From Pseudomonadota bacterium (GTDB lineage Bacteria; Pseudomonadota; Alphaproteobacteria; Rhizobiales; JAKPQE01), in the NCBI GenBank assembly GCA_029572955.1, contig JAKPQE010000055.1, forward strand, positions 1 to 37,166: DNA of 37,166 nucleotides. Reading direction: 5' to 3'. A program made the position numbers and the translations under genes. Each line of letters starts with the position of its first letter. Position 1 is the first letter of the stretch. The notes below the pieces were generated by a model. The model was not told the DNA's origin. It searched no databases and saw only the letters and a list, made by a program, of their open reading frames with translations. Positions 1 to 37,166 of this stretch are shown piece after piece.

Positions 1-150
1 GTCTGCGGTCAGCCATCCGAGCGCCCGGCAGATATCGGTGACCGGGCCGATGCGCCCGATGTGCAACGGATGGCCAGGCGGATACCCCGCTGCACGGTAA
101 ATTTCTGCGCTGACAAACAGCGGCGGATGACTTTTCAGCAAAGCTTGCAT
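1..150 (-). CDS. Histone deacetylase / acetylpolyamine amidohydrolase-like protein (N-terminal 50 codons only)
   Basis: The gene runs off the left edge, so only the N-terminus is visible. The frame is open from an ATG at 150 down to base 1. The visible peptide contains YRAAGYPPGHPLHIGRIGPV followed by DICRALGWL. This resembles the N-terminus of bacterial histone-deacetylase-like amidohydrolases, where a GHP motif follows an aromatic/proline stretch and a conserved Arg comes next. None of the zinc-binding residues lie in the window, so function is not shown. It is read away from the DsrE-like gene, with about 84 bases between the two starts. Base composition looks less GC-rich than the nif genes. 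Another family is possible because the call rests on 50 residues. Confidence 0.45.
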   Translation of the reverse strand, partial: MQALLKSHPPLFVSAEIYRAAGYPPGHPLHIGRIGPVTDICRALGWLTAD

Positions 151-176
151 TGCCTTTGACCTGTTTCATATCATAG

Positions 177-194
177 TATTCGGGTATCCGAATA
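177..194. promoter_or_regulatory. Candidate SqrR/BigR-type operator upstream of the DsrE-like gene
   Basis: The 18 bases TATTCGGGTATCCGAATA form an inverted repeat with 7-base arms and a 4-base centre. They contain ATTC-N8-GAAT, the form I recall for the sulfide/persulfide-responsive ArsR-family repressors SqrR and BigR. The site lies 41 bases before the DsrE-like start, inside an AT-rich stretch, and could also control the divergent gene. That the neighbour is a sulfur-family protein supports the reading. The repeat is seen directly; the regulator is inferred. Confidence 0.5.
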
Positions 195-234
195 TAAAGT
201 CCGGGTGCAGGCTGCTTTGGCACTTGAGAGAACC

Positions 235-753
235 ATGGCTGATACCAATTCGAAGAGCATGTCGATCATCGTGACCAAGGGCACGCTCGACTGGGCCTAT
301 CCGCCCTTCATCCTCGCCTCGACCGGCGCCGCCCTCGGCTACGACGTCTCGGTGTTCTTCACCTTCTACGGGCTCCTGCTTTTGAAGAAGGAGATCGATC
401 TCGAGGTCTTGCCGCTCGGCAATCCGGCGATGCCGATGAAAATGCCGGTCGGCCCGCAATGGTTCCGCGGCATCGACTGGCAGATCCCCAATTTCGTCAA
501 GTCGACCGTGCCGGGCTTCGAGCGGATGGCGACGAGCCTGATGAAGAAGACCTTCCGCGACAAGGGCGTCGCCTCGATCGCCGAACTGCGCGAGCTGGCG
601 CTCGAGGCGGGCACCAAGCTCTATGCCTGCCAGATGACCGTCGATGCCTTCGGCTTCGACCGGGACGAGTTCATCCCCGAGGTCGCCGGCTGGATCGGCG
701 CGGCGAGCTTCCTGCCCGAGGCGCAGAAATCGGACATCACGCTGTTCGTCTGA
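235..753 (+). CDS. DsrE/DsrF/DrsH-like family protein
   Basis: This is a 172-residue soluble protein of the DsrE/F/H-like superfamily, small alpha/beta proteins linked to sulfur or persulfide transfer. Family-like features are the N-terminal SIIVTKGTLDWAYPPFILAS strand-helix unit, a hydrophobic FFTFYGLLLL stretch, and near the C-terminus the CQMTVDAFGF segment carrying the only obvious candidate active-site cysteine. The ATG at 235 is chosen because GAGAG lies just upstream and it begins the conserved part; an in-frame GTG at 205 has less support. It stands 29 bases before the epimerase-like gene and is probably co-transcribed with it. The substrate is unknown. The palindrome at 177-194 suggests sulfide-type control rather than nif control. 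Confidence 0.8.
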   Translation: MADTNSKSMSIIVTKGTLDWAYPPFILASTGAALGYDVSVFFTFYGLLLLKKEIDLEVLPLGNPAMPMKMPVGPQWFRGIDWQIPNFVKSTVPGFERMATSLMKKTFRDKGVASIAELRELALEAGTKLYACQMTVDAFGFDRDEFIPEVAGWIGAASFLPEAQKSDITLFV

Positions 754-782
754 GCAATCGGCAAAACGGGGACGTGACTGCC

Positions 783-1790
783 ATGCCGAAAAAAGTGCTC
801 GTGACCGGAGCGACCGGCTTCGTCGGCAGTCATGTCCTTGCCGCCCTCGCGGCCGCGCCCGTCGAGGTCGTTGCCGCCTGTCGTGATGCCGCGCGCCTGC
901 CGCGGGACTTCGCCGGGACGGTGCGGATCGGCGACCTGCGTGACGAGGCCTATGTCGACGCCCTGCCCGAAGGCGTCGATACCGTCATCCATGCCGCGGC
1001 GTGGTCGTCCTTGTACGGCAACCGCGAGAACGCCGAGGCGCTCTATCTGCGCCCGACCATCCGCCTCATCGATGCGATCGGGCGCCACGGCGTCTCGCGC
1101 TTCCTCTTTCCGGGCACCCACGGCGCGGCGCCGCCGGGCGCGGGGCACGACGCCCGGACCCCCGGCCGGGCGCCGGCCTACTGGCCCCATCTCGGCGTCG
1201 TCGTCGCCATCGAGGACGAGATGCGCCGGCGCGCCGGCGAGCATCTGGCGATGGTCGTCCTGCGCCTCGGCCTGTTCGTCGGCGAGAATTACTCGCTCGG
1301 CCTTCTGCCGATCCTCACCCACCGGCTGAAGACCCGTCTCGTGCCCTGGATCGATGGCGGCCGCCCGCCGATGCCGCTGATCGACGGCGCCGATATCGGC
1401 GAGGCCTTTTGTCTCGCCGCCCTCGCCGAGGGCCTTGCCGGCTACGAGGCATTCAACATCCTCGGCCCGACGGTGCCGACGATGCGCGATCTCGTCACCT
1501 ATCTGAACGTCCGCCACGGCTATCCGCTGCCGCATTTCAGCGTGCCCTTCGCCCTTGCCTTCCCCTTCGCCAAACTCGTGCGGGCGCTCGATCCGGTGAT
1601 GCCGTTCGAGCCGCTGATCGTGCCGGCGATCATCCATCTCCTGCAGGATTTCGGTGTCGACAACGCCGCCGCCGAGGCCCGCCTCGGCTACCGCCCGCGC
1701 GTTGCCTGGCAGGATGCCGTCGATCGCCAGCTCGCCGAGATGGCCGAGCGCCAGACCGCGCCGATGTCGATGGTCAAGGCGCTCGGCTGA
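783..1790 (+). CDS. NAD(P)-binding extended-SDR / epimerase-like protein without a canonical YxxxK
   Basis: This 335-residue protein has a Rossmann nucleotide-binding start, VLVTGATGFVGSH (about residues 5-17), and the overall plan of NAD-dependent epimerases/dehydratases: DTVIHAAAW after the fourth strand and a C-terminal substrate region with FNILGPTVPTMRDLV. In ordinary family members a Tyr-x3-Lys pair sits before a conserved E-x-E-like helix. Here the equivalent stretch reads YWPHLGVVVAIEDE, with no Lys four residues after a Tyr, so typical SDR catalysis is doubtful. It may be a binding or regulatory relative such as the atypical SDRs. The start ATG at 783 gives the complete glycine-rich fold. 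It ends 12 bases before the end of the convergent protoglobin gene. No nif role is evident. Confidence 0.8.
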   Translation: MPKKVLVTGATGFVGSHVLAALAAAPVEVVAACRDAARLPRDFAGTVRIGDLRDEAYVDALPEGVDTVIHAAAWSSLYGNRENAEALYLRPTIRLIDAIGRHGVSRFLFPGTHGAAPPGAGHDARTPGRAPAYWPHLGVVVAIEDEMRRRAGEHLAMVVLRLGLFVGENYSLGLLPILTHRLKTRLVPWIDGGRPPMPLIDGADIGEAFCLAALAEGLAGYEAFNILGPTVPTMRDLVTYLNVRHGYPLPHFSVPFALAFPFAKLVRALDPVMPFEPLIVPAIIHLLQDFGVDNAAAEARLGYRPRVAWQDAVDRQLAEMAERQTAPMSMVKALG

Positions 1791-1802
1791 GGGTTGGGGG
1801 CG

Positions 1803-2252
1803 TCAGCCCGAGGGCGCCGCGCTCCCGTCGGCGGCGAGCGCCCGCACGATGTCGTCCGAAACGATGCGGTTGAGCGCGAGGAGCAGCGTCACCGCTTCCC
1901 CGGCGCCGGCCGCCTGGCGCAGGACGGCCTGCTGGAACGCGTCCTTGAGGTGGAGATAGGCCGTCACATACTGGCCGATGCTCAGCCCGATGCCGAGGTG
2001 ACGGGCGTGCATCTGTTCCAGCCGGCGCGCATATTCCTCGTCGAGCGGATGGCAGAACAGCTTGCGCCAGTGGTTGATCTGCTTGTGCTTCAGCAGCTCG
2101 ACGTCTGCCCGATCGAGGAGGAGCTTGTGGCCGGAGTTCTCGAGCCGGTCGTAGAAATCGGCGAGAATGCCCTCGATGTCTTCGCCGACCAGCGCCCACA
2201 AACGGTCCCGGGTTGCCGTCGAGATCGGATCGGGAACGAAGAACATGTCCAT
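1803..2252 (-). CDS. Protoglobin-type single-domain globin (oxygen or gas sensor/binder)
   Basis: The 149-residue protein matches the protoglobin / globin-coupled-sensor globin domain. It has the N-terminal helix LWALVGEDIEGILADFYDRL, the KHKQINHWRKLF helix, and RRLEQMHARHLGIGLSIGQY, where His85 is the likely proximal haem ligand, followed by YVTAYLHLKDAF. No signalling domain (GGDEF, MCP or kinase) follows, so it is a stand-alone globin. It would bind O2, NO or CO in the cytoplasm. It lies downstream of and on the same strand as the rnf operon, 152 bases after rnfH, so it might be a distal member or a separate unit. A 12-base palindrome lies 35 bases before its start. The oxygen-protection or sensing role is inferred. 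Confidence 0.82.
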   Translation of the reverse strand: MDMFFVPDPISTATRDRLWALVGEDIEGILADFYDRLENSGHKLLLDRADVELLKHKQINHWRKLFCHPLDEEYARRLEQMHARHLGIGLSIGQYVTAYLHLKDAFQQAVLRQAAGAGEAVTLLLALNRIVSDDIVRALAADGSAAPSG

Positions 2253-2286
2253 CGTGGCGGGACCGGCTGGGTGGGCGGATCGATAC

Positions 2287-2298
2287 TTAGGCTCCTAA
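2287..2298. promoter_or_regulatory. 12-base palindrome upstream of the protoglobin gene
   Basis: TTAGGCTCCTAA is an inverted repeat (TTAGG, CT, CCTAA) 35 bases before the protoglobin ATG in the rnfH-protoglobin gap. It could be an operator, but no regulator is recognised. Confidence 0.25.
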
Positions 2299-2404
2299 CA
2301 ACCTACCGCCACCGCCTGACGGGTCAAGGACACTAGCGTCGCAGGTCGGGCGCATCCGGCCCTCGGTGACCGGCATGACGAGGCGACGGCCGGCCGGGGC
2401 GTCG

Positions 2405-2665
2405 CTACTGGTCGCGGCGCTCGATCTGGTCCGGATCGGCGGTGATCGCCCGGTAGATCTCGACGCGGTCGCCTTCCTCGAGCGGCGCGTCGAGCTTGGT
2501 GATGCGGCCGAAGATGCCGACCTTCTGGTGCGCGAGGTCGATCTCGGGAAACTGGGCAAGGATGCCGGACCGCTCGATCGCTTCGCCGACCGTGCAACCT
2601 TCGGGCATTTCCATCTTCACCCAGATCTTGTGGACGGGCGTGACGTATGCGACGCCGATGTTCAT
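2405..2665 (-). CDS. rnfH: RnfH family protein (ubiquitin-like fold)
   Basis: This 86-residue protein of the RnfH (beta-grasp, ubiquitin-like) family is the last gene of the rnf1-type operon. The family signature is seen in MNIGVAYVTPVHKIWVKMEM, the VGEAIERSGILAQFPEIDL helix, KVGIFGRITKLDAPLEEGDR and the end VEIYRAITADPDQIERR. RnfH is not an integral part of the electron-transfer complex and its biochemical role is unsettled. In diazotrophs it is encoded with rnfABCDGE, and a part in nitrogenase iron-protein activity has been proposed. The ATG at 2665 begins the conserved strand. A gap of 97 bases with a small hairpin separates it from rnfE, unlike the overlapping genes upstream, so its expression may differ. 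Confidence 0.9.
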   Translation of the reverse strand: MNIGVAYVTPVHKIWVKMEMPEGCTVGEAIERSGILAQFPEIDLAHQKVGIFGRITKLDAPLEEGDRVEIYRAITADPDQIERRDQ

Positions 2666-2717
2666 TGCAAAGCCCCTTCCCGGACCAGAGTGCCTGCTCC
2701 AATCCGCTGTTATTGCA

Positions 2718-2735
2718 TCGTTTCTTGAGAAACGA
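2718..2735 (-). other. Hairpin between rnfE and rnfH
   Basis: TCGTTTC and GAAACGA are perfect 7-base inverted arms around a TTGA loop (+ strand reading). No T-run follows in the direction of transcription, so it is more likely an mRNA stability or partial attenuation element than an intrinsic terminator. It falls in the only sizeable gap of the rnf operon. Confidence 0.4.
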
Positions 2736-2762
2736 CCGGTTCCCGCTTCTTCGCACCTTGCT

Positions 2763-3458
2763 CTAGATGGTGATCTCCTTGCCGCCGACGTCGCGGTCGC
2801 CGCCGCGCGTGCCGACCGCGGCGCGGCGGCGCAGCTCGAAGCTGCGCTTGGCGGCCAGCAACAGCGCAAGGACGATGAAGCCGCCCGGTGGCAGGATGAG
2901 CAGCAGAACGCCCTTGTAGTCCGGAATGACGGTCGTCTCGAGAATGCGGAAATGCTCGCCCAGCAGCAGCGAGGCATTGGCAAACAGCGTTCCCGAGCCG
3001 AGGATTTCCCGGATCGCGCCGAGGACGACGAGGGCGAGCGTGAAGCCGAGCCCCATCATCAGGCCGTCGAACATCGCCGGCAGGACGCGCGCCTTCGAGG
3101 CGAAGCTCTCGGCCCGGCCGAGGATGACGCAGTTCGTCACGATGAGCGGGATGAACAGCCCGAGGACCTTGTAGAGATCGTGCAGCCAGGCGTTGATCGA
3201 AAGGTCGACGATGGTGACGAGGATGGCGATGACGAGGACGAAGGCCGGAATCCGGATTTCCGGCTCGATCAGCCGTCTCAGGAGCGCGACGAGGAAGCCC
3301 GAGGCGATCAGCACCGCCGTCGTCGCAAGGCCCATGCCGAGGCCGTTGGTCGCCGTCCCGGTGACGGCGAGGAGCGGGCAAAGGGCGAGCATCTGGGAAA
3401 AGACGACATTGTTCGCCCAGATGCCGTCGAGCGCGATGCGCCGGTAGTCGTCGCTCAT
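2763..3458 (-). CDS. rnfE: Rnf complex membrane subunit RnfE
   Basis: This 231-residue integral membrane subunit is homologous to RnfA and NqrD. It starts DGIWANNVVFSQMLALCPLLA, with Cys27 in the first membrane helix, and carries IPLIVTNCVILG with Cys110. In the family these two cysteines, with the matching pair in RnfA, hold an iron-sulfur centre inside the membrane. About six hydrophobic helices can be seen. The basic C-terminal tail KRSFELRRRAA is cytoplasmic by charge. Its ATG overlaps the rnfG stop by four bases (ATGA), pointing to translational coupling. It forms the RnfA-RnfE core that passes electrons across the membrane at the expense of, or coupled to, an ion gradient. Confidence 0.95.
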   Translation of the reverse strand: MSDDYRRIALDGIWANNVVFSQMLALCPLLAVTGTATNGLGMGLATTAVLIASGFLVALLRRLIEPEIRIPAFVLVIAILVTIVDLSINAWLHDLYKVLGLFIPLIVTNCVILGRAESFASKARVLPAMFDGLMMGLGFTLALVVLGAIREILGSGTLFANASLLLGEHFRILETTVIPDYKGVLLLILPPGGFIVLALLLAAKRSFELRRRAAVGTRGGDRDVGGKEITI

Positions 3459-4156
3459 CTCTCGCCTCCTTGCCGAGCCTTCGTCAGGCGCTCGCGGTTG
3501 GCCTCGAAGAACTCGAGCCCGGTCCTGACCGCCCCGACCACGGCGCGCGGCGTGATGGTCGCGCCGGAGAACTGGTCGAACTGGCCTCCGTCCTTGCGCA
3601 CTGCCCATTTCTCCTTCGGCGGATTGCCGAACGACAGCCCGAAAAAACCGAGGATCCAGTCGTCCTTGGCCGCCTCGATCTTGTCGCCGAGGCCGGGTGT
3701 TTCGGCGTGCTGCAGCACCCTGACGCCGAGCAGTCCTCCGTCGCTCGCCACGCCCATCAGGATGCGGATGGCGCCGCCATAGCCCTGGCCGACGATCTCG
3801 TAGGCGACCGCCGTGACGTGGCCGCCGGAAAGCGCCGGATAGATGGTGCGCGGTTCGCCGCCGGGCGCCTCGACCGCGTACTGGTCGTGGACGAGATCGT
3901 TGTCGTGCAGCTCGGCCGGCACGACGAGGGCGAGCGAGCCGAGGAGGTCCTCCTTCATGCGCTCGGCGATCGGCCCTTCGGTGGCGCCATGGCCGGTCGC
4001 AAGTAGCGCGGCGCCGACGAGCGCGAAGGCACCGAGCAGGAAGGCGAGATAGAGCGGCGATCGCCCGCCCGGCGGCGGCTTGCCGTCGTCCGATGGCTTG
4101 CCGGCGCGGCCGAAGAGGCGCGCGAGAGCCGAGGGCTTGCCTGTGGTCGAGGTCAT
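3455..4156 (-). CDS. rnfG: Rnf complex FMN-bearing subunit RnfG
   Basis: This 233-residue protein has one N-terminal membrane anchor (about residues 34-55, YLAFLLGAFALVGAALLATG) and a large periplasmic FMN domain. The flavinylation motif is DQFSGATIT, with Thr200 as the expected phosphoester-linked FMN site, the type made by ApbE, which is encoded in this window at 16097-17209. TPGLGDKIEA is also typical. An N-terminal extension of about 30 hydrophilic residues precedes the anchor. It is coupled to rnfE by an ATGA overlap and follows rnfD by seven bases. Within Rnf it carries electrons on the outer face, between the RnfA/E centre and RnfD. Confidence 0.95.
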   Translation of the reverse strand: MTSTTGKPSALARLFGRAGKPSDDGKPPPGGRSPLYLAFLLGAFALVGAALLATGHGATEGPIAERMKEDLLGSLALVVPAELHDNDLVHDQYAVEAPGGEPRTIYPALSGGHVTAVAYEIVGQGYGGAIRILMGVASDGGLLGVRVLQHAETPGLGDKIEAAKDDWILGFFGLSFGNPPKEKWAVRKDGGQFDQFSGATITPRAVVGAVRTGLEFFEANRERLTKARQGGER

Positions 4157-4163
4157 GGCGGCC

Positions 4164-5237
4164 TCAGCGCTCCTCGTAGCGGATCGGCTCGCCGGAACGG
4201 GTGCGCCCGTAGATGCGCGGCCTGACGACGTGGTCGATGAGCGGCACCGTCGCGTTCATCAGGAGCACGGCGAAGCCGATGCCCTCCGGATAGGCGGCGA
4301 AGGTGCGGATGACGAAGGTGAGGAATGCGACGCCGGCGCCGAAGATCAGCTTGCCGGTGCCGGTCGCCGGCGCCGTCACGTAGTCGGTGACGATGAAGAA
4401 GGCGGCAAACAGGAAGGTGCCGGACAGGAGCTGCGTTGCCGGATCGAGGAACCGCGCCGGGTCGGCGAGGTGGAAACCGCCGGAGAGCGCGGCCATGGTG
4501 GCGATCATGGCGACCGGCGCATGCCAGGTGATGACCCGGGTGGCAAGGAGGAAGAGGCCGCCGAGGACGAGGAGCACGGCCGAGGTCTCGCCGAGCGAGC
4601 CCGGCACCGCGCCGATCGCCAGTGGCAGGAGGCCGTGGCTGTTCGAAAGGATGTCCGGCAATGCCGTGCCTTGGCCGAGCGCCGTCTTGACCGTGCCGAG
4701 CAGCGAAGCGCTCGAGATCGCATCGAAGCCGGCATGGCCGAAGACGAAGATCGCGAGGCTTTCGGCAAGGCCGGGCGCCCCGGGCGAGAGCAGCGGCCGC
4801 GGCTCGAGGAACTGCGTCATCTCCACCGGAAAGGAGATGAGCAGGAAGATGCGGGCGATCATCGCCGGGTTGAAGACGTTCTGGCCGAGGCCGCCGAAGG
4901 CGTGCTTGCCGAGGACGATGGCGACGAAAGCGCCGAGCACGCCGATCCACCACGGCGCCCAGGGCGGCAGCGTCATGGCGACGATCCAGCCGGTGAGCAG
5001 CGCCGAACCGTCGAACAGAAAGAGCCGCACCGGCTTGCCAGCGAGCTTCAGGGAAAGGGCTTCCCAGAGCAGCGCCGCGACGACGGTGCCGCTGAAGAGG
5101 AACAGCGCCGGCCAGCCGAAGGCGTAAAGCCCGTAGGCCGTCGCCGGCACGAGCGCGACGGCGACGAGGCCCATGGTCCGCCCGACGCTCGCCCCGGAAT
5201 GGGTGTGGGGTCCGCCGATGGGTCCGCGCGCCGTCAT
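4164..5237 (-). CDS. rnfD: Rnf complex membrane subunit RnfD
   Basis: This 357-residue polytopic subunit is homologous to NqrB. Family segments include LGKHAFGGLGQNVFNPAMIARIFLLISF, the hydrophobic pairs at about 73-110 and 205-260, FFIVTDYVTAPATGTGKL, and the end VPLIDHVVRPRIYGRTR. The expected covalent FMN site reads DAISSASLL, with Ser178 where many homologues have Thr in an S/T-G-A-T motif. ApbE can use Ser or Thr, so flavinylation is still possible. The start ATG at 5237 overlaps the rnfC stop by four bases. It takes electrons from FMN in RnfG and passes them to the cytoplasmic RnfC/RnfB arm, or the reverse, when reducing ferredoxin for nitrogenase. Confidence 0.95.
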   Translation of the reverse strand: MTARGPIGGPHTHSGASVGRTMGLVAVALVPATAYGLYAFGWPALFLFSGTVVAALLWEALSLKLAGKPVRLFLFDGSALLTGWIVAMTLPPWAPWWIGVLGAFVAIVLGKHAFGGLGQNVFNPAMIARIFLLISFPVEMTQFLEPRPLLSPGAPGLAESLAIFVFGHAGFDAISSASLLGTVKTALGQGTALPDILSNSHGLLPLAIGAVPGSLGETSAVLLVLGGLFLLATRVITWHAPVAMIATMAALSGGFHLADPARFLDPATQLLSGTFLFAAFFIVTDYVTAPATGTGKLIFGAGVAFLTFVIRTFAAYPEGIGFAVLLMNATVPLIDHVVRPRIYGRTRSGEPIRYEER

Positions 5238-6721
5238 CCTTCCACCTCGACCCTGGCGGCTGCCTCGGCCTGCCGCTTCTTGGCTTCCCGTTCGGCCTTC
5301 ATGCGTGCCATCGCCTCTTCCTTCGCCTTGCGCTGCTGCTCCAGGCGATCGGCGCGGAACTTCGCCAGGCGCTTCGTCTCTTCCTGCTTGTGCTTGGTCC
5401 GCTGCTCGGCGGTGAGCTTGCCCTTGGCGTAGTTGAAGTACTGCACCAGCGGGATGTTGGCCGGGCAGACCCAGGCGCAGGAGCCGCAGGCGATGCAGTC
5501 GAGGAGGCCGATCCTGACGGCGCCGTCGAGTTCCTCCTTGCGGATGCGGGCCGCCATGTCGAACGGGGCAAGGCCGCACGGGCAGGCTGCGACACAGGAG
5601 GCGCAGCGGATGCAGGGCATGATCGGCCCCGTCGGCGCCTCGGCCGCCGCGAGCGCGAGCACGCCATTGACGCCCTTGACGATCGAGGCGCGGGTGCTGG
5701 CGAGCGGCTGGCCCATCATCGGCCCGCCGAGAAGCAGCCGCTCGGGCGTGCCGCGAAAGCCGCCGCACTGCTCGACGAGATGCGACACCGGCGTGCCGAT
5801 CGGCACCTCGAAATTGCCCGGGCGGGTGATCGCGCCACCGCTGACGGTGACGATGCGCGCGATCAGCGGCCGTCCGAGGCGCACCGCCTCGTAGACCGCA
5901 AAGGCGGTGGCGACGTTGTGGACGACGATGCCGATGTCGGCGGTCAGCGCCCGCGCCGGCGTTTCCTGGCCGGTCAGCGTCTGCACCAGGTGCTTTTCCG
6001 AACCCATGGGATAGCGGGTCGGCACCTCGACCACGGTGACGTCGGCAAAGCCCCCGGCGGCGACGGCGAGGCGGAGCGCGGCGAGTGCTGCGGGCTTGTT
6101 CGCCTCGACGGCGACGATGGCGCGGCCGACGCCGAGACCGTGGCGCATGATGCGCACGCCGTCGACGACCTCGGCGGTGCGCTCGCGCATCAGCCGGTCG
6201 TCGCAGGTCAGGTACGGCTCGCATTCGGCGGCGTTGATGACGAGGGTGTCGAGCTTGTGCCGGTTGCGCAGGTTGAGCTTGACCGCGGAGGGAAAGGTCG
6301 CGCCGCCCATGCCGACGATGCCGCTCGCCGCGACGCGCTCGGCGATGACGGCAGGGTCGACGCCGAAGGCATCGATCGGGGCGGGGAGCTCGCCCCATTC
6401 GTCGCGCCCGTCCGGGCGCATGGTGATCGTCTGGCCGGGCAGGCCCGAAGCATGCGGGGCGACGAAGCGGCCGATCGAGACGATCCGCCCCGAGGTCGGG
6501 GCATGCACCGGCGCCGACACCATGCCGCGCCCGACGGCGAGGATCTGGCCCTTCTTGACCGCATCGCCCTTGTCGACGACGGCCACCGCCGGCCCGCCGA
6601 TATGCTGCTGTAGCGGAATGCGCAGCACGCTGGCGAGCGGCAGCCGCTCGATCGGCCGGTCGGCCGACAGCTCCTTGCTCTCCTTGGGGTGGATGCCGCC
6701 GCTGATCCGGAAAAGCTTCAT
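5234..6721 (-). CDS. rnfC: Rnf complex NADH/ferredoxin-side subunit RnfC
   Basis: This 495-residue peripheral subunit carries FMN- and NADH-binding regions (NuoF-like) and two [4Fe-4S] clusters. The start GGIHPKESKELS, VGMGGATFPSAVKL (about 136-149) and AAECEPYLTCDDRLM are standard RnfC. Cluster motifs are Cys370/373/376/380 and Cys409/412/415/419. The tail from about 430 is a Lys/Glu/Ala-rich, coiled-coil-like extension, shorter than the long repeats found in enteric RsxC. The ATG at 6721 gives the usual N-terminus. It follows rnfB by 17 bases and overlaps rnfD by four. In diazotrophs this arm links NAD(H) to the low-potential ferredoxins encoded around nifB. Confidence 0.96.
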   Translation of the reverse strand: MKLFRISGGIHPKESKELSADRPIERLPLASVLRIPLQQHIGGPAVAVVDKGDAVKKGQILAVGRGMVSAPVHAPTSGRIVSIGRFVAPHASGLPGQTITMRPDGRDEWGELPAPIDAFGVDPAVIAERVAASGIVGMGGATFPSAVKLNLRNRHKLDTLVINAAECEPYLTCDDRLMRERTAEVVDGVRIMRHGLGVGRAIVAVEANKPAALAALRLAVAAGGFADVTVVEVPTRYPMGSEKHLVQTLTGQETPARALTADIGIVVHNVATAFAVYEAVRLGRPLIARIVTVSGGAITRPGNFEVPIGTPVSHLVEQCGGFRGTPERLLLGGPMMGQPLASTRASIVKGVNGVLALAAAEAPTGPIMPCIRCASCVAACPCGLAPFDMAARIRKEELDGAVRIGLLDCIACGSCAWVCPANIPLVQYFNYAKGKLTAEQRTKHKQEETKRLAKFRADRLEQQRKAKEEAMARMKAEREAKKRQAEAAARVEVEG

Positions 6722-6738
6722 CTGCCGTTCCCCTGCCG

Positions 6739-7275
6739 TCACGCCGCCAGCCGGTCCGCCGGCTTGGGCCAGTGCCAGGTGGCGAGGGTGTCGGTCTCGG
6801 GGCGCATGACGATCGCCCCGGTCGGGCAGGCCTCGGCACACTGCTCGCAGCCGGTGCAGGCGTCGTCGACGACGCCGTGGATCTGCCGCGACGCCCCGAC
6901 GATGGCGTCGGTCGGACAGCGCTTGAGGCACTTGGTGCAGCCGATGCAGAGATCCTCGAAGACGAAAGCGATGACCGAGCCCCGGTCGGCCATGCCGGAC
7001 AGGTCCGAGACGATGCCGAGCTTGTCGGCGAGCGCGCTCGCCAGCGCCTTGCCGCCGGGCGGGCAGAGACTGACCGGCGCCGATCCCGCGGCAAGGGCGG
7101 CCGCGGCCGCCGAGCAACCGGGATGGCCGCACTGGCCGCAATTGGTGCCGGGCATCATCTCCTCGATCTCGGCGGCGACCGGATTGCCCTCGACCTTCAG
7201 CAGCCGGGCGGCGACGCCGAGGCCGCCGCCGAGCGCGACGCCCAGTCCCAAGAGGATGCCCATGGCCTCGATCAT
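6739..7275 (-). CDS. rnfB: Rnf complex ferredoxin-like subunit RnfB
   Basis: This 178-residue subunit has one N-terminal membrane helix (MGILLGLGVALGGGLGVAA) followed by an Fe-S domain with Cys46, 49, 54 and 71 (NCGQCGHPGC motif), then two ferredoxin-type [4Fe-4S] sites at Cys110/113/116/120 and Cys140/143/146/150. The C-terminus is short, without the extra clusters of some clostridial RnfB. The ATG at 7275 has GGAG upstream; an in-frame upstream ATG at 7317 would run into rnfA and is not preferred. RnfB is the expected contact for soluble ferredoxins that then reduce nitrogenase reductase. Confidence 0.95.
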   Translation of the reverse strand: MIEAMGILLGLGVALGGGLGVAARLLKVEGNPVAAEIEEMMPGTNCGQCGHPGCSAAAAALAAGSAPVSLCPPGGKALASALADKLGIVSDLSGMADRGSVIAFVFEDLCIGCTKCLKRCPTDAIVGASRQIHGVVDDACTGCEQCAEACPTGAIVMRPETDTLATWHWPKPADRLAA

Positions 7276-7294
7276 GCGCGTTCTCCGATACGGG

Positions 7295-7876
7295 TCATTG
7301 GGCGACGAGCCCGGCAAAACCCATGAAGGCGAGGGACAGGAAACCGGCCGTCAGAAAGGCGATCGGCGCGCCGGCGAAGGCCGCCGGCACGTCGGCAAGG
7401 CGCAGCCGCTCGCGCAGGCCGGCAAAGAGGACCATCACCACCGTGAAGCCGACCGCCGAGCCGAAGCCGTAGAGCATGCTCTCGACGAGGTCGTGATCCT
7501 CCTGGACATTGAGGAGCGCGACGCCGAGCACGGCGCAGTTCGTCGTGATCAGCGGCAGGTAGATGCCGAGCACCTGATGCAGCACCGGCGACACCTTCCG
7601 CACGGCGAGCTCGGTGAACTGCACGACCGCGGCGATGACGAGAATGAAGGTGAGGATCCTGAGATAGCCGAGGCCGAGCGGCGCCAGCACCAGATGCTCG
7701 AGCAGCCAGCCGGCGGTTGCCGCAACCGTCAGCACGAACGTCGTTGCAAAGCCCATTCCGACGGCGGCCGACAGTTTGTTGGACACGCCCATGAACGGGC
7801 AAAGGCCGAGGAACTTGACCAAGACCACGTTGTTGACCAACGCCGTTCCCAGCAAGATCACCAGATAATGTTCCAT
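7295..7876 (-). CDS. rnfA: Rnf complex membrane subunit RnfA
   Basis: This 193-residue membrane protein is homologous to RnfE and NqrE, with about six helices. [20 protein letters not shown] (Cys26) and [12 protein letters not shown] (Cys113) carry the paired cysteines expected to share an intramembrane Fe-S centre with RnfE. It is the first gene of rnfABCDGEH. The ATG at 7876 starts the conserved membrane helix, and upstream in-frame codons have no support. A sigma54 promoter at 7923-7937 and two NifA sites at 8008-8064 stand before it, so the operon should be switched on with nitrogen fixation rather than serving as the housekeeping Rsx system. Confidence 0.95.
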
Positions 7877-7922
7877 TCGCCCGACCGCTCCGTCGCCATC
7901 GCTCGCGTTCGCTGAACGTCGA

Positions 7923-7937
7923 GCATCAACCGTGCCA
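7923..7937 (-). promoter_or_regulatory. Sigma54 promoter of the rnf operon
   Basis: The minus-strand sequence TGGCACGGTTGATGC has GG and GC ten bases apart, as required for -24/-12 promoters. It lies 47 bases before the rnfA ATG. The -12 half is TGC rather than TTGC, so it may be slightly weaker than the others in this window. Confidence 0.85.
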
Positions 7938-8007
7938 GCGCCGGGAAATCTCTGCCGCATCACAAAAATCCGTTGAACTTCCGAGGCTTGTCGGAGCCGT
8001 CGAAGGT

Positions 8008-8023
8008 TGTCGGTGTTCTGACA
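8008..8023. promoter_or_regulatory. NifA upstream activator site 1 (rnfA/nifL)
   Basis: TGTCGGTGTTCTGACA fits TGT-N10-ACA exactly. It lies about 70-100 bases from both flanking -24/-12 promoters. Confidence 0.8.
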
Positions 8024-8048
8024 ACGGCGCGCCGCCGCCGCCGGCGAT

Positions 8049-8064
8049 TGTCGGAAAGCCGACA
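8049..8064. promoter_or_regulatory. NifA upstream activator site 2 (rnfA/nifL)
   Basis: TGTCGGAAAGCCGACA fits TGT-N10-ACA and has an extended perfect dyad, TGTCGG/CCGACA. Its centre is 41 bases (close to four helical turns) from that of site 1, so both would face the same side of the DNA. Confidence 0.85.
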
Positions 8065-8121
8065 GGCCCTTTGCCGCCATGCGGCGCGGATCGGCAAGGG
8101 TTCGCGCGATTTTCGCCATCG

Positions 8122-8136
8122 AGGCACGGTTCTTGC
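8122..8136 (+). promoter_or_regulatory. Sigma54 promoter of nifLA
   Basis: AGGCACGGTTCTTGC has GG-N10-GC with GGCAC and TTGC. It lies 41 bases before the nifL ATG. Together with the NifA sites it suggests that nifLA is itself under NifA (or another sigma54 activator such as NtrC). Confidence 0.85.
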
Positions 8137-8177
8137 GAGGTGTTTGTCCGGTTCACGACCATTGGCGGAGTCGCGCC

Positions 8178-9824
8178 ATGACAGACCGCAAGTACGGGGA
8201 AGACGGGCAGAGCACCACCGAAGCCCTCACGGCGGTGTTGACCTCGTTGCCCGAAGACCTGCCACCGGAGATCCGCCGCATCTTCGGCGAAGCGCTGTCG
8301 CCCCAGGACCATCACTTGCCGCCCCGCCTGTACCAGGAGGCTGTCGAAGCGATGTCGGTGGCGGTCTCGATCACCGATCGGGACGCCACGATCCTCTACG
8401 TCAATCCGGCCTTCGAGGCGCTCACCGGCTATGCCGCCGAGGAAGTCGTCGGCAAGAACGAGAGCCTGCTTTCCAACAAGCGCACGCCGCACGCCGTCTA
8501 TGTCGAGCTCTGGGAGGTGATCGGGAGCGGCAGGGTCTGGCAGGGGCGGCTGATCAACCGCAAGCGCGACGGCGACCTCTATCTCGCCGAGCTGTCGATC
8601 GTTCCGGTCAAGAACCGGGCCGGCGCCATCGGCTACTATCTCGGCCTGCATCGCGACATCACCGAGATGCATCACCTGCAGCGCAAGGTCGAGAACCAGA
8701 AGAACCTCATCGAGAGCATTCTCGACAGCGCGCCGGTGGCGATCGTCCTCATCGACCTGAAGGGCGCGGTGCTCGTCGGCAACCGCGCCTATCGCCGGCT
8801 CGCCGCCGACATGGCCGGCATCGAGCCGGCCGGCTATTTCATCGGGCAACTCCGCGCCCAGCTCGGCGGCGACCTCGTCGATGCCAGCGCCGAGGAACGT
8901 ACGTTCGCCGGCGCCGAGGTGCGCTGGCCGCAAGGCGGCGGCTGGGGCGGGCGCTGGTTCTCCTGTTCGAGCCAGTGGGTGCGCGAATTCGAGCTGTCCG
9001 CGGACACCTATTTCGAGACCAAGGTGCAGGACGCCATGCTCCTCGTCATCAGCGAGATCACCGGGCTGAAGCGCCAGTACGAGCAGACCCGCTTCATGGC
9101 CGTGCACTCGCAGATGACGGACCTCGAGATGCGTCTGACGACGCGCGAGATGATCGATGGCGCGCTCTATCAGCTGCAGGGCCCCTTGAACATCATCCAG
9201 GCGATGGCGGGCATGCTGCAGCGGCGCGACGGCGAGGACGCCCACTTGCTGCATGCCGTCGACGAGGCGATGTCGTCGGGCAACCGGGCGATGGAGCGAC
9301 TGCGCGTCTCGCTGCCGCCGCTGTCGCGCGAGGTGATGTCGCCGGTGAACCTCAATCAGGTCATCCGAGACGTGCTGGTGCTTTCGGCCGACCGGCTGTC
9401 GGCGAGCGGCATCGTCGTCGACTGGCAGCCCGATCGCGATCTGCCGCCGGTCTTCGGTCAGGAAAACCTGCTGCGGATCCTCATCAAGGTCTTCGTCGAC
9501 AACGCCATCACCGCGGTCGGCGAGCCGGGTGCCCGCAGCCGCGAGGTGCGGGTCTCGACCGCCGCCGACGAGGAATTCATCCAGCTCTGCGTGCGCGACG
9601 GCGGACCGGGCATCGACCGCGCCGCCCGTTCGAACGTCTTCGAGCCGTTCTATTCGGGCTGGACGCGGAGCCCGCGCTCGGCGGGCATGGGTCTTGCCAT
9701 CGCCCAGCAGATCCTCACCGAACTCGGCGGTGACGTCGAGATCGAGGTGACGCAGCCGCACGGCTCGGCGATCCGCATCTGGCTGCCGTCGTGCCGGGCA
9801 AGGAAAGGGGAGGCGTCGCGATGA
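8178..9824 (+). CDS. nifL: NifL, redox/fixed-nitrogen sensing anti-activator of NifA
   Basis: The 548-residue protein has the NifL plan. A first PAS domain (about 52-165) carries [20 protein letters not shown] and [10 protein letters not shown], as in the FAD-binding PAS of Azotobacter NifL, and ends [17 protein letters not shown] second PAS (about 175-300) follows, then a linker helix region, then a GHKL ATPase domain with N-box Asp441-Asn442, G1 DGGPG (474-478) and G2 GMGLA (503-507). At the place of the kinase His-box the sequence is [10 protein letters not shown], with Tyr331 and no His, so phosphotransfer is not expected. NifL works by binding and silencing NifA when oxygen or fixed nitrogen is present. 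It overlaps nifA by four bases (ATGA), which supports stoichiometric synthesis. A generic PAS histidine kinase is the alternative but fits less well. Confidence 0.9.
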
Positions 9825-11449
9825 ACAATGTCCCCGACGATTTCGGCACCAGCCGCATCTGTCCGCGGCCGGTGTTCTGCGCCTTCTACAAGCAGGAGCT
9901 AGAGACGCTCTACCGGGTCAGCCGGGTGCTCGGCCGGTCGCTCGACCTGCAGCGGACGACGCACGAGGTGCTCGAACTGCTGCACGAGGAGGGTCACCTC
10001 CACTACGGCATGATCTGCCTCGTCAACGACCAGACCGGCGAGCTGCAGACGGTCGACGTCCATGGCGGCGCGTCGCCCGGCGCCGCCTATCGCTCCGGCG
10101 AGGGTATCGTCGGCGCGGTCCTTGCCGCGCGCGACAGGATCATCGTGCCGCGCATCGCCGACGAGCCGCGCTTTCTCGACCGGCTCGGGGTCTACGATCC
10201 CGACTTGCCGTTCATCGGCGTGCCGATCTTCTACGGTGCCGAGGAGACCCTCGGCGTCCTCGCCGCCCAGCCGGCCATCGGCGAGCGGTTCCTCGAGGAT
10301 CACGCCAAGCTGCTCGAAATGATCGCCTCGCTCATCGCCCAGACGCTGCACCTGTCCAATTCGGTCGAGCAGGAACAGTCGCAGCTGCGCTCCGAGCGCG
10401 ACCGGCTGCGCCGCCACGTCAAGCAGCAGCACGGGTTCGACCGCATCGTCGGCGACACGCCGGCCATGCGCATCGTCTTCGACCAGGTCCGCGTCGTCGC
10501 CAAGTGGAACACGACCGTCCTCATTCGCGGCGAGTCGGGTACCGGCAAGGAACTCGTCGCCAACGCCATCCACTACAACTCGCCGCGCTCGAGCGCGCCG
10601 TTCCTGAAGCTCAACTGCGCCGCGCTACCCGACAACCTGCTCGAGTCCGAGCTGTTCGGGCATGAGAAGGGCGCGTTCACCGGCGCTGCGGCGATGCGCA
10701 AGGGCCGCTTCGAACAGGCCGACGGCGGCACGCTCTTCCTCGACGAGATCGGCGAGATCTCGCCGGCCTTCCAGTCGAAGCTGCTGCGCGTTCTGCAGGA
10801 GGGCGAATTCGAGCGGGTCGGCGGCAACCGCACCCTCAAGGTCGACGTGCGGATCATCGCGGCGACCAACAAGGACCTCGAGGCTGCGGTGGTGAGCGGT
10901 TCTTTCCGCGAGGACCTCTACTACCGGCTCAACGTCATGGCGATCCACATGCCGGCATTGCGCGAGCGGATCGACGACATTCCCGAACTCGCGCGCTTCC
11001 TCGTCGGTCAGGTGGCGGCCAAGCAGGGCCGGGACGTCGTGCTCACCGACAGCGCCATCCGGCTGCTGATGCGCCACAGCTGGCCCGGCAACGTGCGCGA
11101 GCTCGCCAACTGCATCGAGCGGGCCGCGATCATGAGTCAGGACGGCACGATCGATCGCGACGCCGTGGTGCTCTCCGGCATCCAGGACAAAGGGGCGGGC
11201 GCAACCGCGCCGCGACCCCTCGCAGCGGCGCCGGCAAGATCGCCAGAGCCCGGCGAGCCGATGCCGCCAAGGCCGGCGGTCGTCCCGGGCGGCGGTGCGG
11301 ATGCCGAGGCCGACGAGCGCGAGCGGATCATCGCGGCGCTCGAGGAGGCCGGCTGGGTCCAGGCCAAGGCGGCGCGGCTGCTCGACATGACGCCGCGCCA
11401 GATCGCCTACCGGGTGAAGATCCTCGACATCAAGATGCGCCGGATCTGA
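9821..11449 (+). CDS. nifA: NifA, sigma54-dependent activator of nif genes
   Basis: This 542-residue enhancer-binding protein has an N-terminal GAF domain (about 28-180), an AAA+ domain with Walker A GESGTGKE (237-244), the sigma54-contact GAFTGA (284-289) and Walker B LFLDEI (305-310), and a C-terminal helix-turn-helix (about 511-535, [20 protein letters not shown] region). Oxygen-sensitive NifA proteins of most alphaproteobacteria carry C-x11-C at the end of the AAA+ domain and C-x4-C in the linker. Here Cys431 is present but residue 443 is Thr, and the linker (about 445-500, Ala/Pro-rich) has no Cys. This matches the NifL-controlled class. A strong intrinsic terminator follows. Confidence 0.96.
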
Positions 11450-11471
11450 ACGGCGGATCGAAAGGCGGTCG

Positions 11472-11509
11472 AAAACGGCCGGTGCGGAGCGACCCGCGCC
11501 GGCCGTTTT
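11472..11509 (+). terminator. Intrinsic terminator after nifA
   Basis: AAAACGGCCGG (11472-11482) and CCGGCCGTTTT (11499-11509) are perfect 11-base arms around a 16-base loop that can pair further. The T-run ends the right arm. It lies 22 bases after the nifA stop and would insulate nifB, which has its own promoter. Confidence 0.8.
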
Positions 11510-11535
11510 GTCGTCGGCCGCAGGACGCCGGCGAT

Positions 11536-11551
11536 TGTCGCGAACGGCACA
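11536..11551. promoter_or_regulatory. NifA upstream activator site 1 (nifB)
   Basis: TGTCGCGAACGGCACA fits TGT-N10-ACA and lies about 100 bases before the nifB -24 element. Confidence 0.75.
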
Positions 11552-11569
11552 ATCGGCGCGCCGCGCCAT

Positions 11570-11585
11570 TGTCGGGTTTGTCACA
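11570..11585. promoter_or_regulatory. NifA upstream activator site 2 (nifB)
   Basis: TGTCGGGTTTGTCACA fits TGT-N10-ACA. An AT-rich tract (about 11605-11635) lies between it and the promoter and could bend to bring NifA to sigma54 polymerase. Confidence 0.75.
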
Positions 11586-11650
11586 GCCGCCGCCCGCCTG
11601 TCATGTCGAAAAATATCATGAAAACAGAATGTTATTCGGAAATCGCGGTT

Positions 11651-11665
11651 TGGCACGGCGGTTGC
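11651..11665 (+). promoter_or_regulatory. Sigma54 promoter of the nifB operon
   Basis: TGGCACGGCGGTTGC is a near-consensus -24/-12 element (GG-N10-GC), 71 bases before the nifB ATG. It should drive nifB through nifQ. Confidence 0.92.
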
Positions 11666-11736
11666 TGAAGGGCAGATCGGGATCAACGATCGGGCCGTTG
11701 CCGGGCAGCGCCCGGCGCCAACAGGGGAGCCGCGGC

Positions 11737-13212
11737 ATGGAACTCAAGGTTCTCGGACCGGCCAAACCGGCCGCCGGCGGATGCGCGAAGGGCTCGTGCG
11801 GTTCGACCGCCGACCAGATGGCGCATCTGCCCGAAGCGATCCGCGATCGGGTGAAGAACCACCCCTGCTATTCGGAAGAGGCGCATCACCACTATGCCCG
11901 CATGCACGTCGCCGTGGCGCCGGCCTGCAACATCCAGTGCAATTACTGCAACCGCAAATACGACTGCGCCAACGAGAGCCGTCCCGGCGTCGTCTCGGAA
12001 CTCCTGACGCCCGATCAGGCGGTCAGGAAGACCCTCGCCGTCGCCGCGGCGATCCCGCAGATGTCGGTGCTCGGCATCGCCGGCCCGGGCGATCCGCTGG
12101 CCAATCCGGCGCGCACCTTCGAGACCTTCCGCCAGCTCTCGGAAACCGCGCCCGACATCAAGCTCTGCGTGTCGACCAACGGCCTCTCGGTGCCCGAGCA
12201 TGTCGACGAGCTCGTTCGCCACAACATCGACCACGTCACGATCACCATCAACTGCGTCGACCCGGAGGTCGGGGCCCGCATCTATCCGTGGATCTTCTGG
12301 AAGAACCGCCGCATCCGCGGCCGCAAGGCGGCCGAGATCCTGATCGAGCAGCAGCAGCGCGGGCTCGAGATGCTGGTCGCGCGCGGTGTCCTCGTGAAGG
12401 TCAATTCGGTGATGATCCCCGGCGTCAACGACGAACACCTCCCGGAGGTGAGCCGGGTGGTCAAGGAGAAGGGCGCGTTCCTGCACAACGTCATGCCGCT
12501 GATCGCCGAGGCCGAGCACGGCACCTATTACGGCGTCATGGGCCAGCGCGGCCCGACCCAGGCCGAGCTGACGGCGCTGCAGGATGCCTGTGGCGACATG
12601 AACATGATGCGCCACTGCCGCCAGTGCCGGGCCGATGCCGTCGGCCTGCTCGGCGAGGACCGCGGCCAGGAATTCACCATGGCCAGGATCGACGCCATGG
12701 CGATCGACTACGCCGCCGCGATGGAAAGGCGGGCAGCGATCCACGCGGCGATCGAGGCGGCGCGCGAGGACGGCCGGGCGCAACAGGCAGCCATGACCGC
12801 GCCGGCAGCTGTGCCGGCCGGGACGCGGCCGGTGCTGATCGCCGTCGCCAGCGCCGGGCAGGGGCTCGTCAACCAGCATTTCGGCCACGCCAGGGAATTC
12901 CTCGTCTACGAGGCCGGTCCGGCGGGCGTGCGCTTCGTCGGCCATCGCAAGACCGACCAGTACTGTGTCGGCAGTTCGACCTGCGGCGACGCCGGGACGG
13001 CGCTCGAGCGCACCATCCGGGCGCTTGCCGGCTGCGAGGTCGTGCTCTGTTCCAAGATCGGCATCGAGCCGTGGGGCGCCCTCGAGGCGGCCGGCATCCA
13101 GCCGAACGGCGAGCACGCCATGGAGCCGGTCGAGGCGGCCGCCGCCGCCGTCTATCGCGAAATGTTCGAGGCCGGCGCGCTCGACGCCGCGCCCGCCGCG
13201 CAGATCGCCTGA
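11737..13212 (+). CDS. nifB: NifB, radical SAM FeMo-cofactor core synthase with NifX-like C-terminal domain
   Basis: This 491-residue enzyme makes NifB-co, the 8Fe core with central carbide, from two [4Fe-4S] clusters and S-adenosylmethionine. The radical-SAM motif is Cys64-x3-Cys68-x2-Cys71 (CNIQCNYC). IAGPGDPLANPARTFETF, VSTNGL and the later HCRQCRADAVG segment are standard for NifB. A NifX/NafY-like domain (about 355-470, QHFGHAREFLVYEAG) follows, as in the full-length two-domain form. The ATG at 11737 has AGGGGAG upstream; longer in-frame starts would lie before the promoter. It is first in an operon with fdxN 10 bases downstream. Confidence 0.97.
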   Translation: MELKVLGPAKPAAGGCAKGSCGSTADQMAHLPEAIRDRVKNHPCYSEEAHHHYARMHVAVAPACNIQCNYCNRKYDCANESRPGVVSELLTPDQAVRKTLAVAAAIPQMSVLGIAGPGDPLANPARTFETFRQLSETAPDIKLCVSTNGLSVPEHVDELVRHNIDHVTITINCVDPEVGARIYPWIFWKNRRIRGRKAAEILIEQQQRGLEMLVARGVLVKVNSVMIPGVNDEHLPEVSRVVKEKGAFLHNVMPLIAEAEHGTYYGVMGQRGPTQAELTALQDACGDMNMMRHCRQCRADAVGLLGEDRGQEFTMARIDAMAIDYAAAMERRAAIHAAIEAAREDGRAQQAAMTAPAAVPAGTRPVLIAVASAGQGLVNQHFGHAREFLVYEAGPAGVRFVGHRKTDQYCVGSSTCGDAGTALERTIRALAGCEVVLCSKIGIEPWGALEAAGIQPNGEHAMEPVEAAAAAVYREMFEAGALDAAPAAQIA

Positions 13213-13222
13213 GGAGGCGGCC

Positions 13223-13498
13223 ATGGCCTATTCCATCACCAGCCTCTGCGTGAACTGCTTTGCCTGCATGGACGTCTGCCCGAGCCGGGCGATCGCCGAG
13301 GCAAAGCCGCATTTCGTCGTCGATGCCAGGACCTGCACGCATTGCGAGGGCGACTACGCCGACGCGCAATGCGCCAGCATCTGCCCGGTCGAAGGGGCGA
13401 TCCTCGACCCCGACGGCCTTGCCGCCAATCCGCCTGGTTCGCTGACCGGCATTCCGCCGGAGCGGCTGCTGGCGCTTGCCGCCTGCAGCCCGGCCTGA
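13223..13498 (+). CDS. fdxN: FdxN, nif-specific 2[4Fe-4S] ferredoxin
   Basis: This 91-residue ferredoxin has a first motif CVNCFACMDVCPSRAI and a second motif CTHCEGDYADAQCASICPVEGAIL, where the loop between the second and third cysteines is longer, as in FdxN and Allochromatium-type ferredoxins. A 25-residue tail, PGSLTGIPPERLLALAACSPA, follows. FdxN is known to support NifB-co formation and to donate electrons to nitrogenase in other diazotrophs. GGAGG lies just before the ATG, which comes 10 bases after nifB, so the two are co-transcribed. It is a likely electron acceptor from the Rnf complex. Confidence 0.93.
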   Translation: MAYSITSLCVNCFACMDVCPSRAIAEAKPHFVVDARTCTHCEGDYADAQCASICPVEGAILDPDGLAANPPGSLTGIPPERLLALAACSPA

Positions 13499-13508
13499 GG
13501 ACGTGACG

Positions 13509-15127
<1,619 letters not shown>

Positions 15128-15180
15128 TCGCCGGCGACGAAGGCTCCGCGCTCCAGACGACCAAACAACGGACGAGGCTC

Positions 15181-15543
15181 ATGCCCAAGATCATTTTCCA
15201 GCATCCCGACTACGACGAGATCGAGATCTACGCGCCGGCCGGCAGCCACCGCAAGACCGTGCTGTCGCTGGCCAAGGAATACAAGGTGCCGATCAATTTC
15301 GATTGCGGCGACGGCGAATGCGGCACCTGCGTGATCCGCGTCACCGACCTTGCCGGCGGTCCGACCCACATGGGCACGCACATGACCGACAAGGAGAAGA
15401 CCGTGCTGCGCGAGATCGGCAAGCTCAGCAAGGACGAACTCGAGAAGGTGGTGGTCAACGACATGCCGAGCGCCTGGCGCCTGGCCTGCCAGATGATCGT
15501 GCGCGACGAGGACATCCGCATCACCTACGAGAGGCGGGCGTGA
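15181..15543 (+). CDS. [2Fe-2S] ferredoxin of the Shethna protein II (FeSII) type
   Basis: This 120-residue ferredoxin has ligands Cys42, Cys47, Cys50 and Cys103. Between the last two lies an insertion of about 40 residues, HMTDKEKTVLREIGKLSKDE and onward, ending in the RLACQMIVRDEDIRI strand. From memory, Azotobacter FeSII has the same plan (LTDKERNVLKSVGKLPK..., YRLACQTIVTDEDL) and the same length, about 122 residues. FeSII binds nitrogenase proteins when oxidised and gives conformational protection against O2. A related ferredoxin of the R. capsulatus FdV type is the alternative. The nifQ start overlaps its stop (GTGA). Confidence 0.82.
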   Translation: MPKIIFQHPDYDEIEIYAPAGSHRKTVLSLAKEYKVPINFDCGDGECGTCVIRVTDLAGGPTHMGTHMTDKEKTVLREIGKLSKDELEKVVVNDMPSAWRLACQMIVRDEDIRITYERRA

Positions 15544-16136
15544 CCGTCCCCGAAACCGCCATTGCCGCCGACGGACTCGACCTGCATCAGGCGCTTTTCA
15601 GGCGCCTGATGCGGGCCGCCCGCGGCGGTCTCAACGAGGTCTTCGTCGGCCAGATGCTGGCGAGCTGGATGGCCGGGCGCGGCGTCCTGCCGGCGAGGAT
15701 GGGGCTCGACGAGGCGCGGTTTCGGGAGATGATCGACTGGCATTTCCCGGGTCTGTCCGGTGCCGGGGAGATTCGCGAAGGCGAAGCGGTCGACGGACGC
15801 TTCGAGGAACTCGACGATGTCCGCGGCCTTCTTCTGCAGCACCGGGCCCAGCGCTCGCGATCGGAGATCTGGGTGGCCGACATCGTTGCCGTCGGCTGCA
15901 TGGGCAGCGACCATCTCTGGTCGGATCTCGGGCTGTTTTCGCGCGCCGACCTCAGCGCCCTGATGGCGCTCAATTTCCCGACGCTGGCCGCCGCCAACGA
16001 CCGCAACATGAAATGGAAGCGGTTCATCTACAAACAGCTCTGCGAGGCCGAGGGCATGCGCGCCTGCCGGGCGCCGAGCTGCGAGGTCTGTGCCGATTAT
16101 CGCGACTGCTTCATGCCGGCCGAGGCCGAGCGCTGA
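15540..16136 (+). CDS. nifQ: NifQ, molybdenum donor for FeMo-cofactor synthesis
   Basis: This 198-residue protein ends with the NifQ cysteine motif Cys176-x4-Cys181-x2-Cys184-x5-Cys190 (CRAPSCEVCADYRDC), which holds the Mo-Fe-S cluster. DHLWSDLGLFSRADLSALM and FPTLAAANDRNMKWKRFIYKQLCE are also family-like. The start is a GTG at 15540 that overlaps the preceding stop as GTGA, so translation is probably coupled. NifQ passes Mo to NifEN/NifH during cofactor maturation. Its last 40 bases overlap the end of apbE on the other strand, so the two operons collide tail to tail. Confidence 0.95.
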   Translation: MTVPETAIAADGLDLHQALFRRLMRAARGGLNEVFVGQMLASWMAGRGVLPARMGLDEARFREMIDWHFPGLSGAGEIREGEAVDGRFEELDDVRGLLLQHRAQRSRSEIWVADIVAVGCMGSDHLWSDLGLFSRADLSALMALNFPTLAAANDRNMKWKRFIYKQLCEAEGMRACRAPSCEVCADYRDCFMPAEAER

Positions 16137-17209
16137 GGCGCCGCCGCGCCGCCGGCCAGAGAGGCGTCCGGCACGACGATCCGGTGTTCCCGGCCATCCT
16201 CTATTCTCAGCCGCGCCCGCATGTCCGGCGTCATGTAGAACGTGCCGTCGCCATCGACCAGAACCGCGTAGCGCAGGCCCATCCCCGCCGCGACGGCCGG
16301 CCATTCGGCCGGGCCGGCGACCGACAGCGCGGTCGCCGCGGCATCGGCGAGCGCGCCGTCCTCGGCGATAACGCTGGCCGAGACGATGTCGCGCACCGGC
16401 CGGCCGGTCCGCGCATCGAGGATGTGGGAATAGACGACGCCTTCGTGTTCGAGGAAGCGGTTGTAGTTGCCCGAGGTGTGCAGCGCCTCGCCCGGCGCGA
16501 GCTCGACCGAGGCGATGACGCCCCAGCCGCGCGGGTCGCGGATCGCGACGCGCCAGGGGCGGTTGCCGTGGCGGCCGATCACCTTGACGCCGCCGCCGGC
16601 GTTGAGGACGGCATCGGCGATGCCGGCGGCCTCGAGTTGCGTGGCCGCCCAGTCCAGTGCCGCGCCCTTGGCAAAGCCGCCGAAATCGAGGCGGACGGCG
16701 GCATTGCGCGACGATACGGTGGCGCCGTCGATGTCGATGTCGGCCATCGTGGGCGCCCTCGCGACCCAGGCGGCGATCGCCGTGGCGGCGGGTGGCGCGC
16801 CGTGCGGCAGGTCGTCGGCATGGAAACCCCAGAGACCGACGAGGCCGCCGATCGCCGGGTTGAAGAGGCCGCCGCTGCGTTCTTCGAAATCCTTCGCCTG
16901 GCGTATGGCGCCAAGCAGCAGCGGCGAGACGGCCATCGCCCGGCCGCCGGCGAAGGCCGCGTTGAGATCGCCGAGCTCGCCCGGTTTCCAGGCGTGCCAG
17001 TCGCGATGCATGCGGGAAAAGCCGGCGGCGATCTTCTCGAGCGCCGGCTCGGCCTTCTGCCGGTCGTGTTCGGCGACGACGATCTCGGTCAGCGTGCCGA
17101 AGACGTAGAGCGTGGTGCGATAGTCCGCGTCCTCGCGGTCGCAGCCGGCGAGAACGGCGGCGAGGGCCACCGTGAGGACGGCAAGAGAGGCGGGCCGGCG
17201 CGCCGTCAT
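16097..17209 (-). CDS. apbE: ApbE-family FAD:protein FMN transferase (lipoprotein)
   Basis: This 370-residue protein has a lipoprotein signal, LAVLTVALAAVLAGC, with Cys23 in the lipobox LAGC, so it is exported and membrane-anchored. ApbE motifs are LDFGGFAKGAALD (about 174-186), LNAGGGVKVIG (202-212), HTSGNYNRF (244-252), HILDARTGRPV (262-272) and ADAAATALSV (288-297). It attaches FMN from FAD to Thr/Ser residues, and RnfG and RnfD in this window are natural targets. Its ATG overlaps the rseC stop by four bases. It ends inside the nifQ reading frame on the opposite strand. It is the last gene of the SIR2-like operon. Confidence 0.94.
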   Translation of the reverse strand: MTARRPASLAVLTVALAAVLAGCDREDADYRTTLYVFGTLTEIVVAEHDRQKAEPALEKIAAGFSRMHRDWHAWKPGELGDLNAAFAGGRAMAVSPLLLGAIRQAKDFEERSGGLFNPAIGGLVGLWGFHADDLPHGAPPAATAIAAWVARAPTMADIDIDGATVSSRNAAVRLDFGGFAKGAALDWAATQLEAAGIADAVLNAGGGVKVIGRHGNRPWRVAIRDPRGWGVIASVELAPGEALHTSGNYNRFLEHEGVVYSHILDARTGRPVRDIVSASVIAEDGALADAAATALSVAGPAEWPAVAAGMGLRYAVLVDGDGTFYMTPDMRARLRIEDGREHRIVVPDASLAGGAAAPQRSASAGMKQSR

Positions 17210-17679
17210 CCGTCGCAGGCCGGAGGCGGCGCCTCGAGCAGCACCGGATCGAGCGCCGGCCCGCTGCCGAGGTGGCGGGCCGCGAGATAGCCGAGACCGA
17301 GGCCGGAAAGGGCGGCAAGGCCGACGCCCGCTTCGGCGGTGCCGAGGGCCGCGGCGGCGGCCGCCGCACCCACCATGGCGACGACGGGGACGAGATAGGC
17401 AAGGGCCGCCGCGGCGACGATGGCGCCCTCGCCGATGCCGATGCGCACCCGGCTGCCGACCGGCAGGTCGAGATCGGTGGCGATCCGTATCGGCGCGGCG
17501 TCGGTGCCGAAAAGCCGGGTGAGCGCGGCCGTGCCGCAGCTCGCCGCGACGCCGCAGCTCGCGCAGCCGGCGGTCCGCTGCGGGGCGAGGACGAGGATGC
17601 GCCCGTCGCGGCCGATGACGGTCGCCTCGGCGGCAACGAGGCCGGCGGCGGGATCGAACAGGTCGGGGCTCTCGATCAC
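17206..17679 (-). CDS. rseC: RseC/MucC-like membrane protein
   Basis: This 157-residue protein has an N-terminal cytoplasmic part with Cys39, Cys42 and Cys48 (CASCGVAASC), then two adjacent membrane helices (about residues 88-112 and 119-136, Ala/Val/Leu-rich), as in RseC/MucC. In enterics rseC is tied to the Rsx (Rnf-like) system that re-reduces SoxR, and RseC-type proteins often sit near rnf or apbE. The start is a GTG at 17679 overlapping the hemerythrin stop (GTGA). It may help Rnf assembly or redox tuning, which is inference from neighbourhood and family. Confidence 0.82.
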   Translation of the reverse strand: MIESPDLFDPAAGLVAAEATVIGRDGRILVLAPQRTAGCASCGVAASCGTAALTRLFGTDAAPIRIATDLDLPVGSRVRIGIGEGAIVAAAALAYLVPVVAMVGAAAAAAALGTAEAGVGLAALSGLGLGYLAARHLGSGPALDPVLLEAPPPACDG

Positions 17680-18077
17680 GATGCCGCTCCTTTCGCCTTC
17701 AGATGCGCGGCAAGGGCGCTGTCCATCGTCGCTGCATGGAGATCGAACCAGCGTGGCAGCTCGCGCACATATTCCCGGCCCATGACGAGGAGGCCGCGGT
17801 CGACGCGCCCCGCGATCTGGCGCATCTGGCCGAGCACCCGGTCGTGCTCGCTGCGATGCTCGCCGAGCGCCGCAAAGCCCGTCTCGACCATCAGGCCGTC
17901 CTCGAAGGCGAAATGGGCGGCCGTGTGGGCGACGAGTTCGGCAAAGAGCGCGCGGAATTCGCCGCCACCCGGTGCGTTGCCGAGGGCGTTGACGAGATCG
18001 GCGAAGGCGCGGTGCGTGTCGTCCATGGCGGCGACACCGAGTGCGTGGCGGTCATCGTTCCAGACGAGAAGGGTCAT
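17676..18077 (-). CDS. Bacteriohemerythrin (single-domain O2-binding protein)
   Basis: This 133-residue protein has the four-helix hemerythrin diiron ligand set: His22 (DDTHRAF), His51, His55 and Glu59 (HTAAHFAFED), His74 and His78 (HRSEH), and His114 with Asp119 (HAATMD). The start LLVWNDDRHALGVAAMDDTH matches the usual opening of bacterial single-domain hemerythrins. It would bind O2 reversibly in the cytoplasm, as a sink or carrier. It is translationally coupled to rseC and follows the 67-aa gene by 17 bases, in an operon with a sigma54 promoter, so it should be made during nitrogen fixation. Confidence 0.93.
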   Translation of the reverse strand: MTLLVWNDDRHALGVAAMDDTHRAFADLVNALGNAPGGGEFRALFAELVAHTAAHFAFEDGLMVETGFAALGEHRSEHDRVLGQMRQIAGRVDRGLLVMGREYVRELPRWFDLHAATMDSALAAHLKAKGAAS

Positions 18078-18094
18078 CGCGCGTGGCTCCCGGT

Positions 18095-18298
18095 TCAGAT
18101 GTGGAGGCGCGGCCGGCGCCGGCCGCGATAGGCAGCAAGGTCGACGACCTTGGTGGCGAGCACGGGCGCGGCGGCCTCGGCGTCGGCATGGGGGACGGCC
18201 GCCTCGCGGCGCCGGCCGCCATGCAGCCAGGGCGGCGTCGCGCCATCCGCCGCGGCCGATCCCGGCCGCTCGTCGCAGTCGTTCCGGTTCATCGCCAT
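18095..18298 (-). CDS. Small orphan protein, 67 residues
   Basis: The frame from the ATG at 18298 is preceded by a strong GGAGG about eight bases upstream, sits between the SIR2-like and hemerythrin genes with short gaps, and is probably real. The protein has a polar, disordered-looking first half with NDCDERPGSAAADGATPPWL and a basic end, [20 protein letters not shown] recognise no family. The VDLAAYRGRR end resembles the short tail motif of various small proteins, without known function. A partner or regulator role for its neighbours is only a guess. Confidence 0.6.
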   Translation of the reverse strand: MAMNRNDCDERPGSAAADGATPPWLHGGRRREAAVPHADAEAAAPVLATKVVDLAAYRGRRRPRLHI

Positions 18299-18330
18299 GT
18301 CGGTGGTCCTCCCTGCCGGGCCGGGGTCGT

Positions 18331-19185
18331 TCAGGCGGCAGCCGAGACGCCGCTGGCGGCGCCGAGGAATCCCGCCAGCGACATGCGGATGATCTCGACA
18401 CGCTTCTTTTGCAGGAACCGCGCTTCCTTCTCGGTCGGCTCCTCGATCACCGCCCAGCCGGCCGGCTCGGCGGCGTCGTGGATGATGTCCGACATCACCA
18501 TGCGTTCGGTGTCGCGGTTGAAGCGCATGCCGAGGAAGAGGTAGCGCTTGCCGATGCGCCGCGCCTTGAGGAAGGCGGGAATGCCGAAGCCGCCCATCAG
18601 TTCGGTGATGTAGTCGACATAGTCGGCGTCCGAGGCGATGAACACCGGCTCGGGGATCGGCGAGCCGGCCGGCTTGAAAAGGATCGGCAGGTCGGGGTTC
18701 GCCTCGTCGAGGCTGACGCCGCGATAGCCGGTGCCGTCGTGCTGCGACAGCACGAAGCGGTAGTCGGTGCCGCCGATCCGGGCGATGCCGCGCACCACGA
18801 GATGCGGCGTCGCGGCGAAGCCGTCCTGCAGCTGGGTGTCGCGATTGATGTCGACGACATAGGGCGGCCGGATGGCGGCGAGCCAGTCGTGCAGCGGCGC
18901 GCGGGTCCAGCGCGTCTCGCCATAGGTGCGCATGAGGAACTGCTCGATGAACCGCCGGCCGCGCTTCAGCTCGAGATTCATGGCGGCGCGCGGGAACTCG
19001 AACATCAGCTTCGGCGCCATCGGCCGGCCGCCGTTCATGGCGAGGATCAGGCTGTCGCTGTCGGCGGGGATCGGCGCGCCGGTCGCTGCCTCGACGGCGC
19101 CGGCAAGGGCGCCGGGCCCGAGATAGGGAACGACATCGCCGCTGCGGATATCGGCGACGATGGCTTCGATGTCGGTTCGTTGCAT
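18331..19185 (-). CDS. SIR2-like (SIR2_2-type) protein, nif-associated
   Basis: This 284-residue protein has a SIR2-like nucleotide-binding start, SGDVVPYLGPGALAG (about 15-29), comparable to the VVPFxGAGxS motif of SIR2-like NADases and deacetylases, with Pro-Gly in place of Ala-Gly. Other notable stretches are YVVDINRDTQLQDGF, GTDYRFVLSQHDGTGYRGVS, and ITELMGGFGIPAFLKARRIGKRYLFLGMRF, which is typical of SIR2_2 C-termini. No zinc-binding cysteine pairs are visible. Whether it cleaves NAD, deacylates or only binds a nucleotide is unknown. It is the first gene of the operon, with the sigma54 promoter at 19231-19245, back to back with nifH. The ATG at 19185 gives the conserved N-terminus. Confidence 0.75.
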   Translation of the reverse strand: MQRTDIEAIVADIRSGDVVPYLGPGALAGAVEAATGAPIPADSDSLILAMNGGRPMAPKLMFEFPRAAMNLELKRGRRFIEQFLMRTYGETRWTRAPLHDWLAAIRPPYVVDINRDTQLQDGFAATPHLVVRGIARIGGTDYRFVLSQHDGTGYRGVSLDEANPDLPILFKPAGSPIPEPVFIASDADYVDYITELMGGFGIPAFLKARRIGKRYLFLGMRFNRDTERMVMSDIIHDAAEPAGWAVIEEPTEKEARFLQKKRVEIIRMSLAGFLGAASGVSAAA

Positions 19186-19230
19186 GTCGATTTGCGCTCG
19201 CTTCTGGCGGTTTCGTCGCCAAGGCGCGTT

Positions 19231-19245
19231 GCAAGAAGCAAACCA
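19231..19245 (-). promoter_or_regulatory. Sigma54 promoter of the SIR2-like/hemerythrin/apbE operon
   Basis: The minus-strand sequence TGGTTTGCTTCTTGC has GG-N10-GC and a good TTGC -12 half, but TTT instead of CAC after the GG. It lies 46 bases before the SIR2-like ATG, the same geometry as the rnfA promoter. It is less consensus-like than the others. Confidence 0.65.
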
Positions 19246-19290
19246 TCCGGGGATTTCGATCAAGTAGCGGTAATTGCGGGATTTTTTTGA

Positions 19291-20484
<1,194 letters not shown>

Positions 20485-20512
20485 TCACTTGGACGAGGAC
20501 AATGGGGCAGGT

Positions 20513-20541
20513 CCCGAGAGGGCCTTCGCCCCGGCCTCGGG
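20513..20541 (+). other. Stem-loop between nifH and nifD
   Basis: CCCGAG and CTCGGG arms, with GGCC/GGCC pairs inside and a small bulge, form a stem in the 74-base nifH-nifD gap. There is no T-run. It could slow exonucleases and raise the nifH:nifDK mRNA ratio, which is inference. Confidence 0.45.
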
Positions 20542-20558
20542 CGAATTGGGGAAAGCCG

Positions 20559-22031
20559 ATGTCGACCATGACCAAACAGGAAACCGAGGCCCTCATCCAG
20601 GAGGTTCTCGAAGTCTATCCGGAGAAGGCCAGGAAGGACCGCGCCAAGCATCTGACGGCCAACGACCAGTCGCTCGAGAAGTCGAGCAAGTGCATCACCT
20701 CGAACCGCAAGTCGCTGCCGGGCGTGATGACCATTCGCGGCTGCGCCTATGCCGGCTCGCGCGGCGTGGTGTGGGGTCCGGTCAAGGACATGATCCACAT
20801 TTCGCACGGTCCCGTCGGCTGCGGCCAGTATTCGCGCGCCGGACGGCGCAATTATTACGTCGGTACCACCGGCGTGAACACTTTCACGACGATGAACTTC
20901 ACCTCCGACTTCCAGGAGCGTGACATCGTTTTCGGCGGCGACAAGAAGCTCGACAAGATCATCGACGAGATCGAGATGCTGTTCCCGCTGAACAAGGGCA
21001 TCACCGTCCAGTCCGAATGCCCGATCGGCCTCATCGGCGACGATATCGAGGCGGTGTCGAAGAAGAAGGCGCAGGACCTCGACAAGACCATCGTGCCGGT
21101 GCGCTGCGAGGGCTTCCGCGGCGTGTCGCAGTCGCTCGGTCACCACATCGCCAACGACGCGATCCGTGACTGGGTGTTCTCGCGCGCCGAAGGCAAGGAA
21201 TTCGAGTCGACCCCTTACGACGTCACCGTCATCGGCGACTACAACATCGGCGGCGACGCCTGGTCGTCGCGCATCCTGCTCGAGGAAATGGGCCTCCGGG
21301 TCATCGCCCAGTGGTCCGGCGACGGCACCCTCGCCGAGATGGAGAACACCCCGAAGGCCAAGCTCAACCTTCTGCACTGCTACCGCTCGATGAACTACAT
21401 CTCGCGCCACATGGAAGAGAAGTACGGTATTCCCTGGATGGAATACAATTTCTTCGGTCCGACCAAGATCGAAGAGGCGCTGCGCAAGATCGCCGAGCGT
21501 TTCGACGACAAGATCAAGGAAGGCGCCGAGCGCGTCATCGCCAAGTACAAGCCGGAATGGCAAGCGGTCGTTGCCAAGTATCGTCCGCGTCTCGAGGGCA
21601 AGCGGGTGATGCTCTATGTCGGCGGCCTGCGGCCTCGTCACATCATCGGCGCCTACGAGGATCTCGGCATGGAGGTCGTCGGCACCGGCTACGAATTTGG
21701 CCACAATGACGATTACGACCGCACGATCAAGGAAATGGGCGACGCGACGCTCATCTACGACGACGTCACCGGCTACGAGTTCGAAGAATTCGTCAAGAAG
21801 GTCAAGCCCGACCTCATCGGCTCCGGCATCAAGGAGAAGTACATCTTCCAGAAGATGGGCATTCCCTTCCGCCAGATGCACAGCTGGGACTATTCGGGCC
21901 CGTATCACGGCTATGACGGCTTCGCGATCTTCGCGCGCGACATGGACATGACGCTCAACAACCCCTGCTGGGACAGCATCACGCCGCCCTGGAAGAAGTC
22001 GGGTTCGGCCATGTCGGTCGCGGCCGAGTAA
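20559..22031 (+). CDS. nifD: NifD, nitrogenase MoFe protein alpha subunit
   Basis: This 490-residue subunit has P-cluster ligands Cys62 (RGCAYAG), Cys88 (GPVGCGQYS) and Cys154 ([12 protein letters not shown]). The FeMo-cofactor ligand Cys274 lies in [10 protein letters not shown], and the His ligand in the [15 protein letters not shown] stretch near the C-terminus. His195 in SLGHHIAND is the substrate-channel histidine. Length and motifs are those of the Mo enzyme (no V- or Fe-only features). ATGs at 20559 and 20568 are both possible; the first is spaced better from GGGGAAAG. It pairs with nifK 63 bases downstream. Confidence 0.99.
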
Positions 22032-22094
22032 CCCTCACGCAACGCTCCATCAAACTTCGGTTGTCCACGGATTGGTGGCACGAAGGAGGATCAG

Positions 22095-23666
22095 ATGAGT
22101 CAGACTATCGAGAAGATCAAGCCGAGCTATCCGCTGTTCCGCGACGAGGACTACAAGGAGTCGCTGACGAACAAGCAGTTGATGTTCGAGGAAAAGGTGG
22201 ACCAGGCGAAGATCGACGAGGTCTTCGAATGGACGACCAGCGTCGAATACAAGGACCTCAACTTCTCCCGCGAGGCGTTGACGATCAACCCGGCCAAGGC
22301 CTGCCAGCCGCTCGGCGCGGTGCTGTGCTCGCTCGGCTTCGAGAACACGCTGCCCTACGTGCACGGCAGCCAGGGCTGCGTCGCCTATTTCCGCACCTAC
22401 TTCAACCGTCACTTCAAGGAGCCGATCGCCTGCGTCTCGGACTCCATGATCGAGGATGCGGCGGTGTTCGGCGGCCAGAAGAACATGTTCGACGGCCTCG
22501 CCAACGCCAAGGCGCTCTACAAGCCGGACATGATCATGGTGTCGACCACCTGCATGGCCGAGGTCATCGGTGACGATCTCAACGCCTTCATCGGCAATGC
22601 CAAGAAGGAAGGCCATATCGAGCAGGACCTCCCGGTGCCGTTCGCCCACACGCCGAGCTTCGTCGGCTCGCACACCACCGGCTGGGACAACATGTTCGAG
22701 GGCGTCATCCGCTACTTCACCCTCAACACGATGGAAGGCAAGGAAGTCGGCTCGAACGGCAAGATCAACATCGTGCCGGGCTTCGAGACCTATCTCGGCA
22801 ACTATCGCGTCATGCACCGCTACATGCAGGAGATGGGCGTTTCCTACTCGCTGCTCTGCGATCCCTCCGAGGTGCTCGACACGCCGGCCGACGGCAAGTA
22901 CCGGATGTATGCCGGCGGCACGACGCAGGCCGAGGTCAAGGACGCGCCGAACGCCGTCGACACGCTGCTGCTGCAGCCCTGGCAACTCGTCAAGACGCGC
23001 AAGTTCGTCGAGGCGACCTGGAAGCATTCGACGCCGAACATCGATATCCCGATGGGCCTCGGATGGACCGATGCGTTCCTGATGAAGGTTTCCGAGATCA
23101 CGGGCAAGGAGATCCCGGCCTCGATCGAGAAGGAGCGCGGTCGCCTCGTCGACATGATGACCGACAGCCACGCCTGGCTGCACGGCAAGAAATACGCGCT
23201 CTGGGGCGATGCCGACTATCTGCTCGGCATGGTCAAGTTCCTGCTCGAGCTCGGTGCCGAGCCGCGCCACATCGTCTGCCACCACGCCAACAAGCGCTGG
23301 AAGAAGGCGATGGAGAAGCTGCTCTCCGAAAGTCCCTACGGCAAGGATTGTGAAGTCCATGTCGGCGCCGACCTGTGGCACATGCGCTCGCTGGTCTTCA
23401 CCGACAAGCCGGACTTCATGATCGGCAATTCCTACGGCAAGTTCATCGAGCGCGACACCAAGTACAAGGGTGACGAATTCCAGGTTCCGTTGATCCGGAT
23501 CGGCTTCCCGATCTTCGATCGTCATCACCTGCACCGCCAGACGACGCTCGGCTACGAGGGCGCGATGAACATCCTGACGACGCTCGTCAATGCGGTTCTC
23601 GAGCAGCTCGACAAGGAAACGATGGGCATGGGGACGACCGACTACAACTACGATCTCGTCCGCTAA
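22095..23666 (+). CDS. nifK: NifK, nitrogenase MoFe protein beta subunit
   Basis: This 523-residue subunit has P-cluster ligands Cys70 (NPAKACQPLGA), Cys95 (GSQGCVAYFRT) and Cys153 (TTCMAEVIGDD). The N-terminal extension QTIEKIKPSYPLFRDEDYKE is the long type of group I MoFe proteins, and the end GTTDYNYDLVR is the usual one. AAGGAGGA precedes the ATG. With NifD it forms the alpha2beta2 enzyme that reduces N2. A GC-rich hairpin follows before nifT. Confidence 0.99.
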   Translation: MSQTIEKIKPSYPLFRDEDYKESLTNKQLMFEEKVDQAKIDEVFEWTTSVEYKDLNFSREALTINPAKACQPLGAVLCSLGFENTLPYVHGSQGCVAYFRTYFNRHFKEPIACVSDSMIEDAAVFGGQKNMFDGLANAKALYKPDMIMVSTTCMAEVIGDDLNAFIGNAKKEGHIEQDLPVPFAHTPSFVGSHTTGWDNMFEGVIRYFTLNTMEGKEVGSNGKINIVPGFETYLGNYRVMHRYMQEMGVSYSLLCDPSEVLDTPADGKYRMYAGGTTQAEVKDAPNAVDTLLLQPWQLVKTRKFVEATWKHSTPNIDIPMGLGWTDAFLMKVSEITGKEIPASIEKERGRLVDMMTDSHAWLHGKKYALWGDADYLLGMVKFLLELGAEPRHIVCHHANKRWKKAMEKLLSESPYGKDCEVHVGADLWHMRSLVFTDKPDFMIGNSYGKFIERDTKYKGDEFQVPLIRIGFPIFDRHHLHRQTTLGYEGAMNILTTLVNAVLEQLDKETMGMGTTDYNYDLVR

Positions 23667-23701
23667 CTCCTTCACCAAACGGGGAAACCTGCTCCTCGAC
23701 G

Positions 23702-23728
23702 GCGCCGCGGGACGGCTTCCCGCGGCGC
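23702..23728 (+). other. GC-rich hairpin between nifK and nifT
   Basis: GCGCCGCGGG (23702-23711) and CCCGCGGCGC (23719-23728) are perfect 10-base arms with a 7-base loop, 35 bases after nifK. No T-run follows, so read-through into nifT is expected. Likely roles are protecting the nifHDK 3' end or lowering downstream transcript. Confidence 0.6.
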
Positions 23729-23761
23729 TGGCAGGGCGGGAAAGGCACCAAGGAGGCACCA

Positions 23762-23974
23762 ATGCCCAGCGTCATGCTCCGCCGCAACGAGGAGGGAACG
23801 CTTCTCTTCTACGTCGCCAAGAAGGATCTCGAGGAGACGATCGTCTCGGTCGAGACCGACACGGAAGACGCCTGGGGCGGGACCGTGGAGCTGTCGGACG
23901 GCTCGAAATACTTCATCGAGCCGATCAGTCCGCCGCCCGCGTTCCCGACGACGCTTCGCTTCAACCGCGTCTAG
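23762..23974 (+). CDS. nifT: NifT/FixU family protein
   Basis: This 70-residue protein starts PSVMLRRNEEGTLLFYVAKKDLEE and contains WGGTVELSDGSKYFIEPI, the NifT/FixU signature. NifT regularly follows nifK in nif clusters; loss has little effect in model organisms and its role is unsettled. GGAGG lies six bases before the ATG. The downstream ferredoxin starts 28 bases after its stop, so it is part of the nifHDK transcript, below the hairpin. Confidence 0.92.
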   Translation: MPSVMLRRNEEGTLLFYVAKKDLEETIVSVETDTEDAWGGTVELSDGSKYFIEPISPPPAFPTTLRFNRV

Positions 23975-24002
23975 CGACGCTCACCGACAGGGGGACTTCA
24001 CC

Positions 24003-24200
24003 ATGGCCATGAAGATCGTCGCCTCGATCTGCACGTCCTGCGGGGACTGCGAACCGGAATGCCCGACGAGCGCCATCCATCCGTTCAAGGGCGTCTATGC
24101 CATCGATGCCGGCAAGTGCACCGAATGCGACGGCGAGCACGACAATCCGCGCTGCCTCGAGCTGTGCATGGAAGACGGCTGCATCGTGGCGGCCGCCTGA
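24003..24200 (+). CDS. nif-associated 2[4Fe-4S] ferredoxin
   Basis: This 65-residue ferredoxin has motif one CTSCGDCEPECPTSAI and motif two CTECDGEHDNPRCLELC, with an eight-residue loop after the second Cys. The final cysteine is followed by Met, not Pro, and an additional Cys lies at EDGC. Similar small ferredoxins occur beside nifT or nifY in other nif clusters and may feed electrons to nitrogenase or to cofactor synthesis. It is distinct from FdxN and FdxB in this window. A 101-base gap to nifY shows nothing notable. Confidence 0.9.
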   Translation: MAMKIVASICTSCGDCEPECPTSAIHPFKGVYAIDAGKCTECDGEHDNPRCLELCMEDGCIVAAA

Positions 24201-24301
24201 GCCGACGACGCGACGGGGCGAGGGGCGGGCCCGCCGCCTCTCGCCGCGACGATGATGCCCGTGTCGCCACCGGCGCGCGGGCCGACGACGAGCGGAGATG
24301 G

Positions 24302-25009
24302 ATGATGAGCGGATCGGATCTCAGCCGCGAGCTCGCCTTGCGGATCGGCCTTGCGGCGCGGACACTGCCCGGTATCGAGGCGGGGGCGCTCGTCGGCATG
24401 CTGGTCGATGCGGTCGGCGTGCCGTTGACCGAGGAAAAGCTCGCCGGCCTCGGCATGAAGGCCTTCCGTCAGGCGGGCGGCGAGGCGCTGCTCGCCATTC
24501 CGATCGACACCGTCAAGGCGGCGCTGAAGCTGCTGAAGGGCGAGGAGATGCCGGCGCCGGCCGAATTGCCCCGGCCTGAGGCCTATGCCGAAGGCGACAT
24601 GCCGGCTTCGATCCGCGTCGCCTGCGCCTCCAATCGCGACGAGGACCTCGACGGCCATTTCGGCTCCTGTGCGCGCTTCCTCGTCTATCAGGTCTCGGCG
24701 AGCGAGGCCCGGCTGATCGACGTGCGCGCGACCGAGGCGCCGGCGGGCGTCGACGACAAGAACGTCTGGCGCACCGGCCTCGTCGCCGATTGTCAGGTGC
24801 TCAACGTCGTCTCGATCGGCGGACCGGCGGCGGCCAAGGTGGTGCGCGCCAACGTCCATCCGGTCAAGCATGCCGAGGGCCGCAAGGCGCGCGAGGTCGT
24901 CGCCGAGCTGCAGCAGGTGCTCGCCGGCTCGCCGCCGCCCTGGCTGGCGCGGGTCATGGGGGTGCCGGCCGGCACCCTCGAGCCGTTCATGCCGGAGGCC
25001 GAACAGTGA
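24302..25009 (+). CDS. nifY: NifY / NafY-like dinitrogenase-cofactor carrier
   Basis: This protein of about 235 residues has two domains. The N-terminal helical domain (about 5-75, LSRELALRIGLAARTLPGIE) is the apo-dinitrogenase-binding type seen in NifY/NafY. The C-terminal NifX-like domain (about 100-220) has CASNRDEDLDGHFGSCARFLVYQV and LNVVSIGGPAAAKVV. Such proteins hold FeMo-co or steady apo-MoFe protein until the cofactor is inserted. ATGs at 24302 and 24305 are both possible after GGAG at 24294. The downstream gene starts by GTGA overlap with its stop. Confidence 0.88.
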   Translation: MMSGSDLSRELALRIGLAARTLPGIEAGALVGMLVDAVGVPLTEEKLAGLGMKAFRQAGGEALLAIPIDTVKAALKLLKGEEMPAPAELPRPEAYAEGDMPASIRVACASNRDEDLDGHFGSCARFLVYQVSASEARLIDVRATEAPAGVDDKNVWRTGLVADCQVLNVVSIGGPAAAKVVRANVHPVKHAEGRKAREVVAELQQVLAGSPPPWLARVMGVPAGTLEPFMPEAEQ

Positions 25010-25269
25010 TCGCCGGCGACGATATCGAGGCGGTCGCCGCCTTCGTCGCCGAGCGCGGCGTCGGCGACGGTCTCGCCCGTCGCCTGCGCGAGCGCTGGCC
25101 GGCGCTGCATTTCACCTGTTGCCACGACGACGACATCGCGGCCGCGCGGCCGGTCCGGCAGGCAGCGGGTTTCAACATCTATCTCGTCTCCGGGCAGGGC
25201 GGCTGCATCGGCTTCACCACCGCGCTCGACGCCGCGACGGGCCTCGTCATCGCCGAAACGGAAGAGTGA
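25006..25269 (+). CDS. Small conserved nif-cluster protein (DUF6129-like)
   Basis: This 87-residue protein starts at a GTG overlapping the nifY stop (GTGA). It contains HFTCCHDDDIAAARPVRQAA, GFNIYLVSGQGGCIGFTT and LDAATGLVIAE. I associate this pattern with small proteins of unknown function (DUF6129, from memory) found in nif clusters near nifY or nifE. Two adjacent cysteines (TCC) could bind metal or take part in redox chemistry. Coupling to nifY suggests work in cofactor handling, which is inference. Confidence 0.7.
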   Translation: MIAGDDIEAVAAFVAERGVGDGLARRLRERWPALHFTCCHDDDIAAARPVRQAAGFNIYLVSGQGGCIGFTTALDAATGLVIAETEE

Positions 25270-25286
25270 CAGAGCCAAGGCGTGTC

Positions 25287-26237
25287 ATGATCGAAGCCGT
25301 CCTCAACGAAATCCATCTCGACAAGGCCTGCGGCGAGGCGGCACCGGCGGCCGATCACGCGGCTCTCCTTGCGGCTGTGCGCGAACTGCTGCCCGAGCTG
25401 CCGTTCCGCCACGCCCTGACGCGATCCGGCTGGCACCGGATCGGCGGCGTCGTCACCGCCGATCTCGGCCGCGTCGCGACCAATCTGCGCCAGTGGGCCG
25501 AGACCGAATCCGACCACGACATGTTCGCGCTCTACGAGGACTACGCCGACAGCGGCTATCTGACGACACGGTTCGACGGCCGGACCCACTATTTCGTGGC
25601 GCCGACCGGCACGCGCGCGCCCGACTTCTTCCAGCTCGAGGTCGAGGAGCTGGTCGAGGTCGTCGACCGGCCGCTGTTCGTCGACGATGAGATGCCCGAC
25701 GACATCGAGGAATTCCTCGATCCGCCGGGGGCGATCGAGGCGCGGGTCGAGCCGCAGGCGCTCGCCGCGCCGCGCTACATCTATCGCGCCATCACCGATA
25801 TCGACGATCTCGTTGCCGACCAGGTGACGTCGGAAGGATCGGATCTTCGATACATCCGCTTCCTGGAGGAGTGGGATCGCTCCAGCGCCGGCGGGCGGGA
25901 GCGGTTCTGCGACCATTTCGTGCTGCGCCTCCTGCCGTTCCGCGATCGCTTCGGCGAGCACAAGATCGAGGCGACGCCGCTGCCGATCGACCCGCTGCCG
26001 GCCGCCGACCCGGCTGCCGCGGCGATGAGCGGGGCAGCGCTCGCCAACTATCTGCAGGCCTATGACGGCGCAGCCGGCTTCCCGATGGCGTGGTACTTCG
26101 CCATGCTCATCCGCAAGAAGGCGATGGCCGACATCGCCCAGTCGGTCTGGCTCGACTATGGCCGCAACTACCGCTATCTGCCGGAGCGCGACCTGCCAAT
26201 CCTCAAGGGCTGGATCAAGAAGCCCTACAGCTTCTGA
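25287..26237 (+). CDS. Uncharacterised nif-operon protein, 316 residues
   Basis: I do not recognise a named family. The protein is acidic and soluble. Visible blocks are RHALTRSGWHRIGGVVTADLG, a middle part rich in Glu/Asp (LEVEELVEVVDRPLFVDDEM), APRYIYRAITDIDDLVADQV, and a conserved-looking end WYFAMLIRKKAMADIAQSVW then DYGRNYRYLPERDLPILKGW. No signal, membrane helix or metal motif is clear. It ends the nifHDKT-fdx-nifY transcript. The ATG at 25287 has AAGG upstream; a GTG at 25266 that overlaps the previous stop (GTGA) is a serious alternative and would add seven residues. The nif promoter for nifE begins just after it. Confidence 0.75.
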   Translation: MIEAVLNEIHLDKACGEAAPAADHAALLAAVRELLPELPFRHALTRSGWHRIGGVVTADLGRVATNLRQWAETESDHDMFALYEDYADSGYLTTRFDGRTHYFVAPTGTRAPDFFQLEVEELVEVVDRPLFVDDEMPDDIEEFLDPPGAIEARVEPQALAAPRYIYRAITDIDDLVADQVTSEGSDLRYIRFLEEWDRSSAGGRERFCDHFVLRLLPFRDRFGEHKIEATPLPIDPLPAADPAAAAMSGAALANYLQAYDGAAGFPMAWYFAMLIRKKAMADIAQSVWLDYGRNYRYLPERDLPILKGWIKKPYSF

Positions 26238-26268
26238 CCGTCGTCGCCGCCGACAAGGTCCTGTCGTT

Positions 26269-26284
26269 TGTCGGGTTTACGACA
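26269..26284. promoter_or_regulatory. NifA upstream activator site (nifE)
   Basis: TGTCGGGTTTACGACA fits TGT-N10-ACA. It is only about 45 bases before the nifE -24 element, closer than usual. Confidence 0.75.
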
Positions 26285-26295
26285 AAGTGCGTGAC

Positions 26296-26315
26296 TGAAA
26301 ACCCAATTGTTTTCA
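26296..26315. promoter_or_regulatory. Inverted repeat between the NifA site and the nifE promoter
   Basis: TGAAAAC (26296-26302) and GTTTTCA (26309-26315) are perfect 7-base arms with the spacer CCAATT. The AT-rich repeat fills the gap between activator site and promoter. It may be a bend or a binding site for an unknown protein. Confidence 0.4.
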
Positions 26316-26328
26316 ACGCGGAAGGCCT

Positions 26329-26343
26329 TGGCACAGGGCTTGC
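26329..26343 (+). promoter_or_regulatory. Sigma54 promoter of nifENX
   Basis: TGGCACAGGGCTTGC is a near-consensus -24/-12 element, 41 bases before the nifE ATG. Confidence 0.92.
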
Positions 26344-26384
26344 GATAGCCGTTGCGACGATTACCGCTGAACGGGGTTTGTCGC

Positions 26385-27785
26385 ATGAAGCCGAAGGACA
26401 TCGCGGAACTCCTCGACGAGCCCGCCTGCGAGCACAACACCAAATCGAAGTCCGGCTGTGCCCGACCGAAGCCGGGCGCGGCGGCCGGCGGCTGCTGCTT
26501 CGACGGGGCGCAGATCGCGCTCCTGCCGATCGCCGACGTCGCCCATGTGGTGCACGGCTCGATCGCCTGCGCCGGCAGCTCGTGGGACAATCGCGGTTCC
26601 AGGTCCTCCGGCCCGAAGCTCTACAAGCGCGGCCTGACCACCGACCTCACCGAGCAGGACGTCATCATGGGCCGCGGCGAGAAGCGGCTTTTCCATTCGA
26701 TCAAGCAGGCGATCGACAGCCATGCGCCCGAGGCCGTGTTCGTCTACAACACCTGCGTGCCGGCGCTGGTCGGCGACGACATCGAGGCGGTCTGCAAGGC
26801 GGCCGCGGCACGCTGGGGCGTGCCGGTAGTGCCGGTCGATGCCGCCGGCTTCTACGGCACCAAGAACCTCGGCAACCGCATCGCCGGCGAGGCGATGGTC
26901 AAATACGTGATCGGCACGCGCGAGCCCGATCCGGTGCCGGCGCATCTGCAACGCGACGGCATCACCGTTCACGACATCGCGCTGATCGGCGAATACAACA
27001 TCGCCGGCGAGCTCTGGCATGTCCTGCCGCTGTTCGACGAACTCGGCCTTCGCGTCCTCGGCTCGCTCTCGGGCGACGCCCGCTTCCGCGAGGTGCAGAC
27101 CATGCACCGGGCGCAAGTCAACATGATGGTGTGCTCGAAGGCGATGATCAACGTCGCCCGCAAGCTTCGCGAAAGCTACGGCACGCCCTGGTTCGAGGGC
27201 TCGTTCTACGGCGTACGCGACATGGGCCAGGCGCTGCGCGACTTCGCCCGGCTGATCGACGATCCGTCCCTGACAAGGCGCACCGAGGCGCTGATCGAGC
27301 GCGAAGAGGCCCGCATCCACACCGCGCTCGCGCCCTGGCGGGCCCGCCTCGAAGGCAGGAAGGCGCTGCTCTATACCGGCGGCGTCAAGGCCTGGTCGAT
27401 CGTCTCGGCCCTGCAGGACCTCGGCATGGAGGTGGTCGCCACCTCGACGCGCAAGTCGACCGAGGACGACAAGGCCAAGATCCGCGAGCTGATGGGCGAC
27501 AAGACGCGCATGCTCGACGAGAGCCAGGGGCCGCGGGCGCTGATCGACATGGTGCACGAGACCGGCACCGACGTGCTGATCGCCGGCGGGCGCAACATGT
27601 ACACCTCGCTGAAGGCCCGCATTCCCTTCCTGCACATCAATCAGGAACGCGAGCATGCCTATGCCGGCTACGAGGGCATGATCACCTTCGCCCGCCAGCT
27701 CGCCCAGACCATCGAGAGCCCGGTCTGGAAAGCGGTTCGCACCCCGGCGCCATGGGACATGGCGCTCGGCGTCGCCGCGGAGTGA
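26385..27785 (+). CDS. nifE: NifE, FeMo-cofactor scaffold alpha-like subunit
   Basis: This 466-residue homologue of NifD forms NifEN, on which NifB-co matures with Mo and homocitrate. Cluster ligands Cys37, Cys62 and Cys124 are at the positions known for the Azotobacter O-cluster (GGCCFDG, IACAG, NTCV). [21 protein letters not shown] and [16 protein letters not shown] are standard NifE. The ATG at 26385 keeps these positions. nifN follows by five bases. Confidence 0.98.
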
Positions 27786-27790
27786 GCGCC

Positions 27791-29164
27791 ATGGCCGAGA
27801 TCGTCAAACGCAACAAGGCGCTCGCCGTCAGTCCGCTGAAAGCCAGCGCCACCATGGGCGCGGCCCTCGCCTTCCTCGGCATCGAGCGCTCGATCGCCAT
27901 GCTGCACGGGGCGCAGGGCTGCACCGCCTTCGGCAAGATCTTCCTCATCGGCCATTTCCGCGAGCCTGTGCCGATGCAGACGACGGCGATGGACCAGGTG
28001 AGCACGGTGATGGGCGCCGACGACAACGTCGTCGAGGGCCTGGCGACGGTGGCGGCGAAGCAGAAGCCGGCGCTGATCGGCCTGCCGACGACCGGCCTCG
28101 CCGAAACCCAGGGGTCGGACCTCTTCGGCGCGCTCAACCTGTTCCGCCGGAAGCATCCCGAGCACGACGGCGTCGCGGTGGTGCCGGTCGAGACGCCGGA
28201 CTATGCCGGATCGCTCGAAAGCGGCTTTGCCAAGGCCGTCGCCGCGATGGTCGACCGGCTGGTGCCCGATGTCGGCGAGAAGGGCGGCGATCCGAAGTCG
28301 GGCCGGGTGAACGTCCTCGTCAACGCCTCGCTCTCGCCGGGCGATGTCGAGGAACTGAAGGATCTCTTCGATTTCTTCGGGCTCGCGGCGGTGGTCCTCC
28401 CCGACCTTTCCGGCAGCCTCGACGGCCATCTCGCCGACGCCGATTTCTCGCCGCTGACGACCGGCGGTTTCGCCATCGGCGAATTCGCCGGGATGCACCG
28501 GGCCCGCGCCACCTTCGTCATCGGCGACAGCCTCGCCGAGGCGGCCGACCTGCTCGCCGCGCGCACTGGCGTGCCGGACCATCGCTTCGATCACCTGATG
28601 GGCCTCGAAGCGGTCGACGAGTTCGTCCATGTCGTCGCGACGGTTGCCGGTCGACCGGTTCCGGAAAAGCTGCGCCGCCAGCGCCGGCAGCTCCAGGACG
28701 CCATGCTCGACGCCCATTTCTTCCTCGGCATGGCGCGGATCGCGCTCGCCGCCGATCCCGATCTTCTGAAAGCCTATGGCGATCTCCTTGCCGGCATGGG
28801 CGCCGAGATGGTCGCGGCGGTGTCGCCGTCGAATGCGCGCGTGCTGAAGACGGTACTGGCGCCGCAGGTCAAGATCGGCGACCTCGAGGATCTCGAGGCG
28901 CTGGCCGAGGCCGGCGGCGCCGAGCTCGTCGTCGGCAACGCCCACGCGGTCGCGACGGCCGAACGGCTCGGTCTGCCTCTCCTTCGCGCCGGCTTCCCGC
29001 AATTCGACCGCCTCGGCTCCCCCGCCGTCGTGTCGGTCGGCTATCGCGGCAGCCGGCGCGTTCTTTTCGATCTCGCCAACCTCTTGCTGGAGGCCGAACC
29101 CGGGCGGCTCGCACCCTATCGGTCGGTCTTTGCCCAAGTGGCCGACGAGGAGGGCGAGGCGTGA
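27791..29164 (+). CDS. nifN: NifN, FeMo-cofactor scaffold beta-like subunit
   Basis: This 457-residue homologue of NifK has Cys44 in MLHGAQGCTAFGK as the single cluster ligand from this subunit. VNASLSPGDVEELKDLFDFF and GFPQFDRLGSPAVVSVGYRG are typical. The ATG at 27791 has GGAG upstream; a GTG at 27782 is in frame but less likely. Its stop shares a base with the nifX start (TGATG), so translation of NifEN and NifX is coupled. Confidence 0.97.
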   Translation: MAEIVKRNKALAVSPLKASATMGAALAFLGIERSIAMLHGAQGCTAFGKIFLIGHFREPVPMQTTAMDQVSTVMGADDNVVEGLATVAAKQKPALIGLPTTGLAETQGSDLFGALNLFRRKHPEHDGVAVVPVETPDYAGSLESGFAKAVAAMVDRLVPDVGEKGGDPKSGRVNVLVNASLSPGDVEELKDLFDFFGLAAVVLPDLSGSLDGHLADADFSPLTTGGFAIGEFAGMHRARATFVIGDSLAEAADLLAARTGVPDHRFDHLMGLEAVDEFVHVVATVAGRPVPEKLRRQRRQLQDAMLDAHFFLGMARIALAADPDLLKAYGDLLAGMGAEMVAAVSPSNARVLKTVLAPQVKIGDLEDLEALAEAGGAELVVGNAHAVATAERLGLPLLRAGFPQFDRLGSPAVVSVGYRGSRRVLFDLANLLLEAEPGRLAPYRSVFAQVADEEGEA

Positions 29165-29646
29165 TGGCAACGGCACTGGCACGGCGGCTAACGGTCGTCG
29201 ACGGCGCGGCGGAGGCATTCATGGACAGGGCGCTGAAGGTGGCCTTCGCCACGTCGGACCAGCGGAGCATCGACCAGCATTTCGGCTCCTCGGTTGGCTT
29301 TGCGATCTACCTCGTGACGATCGACGAGGCGCGCCTTTCCGAGGTCGTCGCCTTTGCGGCGGCGGCCGAGGACGGCAACGAGGACAAGCTCGCGGCGCGC
29401 ATCGCCGCACTCGCCGGCTGCGCCGCGGTCTATTGCCGGGCGGTCGGGGCCTCGGCGATCGCACAGCTGAAGCAGGCCGGGGTGCAGCCGCTGAAGGTCG
29501 CGCCGGGAACCCCGATCAAGGCGCAGATCGGCCTCTTGCAGGGCGAGCTTCGCGACGGTCCGGCCTTCTGGGTTCTGAAGGCGCTCGACGGCGCCCGCGC
29601 GCCGGGTCGGTTCGACGACATGGAACTGGAAGGCTGGGACGAGTGA
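29164..29646 (+). CDS. nifX: NifX, NifB-co/VK-cluster carrier
   Basis: This 160-residue protein has the NifX core LKVAFATSDQRSIDQHFGSS, DGNEDKLAARIAALAGCAAVY, and GASAIAQLKQAGVQPLKV. It carries cofactor precursors between NifB and NifEN. The ATG at 29164 is preferred over the one at 29221 because the extra N-terminus RRLTVVDG lines up with the Azotobacter NifX start, although 29221 also has GGAGG upstream. It lies between nifN and the DUF269 gene in the usual order. Confidence 0.95.
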   Translation: MATALARRLTVVDGAAEAFMDRALKVAFATSDQRSIDQHFGSSVGFAIYLVTIDEARLSEVVAFAAAAEDGNEDKLAARIAALAGCAAVYCRAVGASAIAQLKQAGVQPLKVAPGTPIKAQIGLLQGELRDGPAFWVLKALDGARAPGRFDDMELEGWDE

Positions 29647-29686
29647 ACGCGACCGTCCGGCAGTCGCCAACAGGGGGATTTGGCAG

Positions 29687-30163
29687 ATGAGCGATTGGGC
29701 TGAACTCGTCGTGACGGCCGGCGATCCGGTGCTCGATACGGCCTTCATGGCCGAGATGGTGCGCCAGATGCGGGCGATCGACAGCTACGGCACCTGGGAC
29801 AATGCCGGCAGTCACGAAATTCTCGATCCGTTCGTGATGACCAAGGAGCGCAAGCGCGAGGTGCCGATCATCGGCGATCCGGACGAGTTGACGATCGCCC
29901 GGATCAAGGCCTGGTACAACGCCCTCTCGGCGCAGATCGAGGTGGCGACCGGGATGATGGCGGTGCCGCTCGTCAACCTGACGCACGAGGGGTTCGGCCG
30001 GGCGATCATCGCCGTCGGCAAGCTCATCGTGTCGGATCGCAATCTGCGTGACGTCCATCGCTTCGGCTTCAAGTCGCTCGACCACATGGAGGAAGAGGCG
30101 ACGAAGATCGTCGGCGCCGCCGCGGCGCTGATCGAGGCGCATCGCGACGTCGCCGGCCTCTGA
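29687..30163 (+). CDS. NifX-associated nitrogen fixation protein (DUF269)
   Basis: This 158-residue protein is of the DUF269 family, which nearly always follows nifX. Family blocks are FMAEMVRQMRAIDSYGTWDN, KREVPIIGDPDELTIARIKA, WYNALSAQIEVATG and LRDVHRFGFKSLDHM. The role is unknown, and it is assumed to help cofactor assembly. It is followed by the DUF683-type gene after 10 bases, as in Azotobacter ORF5-ORF6. Confidence 0.93.
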   Translation: MSDWAELVVTAGDPVLDTAFMAEMVRQMRAIDSYGTWDNAGSHEILDPFVMTKERKREVPIIGDPDELTIARIKAWYNALSAQIEVATGMMAVPLVNLTHEGFGRAIIAVGKLIVSDRNLRDVHRFGFKSLDHMEEEATKIVGAAAALIEAHRDVAGL

Positions 30164-30173
30164 GGAAAACGAC

Positions 30174-30398
30174 ATGAGCGAGGACCTGAAAGACCTGCGC
30201 AAGGCGACCAAGCGGACGAGGCGCATCGCCGGCGAAAAGGCGATGGAGCTGCACGACCTCGTCGAGGACCGGCTGCCGGAGGCCTATGAGGAACTGATGC
30301 AGGTGGCTGGTGAAACCTATGAGGCCTGCAAGGCCTGGGCCGAGGCGGAAGCGGCGCTCGCCGCAGCCGAGGGATCCCCGAACAGCGACGGAGTCTGA
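30174..30398 (+). CDS. DUF683 / CCE_0567-type small helical protein
   Basis: This 74-residue protein is almost all helix, with LKDLRKATKRTRRIAGEKAMELHDLVEDRLP followed by a second acidic helix. It matches the CCE_0567 (DUF683, Rop-like) family found between DUF269 and fdxB in nif clusters. The cyanobacterial member binds metal in its crystal. It probably works as a hairpin dimer. The start follows GAGGAAAA. It is three bases before fdxB. Confidence 0.88.
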   Translation: MSEDLKDLRKATKRTRRIAGEKAMELHDLVEDRLPEAYEELMQVAGETYEACKAWAEAEAALAAAEGSPNSDGV

Positions 30399-30401
30399 CA
30401 C

Positions 30402-30737
30402 ATGCCCGAGATCACCGGCCTGACCCTCGGCGGCGCCGAATACACCCCACAATTCGTTCTCGAACTCGACGCCAAGCGCTGCATCGGCTGCGGGCGCTGC
30501 TTCCGGGTCTGTTCACGCGATGTGTTCGAACTCGTCGAGCGCGAGGGCATCGACTTCGACGACGATCCCTACGGCGACGACGATCCCTACGGCGATGACG
30601 ACGACGACGGATTTTCCGACGACACCTCGATGGTGATGACGCTGAAGAACCGGCTCGACTGCATCGGCTGCGAGGCCTGCTCGAAGATCTGTCCGAAAAA
30701 GTGCTTCACCCACGGGTCGGCGGCAGTCGCCGGCTGA
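30402..30737 (+). CDS. fdxB: FdxB, nif-specific ferredoxin III with acidic insertion
   Basis: This 111-residue ferredoxin has motif one CIGCGRCFRVCSRDVF (Cys27-37) and motif two CIGCEACSKICPKKCF (from Cys87). Between them FdxB proteins carry a variable insertion; here it is very acidic (residues 51-74, 14 Asp of 24) and is encoded in part by an 18-base tandem repeat. FdxB is always nif-linked and is thought to serve cofactor synthesis or nitrogenase reduction. It lies in the nifENX transcript. Confidence 0.93.
   Translation: MPEITGLTLGGAEYTPQFVLELDAKRCIGCGRCFRVCSRDVFELVEREGIDFDDDPYGDDDPYGDDDDDGFSDDTSMVMTLKNRLDCIGCEACSKICPKKCFTHGSAAVAG
30561..30596 (+). repeat. 18-base tandem repeat (two copies) in fdxB
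   Basis: Two copies of GACGATCCCTACGGCGAC, differing only in the last base, lie at 30561-30578 and 30579-30596. They encode DDPYGD twice. Slippage could change the length of the acidic insertion without breaking the frame. Confidence 0.85.
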
Positions 30738-30771
30738 GCCGTCGCAACATCGCCGGAAAGGGGATCGCCCG

Positions 30772-31107
30772 ATGCTGCCCAAACCGCAAAAGCATGTCTT
30801 CGTCTGCAACCAGGTCCGCGCCCCGGGCCACCCCTTCGGCAGCTGCTCGGAGAAAAAGGCCGAGGACGTGTTCATGACCTTCATGGCCGAAGTCCGCGCC
30901 CGCGGGCTCGACGGCCGGGTCCAGGTCACCAATACCGGTTGCCTCGGCGGACCGTGCTCGATGGGGCCGACGGTGATCGTCTATCCGGATGCCGTGAAGT
31001 ACCACAAGGTCGAGGGTGCGGCAGACATCGTCGCGATCATCGAGGGGCATCTCGTCGGCGGCGTGCCGGTCGAGCGGCTCAAGGTTCCGGCGGAAGCCTG
31101 GAGTTGA
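30772..31107 (+). CDS. [2Fe-2S] thioredoxin-fold ferredoxin, Shethna protein I (FeSI) type
   Basis: This 111-residue protein has the thioredoxin-like ferredoxin fold. HVFVCNQVRAPGHPFGSC carries Cys12 and Cys25 (x12), and TGCLGGPCSMG carries Cys57 and Cys62. Azotobacter FeSI and the Aquifex homologue have C-x3-C for the second pair as I recall; here it is C-x4-C, with an extra Gly. The rest (VIVYPDAVKYHKVEGAADIV, EGHLVGGVPVERL) fits FeSI closely. Function is unproven; in diazotrophs it is nif-co-expressed. It follows fdxB by 34 bases. Confidence 0.9.
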   Translation: MLPKPQKHVFVCNQVRAPGHPFGSCSEKKAEDVFMTFMAEVRARGLDGRVQVTNTGCLGGPCSMGPTVIVYPDAVKYHKVEGAADIVAIIEGHLVGGVPVERLKVPAEAWS

Positions 31108-31109
31108 CG

Positions 31110-31541
31110 ATGGCCGGCGGCCTCTTCGAGACGAACCGGATCATCCTCCTGCACAAGCAGGCAACGAGCGCCCGTGTCCGCATTTTCGTGCATGCCTATG
31201 GCGGCATCTGCGGCTTTGCCGGCCTGGCCGATCCGCTCGAGGTCACCGAAGCGGCGGCGGGCGACGTCGTCACGCTGCCGCGCGCCGTCGTTGCCGCGGC
31301 GGCGGCTGAACTCGGGCTCGATGGCCACGGCCTCGTCGGCGAGGCGGACTTTGCCCGATCCGCACGAAGCGCCGGTCGCACCATCGCCATCCATCTCGCC
31401 CGCTTCACCTCGATCGACCCGCCGTTCGACCTTGCCGAGCGCCGCGGCGGCCGGTTCATCGAGATGCAGGCGGCGCGCACGCTTCCGCCCAACGAGCTCG
31501 ATCTGCTGCGGGCTGCCTACGAGACGGTGCTGGGCGGCTGA
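31110..31541 (+). CDS. Uncharacterised protein, 143 residues, after FeSI
   Basis: The frame starts two bases after the FeSI stop and ends the nifENX transcript. Visible blocks are NRIILLHKQATSARVRIFVH, a hydrophobic GGICGFAGLADPLEVTE, and FTSIDPPFDLAERRGGRFIE then LPPNELDLLRAAYETVLGG. No family is recognised. It has one Cys and no membrane helix. Tight coupling suggests a link with FeSI. Confidence 0.7.
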   Translation: MAGGLFETNRIILLHKQATSARVRIFVHAYGGICGFAGLADPLEVTEAAAGDVVTLPRAVVAAAAAELGLDGHGLVGEADFARSARSAGRTIAIHLARFTSIDPPFDLAERRGGRFIEMQAARTLPPNELDLLRAAYETVLGG

Positions 31542-31637
31542 ACTCGCGCCGGCCGGGCCGGGAAGGCGGAAAGGGGCAGGCGGATCGGTTTCGGGATGCT
31601 GTGAAAATGTCGCGCCGCTCACCTCAGGTCATTGAAA

Positions 31638-31650
31638 AATCGGACCGATT
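31638..31650. promoter_or_regulatory. Short inverted repeat before modE
   Basis: AATCGG-A-CCGATT is a perfect 6-1-6 repeat in the nif-mod gap. The meaning is unknown; the better candidate operator in this gap is the Mo-box. Confidence 0.2.
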
Positions 31651-31710
31651 CGATGTCGGTACGCCCGTCGTCGAACATCCCGGCGCAGAATCGAGGCTGG
31701 CGATATCAGC

Positions 31711-31735
31711 CGTTATGAAGTACAACTACATAACG
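31711..31735. promoter_or_regulatory. Mo-box, candidate ModE operator
   Basis: CGTTATG (31711-31717) and CATAACG (31729-31735) are perfect 7-base arms with an 11-base spacer, in an AT-rich patch 21 bases before the modE ATG. ModE boxes of other proteobacteria carry CGTTAT...ATAACG arms of this kind. Autoregulation of modEABC by molybdate-bound ModE is the natural reading. The position suggests overlap with the promoter or transcript start. Confidence 0.8.
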
Positions 31736-31756
31736 AATTCACCAATCGGTGTGCCG

Positions 31757-32566
31757 ATGACCGACCAATCGCCCAAGCCCGTACTCGCCTTCCATGGCCC
31801 GGCCGGCGTTCGCGTCGGCGAAGACCGTTTCGCGCTGCTCGACGCGGTCTTGCGCTTCGGCTCCATCCGGGCCGCGGCCGAGCATGTCGGCCTCAGCTAC
31901 AAGGGCGCCTGGGATGCCATCAACGCGCTCAACAACCTGTTTCCCCGGCCGCTCGTCGTCGCCCGCGCCGGCGGTCGCCATGGCGGCGGGGCGGCGATCA
32001 CCGACGAGGGCCGGCGCGTGCTCGCGGCACATCGCCATCTGACGGTACGGCTGAACGAGGCGATGGCCGAGTTGAGCGGAACCCTTGCCGGCATCGGCGC
32101 CGGCGACCCGGCGGCGGCGCCGCCGCTTTGGAGCTTTGCCATGAAGACCAGCGCCCGCAACACCTATTACGGCGTGATCAGCGATGTGACGCCGGGTGCC
32201 GTCAATGCGGAAATCTCGATCCGGGTATCCGACACGACGACCCTTGCCGTGATCATCACCATGAAGAGCGTGATGGCGCTCGGGCTCCATGTCGGCCGCG
32301 AGGTCTTCGCCCTGATCAAGGCGAGTACGCCGATCCTCGTGCCGGAAGCCGGCGAGATGCGCACCTCGGCGCGCAACCGCATCTGCGGAACGGTGACCAC
32401 GGTCGAGCCCGGCGCGGTCAATTCCGAAGTCATGCTCGATATCGGCAACGGCAAGACGCTCGTTGCGATCATCACCAGGGAGAGCGCCGAAAACCTCGGC
32501 TTCAAGCCCGGCGACAGGGTCTGCGCGCTGATCAAGGCGTCCCAGATCATCATCGGCGTCGAATGA
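31757..32566 (+). CDS. modE: ModE, molybdate-responsive regulator
   Basis: This 269-residue protein has an N-terminal winged helix (about 20-110) with RFGSIRAAAEHVGLSYKGAW as the recognition region, then two TOBE/Mop domains that bind molybdate, opening TSARNTYYGVISDVTPGAVN and TSARNRICGTVTTVEPGAVN. This is the full two-TOBE form. The ATG at 31757 lies just after the Mo-box and gives the usual length; in-frame starts further up would translate through the operator. When bound to Mo it represses uptake and can activate Mo-dependent genes. Confidence 0.95.
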   Translation: MTDQSPKPVLAFHGPAGVRVGEDRFALLDAVLRFGSIRAAAEHVGLSYKGAWDAINALNNLFPRPLVVARAGGRHGGGAAITDEGRRVLAAHRHLTVRLNEAMAELSGTLAGIGAGDPAAAPPLWSFAMKTSARNTYYGVISDVTPGAVNAEISIRVSDTTTLAVIITMKSVMALGLHVGREVFALIKASTPILVPEAGEMRTSARNRICGTVTTVEPGAVNSEVMLDIGNGKTLVAIITRESAENLGFKPGDRVCALIKASQIIIGVE

Positions 32567-32615
32567 GGACATGCCTGGACGCCAAGCCCTTCCCACCTTT
32601 TCGAGGACCGCTACG

Positions 32616-33380
32616 ATGTGGCAAGCCAGTCTCCGACGTTTCTCGCTCGTGACCTGCGTTCTGTTCGCCGCGACCTTCCCGGCCGAAAGCGGCCGGGCCG
32701 GCGAGGTCAACGTCGCGGTGGCGGCCAATTTCACCGCCGCGGCCAACGAGGTCGCCGCCGCCTTCAAGGAAAAGACCGGCCATGACGCCGTGCTGGTTTT
32801 CGGCTCGTCCGGCAAGCTCTTTGCCCAGATTGCCAACGACGCGCCGTTCGGGGTGTTCCTGTCGGCCGACGTTGCCCGGCCGGAAAAGGCCGAAGCGGAA
32901 GGTCTCGCGGTCGCCGGCAGCCGCTTCACCTACGCGATCGGCAAGCTCGCCCTCTACTCGGCGAAGGCCGGCGTCGTCGATGCCGGCGGCAAGGTTCTCT
33001 CGGCCGGATCCTTCGAGCGGCTGGCGATCGCCAATCCCGACACGGCGCCCTATGGCGCGGCGGCGATGGAGGTGCTCGGCGCCCTCGGACTCGCCGAAAC
33101 GCTCGCACCGAAGCTCGTTCGTGGCGACAATATCGCCCAGACCATGCAATTCGTCGCGACCGGCAACGCCGAGATCGGCTTCGTCGCGCTCGCCCAGGTG
33201 ATCGGGCTCGACGGCGGGTCGCGGTGGATTGTCCCGGAAGACCTCTACCGGCCGATCCGCCAGGACGCGGTGCTGCTGAAGAAGGGTGAGGCGAATCCGG
33301 CGGCGACCGCGTTCGTCGACTTCCTCGAGTCCGAAGACGGGCGCGCCATCGTCGAGCGCTTCGGCTACGGCCTCGATTGA
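32616..33380 (+). CDS. modA: ModA, periplasmic molybdate-binding protein
   Basis: This 254-residue protein has a signal peptide ([20 protein letters not shown], cleavage near GRAGE). The mature start [34 protein letters not shown] and [13 protein letters not shown] are ModA signatures with the oxyanion-binding Ser residues. It delivers molybdate or tungstate to ModB/ModC. The ATG at 32616 gives a normal signal peptide; an in-frame ATG at 32571 would make an odd long leader. It is 49 bases after modE and 22 before modB. Confidence 0.96.
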
Positions 33381-33402
33381 GCGTCGCGGGGAGCGGGCGG
33401 CC

Positions 33403-34068
33403 ATGGCCGAAGCGGTATTGCTGACCGTCGAACTCGCGCTTCTGACGACGCTCGTCCTCCTCGTCGTCGGAACGCCGCTGGCCTGGTGGCTGGCGCGTTC
33501 GCGGGCCTGGTGGAAGGAGGTGGTCGGCACCGTCGTGGCGCTGCCGCTCGTCCTGCCGCCGACGGTGCTCGGCTTCTATCTGCTCATCGCGCTCGGCCCG
33601 AACAGCCCGCTCGGCCGCTTCGCCGCCGCCCTCTTCGGCCACACGCTGCCGTTCACCTTTGCCGGCCTCGTCGTCGCCTCGGTCATCTATTCGATGCCGT
33701 TCGTCGTGCAGCCGGTGCGCAATGCCTTCGAGGCGATTGGCGAGCGTCCGCTCGAGGTCGCAGCGACGCTCAGGGCCTCGCCGCTCGACGCGTTCTTCTC
33801 GGTGGCGCTGCCGCTCGCCCGGCCGGGGCTTGTCACCGGCGCGGTGCTCGGCTTTGCCCACACCGTCGGCGAGTTCGGCGTGGTCCTCATGATCGGCGGC
33901 AACATTCCCGGCGAGACCAAGGTCCTGTCGGTGGCGATCTACGATTACGTCGAGACGCTGGAATGGGGCAAAGCCCATGTCCTTGCCGGCGGCATGGTGG
34001 TCTTTGCGTTCCTCGTCATCCTCGTCACCACCGTGACCGACCGGCGCCTTCGCCGCAGGCTGGCATGA
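33403..34068 (+). CDS. modB: ModB, molybdate ABC transporter permease
   Basis: This 221-residue inner-membrane permease has about five to six helices. [18 protein letters not shown] is the typical first family block. The EAA-type loop [36 protein letters not shown], which contacts ModC, and [22 protein letters not shown] are also diagnostic. Its stop overlaps the modC ATG (ATGA). Confidence 0.96.
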
Positions 34069-35159
34069 GCGCCATCGAAGCCCGCTTCGGCGGTCGGCTC
34101 GGCGCCTTCGAGCTCGACGTCGCCTTCTCCGCCCCGGCCCGGGGCGTGACGGCGCTGTTCGGCCAGTCGGGTTGCGGCAAGACCACGGTGCTGCGCTGCA
34201 TCGCCGGCCTCGAGCGCATGGCCGAGGGTCACCTCGTCGTCAATGGCCGGGTCTGGCAGGCGCCCGGCACCTTCCTTGCCGCCCACAAGCGACGGATCGG
34301 CTACGTCTTTCAGGAAGCGAGCCTTTTTGCCCATCTCTCGGTCCGGGCCAACATGCTCTACGGGCGCCGGCGCGCCCGGGCGGCGGCCGATCCGGGCATC
34401 GGCTTTGCCGAGGTCGCCGACCTCCTCGGCATCGGCCATCTCCTCGACCGCTCGCCGGCGCGCCTTTCCGGCGGCGAGCGCCAGCGCGTGGCGATCGCCC
34501 GGGCGCTGCTGTCGGACCCGGAAATCCTGCTCATGGACGAGCCGCTCTCGGCCCTCGACCGGCTGTCGAAGAACGACATCCTGCCTTACCTCGAACGGCT
34601 GCGCGACGAGCTCGCCATGCCGATCGTCTATGTCAGCCACGACATTGCCGAGGTCGAACGTCTCGCCGACCAGATGATCCTCCTCGAGGCGGGCCGGGTG
34701 CGGGCCGGCGGCCCGATCGCGACGGTGCTCGCCGACCCGGCGCTGCCGCTGTCGCGCCAGATCGATGCGAGTTCGGTCGTGTCCGGCCGCATCGAGAGCT
34801 TCGACGAGGAATTCGGCCTCACGACGCTGATGGTCAGTGGCGCCGAATTCCTCGTGCCGGGGCGGATCGGCGAGACCGGCACCACCTGCCGCCTGCGCAT
34901 CGCCGCCTCCGACGTCGCGCTGTCGCGCTCGCGCGCCCTCGAATGGTCGACCATTCTCAACGCCCCGGTCGCCCGCATCACCGGCGCCGAAGCGGTCGGC
35001 TCCTACCAGATGGTCGTCTATCTGCGCATCGGTCCGGCCGGGCGCGGCGCGCCGCTGCTCGCCCGCGTCAGCCTCAGGTCCTGGCGCGCCCTCGGCCTTG
35101 CCGTCGGTGACACCGTCTTCGCTCTCGTCAAGGGCGTGGCGCTTGCCGGGGCGAGTTGA
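34065..35159 (+). CDS. modC: ModC, molybdate ABC transporter ATPase
   Basis: This 364-residue ATPase has Walker [10 protein letters not shown] (about 33-41), signature [15 protein letters not shown], Walker [13 protein letters not shown], and switch His in VSHD. A C-terminal TOBE domain (about 290-360) with [20 protein letters not shown] may bind molybdate for feedback inhibition. It ends the mod operon. No clear intrinsic terminator is seen before the iscA control region. Confidence 0.96.
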
Positions 35160-35174
35160 TCCGTCCGGTCTTCC

Positions 35175-35190
35175 TGTCGGCCTCGGAACA
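35175..35190. promoter_or_regulatory. NifA upstream activator site 1 (iscA-nifUS)
   Basis: TGTCGGCCTCGGAACA fits TGT-N10-ACA, 15 bases after the modC stop. Confidence 0.65.
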
Positions 35191-35208
35191 AAGGAACCGC
35201 GGCGGCCT

Positions 35209-35224
35209 TGTCGCAAAGCCGACA
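35209..35224. promoter_or_regulatory. NifA upstream activator site 2 (iscA-nifUS)
   Basis: TGTCGCAAAGCCGACA fits TGT-N10-ACA with the TGTCG/CGACA dyad. Its centre is 34 bases from that of site 1. Confidence 0.8.
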
Positions 35225-35261
35225 ACGCCCGACGTCTGCGGCTTCTGAAATATCTTCATTA

Positions 35262-35274
35262 AATCATGATGTTA
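35262..35274. promoter_or_regulatory. Possible IHF-like site before the iscA promoter
   Basis: AATCATGATGTTA differs at one position from the IHF consensus WATCAANNNNTTR. It lies in an AT-rich tract between the NifA sites and the sigma54 promoter, where a bend would be useful. Confidence 0.35.
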
Positions 35275-35290
35275 TGAATAGTTGGAGGGT

Positions 35291-35305
35291 TGGCACAGCT
35301 CTTGC
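35291..35305 (+). promoter_or_regulatory. Sigma54 promoter of iscA-nifU-nifS
   Basis: TGGCACAGCTCTTGC is a near-consensus -24/-12 element, 42 bases before the iscA ATG. Confidence 0.92.
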
Positions 35306-35347
35306 GATCCGCCTCGTCAGGACAGGATTTCGCGAAAGGTGCCGATC

Positions 35348-35671
35348 ATGCTGACGTTGACGGACAAGGCCCGCGACACCATCGCGCGGTTCATCGCCTC
35401 GGCCGACAGACCCCTCACCGGGCTCAGGATTGCCGTCAATTCCGGCGGCTGCTCGGGTCTGCAATACGCCATGGGCCTCGTCGCCGAGGCGGGCGACGGC
35501 GACCTCACCGTCGATTGCGGTCCGGTCAAGGTCTATGTCGCGCCCGACAGCGCCCCGATCCTTGCCGGCACGGTCATCGACTATGTCGAGAGCCTCGAGG
35601 GCTCCGGCTTCACCTTCGACAACCCGAACGCTGCACAGAAATGCGCCTGCGGCAAGAGCTTCGCCGCCTGA
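35348..35671 (+). CDS. iscA: Nif-type IscA / HesB A-type Fe-S carrier
   Basis: This 107-residue A-type carrier has the three conserved cysteines: Cys35 (GGCSGLQY), Cys99 and Cys101 (KCACGKSF). It accepts or stores Fe-S clusters for nitrogenase maturation and is called IscA-nif when next to nifU. DNPNAAQKCACG is the typical end. The ATG at 35348 follows AAAGG. It is 42 bases before nifU under its own sigma54 promoter. Confidence 0.95.
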   Translation: MLTLTDKARDTIARFIASADRPLTGLRIAVNSGGCSGLQYAMGLVAEAGDGDLTVDCGPVKVYVAPDSAPILAGTVIDYVESLEGSGFTFDNPNAAQKCACGKSFAA

Positions 35672-35713
35672 GTTCAATCGCCGCCCGGTCAGACATCGAA
35701 GGGGGACGAAGCC

Positions 35714-36604
35714 ATGTGGGACTATTCCGAGACCGTCAAGGATCACTTCTACAACCCGCGCAATGCCGGGGCGGTGGGCGATGCCAACGCCGTCGGCGAC
35801 GTCGGCTCGCTGTCCTGCGGCGACGCGCTGCGGCTCACGCTGAAGGTCGATCCGTCGACCGAGGTGATCGAGGATGCCGGTTTCCAGACCTTCGGTTGCG
35901 GCTCGGCGATCGCGTCTTCCTCGGCCCTGACCGAGATCATCAAGGGCATGACGCTCGAAGACGCCCTCAAGGTGTCGAACCAGGACATCGCCGACTATCT
36001 CGACGGCCTGCCGCCGGAAAAGATGCACTGCTCGGTGATGGGCCGCGAGGCGCTGCAGGCGGCCGTCGCCAACTATCGCGGCGAGACCTGGAAGGACGAC
36101 CACGAGGAAGGGGCGCTCGTCTGCAAGTGCTTCGCCGTCGATGCGGTGCTGATCGAGGAGACGGTGCGCGCCAACGATCTCGAGGCCGTCGAGGAGGTGG
36201 CCTTCTACACCAAGGCCGGCGGCGGCTGCTCGTCCTGTCACGAGGCGATCGAGGAGATCCTGACGCGGGTGCTGGCCGAACGCGGCGAGACCTTCGACCC
36301 GGAAGCCGCGCCGAGGCCGGTGGTCGAGGCGACGCCCCAGGCCCTCGTCTCCGGCATGACCGGGGTGCAGCGCATCAGGAAGATCGACGAGGTGATCGAG
36401 TCGCTGCGGCCGATGCTGCAGGCCGATGCCGGCGATGTCGAACTGGTCGAGGTCGTCGACGACAAGGTCTTCGTCAACATGAAGGGCGCCTGCATGAACT
36501 GCCAGATGGCGTCGGTCACGCTCAACGGCATCCAGCAGAAGCTTGTCGAGGCGCTTGGCGAATTCGTCCGCGTCCTGCCCGCGAGCCAGCTCGCCAAGGT
36601 GTGA
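35714..36604 (+). CDS. nifU: NifU, Fe-S cluster scaffold
   Basis: This 296-residue three-domain scaffold has an IscU-like N-terminal domain with Cys35, Cys62 and Cys106; a central permanent [2Fe-2S] domain with Cys137, Cys139, Cys172 and Cys175; and a C-terminal Nfu domain with Cys260-x2-Cys263. All nine expected cysteines are present. It builds [4Fe-4S] clusters with sulfur from NifS and passes them to NifH and NifB. AAGGGGGA precedes the ATG. Confidence 0.98.
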
Positions 36605-36615
36605 GGAAGACGACC

Positions 36616-37166
36616 ATGGACGGCATCTATCTCGACAACAACGCGACGACCCGGGTCGACGAGGCCGTGGTCGCGGCCATGCTGCCCTATTTCACCGAGC
36701 AATTCGGCAACCCGTCCTCGATGCACCAGTTCGGCAACCGCGTCGGCCACGCCATCAAGGAGGCGCGCGGCCGTATCCAGGCGCTGCTTGGCGCCGAGCA
36801 TGACAGCGAGATCATCTTCACTTCGTGCGGGACGGAATCGGATTCGACCGCCATCCTCTCGGCGCTGAAGGCCCAGCCGGCCCGGCGCGAGATCATCACC
36901 ACCAATGTCGAACATCCGGCCGTGCTCGCCCTTTGCGAAAACCTCGAGAAGGACGGCTACACGGTCCACTACCTGAAGGTCGACATGCGCGGCCGGCTCG
37001 ATCTGGCCGAATACCGCAAGCTGCTCTCCGACAAGGTCGCCATCGTCTCGGTGATGTGGGCGAACAACGAGACCGGCACGCTGTTTCCGGTCGAGGAAAT
37101 GGCGCGCCTGGCCAATGCCGCCGGCGTCATGTTCCACACCGATGCGGTACAGGCCGTCGGCAAGCT
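36616..37166 (+). CDS. nifS: NifS, cysteine desulfurase (5' part, cut by the window end)
   Basis: The first 183 codons are visible. YLDNNATTRVDEAVVAAMLP, FGNPSSMHQFG, IIFTSCGTESDSTAIL, TTNVEHPAVL, and HTDAVQAVGK at the edge are class V aminotransferase / NifS hallmarks. The PLP lysine and the active cysteine lie beyond the window. It supplies sulfur to NifU. It begins 11 bases after nifU. Confidence 0.97.
   Translation, partial: MDGIYLDNNATTRVDEAVVAAMLPYFTEQFGNPSSMHQFGNRVGHAIKEARGRIQALLGAEHDSEIIFTSCGTESDSTAILSALKAQPARREIITTNVEHPAVLALCENLEKDGYTVHYLKVDMRGRLDLAEYRKLLSDKVAIVSVMWANNETGTLFPVEEMARLANAAGVMFHTDAVQAVGK

Follow-up and report, generated by a model that had tools for sequence, protein, structure and literature searches.

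Gene X, an unnamed gene at the end of a nifHDK gene run, marks one nif lineage and has plasmid-borne relatives

Gene X lies directly before nifE in the 37,166-nucleotide stretch of alphaproteobacterial DNA analysed here (the window), and it marks one nif lineage. Two further points are new: the other branch of its family is borne on plasmids, and X occurs with a second nif type. What might such a protein do? Our first choice, a tentative one, is an accessory factor that makes or sustains Mo-nitrogenase by binding an assembly intermediate and raising the yield or stability of active enzyme. An effect of X on nitrogenase, of whatever kind, seems quite likely to us, as a judgement and not a result. 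Accessory nif genes bear on the transfer of nitrogenase into new hosts, and X is a candidate missing part: a family-level unknown that one proteobacterial nif type has retained and that a second also has.

The gene and its operon

The X protein has a mass of 35.6 kDa and a pI of 4.7, and is probably soluble; its gene is the single copy found in the window genome. GC by codon position is 0.71/0.44/0.88, and dN/dS is 0.05–0.09 in five close homologue pairs (two of these with dS of about 1.5) and 0.29 between the window and locus L005. Codon-position GC and dN/dS together indicate a protein under purifying selection and, with the open frame, they bear out the preliminary description, made from the sequence alone, of a full-size, real gene. 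That description had also pointed to a conserved C-terminal block, taken there as a sign of an enzyme or assembly factor, in which W269, F271, L298, W309 and Y314 are indeed kept in at least 90% of both family branches. No Cys is conserved across the family in the alignment columns of a 49-protein set.

The gene run on the plus strand reads nifH, nifD, nifK, nifT-like, ferredoxin-like, nifY-type, DUF6129 and X, followed by nifE (Table 1), with 17 nt between the DUF6129 ORF and the start of X. The nifY-type gene probably starts later than listed, since the ORF as called overlaps the ferredoxin-like ORF; we take its pair of domains, DIMCO_N and Nitro_FeMo-Co, to warrant the NifY/NafY label. Between 23500 and 26500, neither terminator-like sites on the plus strand nor sigma-70 promoters were found. 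TGT-N10-ACA sites number nine in the window against 1.5 expected. The NifA-like and -24/-12 sites 5' of nifH presumably form the promoter of the operon that ends in X. With no plus-strand terminator-like site found in that interval, and with NifA/sigma-54 sites between X and nifE, the simplest reading makes X the final gene of the nifH operon, much as first described; on position and on the NifA/sigma-54 consensus sites 5' of that operon, X would belong to the nif regulon. Its position between nifY and nifE also stands, but the first reading passed over the DUF6129 ORF that separates X from the nifY-type gene.

Table 1. Features of the window discussed in the text
Feature	Position	Strand	Remarks
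rnfA and rnfC	5.3-7.9 kb	-	
ApbE flavinyltransferase and RseC/MucC genes	16097-17209 and 17206-17679	-	adjoining
Gene with C-terminal SIR2-like domain	18331-19425	-	PF13289, E 4e-9; divergent from nifH, at the pnfA place
NifA-like site upstream of nifH	19380..19395	+	
-24/-12 site upstream of nifH	19505..19519	+	one mismatch
nifH	19609..20433	+	TIGR01287, 476.7 bits
nifD	20481..22031	+	Pfam; start provisional
nifK	22095..23666	+	Oxidored_nitro, DUF3364 (Pfam)
nifT-like ORF, 70 aa	23762..23974	+	likened to nifT by eye
Small 4Fe-4S ferredoxin-like ORF	24003..24200	+	two Cys-rich motifs, read from sequence
nifY-type gene	24059..25009	+	DIMCO_N and Nitro_FeMo-Co; below NCBIfam nifX cut-off
DUF6129 small protein, 87 aa	25006..25269	+	Pfam PF19624, E 2.4e-8; GTG start overlaps nifY-type stop
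X, 316-aa protein	25287..26237	+	uninterrupted from ATG to TGA; the nifE promoter comes next
NifA upstream activator-like site, TGT-N10-ACA	26269..26284	+	just 3' of X, before nifE
Sigma-54 -24/-12 consensus for nifE	26329..26343	+	exact match
nifE	about 26385 to 27785	+	Pfam; start by eye

Pfam, NCBIfam and PHROGs hold no family match to the window protein. When 21 family members were compared with Pfam, NCBIfam and PADLOC, each collection gave a single stray match (E 0.086, 0.082 and 0.012), to one member apiece. PDB sequences gave chance matches only, with the single protein and with two profiles; two scans of viral contigs found no relative of X, nor did a search of phages with a Rhodanobacter homologue as query. 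An AF2 prediction from only four sequences has a mean pLDDT of 36.9 and a pTM of 0.25. No description of the family was noticed in the open-licence literature. As far as sequence comparison reaches, the X family is unnamed and X has no known catalytic motif.

Carriers, nif lineages and Rnf

Genome samples were drawn from the window's order (249 genomes; alphaproteobacterial, including Rhodobium and Cohaesibacter), from the order of genome G840 (150; Burkholderiales by inference, containing G548) and from the class of G840 (350; GTDB Gammaproteobacteria, which include Burkholderiales). Twelve of the 249 match X: ten close carriers (at least 55% identity), G101 (37%) and G077, whose copy is of the plasmid type. 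NifH above the curated cut-off is present in 40 of these 249 genomes, including all ten close carriers; G101 and G077 are without it. The order of G840 has seven matches in 150, the plasmid-type G548 and six of the nif type; NifH is found in 21 of the 150, and the six nif-type carriers are the six top NifH scores. The class sample has 12 matches in 350, namely G840, G548 and ten more that are all NifH-positive. The notion of X as an oddity of one alphaproteobacterial order is ruled out by its presence in the class of G840. X is nonetheless rare overall, judging from one match in a class-wide alphaproteobacterial sample of 289 (the window genome alone) and four matches to the family in a phylum sample of 398, two of these (G077 and G548) being of the plasmid type. 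Over all samples the nif branch is nearly confined to diazotrophs: 26 of its 27 carrier genomes have NifH, the exception being G101, which is also without NifDK. Two outcomes had been named beforehand as counting against a nif gene, membership of a known non-nif family and occurrence chiefly outside diazotrophs; neither holds for the nif branch.

Does X follow diazotrophy as such, or one kind of nif cluster? The preliminary description had proposed a phylogenetic profile against nif types. The 61 NifH-positive genomes of the two orders split into 17 that are window-like (NifH at least 87% identical to that of the window) and 44 others (NifH at most 80%, and NifK at most 55% where seen). In 16 of the 17 the stretch compared contains nifK (at least 72%), DUF6129 and a nifY-type gene, and each of these genomes has X; in the 17th, G014, the nif genes are on a broken, 3,776-base contig and X was not found in the genome. 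Genome-wide searches found X in none of the 44. X lies beyond the 9.5 kb comparison stretch in four of the G840-order carriers, where genome-wide search and locus analysis located it. Since the clusters are related, the 16 of 17 should be counted as a single well-kept association, not as 17 separate events. Distances between X proteins agree with those between NifD (Spearman 0.70) and NifK (0.60) proteins over 23 of the 26 full-length nif-branch proteins, those with NifK and NifD at hand, with 0 of 999 permutations as high, although such agreement is expected from shared descent alone.

All ten alphaproteobacterial carriers show the order nifK, nifY-type, DUF6129, X, nifE. X adjoins nif genes in nine of the ten further carriers from the 350-genome sample, five of the nine reading nifY-type, DUF6129, LRV, X, nifE, and it is linked to nif genes in all six carriers of the order of G840; at loci L031 and L056 it directly follows or overlaps the LRV 4Fe-4S gene. 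Taken together, X sits in nif clusters in 25 of 26 NifH-positive carriers, while gene order varies. DUF6129, a term absent from the open-licence literature searched, appears to be another uncharacterised marker of this lineage: the window ORF has a match in each of the 16 X-carrying clusters of the two orders but in 0 of the 44 other nif stretches (none longer than 9.5 kb). Methylococcus sp. EFPC2 has a DUF6129 match at 40%.

EFPC2 carries its nif genes on a plasmid, and its NifK is 51% identical to that of the window. Its X lies 2.6 kb from the rnf operon and about 17 kb from nifH. The nif cluster of genome G1133 is similarly divergent (NifK 51% identical to the window's), and its X, 75% identical to that of EFPC2, is far from nifH and near no nif gene. 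The G1133 copy comes after genes for an FAD oxidoreductase, an ABC ATPase and a DUF364 protein (L142, 5092-9394, plus strand), relatives of which are spread over the EFPC2 nif plasmid; the four might form an accessory operon. Occurrence with this divergent nif type indicates that X is not tied to one nif cluster. In the family tree the EFPC2 and G1133 proteins group with X of G1241 (100/99), a genome whose NifK is 80% identical to the window's. As they group with the window lineage despite 51% NifK, the histories of X and the nif core differ there: either X moved to another cluster on one or more occasions, or it stayed while the nif core around it was replaced.

Could X act with the Rnf complex in electron supply or oxygen protection, and not in cluster assembly? 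The rnf neighbourhoods in EFPC2 and G101 make this the main rival, unlikely on balance but still a contender. Rnf in related nif clusters is thought to send electrons towards nitrogenase (PMC3916325). In G101, where rnf is present and NifH and NifDK are absent, the X homologue stands beside the rnf operon (L025), perhaps as a remnant of a lost nif–rnf cluster or perhaps with an Rnf role of its own. The window too has rnfA and rnfC, and on the same strand, between nifA and nifH, are the ApbE flavinyltransferase and RseC/MucC genes. Against an Rnf function, X keeps its place between DUF6129 and nifE in all ten alphaproteobacterial carriers, RnfA/RnfC were not found in 17–20 kb around X at 12 loci (L019-L024, L031, L056-L060), nor RnfA at ten others (L142-L151), and the family has no conserved Cys.

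The plasmid branch of the family

The preliminary description recognised no family, and no named family has been matched; the lack of relatives that it implied does not hold, as an unnamed family exists with its other branch on plasmids. A Rhodanobacter plasmid homologue used as query matches 149 of 72,556 plasmid records, 99 of them typed conjugative and mainly from Burkholderia and Bradyrhizobium; window X as query matches two. An unrooted tree of 49 proteins, computed with insert columns omitted, divides 22 plasmid-type from 27 nif/rnf rows (100/100). G1157, cut by a contig end, was left out, and in the tree and distance test L003 and L004 stand for G238 and G148, L003 being a nearly identical separate record to G238. 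The best tree does not unite the nif rows minus G101 in one clade, although a single clade is not rejected (AU p 0.19), nor does the tree resolve the deep forks within the nif branch.

Two traits part the branches with no exception in these 49 rows. The span from Y164 to R191 is 24–29 residues long in the 27 rows of the nif branch and 63–79 in the 22 plasmid rows, so that the nif branch is without a segment of roughly 35–50 residues. The His of a His-Gly pair after the AWYF block is present in 22 of 22 plasmid rows and 0 of 27 nif-branch rows; this pair reads as the most enzyme-like invariant of the plasmid-branch C-terminal block. We infer that the direction was from plasmid to nif, because the plasmid form is more widely spread.

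Twenty-four annotated plasmid loci were chosen from the match lists for variety. Toxin–antitoxin and integrase genes are frequent on plasmids, and the following are raw counts: a toxin, antitoxin or AbiEii gene immediately precedes the X-like gene in seven loci (L041-L044, L046, L062, L063; with a gap in L064) and is divergent from it in three (L061, L067, L068), and an integrase gene comes just after the X-like gene in four (L045, L046, L063, L068). No nif genes were seen in the annotated plasmid loci. The copy in G077 also follows relatives of AbiE-like genes. L042, L043, L044, L062 and L026, from alphaproteobacterial plasmids and G077, share a recurrent array of a DUF6088 protein (which we take to be AbiEi-like), an AbiEii toxin and the X-type protein, which might be a third component of an AbiE system.

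Such neighbours raise the prospect that X has retained whatever the plasmid family does, perhaps something linked to stability or to toxin–antitoxin action, and stabilises the nif island or its expression without acting on nitrogenase. This we consider rather improbable, as the nif branch has neither the His-Gly found in every plasmid member nor the longer segment, and no toxin–antitoxin family scores above cut-off among the window proteins scanned (part of the window genes), where a ModC-like protein touches AAA_21 below cut-off.

Proposed role and comparison with known systems

On the maturation reading, X would be a nif accessory protein, acidic and co-encoded with the subunits of the MoFe protein. 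Its most likely source is the plasmid-borne family, with the nif form missing the segment and His-Gly. X may bind apo-NifDK, NifEN or the neighbouring NifY, DUF6129 or LRV factors, and so raise the yield or stability of active Mo-nitrogenase as a non-catalytic part. Its absence from most nif clusters sampled suggests an enhancer and not an essential step. Conserved Cys residues and the His-Gly are missing, the protein is acidic and hydrophilic, and its gene lies among those for NifY-type, DUF6129 and LRV proteins; these features fit a binding partner of a nitrogenase intermediate better than an enzyme.

Several lines favour this maturation role: the split of carriers by nif lineage, the NifH of nearly all nif-type carriers, a gene order shared by genomes of the window's order and several from the class of G840, occurrence with the EFPC2 and G1133 nif type, the distance agreement, the NifY-type and LRV iron–sulphur proteins as neighbours, and low dN/dS. 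Other observations weigh against it. The distance agreement follows from shared descent and the lineage split is that of one group of related clusters; X is beside rnf in G101, by rnf in EFPC2 and away from nif in G1133.

Is X simply a passenger, an old plasmid gene that the ancestor of one nif lineage picked up and passed on to its descendants? Descent alone would give strict one-lineage linkage, but the low dN/dS of close pairs, the retention of X while its surroundings rearranged and its presence with another nif type make this improbable. A fuller account, unlikely to hold in all its parts, is that a nif lineage captured a conjugative-plasmid protein, which lost the segment and His-Gly and became a maturation or maintenance factor that also serves another nif type, one carried on a nif plasmid. 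The plasmid-branch protein, for its part, would be the third component of a toxin–antitoxin operon, with a related binding or chaperone role.

How does X compare with known nif proteins? In the transcriptome of Pseudomonas stutzeri A1501, nifY, PST1331, a leucine-rich repeat gene and nifE are consecutive and induced under nitrogen fixation, and the published table gives only PST1331 and the leucine-rich repeat gene between nifY and nifE (PMC2820453). By that table the strain may lack X unless PST1331 is X, a point against the maturation reading. The same paper describes PnfA (PST1325) as a nif-linked unknown protein, divergent from nifH and reported only from diazotrophs (PMC2820453); in print PnfA has been called partly UspA/ETF-like. 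That X is PnfA is very improbable: both are nif-linked unknown proteins of about 300 residues from the same kind of nif island (PMC2820453), but by position, which is the comparison made, PnfA differs in place and strand, the window has the separate SIR2-like gene at the pnfA place, and X profiles match neither that gene nor any other window ORF beyond chance (best other E 0.62). A SIR2 protein is also encoded on the EFPC2 nif plasmid.

The LRV 4Fe-4S protein of nif clusters is near X in seven of the ten loci L142-L151 and in L031, L056 and L057, and was not found in the window or in L019-L024; X differs from it in having no Pfam LRV match and no conserved Cys. The cofactor carriers NifY/NafY and NifX share the operon and are candidate partners, but X is without DIMCO_N or Nitro_FeMo-Co by Pfam, and absence of the latter rules out X as NifX or NifY. 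X also resembles the unnamed plasmid family, with members such as WP_235642690.1 (Rhodanobacter plasmid) and WP_011695147.1 (plasmid of Burkholderia cenocepacia HI2424). These differ from X in their longer Y164–R191 span, invariant His-Gly and annotated loci free of nif genes, yet they share full-length homology and invariant residues, both branches keeping 16 columns at a conservation of at least 90%. X links unknowns of the nif accessory set with unknowns of the plasmid backbone, and work on either can inform the other.
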